A stretch of 5,644 nt of DNA from the NCBI GenBank assembly GCA_902767065.1, contig CACXFW010000199.1:1-5644 (forward strand), written 5' to 3'. Source of the stretch: an uncultured Lachnospiraceae bacterium. Its GTDB lineage: Bacteria > Bacillota > Clostridia > Lachnospirales > Lachnospiraceae. Every line of letters begins with the position of its first letter. Positions within the stretch are counted from its first letter, which is position 1. Shown in pieces: positions 1 to 5,644 of this stretch. Made by a program: the position numbers and the translations under genes. Below the pieces are notes generated by a model that saw only the letters and a list, made by a program, of their open reading frames with translations, did no database searches and was not told the origin of the DNA.

Positions 1-44
1 TGAAGAATTCTATTCGGCAATAGATTTCGTTCGCGAGTATAAGA
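1..44. repeat. Partial copy (3' part) of a dispersed hairpin element
   Basis: These 44 bases are identical to 5577-5620. Positions 5-28 form an imperfect hairpin: GAA pairs with TTC, then one T-T mismatch, then TCTATT pairs with AATAGA around a CGGC loop. Bases 36-44 (AGTATAAGA) match the 3' closing arm of the complete copy at 5511-5620. The matching 5' arm would lie outside the window, upstream of base 1. Identity ends exactly at base 44. This is most likely a small non-coding interspersed element rather than a gene end. One frame through it is open, but it runs on out of frame into the first gene. Confidence 0.75.
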
Positions 45-55
45 AACGATCGTTT
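44..55. repeat. 12-bp perfect palindrome before the first gene
   Basis: AAACGATCGTTT is a perfect palindrome. It starts at the last base of the repeat copy and ends a few bases before the ribosome binding site. It could be a protein-binding site or chance; no promoter is visible beside it. Confidence 0.3.
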
Positions 56-58
56 ATT

Positions 59-64
59 AAGGAG
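59..64 (+). promoter_or_regulatory. Ribosome binding site of the Wzt-Glf fusion
   Basis: AAGGAG lies 8 bases before the ATG at 73. A GTG at 64 is also in frame, but it overlaps this site and has no site of its own, so ATG 73 is the preferred start. Confidence 0.75.
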
Positions 65-72
65 TGGGCTGT

Positions 73-2004
73 ATGTCAGAAAATATCATCGATGTCGACC
101 ATCTGTCGATCCGCTTTAACCTTGGCAATGTGAAGGTCAACAATCTGAAAGAATATACGATCAAGCGGCTGAAGCATGAGCTCACCTTCCAGGAGTTTCT
201 TGCGCTGAAGGACGTTGACCTGCATGTGAAGAAGGGCGAGGCGTGGGGACTGATCGGGACAAATGGCTCCGGCAAGAGTACGCTTCTGAAAACGATCACC
301 GGTATTCTGAAGCCCTACAAGGGGCAGGTGCGGGTGCGCGGGAAGATCGCGCCGATGATTGAGCTCGGCGCCGGATTTGACCAGGAGCTGACCGCGCGGG
401 AGAACATTTTTCTCAACGGTGCGGTCCTGGGCCATTCCAGGAAGTTCATGGAAGAGCATTTTGACGAGATCGTGGAGTTCGCCGAGCTGGAGCGGTTCCT
501 GAATTCTCCGATCAAGAATTATTCCTCCGGGATGAAAGCGCGGCTGGGCTTCTCCGTCGCGACCATGGTGGATCCGGACATCCTGATCTGCGACGAGGTT
601 CTGGCGGTGGGCGACGCGAATTTCCGCAAGCGCTGCAGCGAGCGCATGCAGCAGATGCTGTCCGGCGGAACGACGCTTTTGTATGTGTCGCACGATATTG
701 AATCCGTCAAGCAGCTTTGCGACCATGTCCTGTGGCTGGACCACGGGGAGGTGCTGATGGCCGGGGATCCGGAGACGGTATGTGACGCGTATTCAACCAG
801 GCTGGATAAGGTGTATTCCTTCCGCCGCAAACTGGAACAGGATAAGGAGCAGATGGAACGGGGAGAGTATGTGGATTATCTGGTCGTCGGCGCGGGGCTT
901 TTCGGCTCTGTCTTCGCGCATGAGGCCAGGAAAGCGGGAAAGAAAGTCGCGGTGATCGAGAAGAGGGATCACATCGGCGGGAACATTTACACACAGAAGA
1001 TGGGCGGGATCAATGTGCACAGGTACGGCGCCCATATTTTCCATACTTCGGACCGGAAGGTCTGGGATTATGTGAACCGGTTTGCGGAGTTTAACCAGTA
1101 TATCAACGCGCCTGTCGCAAGGTATAAGGATGAGCTTTACAACCTTCCGTTCAATATGAATACCTTCTCGAAGATGTGGGGCGTGGTGACGCCGGAGGAG
1201 GCCCGGGCGAAGATTCAGGAGCAGATCCGGGAGCTTGCCATTACCGAGCCGAAGAATCTGGAGGAGCAGGCGCTCTCGCTGGTGGGCCGGGATGTGTACG
1301 AGAAGCTGGTGAAGGGATACACGGAAAAACAGTGGGGAAGAGACTGCAAGGACCTGCCGGCATTTATCATCCGGCGGCTGCCGCTTCGTTTTATCTATGA
1401 CAATAACTATTTCACGGACCGGTATCAGGGGATCCCGATCGGGGGGTATACGCAGATCGCGGAGAAGCTGCTGGCGGGCGTTCCGACGCTTTTGAATACC
1501 TCCTGGAAGGAGTACAGCACCCGGCATCCGGACAGCTACGGCAAGGTGATCTTCACCGGCCCGATCGATGAGTACTTTGACTATTCCCTCGGACGTCTGC
1601 AGTTCAGGACGGTGCGGTTTGAAACCGAGGTGCTGGAGACGGACAATTATCAGGGGAACGCGGTCGTCAATTATACGGAACGGGAGGTTCCGTGGACCCG
1701 GATCATCGAGCACAAGTGGTTTGAGTTCGGGAAGGATGCCTCCGGAAATGACATTCCGGGGACGGTGATCTCGAAGGAATTTTCCATGGAATGGGAACCC
1801 GGCATGGAACCGTATTATCCGGTCAATGACGACGTGAACGGGAATCTGTACGGAAAGTACCGGGAACTGGCGCAGAAGGAAGAAAATGTGATCTTCGGCG
1901 GAAGGCTCGGGACCTATCAGTATTACAATATGGATCAGGTGATTGCCAACGCCCTGAGCCTGTGTGAGAAGGAGCTTGGCCGGCGGGTGACGCTGAAGCG
2001 CTAA
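73..2004 (+). CDS. Fusion: Wzt-type polysaccharide-export ABC ATPase + UDP-galactopyranose mutase
   Basis: The product is 643 residues. Residues 1 to about 245 are a Wzt/TagH-like ATPase, which with a Wzm permease exports lipid-linked polysaccharide across the cytoplasmic membrane. Visible motifs are Walker A GTNGSGKST (62-70), signature YSSGM (150-154), Walker B ILICDE (170-175) and the H-loop His207. There is no C-terminal carbohydrate-binding domain. After a short charged linker (about 246-266), residues 267-643 form a full-length Glf, a flavoenzyme that converts UDP-galactopyranose to UDP-galactofuranose. Its motifs are the FAD loop GAGLFG (273-278), RYGAHIFHT (317-325), KQWGRD (419-424), LPLRF (436-440, likely substrate Arg439), GRLQFRT (507-513, likely Arg512) and GRLGTYQYYNMD (610-621). 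Neither half is truncated and the frame is unbroken, so it is a real fusion or a very clean in-frame joining. Asn619 stands where the family usually has Asp. Separate wzt and glf genes sit together in galactan export loci, which supports the role. The domain calls are secure; activity is inferred. Confidence 0.93.
   Translation: MSENIIDVDHLSIRFNLGNVKVNNLKEYTIKRLKHELTFQEFLALKDVDLHVKKGEAWGLIGTNGSGKSTLLKTITGILKPYKGQVRVRGKIAPMIELGAGFDQELTARENIFLNGAVLGHSRKFMEEHFDEIVEFAELERFLNSPIKNYSSGMKARLGFSVATMVDPDILICDEVLAVGDANFRKRCSERMQQMLSGGTTLLYVSHDIESVKQLCDHVLWLDHGEVLMAGDPETVCDAYSTRLDKVYSFRRKLEQDKEQMERGEYVDYLVVGAGLFGSVFAHEARKAGKKVAVIEKRDHIGGNIYTQKMGGINVHRYGAHIFHTSDRKVWDYVNRFAEFNQYINAPVARYKDELYNLPFNMNTFSKMWGVVTPEEARAKIQEQIRELAITEPKNLEEQALSLVGRDVYEKLVKGYTEKQWGRDCKDLPAFIIRRLPLRFIYDNNYFTDRYQGIPIGGYTQIAEKLLAGVPTLLNTSWKEYSTRHPDSYGKVIFTGPIDEYFDYSLGRLQFRTVRFETEVLETDNYQGNAVVNYTEREVPWTRIIEHKWFEFGKDASGNDIPGTVISKEFSMEWEPGMEPYYPVNDDVNGNLYGKYRELAQKEENVIFGGRLGTYQYYNMDQVIANALSLCEKELGRRVTLKR
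844..873 (+). promoter_or_regulatory. Possible internal ribosome binding sites and starts for a free Glf
   Basis: Two in-frame starts sit in the linker just before the mutase half. ATG 853 (residue 261) is preceded by AAGGAG at 844-849, a tight 3-base gap. GTG 871 (residue 267) is preceded by GGGGAG at 860-865 with a 5-base gap. Either would give a protein starting just before the FAD loop, as free-standing Glf proteins do. This may be a relic of the separate gene or a working second start. Confidence 0.3.
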
Positions 2005-2006
2005 AG

Positions 2007-2125
2007 GCGCCGGGCCGGTCAATGCGCCGGGCCGGCAGATGCGCCGTAGCGGTCAACGCGCCGTAGCGGTCGATGCGACGGGCGGGTCGATGCGTCGTAG
2101 TCTTCGATGCGAAGTATCGGCAAAT
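2007..2125. repeat. Seven tandem copies of a degenerate 17-bp unit
   Basis: Starting two bases after the first gene's stop codon, seven contiguous 17-base units follow without spacers: 2007, 2024, 2041, 2058, 2075, 2092 and 2109. All begin GCG; units 3 to 4 read GCGCCGTAGCGGTCRAY. Units 1-4 are the most alike, and units 5-7 drift progressively. The array ends at 2125, one base before the hairpin element at 2127. No stable reading frame or T-rich tract is present. Function is unknown; it may be slippage-derived spacer DNA or a binding-site array. Confidence 0.8.
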
Positions 2126-2126
2126 G

Positions 2127-2291
2127 GTAATTATTCAGCACCCCCTGGAATTGCTCATGATCCAGTCAGATAAGCTTGCTTATCTGACGGATCTGAGCGG
2201 TTCCAAGGGGCGGACAAGCGGTGAAACCGCTCTGTCCGCCCACAGCGAAGAACACGAAGTGTTCTGAGCAATGAGGGTGCTGAATAGTTAC
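2127..2291 (+). other. Multi-hairpin intergenic element (candidate structured RNA or miniature mobile element)
   Basis: The two ends pair over 17 positions: 2127-2143 with 2275-2291, including one G-U pair. Inside are three arms. Arm 1 (2144-2208) is a very long hairpin whose tip TCAGATAAG/CTTATCTGA (2166-2174/2179-2187) has a CTTG loop. It continues outward through GATCC/GGATC and TGCTCA/TGAGCG, with single-base bulges at 2158, 2164 and 2206. Arm 2 (2208-2241) pairs GGGCGGACA with TGTCCGCCC, then AGCGGT with ACCGCT around a GAA loop, with one bulged C at 2232. Arm 3 (2249-2265) is AGAACAC/GTGTTCT with a GAA loop. G-U pairs at 2131-2287, 2151-2200 and 2152-2199 exist only if the + strand is the RNA, which favours this orientation. 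Terminal inverted repeats also fit a small mobile element; no target-site duplication is obvious. A T-run at 2296-2300 follows the outer stem, so it could also stop transcription from the upstream gene. Confidence 0.72.
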
Positions 2292-2295
2292 GACG
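2275..2295 (+). repeat. 3' end motif of the multi-hairpin element, copy 1
   Basis: The 3' closing arm contains TGAATAGTTACGA (2281-2293). A near copy, TGAATAGTAACGA, lies about 53 bases downstream, differing at one base and also preceded by a G-rich run and GCTG-like bases. Confidence 0.55.
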
Positions 2296-2326
2296 TTTTT
2301 AAGGCGGGGATACAGACACAGGGCGG

Positions 2327-2348
2327 CGGGGCTGTGAATAGTAACGAA
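2327..2348 (+). repeat. 3' end motif of the multi-hairpin element, copy 2
   Basis: GGGGCTGTGAATAGTAACGA repeats the end motif of the element at 2127-2291 with few changes. No matching 5' arm or inner hairpins are seen between the two copies, so this may be the remnant of a second, mostly deleted element, or a shared recognition sequence. Confidence 0.5.
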
Positions 2349-2361
2349 AGCATTTCAAAGT

Positions 2362-2391
2362 GTGACGCTTCTGAGCTTTTTGTGTGATATT
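2362..2391 (+). promoter_or_regulatory. Weak candidate promoter for the flavin-barrel gene
   Basis: GTGACG (2362-2367) resembles a -35 box (4 of 6) and GATATT (2386-2391) a -10 box (4 of 6), 18 bases apart. The -10 box carries an upstream TGT that would act as an extended -10. It lies in the only A+T-richer part of the intergenic region. This is a guess by eye. Confidence 0.3.
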
Positions 2392-2405
2392 GTTGAACTA
2401 ACAAT
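2389..2405. promoter_or_regulatory. Inverted repeat, candidate operator
   Basis: ATTGTT and AACAAT flank the 5-base centre GAACT, a perfect 6-bp dyad with 11-bp half-site spacing. It overlaps the 3' end of the candidate -10 box and the likely transcription start. That placement suits a dimeric repressor, for example MarR- or TetR-like, but no regulator gene is in view. It could instead be a small RNA hairpin. Confidence 0.35.
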
Positions 2406-2506
2406 CTAAAATGGTGAAGTCTCCGGCGGATGCCGCGCTCACGAAGCCAGAGGCAGCGGAAGCTGCCGCGCGCAGAGGCCAGGTCTTGTCGGCGGCGGAA
2501 TGGAAA

Positions 2507-2512
2507 AGGAGG
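2507..2512 (+). promoter_or_regulatory. Ribosome binding site of the flavin-barrel gene
   Basis: AGGAGG lies 10 bases before ATG 2523. The frame extends upstream to 2430, but that stretch contains this site and encodes an Arg-rich, unstructured-looking peptide, so 2523 is the start. Confidence 0.8.
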
Positions 2513-2522
2513 TTTATCTGTT

Positions 2523-3395
2523 ATGGAAGTCAAAAGGATCAGCATTCGTGAAGCGAAGAAGCGTATCAAGAGTGATCCGGAGCTTAGCAAGATGCTGGTT
2601 CGCAGCGGATGGAAGGAGATCGCGCTCGACCTTGATGGAGACGGGATGGCGGATGTGTCATTTTCCGCTGAAAAGCCCGGAAGAAAGATTGATACGATGG
2701 CGGTTGATCTGAGTGGAAACGGAGAATACAATCTCTATCTGCATGATCTTGACGGCAACGGAATTCCGGATCTCGTTCTGCTGGCTGAGGATGGAGCGGA
2801 AGAGAGAGCGGTTGTCGCCTTTGGCGGAGAGGTCGAGCTGGGCTTTGTCAATCTTGGCGTCAAGATCGCGAACCTGCTGGTTGCAGAGGACTTTATGAAC
2901 CGGGAGCTGGGGATTTCCCTGGCAGACCTGGCCGCGTACCTGAAGCTTCATGCTGCGGCCATGCTGCTTGAGCTTGATAAGCGGGCAAACGCGCAGGGAA
3001 TCGACAGGGTCTACTATTATCTGAATGATGCCGGAACCTACTACCTGGCAACTGTTGACGGGACGAAACCGAGGGTCAGGCCGTTCGGGACGATTCTCAT
3101 CGACGATGGAAAGCTGTACATCCAGACAGGAAAATCGAAGGCCGTATCGAAGCAGATCAGCCAGAATCCGTTTGTGGAGATCAGCGCCAGCATGAATAAC
3201 GGAACCTGGCTTCGCGTTGAGGCAAAGCTCGTGGAGGACGACAGCCACGATGTCAAGGTGAAGATGCTTGAGAAGATGCCGGCCCTGAAGGCGATGTACA
3301 GCGCGGACGATGACAATATGCAGATGTTTTATCTGAAGGATGCGAAGGCGACCTTCTGCTCCTTTACCGCACAGCCGGAGGAAGTCACCTTCTGA
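2523..3395 (+). CDS. Calcium-loop / PNPOx-like flavin split-barrel fusion protein
   Basis: The product is 290 residues with no signal peptide or membrane segment, so it is probably cytoplasmic. A charged N-terminus (1-30) leads into three Asp/Asn-rich loops of the calcium-binding DxDGDG kind: DLDGDGMAD (36-44), DLSGNGEYN (62-70) and DLDGNGIPD (75-83). The middle (about 100-160) looks helical and is not recognised. Residues about 160-290 are a complete pyridoxamine-phosphate-oxidase-like barrel: YYLATVDGTKPRVRPFG (173-189), KLYIQTG (197-203), a Lys-Gln-containing turn, NPFVEIS (215-221), WLRVEAK (229-235) and FYLKDAKATFCSF (269-281). In Clostridia this barrel is normally a free protein of about 130-140 residues that binds FMN. 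The reaction here is unknown; a flavin reductase or stress-related role is only a guess. The alkyl sulfatase gene follows 91 bases downstream, possibly in the same transcript. The barrel call is strong; calcium binding is inferred. Confidence 0.88.
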   Translation: MEVKRISIREAKKRIKSDPELSKMLVRSGWKEIALDLDGDGMADVSFSAEKPGRKIDTMAVDLSGNGEYNLYLHDLDGNGIPDLVLLAEDGAEERAVVAFGGEVELGFVNLGVKIANLLVAEDFMNRELGISLADLAAYLKLHAAAMLLELDKRANAQGIDRVYYYLNDAGTYYLATVDGTKPRVRPFGTILIDDGKLYIQTGKSKAVSKQISQNPFVEISASMNNGTWLRVEAKLVEDDSHDVKVKMLEKMPALKAMYSADDDNMQMFYLKDAKATFCSFTAQPEEVTF

Positions 3396-3471
3396 GCGGA
3401 TCCTGATGATGAAACCTTAAACCGGCTGCATAAGCTGCGGCCTGGAAAAGTGGCAACGATGAGAAAAGAAT

Positions 3472-3477
3472 AGGAGG
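3472..3477 (+). promoter_or_regulatory. Ribosome binding site deciding a TTG start
   Basis: AGGAGG lies 9 bases before TTG 3487. An ATG at 3480 is only 2 bases from the site and in another frame that closes early, and a TGA at 3481 blocks any earlier in-frame start. TTG 3487 is therefore the best start and keeps the whole signal peptide. Confidence 0.75.
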
Positions 3478-3486
3478 AAATGAGTT

Positions 3487-5472
3487 TTGCGCAGATTCAG
3501 AAGAATAAGACAAACCTGTACCCTGGCCATGACAGCGGCGATGGTCGTGTCATGCACCGCAATGGCGGAGGAAGGAACCGGCCTGAATCCGGATACGAAA
3601 GAGCCAACACAGTATACGATTGACGCGAATAATGAGGTTTACGCCCTGCTTGATTTTGAAGATGAGCGCGAGCTGGAGAATGCACAGCGCGGCCTGATCG
3701 CGGCTCCGGACAGCCTGGTGATCAAGACGGACACCGGAAAGGTGGCGTGGAGCCAGGATGCTTATGCGTTTCTGGATGAAGAAGCGCCTGACAGCGCGAA
3801 TCCCAGCCTGTGGAGAAACACGCAGCTCAACCATGTCTATGGCCTGTTCGAAGTGATGGACGGGATCTATCAGGTCAGGGGATATGACATGTCCAATATT
3901 ACCTTCATCAAGGGAAACACCGGCTGGATTATCTATGATCCGCTGATGACGGTAGAGTGCGCGCAGGCGGCGTTCGAGCTTTTGAAGGAGAATGTGGGGG
4001 ATTATCCGGTAAAGGCAATTCTCTATTCCCATTCTCACGTAGACCATTTCGGCGGCGTGGAAGGAATTGTGTCAGAGGATCAGGTGGAGAAAGAGGGAAT
4101 CCTGATTATCGCTCCGGAGGGGTTTGAAGAGCATGCAGTGAGCGAGAATGTCTATGCGGGAACAGCCATGGGCAGACGCGCCAGCTATCAGTACGGCACT
4201 TTGCTTCAGCCCGGAGAGAAGGGGGCTTTGTGCATCGGAATCGGCATGGGACAGTCCCATGGAACGACATCCTACATTTCCCCGAATACGATTATTTCCG
4301 AGACGGGGCAGAGGATGGTTGTAGACGGCGTGATCATGGAGTTCCAGCTCACGCCCGGAACGGAAGCCCCGGCCGAGATGAACACCTGGTTCCCGCAGAA
4401 GAAGGCGCTGTGGATGGCGGAAAACTGCACGGGAACCCTGCATAACCTGTATACGCTCAGAGGCGCGGAGGTGCGCGACGGACAGGCATGGGCAAACTTC
4501 CTGATGGAGACCCTGAAGCTGTACGGCAAAGATGTTGAGGTGGTGTTCCAGGCGCATAACTGGCCGCACTGGGACAATGCGAATATTGTGGAGTACGTCC
4601 TCAATACTGCAGCCGCCTATAAGTTCATTAACGATCAGACGCTTCTGTACCTGAACGAGGGATACACCAGCACTGAGATCGCGAACATGATCGAGCTCCC
4701 GGAGGAGCTGAAGAAGAACTGGTACACCAGGCAGTATTATGGAACGGTCGCTCACAACTCCAAGGCGGTATACCAGAAGTATATGGGCTGGTATGACGCG
4801 AATCCGATTCATCTGGGAGAGCTGGAGCCGACAGAGCGCGCGAAGAAATTCGTGGAATACCTGGGCGATGTGGACGAAGTGCTCCGCAAGGCCAGGGAAG
4901 ACTATGACAAGGGAGAGTACCAGTGGGTTGCGGAGATCACCGACATGCTGGTCTTTGCGGATCCGCAGAATCAGGACGCCCGCTATCTGTGCGCGGATGC
5001 TCTGGAACAGCTCGCGTACCAGGCGGAAAGCGGAACCTGGAGAAACGCTTATCTGTGCGCGGCGCAGGAGCTTCGGTTTGGCACCAATACGGATCCGGCT
5101 ACCCGCGCGACCACGAGCGGCGGGATTACGTCCCATATGACGCCGGAAATGATTCTGCAGTATCTTGGGATCTATACCGACAGCAATAAGATTGAATACC
5201 TGTCCTTTACGGCGAATATCATCCTTCCGGAGGCTTCCTATGTCCTGGCGGTGAAGAACGGGGTTGTTCTTTATGAGAAGGGGAACCTCCATGAGAAGGC
5301 GGACGCCACATGGACGACCACAAGACAGGGGCTGTTCGCCATTGCGCAGAACAATCAGGACGGAATCAATTCCCTGGTTACGCAGGAAGGCGACACCACG
5401 CTGCTTGAGCGTCTGATGGAAGGAAATGTCGCGGCGGATATGGATATGTTTTTCCATATCATTGAACCGTAA
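3487..5472 (+). CDS. Secreted alkyl sulfatase (type III, zinc beta-lactamase fold; SdsA1/YjcS/BDS1 family)
   Basis: The product is 661 residues, the usual family length. The family hydrolyses alkyl sulfate esters such as dodecyl sulfate to the alcohol plus sulfate with a two-zinc centre. The N-terminus is a signal: Arg-rich 1-9, hydrophobic 10-22. VVSC at 20-23 suggests a lipoprotein anchored at Cys23; cleavage after AMA (25-27) is the alternative. The catalytic domain carries HSHVDH (182-187) as metal ligands, Glu293 in TPGTEAPAEM, Glu312 in WMAEN and His357 in FQAHNWPHW. The spacing between these ligands fits the SdsA1 ligand set as I recall it. Residues about 373-530 match the alkyl-sulfatase dimerisation domain (QYYGTVAHN, KYMGWYDANP, EDYDKGEYQWVAEI, ADALEQLAYQAESGTWRN). 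Residues about 540-661 match the SCP2-like C-terminal domain that shapes the hydrophobic pocket. Gly316 in ENCTGTLHN replaces a His I recall as common there. Family assignment is very secure; the natural substrate is unknown. Confidence 0.95.
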   Translation: MRRFRRIRQTCTLAMTAAMVVSCTAMAEEGTGLNPDTKEPTQYTIDANNEVYALLDFEDERELENAQRGLIAAPDSLVIKTDTGKVAWSQDAYAFLDEEAPDSANPSLWRNTQLNHVYGLFEVMDGIYQVRGYDMSNITFIKGNTGWIIYDPLMTVECAQAAFELLKENVGDYPVKAILYSHSHVDHFGGVEGIVSEDQVEKEGILIIAPEGFEEHAVSENVYAGTAMGRRASYQYGTLLQPGEKGALCIGIGMGQSHGTTSYISPNTIISETGQRMVVDGVIMEFQLTPGTEAPAEMNTWFPQKKALWMAENCTGTLHNLYTLRGAEVRDGQAWANFLMETLKLYGKDVEVVFQAHNWPHWDNANIVEYVLNTAAAYKFINDQTLLYLNEGYTSTEIANMIELPEELKKNWYTRQYYGTVAHNSKAVYQKYMGWYDANPIHLGELEPTERAKKFVEYLGDVDEVLRKAREDYDKGEYQWVAEITDMLVFADPQNQDARYLCADALEQLAYQAESGTWRNAYLCAAQELRFGTNTDPATRATTSGGITSHMTPEMILQYLGIYTDSNKIEYLSFTANIILPEASYVLAVKNGVVLYEKGNLHEKADATWTTTRQGLFAIAQNNQDGINSLVTQEGDTTLLERLMEGNVAADMDMFFHIIEP

Positions 5473-5510
5473 TCATCCGGCCTGAAGACCTGCGCCCATC
5501 CGGGCGGCAG
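5473..5510. other. Short spacer after the sulfatase gene with a GC-rich hairpin
   Basis: TGCGCCC (5491-5497) pairs with GGGCGGCA (5502-5509) around ATCC, with one bulged G. There is no T-run after it, so it is not a convincing intrinsic terminator. Nothing else is recognised here; bases 5621-5644 at the window end also hold nothing recognisable. Confidence 0.4.
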
Positions 5511-5620
5511 TCATATACTAGTTCACGTTAATGGCTGCCGAAGGCAGACATGTTACTTGAACTGCATATACCGCGGTGAAGAATTCTATTCGGCAATAGA
5601 TTTCGTTCGCGAGTATAAGA
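5511..5620. repeat. Complete copy of the dispersed hairpin element (about 110 bp)
   Basis: The ends TCATATACT (5511-5519) and AGTATAAGA (5612-5620) pair at 8 of 9 positions. Between them are two hairpins. The first (5520-5563) has AGTTCA/TGAACT at its base, several mismatches, and CTGCC/GGCAG around a GAA loop at its tip. The second (5581-5604) is GAA/TTC, one mismatch, then TCTATT/AATAGA with a CGGC loop. The last 44 bases are identical to 1-44, and the identity stops at 5620, exactly where the closing stem ends. That coincidence supports a discrete element with defined ends. It is probably a miniature mobile element or REP-like sequence; no transposase is nearby. Confidence 0.65.
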
Positions 5621-5644
5621 CCGGCCATAAAGACGGTACAGACA

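Follow-up and report, generated by a model that had tools for sequence, protein, structure and literature searches.

The window analysed here, a stretch of 5,644 nucleotides from an uncultured Lachnospiraceae bacterium, carries on its forward strand a gene (73..2004) whose 643-residue product joins a predicted polymer-exporter ATPase to a UDP-galactopyranose mutase (Glf) in a single protein. The reading preferred here, to which a probability of roughly 0.55 is assigned, is that the fusion likely anchors an active mutase on the cytoplasmic side of the exporter, and that UDP-galactofuranose would consequently arise at the site of polymer assembly and export. The fusion is a new domain architecture within known protein kinds, and no description of it was found in the open-licence papers searched. 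It bears on the unsettled question of how cells couple the synthesis of a polymer to its export by ABC transporters: evolution has physically joined a precursor enzyme to an exporter motor, and coupling becomes directly testable by splitting the two halves.

One reading frame with two conserved halves

The frame runs without interruption from ATG 73 to the stop codon at 2002-2004. A Shine-Dalgarno-like TAAGGAG (58..64) lies 8 nt 5' of the ATG, and an alternative start at GTG 64 would give 646 residues; these and all features below are on the + strand. Residues 1-242 (73..798) form a Wzt/TagH-type ATP-binding domain, recognized by PF00005 (ABC_tran, residues 45-176, 83 bits against a cut-off of 25). 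Alignments place within it the Walker A motif GTNGSGKST (residues 62-70; 256..282), in which K68 and S69 are invariant, the ABC signature SSGMK (residues 151-155; 523..537), the Walker B motif ILICDE (residues 170-175; 580..597) with the catalytic E175, and the H-loop histidine H207 (691..693).

A linker of 24 residues (243-266; 799..870), with K, R, D or E at 13 positions, leads into the mutase domain (residues 267-643; 871..2001), and the original prediction of about 20 charged residues was about right. The mutase half scores 390.8 against the equivalog cut-off of 303.75 for the NCBIfam family UDP-GALP_mutase (TIGR00031, residues 268-633) and 256 bits against a cut-off of 26.3 for the Pfam family GLF (residues 411-617). 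The FAD-binding GxGxxG (residues 273-278; 889..906) and the GGN FAD motif (residues 302-304; 976..984) were located by alignment, as were R435 (1375..1377) and R543 (1699..1701), which align to R170 and R278 of the E. coli enzyme and are the predicted contacts to the substrate diphosphate. From their numbering, E. coli R170 and R278 are presumably R174 and R280 of K. pneumoniae. These two K. pneumoniae residues contact the substrate diphosphate (PMC3624792).

The window's protein retains Walker A, signature, Walker B, H-loop, FAD motif and active-site residues, with G273, G275, G278, G303, N304, R435 and R543 all in place on the mutase side. The claim that one frame holds the ABC ATPase motifs together with a full Glf and its FAD loop is thus borne out by Pfam, NCBIfam and residue checks. 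The same holds for the predicted lack of a carbohydrate-binding domain, none being found in the fusion protein by Pfam and NCBIfam scans; its C-terminus is GLF. Scanning the window against Rfam returned no match.

The nearest solved structure of the Glf half is the UDP-N-acetylgalactopyranose mutase of C. jejuni (4mo2; 59-60% identity by Foldseek, with 55% to E. coli 1i8t), and use of UDP-GalNAc was considered as a candidate activity. The arginine of 4mo2 that we take to set GalNAc use is replaced by histidine (H324; 1042..1044) in the window and in all 138 fused sequences, as in E. coli Glf. UDP-galactose is therefore favoured, not proven, as the substrate.

Conservation was assessed across 138 fused sequences, namely 137 database proteins of at least 540 residues, mostly close relatives, and the window's own. 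The ATPase residues K68, S152, D174, E175 and H207 are present in 138/138 and G153 in 137/138; on the Glf side, R543 is found in every sequence and R435 in 136. Comparisons with four relatives gave dN/dS values of 0.03-0.08 (ATPase) and 0.08-0.14 (Glf), approximate because dS is ~1, and indicate purifying selection on both halves. The linker changes faster in amino acids than either half (dN 0.13-0.39, a rough figure at dS ~1). The span from Y240 to D268 measures 29 residues in 135/138 fused sequences, a set made up mostly of close relatives of the window, and varies from -1 to +3 among the fetched loci, the Parablautia-type group included. One fetched locus (L023) carries an insertion inside Glf.

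An internal start that would release a free Glf was considered and rejected. Residues 261 and 267 of the window's protein are both encoded by possible start codons, and Shine-Dalgarno-like stretches lie at close spacing. In 18 of 28 fused genes no start codon occurs between D268 and the fourteenth codon before it, and such a start is accordingly not conserved.

An AlphaFold model built on an alignment of 83 rows reached a mean pLDDT of 87.3 and a pTM of 0.62, an earlier model on 27 rows having given a mean pLDDT of 74.8. At the junction the model has a helix (residues 233-245) followed by a hinge (246-249) and another helix (250-262), which predicts a short, helical tether. Since pLDDT drops below 50 at residues 245-248 and pTM is 0.62, the model does not predict how the two domains are placed relative to each other. 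For the ATPase half, Foldseek returned, ranked after the Glf matches, the TagH structure 9a4o, the Wzt structures 7k2t, 8dne and 6m96, and the TagH structure 7dd0.

Distribution and origin of the fusion

At 5.6 kb, the window is one of the 516 contigs of a fragmented genome (70% complete), a setting in which an assembly or sequencing error could have joined two genes. The identical architecture recurs in independent assemblies, including NZ_VULZ01000004 (Porcincola intestinalis) and NZ_CATNVD010000003 (Parablautia sp.), whose titles carry no MAG mark; the error is thereby refuted, and its probability is practically negligible. Both domains are present in 120/120 of the best homologues listed, as rechecked by BLASTP. 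Together with the nearly fixed span at the junction, these homologues and independent assemblies exclude chance or a frame error near 780-900. The refuting outcome named with the original prediction, a fusion in one assembly and two genes in its close relatives, was looked for and did not occur. The sole named entry among the 120 homologues listed (P0090) is called 'UDP-galactopyranose mutase', a name that conceals the ATPase and illustrates how database names can hide this fusion.

Within the window's genus the fusion is encoded by 15 of 19 genomes; one copy (G002) ends at a contig end and another (G003) has an insertion inside Glf. The same search listed no fused row for the 42 other genomes it covered. 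A sample of 397 Lachnospiraceae genomes contained the fusion in six, spread over four genera, the other rows among the matches listed being Glf-only spans. At the levels of class (391 genomes, E up to 1e-75) and phylum (398 genomes, E up to 1e-66), a junction-spanning query, which may miss weaker or longer-linked fusions, found it only in the window's own genome. In those samples G298 gave a Glf-only match (query 168-301).

Among 80 loci kept from a collection of named genomes, 13 are fused, including those of Porcincola intestinalis, Parablautia sp. and 'Candidatus Choladousia'; their best-segment identity is 59-74%, with higher values among the 120 homologues listed. Locus L046 is likewise a fused gene. 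In a viral collection, the spans of all 80 loci kept start at residue 236 or later, and none touches the ATPase half. The carriers are mostly uncultured gut bacteria, with at least one cultured anaerobe.

Unfused relatives suggest how the fusion arose. In one locus (L203), wzm, wzt, glf and a GlfT2-like gene stand as four adjacent separate genes, with 20 nt between the wzt stop and the glf start, and this layout is likely the arrangement that preceded the fusion. Tandem unfused wzt-glf genes also occur in L099 and G035 (= L252). A first ATPase tree placed the fused proteins in a single clade (95/79). In a second tree, to which five rows were added and from which four were removed (two duplicates and two long branches, with loss of the tandem pair of G035), they fall into a Porcincola-type clade (19 rows, 100/98) and a Parablautia-type clade (9 rows, 99/97); this tree did not unite the two, yet a joint clade was not rejected either (AU p 0.59). 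The Glf tree supports the Parablautia-type group (SH-aLRT 99) and sets the Porcincola-type group apart by a branch of 86 only. A single fused clade was again neither recovered nor rejected there (AU p 0.50), in a topology test that omitted L051 as a long branch and used 40 of 111 unfused domains. As judged from these trees, one fusion event and two are both possible.

The tandem genes, the confinement of fused genes to two ATPase-tree clades and the rarity of the fusion across the family (6/397 genomes) would all suit a neutral join, in which adjacent wzt and glf genes merged through one or two losses of the intervening stop codon, the halves being made in equal amounts and working equally well apart. 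Against such a join, several genera retain the fusion with a linker of nearly fixed length that is helical by prediction, no member of the genus, across 19 genomes, substitutes a separate Glf for it, and other enzyme-like domains are fused at this end in related ATPases. A neutral join is accordingly considered quite unlikely.

Gene neighbourhood and proposed role of the fused mutase

The window's contig begins inside a repeat, 72 nt 5' of the fusion gene, and its own upstream gene is for this reason not visible. The window's genome (70% complete) yielded no close permease, only matches 23-24% identical to the permease of G009. In relatives, the fusion is preceded by a Wzm-type ABC-2 permease gene in 24 of 26 loci, as had been anticipated; the two remaining loci (G002, G267) end at contig ends. 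The permease gene directly adjoins the fusion gene except in G008 (L230), where one TagB/F-like gene intervenes. Two further loci left out of this 26-locus table show an upstream permease (L015) and part of one (L017).

Other neighbours, whose labels rest on similarity to a few scanned genes, include TagB/F-like (PF04464) genes in 16/26 loci and IspD/TarI-like genes in 11/26, several of the loci being only 3-5 kb long. LicD, GT2 and a sugar dehydratase/epimerase-like gene are found in Parablautia-type loci, and a DUF6273 gene lies near the fusion in Porcincola-type loci (15/26 of all fusion loci). The window's contig itself carries no TagB/F-like or IspD/TarI-like gene. A neighbour tagged 'TarJ' proved by Pfam and NCBIfam to be an SDR-family epimerase/dehydratase and is not an established TarJ, and the genes of L230 that were tested did not reach the curated NCBIfam cut-offs for TarL and ribitol-5-phosphate cytidylyltransferase.

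By their gene content, the neighbourhoods of relatives resemble teichoic-acid-type clusters rather than O-antigen galactan loci. The original prediction had placed the fusion in an O-antigen galactan setting, with which the TagB/F-like, IspD/TarI-like, LicD and DUF6273 neighbours do not agree, nor does the Gram-positive stain of P. intestinalis (PMC7738495). The galactofuranosyltransferase expected upstream also failed to appear. A GlfT2-like gene is present in 0/26 fusion loci; searches of genomes found none by PF17994 (0/22 fusion or same-genus genomes), a profile that also misses the gene of L076, and none by a whole-protein query (0/15 genomes, 14 of them carrying the fusion). Outside the fusion, eight of ten examined members of the ATPase clade do have a GlfT2-like gene (L052, L076, L081, L083, L203 and L261-L263). 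L257 and L258, the remaining pair, lack such a gene within 10.5 kb and bear other tails.

For the fused protein the following mechanism is proposed. Its ATPase would be the motor subunit of a predicted Wzm-Wzt/TagGH-type polymer exporter, two such subunits meeting beneath the permease dimer. The two mutase domains would then pair through their usual dimer contact, and locally produced UDP-galactofuranose would feed a transferase acting on a lipid-linked polymer; the exported product may be a teichoic-acid-like phosphopolymer containing galactofuranose. Bacterial mutases tend to be dimers (PMC3624792), and it is plausible that Glf dimerization fits the ATPase dimer. Given two ATPase subunits per exporter and this tendency of mutases to dimerize, a paired mutase under the permease would be a natural picture. 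The two functional ideas of the original prediction, a tethered supply of UDP-galactofuranose and an export step that answers to precursor synthesis, may each apply.

The genomic supply of mutases points the same way. Of 18 fusion genomes, 15 contain no GLF-family match besides the fused domain; several of the 15 are incomplete, but completeness reaches 90% or more in six (G006, G010, G011, G017, G183, G193). GLF matches are entirely absent from the four members of the genus that lack the fusion, one of which is 100% complete. In most of these genomes the fused domain is therefore the only recognizable source of UDP-galactofuranose, and it is likely the one the cells depend on, if they use galactofuranose at all. 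This sole-Glf pattern and the paired-mutase picture together favour a working, exporter-tethered mutase. Also weighed on its side were the conserved residues, dN/dS, linker length, permease, lack of a conserved internal start, structural model and L203 layout. Weighed against it were the absence of GlfT2-like genes from the fusion genomes searched, where no candidate user of UDP-galactofuranose was found, the separate Glf that G003, G004 and G018 have besides the fusion, and the active-site losses in two fused proteins, P0121 (= L051) and P0122.

In these two proteins R435, Y582, Y617 and D621 are replaced while domain and fusion are retained, which suggests that a Glf tail can also serve a different purpose. 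This purpose might be sensing: in place of a carbohydrate-binding domain, Glf may act mainly as a recognition tail, where binding of UDP-galactose, UDP-galactofuranose or the polymer end gates export. Glf indeed occupies the position at which Wzt of terminated O antigens bears its glycan-end-binding carbohydrate-binding module (PMC11231755). Related ATPases bear other enzyme-like tails, and of the pair L257 and L258 only L257 still matches the nucleotidyltransferase family. The existence of such tails and the two decayed Glf domains make sensing a serious rival. Against it, every residue checked is intact in the window's protein, and the near-universal R435 (136/138) and the fusion's standing as sole GLF match (15/18 genomes) imply that most fused domains still have to supply UDP-galactofuranose in any cell that uses this sugar nucleotide. 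Sensing as the main role is on balance unlikely, and the tethered mutase remains the preferred reading.

Other ATPase tails and comparison with known systems

The most interesting outcome may be that Glf is one of several tails on related motors, although few genomes stand behind it. A family search with the ATPase half listed 150 matches, of which eight lie in frames longer than 600 residues and the others in frames of 242-389 residues. Five of the eight are Glf fusions. One (G025, L239) joins the ATPase to a polysaccharide pyruvyltransferase domain, and the last two (G285, L257; G427, L258) are tailed ATPases 53% identical over 763 columns. The first part of their tail is sugar nucleotidyltransferase-like, above the Pfam cut-off in L257 and without a match in L258; the second part is APH-type kinase-like, above the cut-off only in L257. 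With Glf, pyruvyltransferase and nucleotidyltransferase/kinase-like fusions at hand, ATPases of this group have acquired biosynthetic-type tails of several sorts, as seen in few genomes.

It may tentatively be proposed, with considerable doubt, that the C-terminus of Lachnospiraceae Wzt-type ATPases lacking a carbohydrate-binding domain is a recurrent docking slot for enzymes that make or tailor the building block of the exported polymer (Glf, a nucleotidyltransferase-kinase, a pyruvyltransferase), and that in some lineages the docked enzyme has decayed to a precursor sensor that licenses export. If this were true, the exporter would carry its own precursor factory, and the tails would reveal a route by which recognition domains of exporters evolve.

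The fusion resembles Wzt and TagH (A. aeolicus Wzt 7k2t and 6m96; B. subtilis TagH 7dd0) in its ATPase fold and motifs and, in relatives, in a neighbouring ABC-2 permease. At the C-terminus, however, Wzt and TagH have nothing, a carbohydrate-binding module or another tail, whereas the fusion has a full-length flavoenzyme. That flavoenzyme shares full length and the active-site residues with the Glf proteins of E. coli (1i8t) and C. jejuni (4mo2), Glf being normally a free protein. The L239, L257 and L258 fusions share a related ATPase with a biosynthetic-type domain at the matching end; the enzyme differs, and they come from one genome (L239) and two genomes (L257, L258). The best NCBIfam ABC match to the fusion, galactan_ABC_ATP (NF050108), scores 208.8 bits, far under its equivalog cut-off of 400; this family, the galactan export ATPase of Klebsiella type, serves O-antigen export in Gram-negative bacteria, where glf is a gene of its own.

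The mycobacterial galactan pathway (Glf, GlfT1/GlfT2 and Wzm-Wzt) likewise pairs mutase and ABC exporter functions, and the unfused sister clusters share with it the presence of a GlfT2-like gene. An interaction of GlfT2 with Wzm-Wzt has been proposed there and was still being explored, and M. smegmatis Glf is mainly cytosolic, with Wzm-Wzt separate (PMC10951656). Tethering is thus not generally needed. In mycobacteria these functions reside on separate proteins, whereas the fusion unites mutase and motor in one chain, the fusion genomes searched gave no GlfT2 match, and the loci of relatives have teichoic-acid-type neighbours.

Repeats and genes on the contig

The two ends of the contig share an identical 44-nt direct repeat (window positions 1-44 and 5577-5620), the right-hand copy being part of a longer repeat, about 105 nt in length, that recurs elsewhere in the genome. 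It is probably because of this multicopy terminal repeat that the assembly broke immediately upstream of the fusion gene. Another repeat, at 2127-2299, is interspersed: the genome carries dozens of copies of it, some complete and some partial. Its predicted fold is a branched hairpin of very high stability (2120-2300, -108 kcal/mol, z -14.6), and an Rfam scan of the window returned no match for the repeat.

The contig also encodes a PNPOx-like protein (2523-3395), whose Pfam score falls marginally below the cut-off, and an alkyl-sulfatase-type protein of metallo-beta-lactamase fold (3487-5472), assigned by Pfam. Neither was closely matched beside the fusion in the relatives' fusion loci compared.

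Exporter components and related ATPases

The window's genome holds a second TagGH/Wzm-Wzt-like pair (L226, on G000:C121), with an ATPase that is 43% identical and lies in a 453-aa frame, and a permease that is 24% identical. Therefore, the fusion is not the sole polymer-exporter candidate of this genome. A DUF6273-type gene (L039:7824-9023 in Porcincola intestinalis; also L228:11035-12477 and L042:7804-8967), whose product has a single predicted membrane segment, occurs in 15 of the 26 fusion loci, and in 14 of these it precedes the permease gene.

Related Wzt-type ATPases carry other tails. One is joined to a pyruvyltransferase domain (L239:3916-5736, genome G025), and two have a nucleotidyltransferase-like and APH-kinase-like tail (L257:3981-6365 in G285; L258:3475-5778 in G427), these two diverging strongly from each other across the nucleotidyltransferase motif region.

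Variation among Glf copies

Porcincola intestinalis encodes an unfused second Glf (62%; L039:152-1315) on the same contig as its fusion, about 8.7 kb upstream, and two GLF genes are likewise present in genomes G003 and G018. In some fused proteins (that of G003, at L023, as well as P0042 and P0076), the Glf domain is interrupted after about residue 388 by an insertion that is in part low-complexity. Two other ATPase-Glf fusions, P0121 (L051:10001-11920) and P0122, have a Glf domain that is probably non-catalytic, since Y582, Y617 and D621 are all lost together with R435, which aligns with one of the two substrate-diphosphate arginines of Glf.
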